DNA of 9,561 nucleotides from Chloroflexota bacterium (GTDB taxonomy: Bacteria > Chloroflexota > Dehalococcoidia > SHYB01 > JACPQI01), in NCBI GenBank assembly GCA_016190545.1, contig JACPQI010000069.1, positions 1 to 9,561 of the forward strand, written 5' to 3'. The translations under genes were made by a program, and so were the position numbers. Of this stretch, positions 1 to 9,561 are shown one piece after another. Under the pieces are notes generated by a model that saw nothing but the letters and a program-made list of their open reading frames with translations, searched no databases and was not told where the DNA came from. Position 1 is the first letter of the stretch. Each line of letters opens with the position of its first letter.

Positions 1-90
1 CCCCCACGCAGTGAGGACCTCGAAAGCCAGCCGCCGGTCCGCCTTGATGTGCACCTCTGCTGGAGGGAGAGCGATCTCTATTCGGCTCAT
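1..90 (-). CDS. N-terminal fragment of an SRPBCC-like (START/polyketide-cyclase fold) protein, cut by the window edge
   Basis: An ATG at 88-90 opens a frame that runs without a stop to the window edge, giving 30 codons. The ATG overlaps the TGA of the upstream radical SAM gene in the ATGA form, which implies translational coupling in one operon. The peptide begins MSRIEIALPPAEV and continues with HIKADRRLAFEVLTAWG. A short beta strand followed by a helix of the type 'a-d-x-x-x-a-F-e-v-l-t' resembles the start of SRPBCC ligand-binding proteins (polyketide cyclase/COQ10-like). Thirty residues are too few to settle the family, so the coding call is firmer than the family call. The rest of the gene lies outside the window. 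Confidence 0.5.
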   Translation of the reverse strand, partial: MSRIEIALPPAEVHIKADRRLAFEVLTAWG

Positions 91-1559
91 GTTTGCGACT
101 CCGTGGTACCGGTTGCCGGCGGGTGCTTTAAACGGCCCCGGAGTTGCCGGGCCGTCATGGCAGTCCGCACACGCTCCCGGTACCCGACGTTGTTATAGGC
201 GCAGAAAGGGATAAGCCTGCCATCAGGGGAGGCTATCTCCACGCAGCACTTCATCAGCTTCTTCACGTCGAAGGTGTACGGGTCCATAAAGTCCTTGACG
301 CTGACCGCGAACACATGCTTCGCCAGGTTGTGGGACAGGGGGATATCCAGGTTACACCCGGCGCACTGGAAGCGGCTGGCCATAGTATCCGTGCCTGGGA
401 CTGCGGTTGCCGACCACAGTCCCTCCAGGGCGGTCTGGACAGACTCCGCGTTGTCCGGCCACGGCATCGGCCACGTGCGGTTGGTGACGTAGTCCAGGTA
501 GTCCTCGACGTTGAGGATTCTGGGCAGAGGAACAACCTGGGCGCCGTCCACATAAGCGTAGGTGATCGATTGGCAGGCGGGATGGCAGCACGGAACGGGA
601 ATAAAATCAGTCTTGGCGAATAGGCCCTTCGTCTGGTCCTGGATGCGGTCAATCACCTCGGGGATAGTGACGCGATCGGTGGGGTCAAAGGGCAGGTGCC
701 GGCCCGTGTGCGTGACCGGCTGGAAGTTCACCGCCCGGACAGCCGGATGTTTCAAGCCGAACTCAATGAGCGGTCCTATCTCGTGCTCATTTACTCCGCG
801 CTCCACCGCTGCCACCAGGACGGTGTGCAGGTCCAACTCCGCGAGCCGGTCCAGGGCCTTGAGCTTTTCCTTGAGCAACGCTTTCCCCCGCAACTTGATG
901 TGCGTCTCCTCGGACAACCCGTCGAATTGCAGGTAAATAATGGGGCGCAGCCTGCTCATCTCTCGCGCCCAGGCCGGATCGCGAGCGATGCGCAGCCCGT
1001 TGGTGTTGATCATGATGTGGCGAATCCCCCTGTCTATTGCCATGCGCATCATGTCCACGAGCTTGGGATGCAAGGTCGGCTCGCCTCCACTGAACTGAAC
1101 CACCTCTGCGTCTCCCTCAGAACGGACGATGGCATCCAACATCACCGCACATTGCTCCAGCGTGATGTTGTATCCGGGTCCGGCGTTGGCGAAACAGGTG
1201 GGGCACGCCAGGTTGCAACCGGTATTCACCTCAATCAAGGTAAGACAAGCGTGTTGCTTGTGCTCGGGACAAAGGCCGCAATCGTAAGGACAGCCGTCCT
1301 TCACCTCGGTGAGGAACTCCAGGGGGATGGTGCCAGGTTTATTGAACCGCAACGAATTGACATAGCCCTCAGCGTTGGTGGAGAGCAGTGCCTCGAAATA
1401 TCCATGGACGGGGCACCTCTTGCGCATCAGCACCTTGTTGTCCTTGAGATGGATCTCCGCGTCGATGAGCTTCCGGCATTCTGGGCAGATGCTCCGTGTC
1501 AGTTCGTAGAAGACGCTATCCCTCGTGCGAGGCTGGGGTACGGTGCGTTTGACGGCCAT
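87..1559 (-). CDS. Cysteine-rich radical SAM protein of the Tes/MJ0619 (tetraether lipid synthase-like) type
   Basis: This 490-residue protein carries a canonical radical SAM motif, CNLACPTC, at residues 115-122 (C115, C119, C122), followed by SGGEPT at 157-162 and NTNG near 185. Further cysteines fall in groups. CPEC (25, 28) with C49 looks rubredoxin-like. C90, C94, C97 and C105 form a set just before the SAM cluster. The C-terminal set is C324, C325, C329, C399, C402, C438, C439 and C453, ending in a 'PFCAYNN' segment. This architecture, with extra metal sites on both sides of the core, matches the archaeal MJ0619/Tes family, whose studied member joins lipid tails and holds three 4Fe-4S clusters plus a mononuclear iron. 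Whether this bacterial homologue makes membrane-spanning lipids is inference; a methylase or other C-C bond-forming role is possible. An in-frame ATG eight codons upstream (1583) is less likely because the start at 1559 has a perfect Shine-Dalgarno site. The gene lies 53 nt after the peroxiredoxin-like gene and overlaps the SRPBCC-like gene by 4 nt. Confidence 0.85.
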   Translation of the reverse strand: MAVKRTVPQPRTRDSVFYELTRSICPECRKLIDAEIHLKDNKVLMRKRCPVHGYFEALLSTNAEGYVNSLRFNKPGTIPLEFLTEVKDGCPYDCGLCPEHKQHACLTLIEVNTGCNLACPTCFANAGPGYNITLEQCAVMLDAIVRSEGDAEVVQFSGGEPTLHPKLVDMMRMAIDRGIRHIMINTNGLRIARDPAWAREMSRLRPIIYLQFDGLSEETHIKLRGKALLKEKLKALDRLAELDLHTVLVAAVERGVNEHEIGPLIEFGLKHPAVRAVNFQPVTHTGRHLPFDPTDRVTIPEVIDRIQDQTKGLFAKTDFIPVPCCHPACQSITYAYVDGAQVVPLPRILNVEDYLDYVTNRTWPMPWPDNAESVQTALEGLWSATAVPGTDTMASRFQCAGCNLDIPLSHNLAKHVFAVSVKDFMDPYTFDVKKLMKCCVEIASPDGRLIPFCAYNNVGYRERVRTAMTARQLRGRLKHPPATGTTESQT

Positions 1560-1565
1560 AGTCAG

Positions 1566-1571
1566 CTCCTT
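1566..1571 (-). promoter_or_regulatory. Shine-Dalgarno site fixing the radical SAM start
   Basis: The minus strand reads AAGGAG, then six bases, then ATG at 1559. This decides between the start at 1559 and the upstream ATG at 1583, which would place the site inside the coding sequence. Confidence 0.75.
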
Positions 1572-1612
1572 TTGTGGGCTCATGTCTTAGCGGGGGCGTA
1601 CACGTGCCTGCT

Positions 1613-2140
1613 TTACGGCTCGCGCCCTCCCTGGCGCTGCTCCTGCTCGCGTCTAAGGCGAGCGCGCTCCCGACTCTCGATGGAGTGGAGAACCTCTTCT
1701 ACCGCCATGCGCCCGACCGGGCCCGACGCGTACATGGAGCCCAGCACTGTCCCACCCCTCCCGAGCAAGAACTCCGCCGGCTGCATATGCTCACCATCGG
1801 GCGGGTGGTTTCCCCACCAGGCTCCGATGGCATCCCCATCCGCCTGGGTGCAACCATAGGCCACGGCGTAGGTCAGGCCCTGCGTCTGCACGACCGTGCG
1901 CGCCTGTTCTTCCGTGTCCACGCTGGCTATCAGGATTGAGCAACCCATCGCCTCCAACTCTGCCTTGCGCTTCTCGTACGCGGCCAACTGCCGCATGCAG
2001 TAGGGTCACCAGTGTCCACGGTAGAAGAGGAGGGCCAGGTAGCGCGACGGCAGCTCCTCCGGAAGCGTGGTCGTCCCTCCTGAAAGCAGCTTGAGGGTCA
2101 TCGAAGGAAACCGGGTCCCTTGCTGGAGCTTCTCTCCCAT
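1613..2140 (-). CDS. Peroxiredoxin-like (AhpC/TSA, redoxin) selenoprotein with a UxxC motif; in-frame TGA at codon 45
   Basis: Translated from the ATG at 2140, preceded by AGGAAG with a 6-nt gap, the frame encodes a thioredoxin-fold redoxin of 175 residues. It starts MGEKLQQGTRFPSM and has the strand LALLFYRGHW directly before codon 45. Codon 45 is TGA and is followed by PYC (46-48) and the helix MRQLAAYEKRKAELEAMG. Peroxiredoxin-like relatives read GHWCPYC here, so the TGA replaces exactly the N-terminal, reactive Cys. The frame on both sides is conserved in style and otherwise open. The second half has the expected 'SILIASVDTEEQA' strand-helix and a 'PAEFLLGRGGTVL' strand. A SECIS-like hairpin follows the TGA. 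I infer selenocysteine, giving a UPYC redox centre that would reduce peroxides or disulfides in the cytoplasm; no signal peptide is visible. The alternative is a recent TGC-to-TGA nonsense mutation. An automatic caller would start the gene at the internal ATG at 1996 and lose the active site. The gene lies between the DUF3179 remnant and the radical SAM gene on the same strand. Confidence 0.78.
1978..1996 (-). promoter_or_regulatory. Bacterial SECIS-like hairpin in the redoxin mRNA
   Basis: Read on the minus strand, bases 1996-1990 (AUGCGGC) pair with 1984-1978 (GCCGCGU) in seven consecutive pairs, one of them a U-G wobble. The loop is AGUUG (1989-1985). The loop begins 16 nt after the UGA and has G at its second position followed by U. 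As I recall the bacterial SECIS consensus, it asks for a small apical loop with G in the first two positions, about 16-37 nt after UGA. This fits at the short end of that range. Such a hairpin would bind SelB charged with Sec-tRNA. No thermodynamic fold was computed. Confidence 0.6.
2006..2008 (-). other. Probable selenocysteine codon (UGA, residue 45 of the redoxin)
   Basis: On the minus strand the codons run TGG, TGA, CCC, TAC, TGC, read as W-U-P-Y-C. The TGA is the only stop between the ATG at 2140 and the true stop at 1613, and it stands at the reactive Cys position of the CxxC motif. Confidence 0.75.
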
Positions 2141-2198
2141 GCTTTACTTCCTGCTCGTCATAGCTTCATGCGTGACGCACGTTGACGACGACAACCGG

Positions 2199-2222
2199 CC
2201 CCTAACCCCAGACCCCAGACCC
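2199..2222 (-). other. Potential G-quadruplex motif upstream of the redoxin gene
   Basis: The minus strand has four G-runs (GGG, GGGG, GGGG, GGGG) separated by the 3-nt loops TCT, TCT and TTA. It lies about 60 nt upstream of the redoxin start and covers the end of the DUF3179 remnant. The motif is seen directly; any role in the leader RNA is inference. Confidence 0.45.
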
Positions 2223-2480
2223 ACGGTACTGGGCGGTGTCCGGCTTGAACACCGCCCAGCTTAACCAGAACTGGCCAGACCAATTCACGAGAGGCCGAAG
2301 CCTGCGGCTCGGCAGCGAGCCGGGCGCCGCCGTTCCTAACAGGTCCCACCTGGTTCCGGTCTGGTCATCCACAAAGTCTTTTTTGTCCTTACGGAATGTA
2401 CGCTTGACGTGATCGACGTCCGGGCCATAGACGGCGTGGGGCGCACAACGCTGCTTCCTCTGCAGGTCGGTCAGGGCTAC
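2202..2480 (-). pseudogene. C-terminal remnant of a DUF3179 protein
   Basis: About 92 codons stay open up to the stop at 2202-2204. They include FVDDQTGTRWDLLG, then SLPSRRLRPL, then FWLSWAVFKPDTAQYRG. This is the C-terminal signature I know from DUF3179 proteins (D-x-x-T-G-S-x-W-x-x-x-G, then x-x-R-L-x-P, then F-W-F-x-W-x-x-F-x-P-x-T). A full DUF3179 protein is around 300 residues or more. Here everything upstream is replaced by the DUF427 gene in another frame, and no start with a ribosome site precedes the fragment. I therefore call it a remnant left by deletion or recombination. It sits directly between the DUF427 stop and the redoxin leader. Confidence 0.6.
2229..2259 (-). other. Strong 11-bp stem-loop inside the DUF3179 remnant
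   Basis: Bases 2229-2239 pair perfectly with 2249-2259 around a 9-nt loop. On the minus strand this would form in RNA running from the DUF427 gene toward the redoxin. No T-run follows on either strand, so a standard intrinsic terminator is not supported. It may still attenuate or stabilise the mRNA. Confidence 0.45.
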
Positions 2481-2761
2481 CTTTCGATTTTCACGCCTCT
2501 CCAAAAGCCAATGCGTCCCTTGACCTTCGTGGCTGCCTCGCTGGGCGTGGGGTAGTACCAGGCGGCGATTTTGTTGACCTGTCCGTTCACCACCACATCG
2601 TAGTAGCTGGCGACTCCCTTCCAAGGGCAGACGGATTGATGTTCGCTAGGAACGAGGTGCTCCTTCCGCACCGCCTCCTCCGGGAAATAGGTGTAGCCGT
2701 CTACAATGATGGCGTCTTTGCTCTCTGCGATGGTGGCCTTGTTCCAAACTGCTCGTGCCAT
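2477..2761 (-). CDS. DUF427 domain protein
   Basis: This 94-residue protein matches the whole small DUF427 family (Pfam NTP_transf_9, PF04248). It has an early 'AESKDAIIVDGYTYFP' strand pair, then the 'CPWKGVASYYDVVVNG' core at about residues 45-60, then AAWYYPTP and a final 'GRIGFWRGVKI'. The length equals that of the usual single-domain form. Family members have a compact beta fold and no generally agreed enzymatic role, so no function is assigned. The ATG at 2761 has AAGGAG about 10 nt upstream. The gene is 108 nt downstream of egtB on the same strand and is followed at once by the DUF3179 remnant. Together with the egt genes it may have replaced the 5' part of that older gene. Confidence 0.85.
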   Translation of the reverse strand: MARAVWNKATIAESKDAIIVDGYTYFPEEAVRKEHLVPSEHQSVCPWKGVASYYDVVVNGQVNKIAAWYYPTPSEAATKVKGRIGFWRGVKIER

Positions 2762-2869
2762 GTCCGCTTCTCTCCTTTGATGTCTTGCATGTTAAGATGC
2801 GGGCGTGGCGCGTCAGGTTCCCCTTCAGCCACAGGGGATGGTCTTTGATGATCGTACCGGGGCTATCCC

Positions 2870-4165
2870 TCAGGCGTCGTCCGCTAGGCGGATGCCCATG
2901 AACTGCCATCGGGCGTGGGGTGGGAAGAAGTTTCGGTAGGTAGGGCGGATATGAGAAATGGGAGTGGCGCAGGAACCTCCCCTCAGCACCATCTGGCCGG
3001 ACATGAACTTGCCGTTGTACTCGCCCACGGCGCCTTGGGGCGGGCGGTACCCAGGATAGGGGCCGTAGGCGCTCCGAGTCCATTCCCATACGTCGCCAAA
3101 TATCTGCTCGGTCCCGAAACCCTTCCCCGGCGCGGGGAGGGGACACAACGCCTGAGACTCCTGGAAGGTGCCTTCAATGGGCAGGCCGGCGGCGACATGC
3201 TCCCATTCCGCTTCCGTGGGCAAGCGCTTCTCAGCCCAGCGGGCGTAGGCATCCGCTTCATAGAAGCTGACGTGGCAGACGGGGGCCGAGCCTTCAATCT
3301 TCTCCATGCCGCGTAGCGTCATCTGCCACCAGTGGCCTTCGCTCTTCTCCCAGTACAGCGGCGCATCCCAACGCTGCCGTTGTACTGTATCCCACCCGTC
3401 AGACAGCCAGAACCTGGGACTGTGATACCCGCCATCTTCCATGAAGGAAAGGTACTCCTCATTTGTGACGAGTCGAGACGCAATCCTGAAGGGCTGGAGG
3501 AAGACCTGGTGCCTCTGTAGCTCATTGTCGAAGCAGAACCCGTCACCCCTATGGCCAAGGGAGGACAGCCCGCCGGCGAACTCAACCCAGCGCAGAGGAG
3601 AGGGCCGAGGCTTGCTTGGCGTATGGGCAATCGGCGGCTGGTACACAGGCCGCAGAGGATTGCTGGCGAAAACGTGCTTGATATCCGTGAGGAGAAGCTC
3701 TTGGTGCTGCTGTTCGTGCTGGAGGCCCAGGGTGATGATAGGGGCTATCGTGGACATCTGCTCTTCATTCGCCTTTGCGACGAGCGCCAGCACCGCCTCG
3801 TCAACATGCTTGCGATAGCGATAGACCTCATCCACCGTGGGACGGGAGAGCAGGCCTCGTTGGGGCCGCGGATGGAAGGCGCCAACACCTTGGTAATAGG
3901 AGTTGAAGAGGTACCGAAAGAGGGGGTGGAATGGCCTATAGCCCGGCGCAGTAGGCGAAAGAAGAAAGGTCTCGAAGAACCAGGTGGTGTGGGCGAGATG
4001 CCATTTGGGTGGACTGACGTCTGCCATGGACTGAATGACGAAATCCTCAGGAACCAGGGGTGTGCACAAGGCCTCGGTCGCTTGGCGTACCTGCTTGTAT
4101 CTGTCACCTAACGAGGAAGCGAGCTTCGCAGCCGTTGCCGGAGACGCGCTCGGAGAAGTGCTCAC
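2870..4165 (-). CDS. egtB: Ergothioneine biosynthesis sulfoxide synthase EgtB
   Basis: This 431-residue non-heme iron enzyme joins hercynine to a thiol (gamma-glutamylcysteine, or cysteine in some types) with oxygen, giving the sulfoxide precursor of ergothioneine. An N-terminal DinB-like helical domain (about 15-170) carries the iron ligands: H59 in HLAHTTWFFE, and H150/H154 in HEQQHQEL. A C-terminal formylglycine-generating-enzyme-like domain (about 190-430) follows, with RLPTEAEWEHVA (314-325), DVWEWT (358-363), VLRGGSC (393-399) and the final YRNFFPPHARWQFMGIRLA. I cannot decide the thiol substrate from sequence alone. No egtA, egtC or egtE is in the window. The GTG start is supported by a strong Shine-Dalgarno site. 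Only 23 nt separate it from the egtD stop, so the two genes form one operon. Confidence 0.93.
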   Translation of the reverse strand: MSTSPSASPATAAKLASSLGDRYKQVRQATEALCTPLVPEDFVIQSMADVSPPKWHLAHTTWFFETFLLSPTAPGYRPFHPLFRYLFNSYYQGVGAFHPRPQRGLLSRPTVDEVYRYRKHVDEAVLALVAKANEEQMSTIAPIITLGLQHEQQHQELLLTDIKHVFASNPLRPVYQPPIAHTPSKPRPSPLRWVEFAGGLSSLGHRGDGFCFDNELQRHQVFLQPFRIASRLVTNEEYLSFMEDGGYHSPRFWLSDGWDTVQRQRWDAPLYWEKSEGHWWQMTLRGMEKIEGSAPVCHVSFYEADAYARWAEKRLPTEAEWEHVAAGLPIEGTFQESQALCPLPAPGKGFGTEQIFGDVWEWTRSAYGPYPGYRPPQGAVGEYNGKFMSGQMVLRGGSCATPISHIRPTYRNFFPPHARWQFMGIRLADDA

Positions 4166-4169
4166 GGTG

Positions 4170-4176
4170 CCTCCTT
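4170..4176 (-). promoter_or_regulatory. Shine-Dalgarno site supporting the GTG start of egtB
   Basis: AAGGAGG stands four bases before the GTG at 4165-4163 on the minus strand. The match to the 16S anti-SD is full length, which makes this non-ATG start convincing. Confidence 0.75.
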
Positions 4177-4188
4177 GTTGCGTCTGGC

Positions 4189-5178
4189 TTATCGTGGCGT
4201 TGCCAGGGCCAGCCCAAAAAACTCTTGCCTATCTGTGTACCAGCGCTCCAGCGCTAGCCCCGCCTGTTCCAGCATCCTAGCGGTCGAATCACGGGTGAAC
4301 TTGTAGGAGTTCTCGGTACAGATGGTCTCTCCCGAGGAAACCTCCACCTGGAGGCCCACGTCCCGCACTGTGACGGTCTGCTGGAATGTGGCTCGCAGGT
4401 GCATCTCCACGCGTTCGCATTTCTTATTGTAAAAGGCCACGTGGTCAAACGCCTCGGGCTGGAAGTCAGCGTTGAGGCCGTTATTGATTACTCGCAGAAT
4501 GTTGCGATTGAACTCCGCGGTGACGCCGCTCTTGTCGTTATAGGCTGCTTCCAGCCGCATGAGGTCTTTTTGGAGATCGACGCCGAGGAGCAGGTGATCG
4601 CTGGGGGCCAGCCCGCTCTGGACCTGATGGAGCAATCGTAGGCGTTCGGATTCGTTTAGGTTTCCGATGGTGCTGCCCAGGAACAGGACCAGCCGCCTGC
4701 CGTGCCGGGCTGGAAGGCACGGGATGTGCCGCTCGAACCCTCCGACGACGCCGCGGACTGAGAGGAATGGGTATGCCTGGAGCAACTCAGTGGCTGCGGT
4801 GCGGAGCATCGATGCATTGACGTCGAACGGCACATAGCGGACCGGCGTGCCCTTGGTTGTGAGGACATTGAATAAGAGGCGTGCCTTGGTGGATGAGCCA
4901 GACCCCAGTTCCACAATCTCCTCGGGGCCGCAGGTGTCAATGATCTCGGGGGCCAGAGCCTGCAAGAGCGATACCTCAGTGCGTGTGAGGTAGTATTCAG
5001 GCAGTGTGGTGATACGTTCGAAGAGGCCCGAGCCTACGTCGTCATAGAAGTACTTCGGCAAAAGGAACTTGGGAGAGGCGGTCAAGCCAATAGCCACATC
5101 ATCTGCCATGGCCCGCAGCGTGGCCTGGCTGTCATCAAAGATGTCAAAGTGGCATCGCCCGTTACGCCCGGTGTCCAA
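4189..5178 (-). CDS. egtD: L-histidine N-alpha-methyltransferase EgtD
   Basis: This 329-residue SAM-dependent enzyme trimethylates histidine to hercynine, the first step of ergothioneine synthesis. The sequence shows YFYDDVGSGLFERIT (43-57) and LPEYYLTRTE (59-68). The SAM-binding ELGSGSSTKARLL is at 90-102, with an acidic residue D119 at the end of the next strand. FLGSTIGN (166-173) ends in an Asn equivalent to mycobacterial N166. YNDKSGVTAEFNRN (213-226) starts with the Tyr equivalent to Y206. TENSYKF (288-294) holds the Glu and Ser that correspond to E282 and S284. All expected histidine-binding residues therefore appear present, and the length is normal. The start is a TTG with GGAGG four bases before it. 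It is the first gene of the minus-strand cluster and is followed by egtB. Confidence 0.93.
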   Translation of the reverse strand: MDTGRNGRCHFDIFDDSQATLRAMADDVAIGLTASPKFLLPKYFYDDVGSGLFERITTLPEYYLTRTEVSLLQALAPEIIDTCGPEEIVELGSGSSTKARLLFNVLTTKGTPVRYVPFDVNASMLRTAATELLQAYPFLSVRGVVGGFERHIPCLPARHGRRLVLFLGSTIGNLNESERLRLLHQVQSGLAPSDHLLLGVDLQKDLMRLEAAYNDKSGVTAEFNRNILRVINNGLNADFQPEAFDHVAFYNKKCERVEMHLRATFQQTVTVRDVGLQVEVSSGETICTENSYKFTRDSTARMLEQAGLALERWYTDRQEFFGLALATPR

Positions 5179-5498
5179 CTTCCCTCCCTGGTTAGATGGT
5201 CTCTTGAGGCCGTAGTGTGCAGGGTGACCAGCTTAACACAAGACCGCGCCGTTGTTCTAGATATGGTGCGCTGGTCCACCGGCCCTGGCTTGTACATCCA
5301 GGGGAAACCATTCAGTACGATGCCGTGACGGGCTGCCAAGATTCCTTTGAAAGAGTCTCACAATGTGGCTGATCCTGTTGACTTCAATGAGCAGGAGTTT
5401 GGCTAAGGTCATTAGAAGAGATGGAAATCCCAGCAAGTGCGAGCAGTTATGAGGCTCTTGGACGCTGCGAAGAGCGGCTGGGCGTTGTCTTCGTACCA
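5179..5498. other. Intergenic region upstream of egtD, no gene recognised
   Basis: Only short frames of unlikely amino-acid composition occur here on the minus strand. I recognise no domain in them and no good ribosome site. The egtD promoter should lie here. A TCTAAT hexamer on the minus strand (5411-5416) is -10-like but has no -35 at the right spacing, so no promoter is called. Confidence 0.5.
5183..5187 (-). promoter_or_regulatory. Shine-Dalgarno site supporting the TTG start of egtD
   Basis: GGAGG within a purine-rich stretch lies four bases before the TTG at 5178-5176. No ATG with a comparable site is found nearby. Confidence 0.6.
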
Positions 5499-5506
5499 TT
5501 CGTTTA
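5499..5506. repeat. Left 8-bp direct repeat, probable target-site duplication
   Basis: TTCGTTTA abuts the left terminal inverted repeat. It matches TTCGTTGA next to the right repeat at seven of eight positions. Confidence 0.5.
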
Positions 5507-5522
5507 GCTTTATTCATAATTC
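5507..5522 (+). repeat. Left terminal inverted repeat
   Basis: Reads GCTTTATTCATAATTC inward. The right end read inward is GCCTTATTCATAATTC, differing at one base. Confidence 0.6.
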
Positions 5523-5656
5523 CCGCCTAGCAGGAACGAATCTAGTTCGTGTCCGGTATGTCTGTGCTTCTTCACTATCTACTATTTCGTGACGCATTTC
5601 TACACTACTTGAAGCAAACTGGTGGTGTTTTCATGCGTTAAGCGCAATTTCCTATA

Positions 5657-5685
5657 TTGCATTTGTATCTGAGCCGTAGTACGAT
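5657..5685 (+). promoter_or_regulatory. Weak candidate promoter for the transposase
   Basis: TTGCAT (5657-5662) and TACGAT (5680-5685) are separated by 17 bp. The spacing is ideal but the hexamers match the consensus at only 3/6 and 4/6 positions. It would start transcription just before the leader hairpin. Confidence 0.3.
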
Positions 5686-5702
5686 GGGAGTATAGAAAAG
5701 GC

Positions 5703-5735
5703 GGAGCCGCAGGTGTTATCAGCACCTACGGCTCC
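5703..5735. terminator. Strong hairpin in the transposase leader; terminator-like on the minus strand
   Basis: GGAGCCG (5703-5709) pairs with CGGCTCC (5729-5735). After one C-A mismatch, AGGTG (5711-5715) pairs with CACCT (5723-5727) around a 7-nt loop. On the minus strand the stem is followed after three bases by TTTTCTAT, so it could stop antisense transcription leaving the element toward egtD. On the plus strand no T-run follows, and it would act as leader structure. Confidence 0.45.
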
Positions 5736-5745
5736 TAGCCAAACA

Positions 5746-5760
5746 GGAAGTGGGTCTTCC
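5746..5760 (+). promoter_or_regulatory. Small hairpin that could hide the transposase ribosome site
   Basis: GGAAG (5746-5750) is the only purine-rich site before the ATG at 5763. It is complementary to CTTCC (5756-5760) across the loop TGGGT. Pairing would sequester it and keep transposase synthesis low. The site is also 12 nt from the ATG, farther than usual. Confidence 0.35.
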
Positions 5761-5762
5761 CG

Positions 5763-6818
5763 ATGGCGTACTCCAATGGTAGAGTATCTACCAAGAATCC
5801 GCAACTTCCCCCCATCGTTGCCGAGCTTCAGGCTGTCTTCGAGGCCCTGCCGGATGAAGAACTCCTGACCAAGCTCCAAGGCCCAAGGCGACGCGGCAGG
5901 CCGGGATATTCCTCGAAGGTCCTCTGGCGTTGCTTCGTGGCCCACTACTACTTGGGCCTGCCGTCCGTCTCCGATCTCATTCGCACCCTCTACGACAACC
6001 CCTATGTCGCTAAGGATGGCGGGATTGAGTCGCCGTGGCAGATTCCCAGTCAACCTACCTTCTCCCGTTTCTTCGCCAAGCTGTCTAACCCGCTGTTCAT
6101 CTATGCGGTGCGTGATGTCATGCGGGAACTCACCCGTCGCATGTTCGCAACGCTCCCCGGCTTCGGGAAGTCGGTCGCCATCGACAGTACCGACATCAAA
6201 GCATGGTCTAATGGGGGCAAACGGGGCCGCAACCCCAAGAAGCACGGCGGGAAGGTGCGACAGCAAGCCAAGGTAGGAGAGGTGTCTGACTCCGATGCGG
6301 GCTGGATAGTCAAGAAGAACACCCACGGCAAGAACAAGTACGTGTGGGGCTACAAGGTCCACATCCTTGCCGACACGACGTATGAACTGCCTTTGGTAGC
6401 TGACGTGAGCAAGGGTAATCTCCACGACGTGAACAAGGCCACTCCACTTCTGCGGCAAGCCCGTCTCATTTGCAGCAAGTTCCATCCTGACTATGTGATT
6501 GCAGACAAGGGCTATAGCAGCGACCATCTCAGGCACATCATCAGGAGGCAGTATCGAGCGCAGCCCATCATTGACCCAAACCCAGCGAACAAGAGGGCTT
6601 TTGCGAGAGAACCTAAGACAGCCGAGTGGAAGGTGCTGTACAATAGGCGCACGGCCATTGAACGTCTGAACGGAAGGCTGAAAGACTTCCGCCGATTGGA
6701 CTCGGTTCGGGTACGTGGTGCCTTCAAAGTTCGTGTTCACGTCATGCTCTCAGTAGTCGTGCTTCAGGCACAAGCTCTTGCAACAGGTTCGCTAGCCTTG
6801 GTGCGAAAGGTGGCGTGA
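5763..6818 (+). CDS. DDE transposase (IS4/IS5 superfamily, DDE_Tnp_1 type)
   Basis: The 351-residue protein has an N-terminal helical DNA-binding region (about 15-115, DUF772-like, with GRPGYSSKVLWRC and PSQPTFSRFFAKL). A catalytic domain follows. D141 lies in AIDSTDIKAW, D248 in VIADKGYSS and E300 in YNRRTAIERLNGRLK. The last motif fits the YREK signature exactly: Y293, R296, E300, K307. VWGYKVHILAD at 194-204 and the HD at 221-222 are also typical of the family. All catalytic residues are present and the frame is unbroken, so the enzyme looks functional. The C-terminal stop overlaps the start of the next gene by one base (TGATG), which implies coupled translation. The inserted region is less GC-rich than its flanks. 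Confidence 0.93.
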   Translation: MAYSNGRVSTKNPQLPPIVAELQAVFEALPDEELLTKLQGPRRRGRPGYSSKVLWRCFVAHYYLGLPSVSDLIRTLYDNPYVAKDGGIESPWQIPSQPTFSRFFAKLSNPLFIYAVRDVMRELTRRMFATLPGFGKSVAIDSTDIKAWSNGGKRGRNPKKHGGKVRQQAKVGEVSDSDAGWIVKKNTHGKNKYVWGYKVHILADTTYELPLVADVSKGNLHDVNKATPLLRQARLICSKFHPDYVIADKGYSSDHLRHIIRRQYRAQPIIDPNPANKRAFAREPKTAEWKVLYNRRTAIERLNGRLKDFRRLDSVRVRGAFKVRVHVMLSVVVLQAQALATGSLALVRKVA

Positions 6819-7288
6819 TGCAAGATGACACGTATGAACGGGCATTGACTGAGCGCCTGCAGAATATATTGCGTCCTCTCGAAGAGCGGCTTGGAGGCCT
6901 GGAAGTTAAGTTCAATGACCTAAGCAACGCCATTGAAGGCCTACAAGAGAAATTGGGGCAAATTGAGGTTATGGAGTTCCAAAAGCAAGTCTCTTCTCTC
7001 CGAGACGAACTTAAAGAATTACGCGGTCGGCTGATAGGGACAGAACGTGCGATTGCCACCCTTGAACTTGATTTTATGCGAAATAGCCTAGAGGATTGGG
7101 TTCGCCAAGCCAAAGGCATGGATGACCCAGTCACCAAGGAGACAAGAGAATACCTTCTCCGTAGCTTTGAGTATGCTGCGGCAAGCATTAAGTTTTCAGA
7201 CGACCCCCTTAAAGCCTCATTCGACGTTCAAGTTAGATGGGAGAGTTATTTTAAAGAGCGAGGTCTTTCTGCTTTCTTAGAACAGTAA
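6818..7288 (+). CDS. Coiled-coil passenger protein of the insertion element, function unknown
   Basis: The ATG at 6818-6820 shares its A with the TGA of the transposase. A GTG one codon earlier (6815) is an alternative start. The 156-residue product is rich in Glu, Leu, Arg and Lys. Residues 5-85 show heptad spacing of hydrophobic residues, for example LQNILRPLEERLGGLEVKF and LRDELKELRGRLIG, so a long coiled coil is expected. The C-terminal half (WVRQAKGMDDPVTKETREYL, then SIKFSDDPLKASFDVQVRW) looks like a small helical domain. There is no signal peptide, membrane segment or catalytic motif that I recognise. Coupling to the transposase and its place inside the repeats suggest a partner or regulator of transposition, for example an oligomerisation or target factor. 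That is inference. It could also be an unrelated cargo gene. Confidence 0.75.
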   Translation: MQDDTYERALTERLQNILRPLEERLGGLEVKFNDLSNAIEGLQEKLGQIEVMEFQKQVSSLRDELKELRGRLIGTERAIATLELDFMRNSLEDWVRQAKGMDDPVTKETREYLLRSFEYAAASIKFSDDPLKASFDVQVRWESYFKERGLSAFLEQ

Positions 7289-7413
7289 TTCCTGGATAAG
7301 AATATGGGGGGCGGTTGATTTTGCTGCCGCCCGAGATTCATCTCCTCCCGTACAATCTCCCGTACCCTTTCCTCCGTTAGTTCGACCTTCTGTTTCTTCT
7401 GTTCCTTTGTCAA
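7246..7413 (-). CDS. Possible small charged helical protein at the right end of the element
   Basis: A TTG at 7413-7411 is preceded by AAGGAGG (7425-7419) with a 5-nt gap, an excellent ribosome site that directly abuts the right inverted repeat. The frame gives 55 residues, beginning MTKEQKKQKVELTEERVREI and followed by VREEMNLGRQQNQPPP. The first 25 residues form a highly charged helix of the 'LTEERVREIVREE' kind seen at the ends of coiled-coil proteins. The last third overlaps the 3' end of the passenger gene on the other strand and looks less protein-like. The ribosome site and the helix argue for a real gene or a gene remnant. The TTG start and short length argue against. Function is unknown. 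Confidence 0.33.
   Translation of the reverse strand: MTKEQKKQKVELTEERVREIVREEMNLGRQQNQPPPIFLSRNYCSKKAERPRSLK
7309..7332 (+). terminator. GC-rich hairpin after the passenger gene, weak terminator candidate
   Basis: GGGCGGT (7309-7315) pairs with GCCGCCC (7326-7332), with one U-G pair and a 10-nt loop, 21 bases after the passenger stop. The position suits a terminator, but no T-run follows. Confidence 0.35.
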
Positions 7414-7425
7414 CGCGCCCTCCTT

Positions 7426-7441
7426 GAATTATGAATAAGGC
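7426..7441 (-). repeat. Right terminal inverted repeat
   Basis: Its complement matches the left repeat at 15 of 16 bases. The mismatch is at the third base from the end. Confidence 0.6.
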
Positions 7442-7449
7442 TTCGTTGA
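7442..7449. repeat. Right 8-bp direct repeat, probable target-site duplication
   Basis: TTCGTTGA abuts the right inverted repeat and overlaps the first four bases of the -35 element of the next promoter. Confidence 0.5.
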
Positions 7450-7475
7450 CATACTGTTATAGCTGATGCTACACT
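7446..7475 (+). promoter_or_regulatory. Sigma70-type promoter of the nadK operon
   Basis: A perfect -35, TTGACA (7446-7451), and TACACT (7470-7475; 4/6) are 18 bp apart. Transcription would start near 7482, giving a leader of about 35 nt before the GTG at 7519. The promoter begins within the right target repeat of the element. Confidence 0.6.
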
Positions 7476-7518
7476 CCCTTCATTCACTTCCTCAGACTGG
7501 AGATAGGGCAGGGCGGCG

Positions 7519-8418
7519 GTGATATTCAACAACAAACGCATCGGCATCATTTACAACGAGAAGCTCGCCGCCGCCCGCTCGGTCGCAGAACGTCTCGCCC
7601 GTTCCCTCAAGCAGAAAGAGGGACTTCTCTGGGTCTGCGCCACGGGCCAGGACGAGCAGGCCCGGCGGGAGATGCCCGCTACCGGTCTTCTCATCACTGT
7701 CGGCGGCGATGGCACCATCCTGCGCGCGGCCTATCTGGCGGCGCCTGCCGGCGTGCCTCTGTTGGGCGTCAACATGGGCAAGCTGGGTTTCATGACGGAG
7801 CTCTCCGCCGAGGAAGCCCTCAAGAGCCTGCCCCACATCCTCTCCCGCGAAGGCCGTATTGAGGAACGTACCCTGCTGGAGATACGGGTGGCGCCGGGCT
7901 CCGACGCGCCGCGAGAAGGCCAGACGCCCAGCCAGCCTATGCTGGCCCTCAACGACGTGGTCATCGGGCGGACGGCCCTGTCCCGGGTTATCTATGTGGA
8001 CGCGCATGTGGACGGCGTCCATCTCGCCACCTACAAAGGGGATGGCCTCATCGTCGCCACGGCCACCGGCAGCACAGGCTATGCGCTGGCGGCGGGCGGC
8101 CCCATCCTCTACCCCCAGTCGCGCGATATGGTCATCAAGCCTATCTGTCCTCACCTCACGCTGGAGAACGCGGTGGTAGTCCCGAGCGCTGCTCAGGTGC
8201 GGCTGACCTTGCCCGCCGATCAGCGGGCCGCCCTGAGCCTGGACGGCCAGCTAGAATACCCTCTCCAGGGGAGCGACGTGGTAGAGGTAGTAGTGAGCCG
8301 GACGGTGGCGCGCTTTCTCCGCTGGCAGCCCGCCACGGCCTTTTACAGCACCCTCACCGCACGCCTGGGCCTGCGCAGCGCCAACAGCCGCCTGCCCGTG
8401 GTGGAGCACAAGGAATGA
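7519..8418 (+). CDS. nadK: NAD kinase (PpnK/NadK)
   Basis: The 299-residue enzyme phosphorylates NAD+ to NADP+ using ATP or polyphosphate in the cytosol. The catalytic and diphosphate-binding GGDGT is at 62-66, followed by LLGVNMGKLGFMTEL (81-95). The ND pair (145-146) and the long NAD-binding stretch GDGLIVATATGSTGYALAAG (174-193) match the family, as does SLDGQ at 240-244. Length and motif order are normal. The GTG at 7519 is the first possible start after an in-frame TAG at 7504-7506. Its ribosome site is weak (AGGGCGG very close). It heads a three-gene operon and its stop overlaps the next start as ATGA. Confidence 0.95.
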   Translation: MIFNNKRIGIIYNEKLAAARSVAERLARSLKQKEGLLWVCATGQDEQARREMPATGLLITVGGDGTILRAAYLAAPAGVPLLGVNMGKLGFMTELSAEEALKSLPHILSREGRIEERTLLEIRVAPGSDAPREGQTPSQPMLALNDVVIGRTALSRVIYVDAHVDGVHLATYKGDGLIVATATGSTGYALAAGGPILYPQSRDMVIKPICPHLTLENAVVVPSAAQVRLTLPADQRAALSLDGQLEYPLQGSDVVEVVVSRTVARFLRWQPATAFYSTLTARLGLRSANSRLPVVEHKE

Positions 8419-8942
8419 CCAGCACCAAGCCGGAAACCAAGAGCAAGGCAACGCCACTGCAGGTGGAGAAAGCCACCATCGCGGACGTGCCTCAGCTCCA
8501 TGCCATCCTCGGCCACTTTGCGGCCAAGGGCGACCTGCTCCCCCGCACCCTGGCGGAGCTGTATGAGAACGTGCGGGACTTCTACCTTATCCGTGAAAAC
8601 GGCAAGGTCATCGCCTGCGGTGCGCTCCACGTGCTGTGGAGCGACCTGGCAGAAGTGAAGTCGCTGGCGGTGACGGAGGGGTACCAGGCCCGGGGCTTGG
8701 GCGCTCAGATCGTGCGGGCGTTGCTGGAGGAGGCCAAGCGGCTGGAGTTGGACCGGGTCTTCGCCCTCACGTACAAGCCCGGCTTCTTCGCCACTCTGGG
8801 CTTCAGGCAGGTGGACATCATGACCCTGCCCCACAAGGTCTTCGGCGAGTGCGTGCGCTGCCCCAAGTTCCACTGCTGTGACGAGATCGCCGTTATCAAG
8901 TACCTTAACAGCGATGCCTCCCCAGCGCCAAAGAGCACATAG
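8415..8942 (+). CDS. GNAT N-acetyltransferase, short N-acetylglutamate synthase (ArgA-like) type
   Basis: The 175-residue single GNAT domain carries the acetyl-CoA-binding motif QARGLG at 91-96 after the strand VKSLAV. LLPRTLAELYENVRDFYLI (41-59) and the C-terminal LPHKVFGECVRCPKF (138-152) are characteristic of stand-alone N-acetyltransferases usually annotated as ArgA-like, which acetylate glutamate at the start of arginine synthesis. Four cysteines near the end (146, 149, 154, 155) could bind a metal; this is speculative. No arginine genes are in the window, so the substrate is tentative. The ATG overlaps the nadK TGA by four bases, showing coupling. Confidence 0.82.
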   Translation: MTSTKPETKSKATPLQVEKATIADVPQLHAILGHFAAKGDLLPRTLAELYENVRDFYLIRENGKVIACGALHVLWSDLAEVKSLAVTEGYQARGLGAQIVRALLEEAKRLELDRVFALTYKPGFFATLGFRQVDIMTLPHKVFGECVRCPKFHCCDEIAVIKYLNSDASPAPKST

Positions 8943-9510
8943 CGTCGTGGCCCCGCCACGGTACGAGGTCCACTCGCGCCGTCAGGTCTTCAAGGGCCGC
9001 GTCTTCGGCGTGTGCCAGGACCGGATGACGCTGCCGAACGGCCACACTGCAACGGTGGACGTGGTTGAGCACCATGGCGCCGTCGCTGTCGTCCCCGTCG
9101 ATGCGAAGGGGCGCATCCTGCTCATCCGGCAGTTCCGGCCTGCGCTGCGCAAAGAGATGCTGGAGATTCCTGCCGGCAGTCTCAAGGAGGGGGAAGACCC
9201 GCGATGGTGTGTCCAGCGCGAACTGCGGGAGGAGACGGGCTATCGGGCGGCCCGCCTCAGGGGCATGGGCGGCTTCTACTCCGCCCCTGGCTTTTGCACC
9301 GAGTACCTCTATCTCTACCTCGCCACCGGCTTGCGTCCGGATCCACTCCCTGGCGATGAGGACGAGGCCATCCGCCTTGTGCCGACCTCGCCCTCCCGCA
9401 TCCCCGGCTTGGTCCGCTCCGGCGCTATCTGCGATGCCAAGAGCATCGCCGGCCTCTTGACCTATCTGACACTGTACCGGTCCTCCACGCCTGCGCTGGC
9501 ATCTCCATAG
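8914..9510 (+). CDS. Nudix hydrolase, ADP-ribose pyrophosphatase-like
   Basis: The 198-residue protein has a perfect Nudix box, G88 to G109: GSLKEGEDPRWCVQ then RELREETG, with the metal-binding E106/E107 (REUxEE). The flanking LEIPAGSLKEGE before it and FYSAPGFCTEYLYLYLA after it are typical of the ADP-ribose pyrophosphatase group, which splits ADP-ribose to AMP and ribose 5-phosphate. The start is uncertain. ATG at 8914 is chosen and overlaps the acetyltransferase by 29 bases; ATG at 8878 and GTG codons near 8944 are alternatives, and no clear ribosome site decides among them. Sharing an operon with NAD kinase supports a role in NAD(P) turnover. Confidence 0.9.
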   Translation: MPPQRQRAHSVVAPPRYEVHSRRQVFKGRVFGVCQDRMTLPNGHTATVDVVEHHGAVAVVPVDAKGRILLIRQFRPALRKEMLEIPAGSLKEGEDPRWCVQRELREETGYRAARLRGMGGFYSAPGFCTEYLYLYLATGLRPDPLPGDEDEAIRLVPTSPSRIPGLVRSGAICDAKSIAGLLTYLTLYRSSTPALASP

Positions 9511-9511
9511 G

Positions 9512-9540
9512 TTGAGGGCTGCCAGGCCCGGTGCTATACT
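9512..9540 (+). promoter_or_regulatory. Sigma70-type promoter facing out of the window
   Basis: TTGAGG (9512-9517) and TATACT (9535-9540) are separated by 17 bp, and a TG one base before the -10 gives an extended -10. It begins one base after the Nudix stop and should drive a gene to the right of the window. Confidence 0.55.
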
Positions 9541-9550
9541 TCACCTGGCA
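9520..9550. repeat. 7-bp inverted repeat around the -10 of the outgoing promoter
   Basis: TGCCAGG (9520-9526) is mirrored by CCTGGCA (9544-9550), spanning the -10 and the expected start point. It could be an operator or a short leader hairpin. Confidence 0.35.
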
Positions 9551-9561
9551 TTCAGCTACGA

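Follow-up and report, generated by a model that had tools for sequence, protein, structure and literature searches.

The 9,561-nucleotide stretch of Chloroflexota DNA analysed here (hereafter the window) carries a redoxin gene on its minus strand at positions 1613–2140. The gene begins with an ATG at position 2140, ends with TAA and comprises 175 codons, with only one internal stop, a TGA at codon 45 (positions 2006–2008, minus strand). The TGA lies in the context FYRGHW-U-PYC-MRQLA, where U marks a proposed selenocysteine (Sec45) in a UPYC motif. These coordinates, the length of the frame and the lone TGA agree with the original prediction, which left the strand unstated; the plus-strand frame at 1613–2140 is unrelated and contains two TGA codons. 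That prediction also noted a ribosome site at the start, and we found a plausible one, AGGAAG (positions 2147–2152, minus strand), within 20 bases 5′ of the ATG. When the full frame was translated through the TGA, it matched the Pfam families AhpC-TSA (PF00578; 60.1 bits against a cut-off of 26, residues 8–132) and Redoxin (PF08534; 42.8 bits against a cut-off of 26.6, residues 6–118), and both matches spanned the TGA. Standard annotation yields a 127-amino-acid open reading frame without Sec, which starts at the ATG at 1996 (positions 1613–1996, minus strand). Such a stub had been anticipated from the behaviour of gene callers, and it has a counterpart in public databases: P0003, a protein of 127 amino acids that is 98% identical over the stub part and bears the title 'redoxin domain-containing protein [Chloroflexi bacterium]'.

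A scan for relatives, covering one genome per species with six search patterns, found 19 loci. Sixteen of these (L001–L015 and L018, in genomes G001–G016) are close relatives from Chloroflexota records, at 54–86% identity; the other three (L016, L017 and L019) are distant, at 39, 30 and 26% identity, respectively. In a profile alignment, the closest solved chain was 2cx3, a Bcp-type peroxidase (E = 7.8e-11) with an SPVC motif, the Cys of which we take to be the peroxidatic residue. Cys48 of the window protein fell in the column of this Cys, and Sec45 fell in the column of the Ser; in the next chain, 6q5v, the Sec45 column holds a Thr. Cys48 was invariant in all 26 aligned rows, which comprise the first group of TGA sequences and their Cys kin, as were R41, G42, W44, P46, R50 and L52. 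The classical peroxiredoxin motif PxxxTxxC (or TxxU) is absent, as Sec45 occupies its Thr/Ser column. Because Sec stands in for the Thr/Ser of this motif, with Cys48 at the position of its Cys, the active site resembles a thioredoxin-like UxxC (U45-P-Y-C48), and, judged from these alignments, the window protein is likelier to be a UxxC thiol:disulfide oxidoreductase than a classical peroxiredoxin. The description 'peroxiredoxin-like' given in the original prediction is apt for the superfamily, but at the site itself Sec takes the Thr/Ser place in the peroxiredoxin motif rather than that of the Cys.

In such an oxidoreductase, the Sec45 selenolate would attack a disulfide (or a peroxide), and Cys48 would resolve the selenenyl-sulfide, as in thioredoxin-like oxidoreductases. 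We propose these catalytic roles with less assurance than the selenoprotein reading. A rival that differs in mechanism only is that the selenoprotein is a true peroxiredoxin in which Cys48 attacks peroxide and Sec45 resolves. This mechanism would be in keeping with the AhpC-TSA match and with the alignment of Cys48 to the SPVC Cys of 2cx3, but it fits poorly with the missing PxxxTxxC motif, the placement of Sec45 in the Thr/Ser column of a UxxC site and the scores against the NCBIfam peroxiredoxin models, all of which were under cut-off. We therefore regard it as unlikely, if still appreciable, and favour the UxxC oxidoreductase.

The nearest genes around the redoxin, from a radical SAM gene to EgtD, are also encoded on the minus strand. 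Downstream lies a radical SAM gene (positions 87–1583) with a TrsS/Tes-like product that carries an HMPTM-type zinc ribbon. The product scored 361 bits against the TrsS model (cut-off 490) and 353 bits against that of Tes (cut-off 450); it is related to both, and no model is specific to it. Among the 16 relative loci, a radical SAM gene follows the redoxin gene in L001 alone; the L001 homologue shifts frame near position 7662. Upstream are EgtD (positions 5178–4189), which is over its NCBIfam cut-off, and EgtB (positions 4165–2870), which scored 602 bits against the EgtB model (cut-off 360) and 373 bits against that of SenA (cut-off 420). Together with a DUF427 gene they form a row at 5178–2477 that makes up an ergothioneine biosynthesis block. 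Between DUF427 and the redoxin gene we found a 3′ remnant of a DUF3179 gene (positions 2235–2432, minus strand; 24.4 bits, slightly short of the 27-bit cut-off). In L001, a whole DUF3179 gene (positions 4637–6295; 337.5 bits) lies directly upstream of the redoxin gene, and the EgtD–EgtB–DUF427 block may have replaced the rest of the DUF3179 gene in the window. DUF3179 is among the families for which PMC13188914 lists Sec forms; the L001 copy reads CPLC. Farther upstream, 17-nucleotide inverted repeats (positions 5506–5522 and 7426–7442) flank a transposase gene (positions 5763–6818), which is overlapped by an open reading frame for 157 amino acids (positions 6815–7288) with weak SMC-like matches only. 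The segment from 5506 to 7442 is a probable insertion element.

The position of EgtD and EgtB upstream of the redoxin gene on the same strand, both over their NCBIfam cut-offs, raises the possibility that the redoxin works with ergothioneine made by these enzymes. We consider this improbable. Within the flanks covered, neither gene lay beside the redoxin gene at any of the 16 relative loci, and the same was true of DUF427, the transposase, NAD kinase, GNAT and NUDIX; EgtD was also found in none of the 16 close-relative genomes, in a search run without a positive control. Because only the radical SAM and DUF3179 genes recur, and both in L001 alone, the gene context is of little help in assigning a substrate or partner to the putative UxxC oxidoreductase.

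The TGA at codon 45 was conserved in all 16 close relatives. The three distant loci have TGC (L016), ACA (L017) and ACG (L019) at this position. Because Cys stood at the site in one of the six scan patterns, the scan was not biased towards TGA forms. In all nine pairs tested, dN was far smaller than dS, at 0.04–0.16 against 0.32–2.04 in the codons before the TGA and 0.05–0.14 against 0.55–1.39 in the codons after it. These values point to purifying selection on both sides of the TGA.

We also took a census of 400 genomes drawn evenly from a larger set of Chloroflexota genomes, in which at most nine candidates were scored per genome and one of the 16 close-relative genomes (G001) was included. 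At E ≤ 1e-20, the census returned 26 matches in 24 of the 400 genomes, of which 20 had TGA and six had a Cys codon at the site. The matches consisted of the L001 gene again, 19 loci in 18 genomes that form a second group (group B; L046–L063 and L065) and six Cys loci in five genomes. Group B is distant (approximately 31% identical) and carries FYRGHW-TGA-SHCRRQL, that is, a USHC site, with TGA at all 19 loci. Exchange between Cys and Sec is usual among selenoproteins, with Cys as the usual partner of Sec. The original prediction of a selenoprotein subject to Cys/Sec exchange is thus upheld by the TGA of the close relatives and by the Cys codons of the census. In viral contigs, 37 stretches fitted a search pattern and none was a relative; one of the two patterns demands Cys at the Sec site, and TGA forms were reachable by the other alone.

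We then placed these sequences in a tree of the window, all 16 loci of group A (the close relatives), nine of the 19 loci from group B, 20 of the 25 Cys proteins, five of the six Cys loci and the six Trp/Ser proteins. The window grouped, strongly supported, with L001, L002 and L003, all of which have TGA. The first TGA group enclosed two Cys rows and six Trp/Ser rows, and group B formed one clade; the tree carries a long-branch warning. A pseudogene or sequencing error, in which a nonsense mutation to TGA has interrupted a CPYC redoxin so that either the downstream stub or nothing is made, might be suggested by the single base that separates TGA from TGC and TGT, by the existence of Cys forms and by the stub in public annotation, but this explanation is highly improbable given the identical TGA shared by all 16 close relatives and by all 19 loci of the distant clade, the lack of any other internal stop in the frame and the purifying selection on codons 1–44, which a stub would not need. 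The shared TGA in close relatives and in a distant clade and the selection on both sides thus indicate that the gene has not decayed, and the pattern named in advance as telling against a selenoprotein, a copy that alone carries TGA and further damage among relatives with Cys, is not what we found.

A bSECIS-like hairpin, which the original prediction did not mention, is present after the TGA. It spans codons 49–54 (positions 1978–1996, minus strand) and has a core stem of CGGC/GCCG and an apical loop of AGUUG; the loop, AGUUG or AGUUA, begins 16 nucleotides past the TGA. The codons within the hairpin appeared to be frozen. Among 22 codon columns that were invariant in amino acid across 17 sequences and have at least four synonyms, the only ones that never varied were R50 (CGG in 17 of 17) and A53 (GCC in 17 of 17). 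L52 was encoded by TTA or TTG in 17 of 17 sequences and never by CTN, and all three of these codons lie inside the hairpin.

We examined pairing, with RNAalifold among the methods, in an alignment of TGA sequences alone (36 sequences, 23 of them distinct), and some of the pairs proved compensatory. The 5-bp helix was paired in 97.4% of cells across the 36 sequences, compared with 13–53% in slid versions. The pair at columns 15–29 occurred as GC, CG or UA, with three of the 23 distinct rows unpaired, and the pair at columns 18–26 occurred as GC, GU or AU, changes that accompany an Ala-to-Val substitution at residue 53 in part of group B. Of the five core pairs, three are constant and are therefore uninformative on covariation. 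None of 500 shuffles reached the observed score for pairing plus covariation. For the two measures on which relatedness among the sequences weighs least, the observed number was reached by 64 of 500 shuffles (pairs in which both bases had changed) and by 43 of 500 (further pair types). The covariation therefore lends support without being conclusive.

We also applied a bSECIS rule taken from the legend of Fig. 2 in PMC13188914. The window conformed to this rule, as did 30 of 36 TGA loci, none of the six Cys loci and 34 of 2,000 synonymous shuffles of the window codons. Six of the 36 TGA loci departed from it, and the local helix is 4 bp in L003, L006 and L018. Single-sequence folding of the region after the TGA was no stabler than dinucleotide shuffles in any of the four stretches folded (z of 0.3 to 1.05), and a search of the window against Rfam gave no match at gathering thresholds.

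The machinery for Sec insertion was widespread in the close-relative genomes. SelD was over cut-off in 16 of 16 genomes, SelB was over its curated cut-off in 14 and SelA in 13, and 13 genomes had a tRNA-Sec with anticodon TCA (ARAGORN, best locus in each). All four components occurred together in 12 of the 16. The gaps, namely tRNA-Sec in three genomes, SelA in three and SelB over cut-off in two, all fall in records of metagenome-assembled genomes (MAGs). A first tally of tRNA-Sec, 16 of 16 with 15 over cut-off, proved too high, as ARAGORN assigned the remainder to tRNA-Ser (twice) and to tRNA-Trp/Arg/Ala. In all 16 genomes, the SelD match itself contained an in-frame TGA, which may be taken as a second sign of Sec use. 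By extension from these relatives, the genome from which the window comes presumably encodes the Sec machinery as well.

A tRNA-Sec was likewise present in 17 of the 18 group B genomes, in five of five genomes with the Cys form and in 28 of 44 sampled genomes that lack the redoxin gene. The last of these figures rules out tRNA-Sec as a marker of the redoxin gene; Sec is commonly used across Chloroflexota, so the presence of tRNA-Sec is not diagnostic.

We next considered which residue is read at the TGA, using the best 120 of 688 database matches. Eighty-eight of these 120 start downstream of codon 45, and the remainder have Cys (25), Trp (5), Ser (1) or another residue (1) at the site. The five Trp records (P0013–P0015, P0018 and P0070) include three in which HWWPYC was read. 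One possible explanation, which is a guess, is that a gene caller translated TGA in these five with a code in which TGA is Trp. The Trp records could instead suggest that UGA is read as an amino acid other than Sec, through a change of code to Trp or Gly or through near-cognate read-through. This is most improbable in view of the 25 Cys residues aligned at the site among the best 120 of 688 matches, the six Cys codons among the 26 census matches, the tRNA-Sec, SelA, SelB and SelD of the relatives and the conserved hairpin 3′ of the TGA. Moreover, TGA is an ordinary terminal stop in four of the ten window open reading frames checked, which argues against a general reassignment of the code.

Taken together, these data lead us to conclude with high confidence that the window gene encodes a selenoprotein in which UGA45 is read as Sec, the insertion itself being inferred. 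In the mechanism that we propose, SelB and tRNA-Sec would decode UGA45 as Sec, and the hairpin with an apical loop of AGUUR, 16 nucleotides after the UGA, would direct this decoding.

By analogy with the loci whose DNA was read, the 88 late-starting database records are probably TGA genes. The result would be a systematic annotation error, in which 88 of the best 120 of 688 matches are late-starting records without an active site, and surveys that use such clipped records would miss the function. Our data indicate the use of Sec in a redox enzyme of a widespread group that is known mostly from MAGs, with records labelled Chloroflexi, Dehalococcoidia and SAR202.

To relate the window protein to known families, we compared it with curated models and with published selenoprotein classes. 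No NCBIfam model was over cut-off for the window protein or for the two group B loci and two Cys loci scanned, and the best NCBIfam E-values were weak for all 26 members of the alignment. Among these models, the window protein scored best against the SelL-related NF040769 (34.7 bits over residues 11–89, far under the cut-off of 120). The model peroxi_PrxU (NF040737), for which coverage of the Sec form is read from the model name, gave 23 bits against a cut-off of 270. Sec peroxiredoxins of the TxxU type share the Pfam family and the presence of Sec with the window protein, but as they are described in PMC13188914, Sec comes last in TxxU, whereas it comes first in UxxC.

Among published classes, the window protein falls within the broad description of the Prx-like thiol:disulfide oxidoreductases given in Table 1 of PMC13188914 (PF00578, UxxC/UxxU), with which it shares the AhpC-TSA domain, a UxxC site with Sec first and the existence of Cys homologues. 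The Global Ocean Sampling survey has a corresponding 'Prx-like 1' family (pfam00578, UxxC, 225 sequences; Table 2 of PMC2398784), which is broadly defined and with which the window subfamily is compared here by description rather than by sequence. The redoxin family selenoproteins (PF08534, UxxC), listed in PMC13188914 along with a peroxiredoxin-like family (cd02970, UxxS), and 'Prx-like 3' of the same ocean survey (pfam08534, UxxC, 68 sequences) share the Redoxin domain and UxxC with the window protein; by contrast, the window protein scores higher to PF00578, and this comparison is likewise one of descriptions. PMC1088965 also describes a UxxC Prx-like family that is distantly related to Prx.

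The class is thus already known, and the window protein is a new example of it from a subfamily that is possibly undescribed. In the literature searched, no title or opening abstract concerned this subfamily, which could be covered by the survey of groundwater MAGs by Deng et al. (2026), cited in PMC13188914, or by Haft and Tolstoy (2025); excerpts of the deep-Sep paper (PMC12013277) and of two selenium surveys (PMC9402790 and PMC5029168) held nothing specific to Chloroflexota. More broadly, we put forward, as an evenly balanced proposition, that these genes constitute an undescribed Chloroflexota family. Its two Sec clades, UPYC and USHC (approximately 31% identical), would have diverged long ago yet share a recoding hairpin in the same place, and its members would be mostly clipped in databases. 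In this proposal, the hairpin would have frozen the codons that it covers and perhaps also the RQL(A/V) residues by the active site. A codon-frozen hairpin of this kind could sharpen models of the recoding signal for Chloroflexota.
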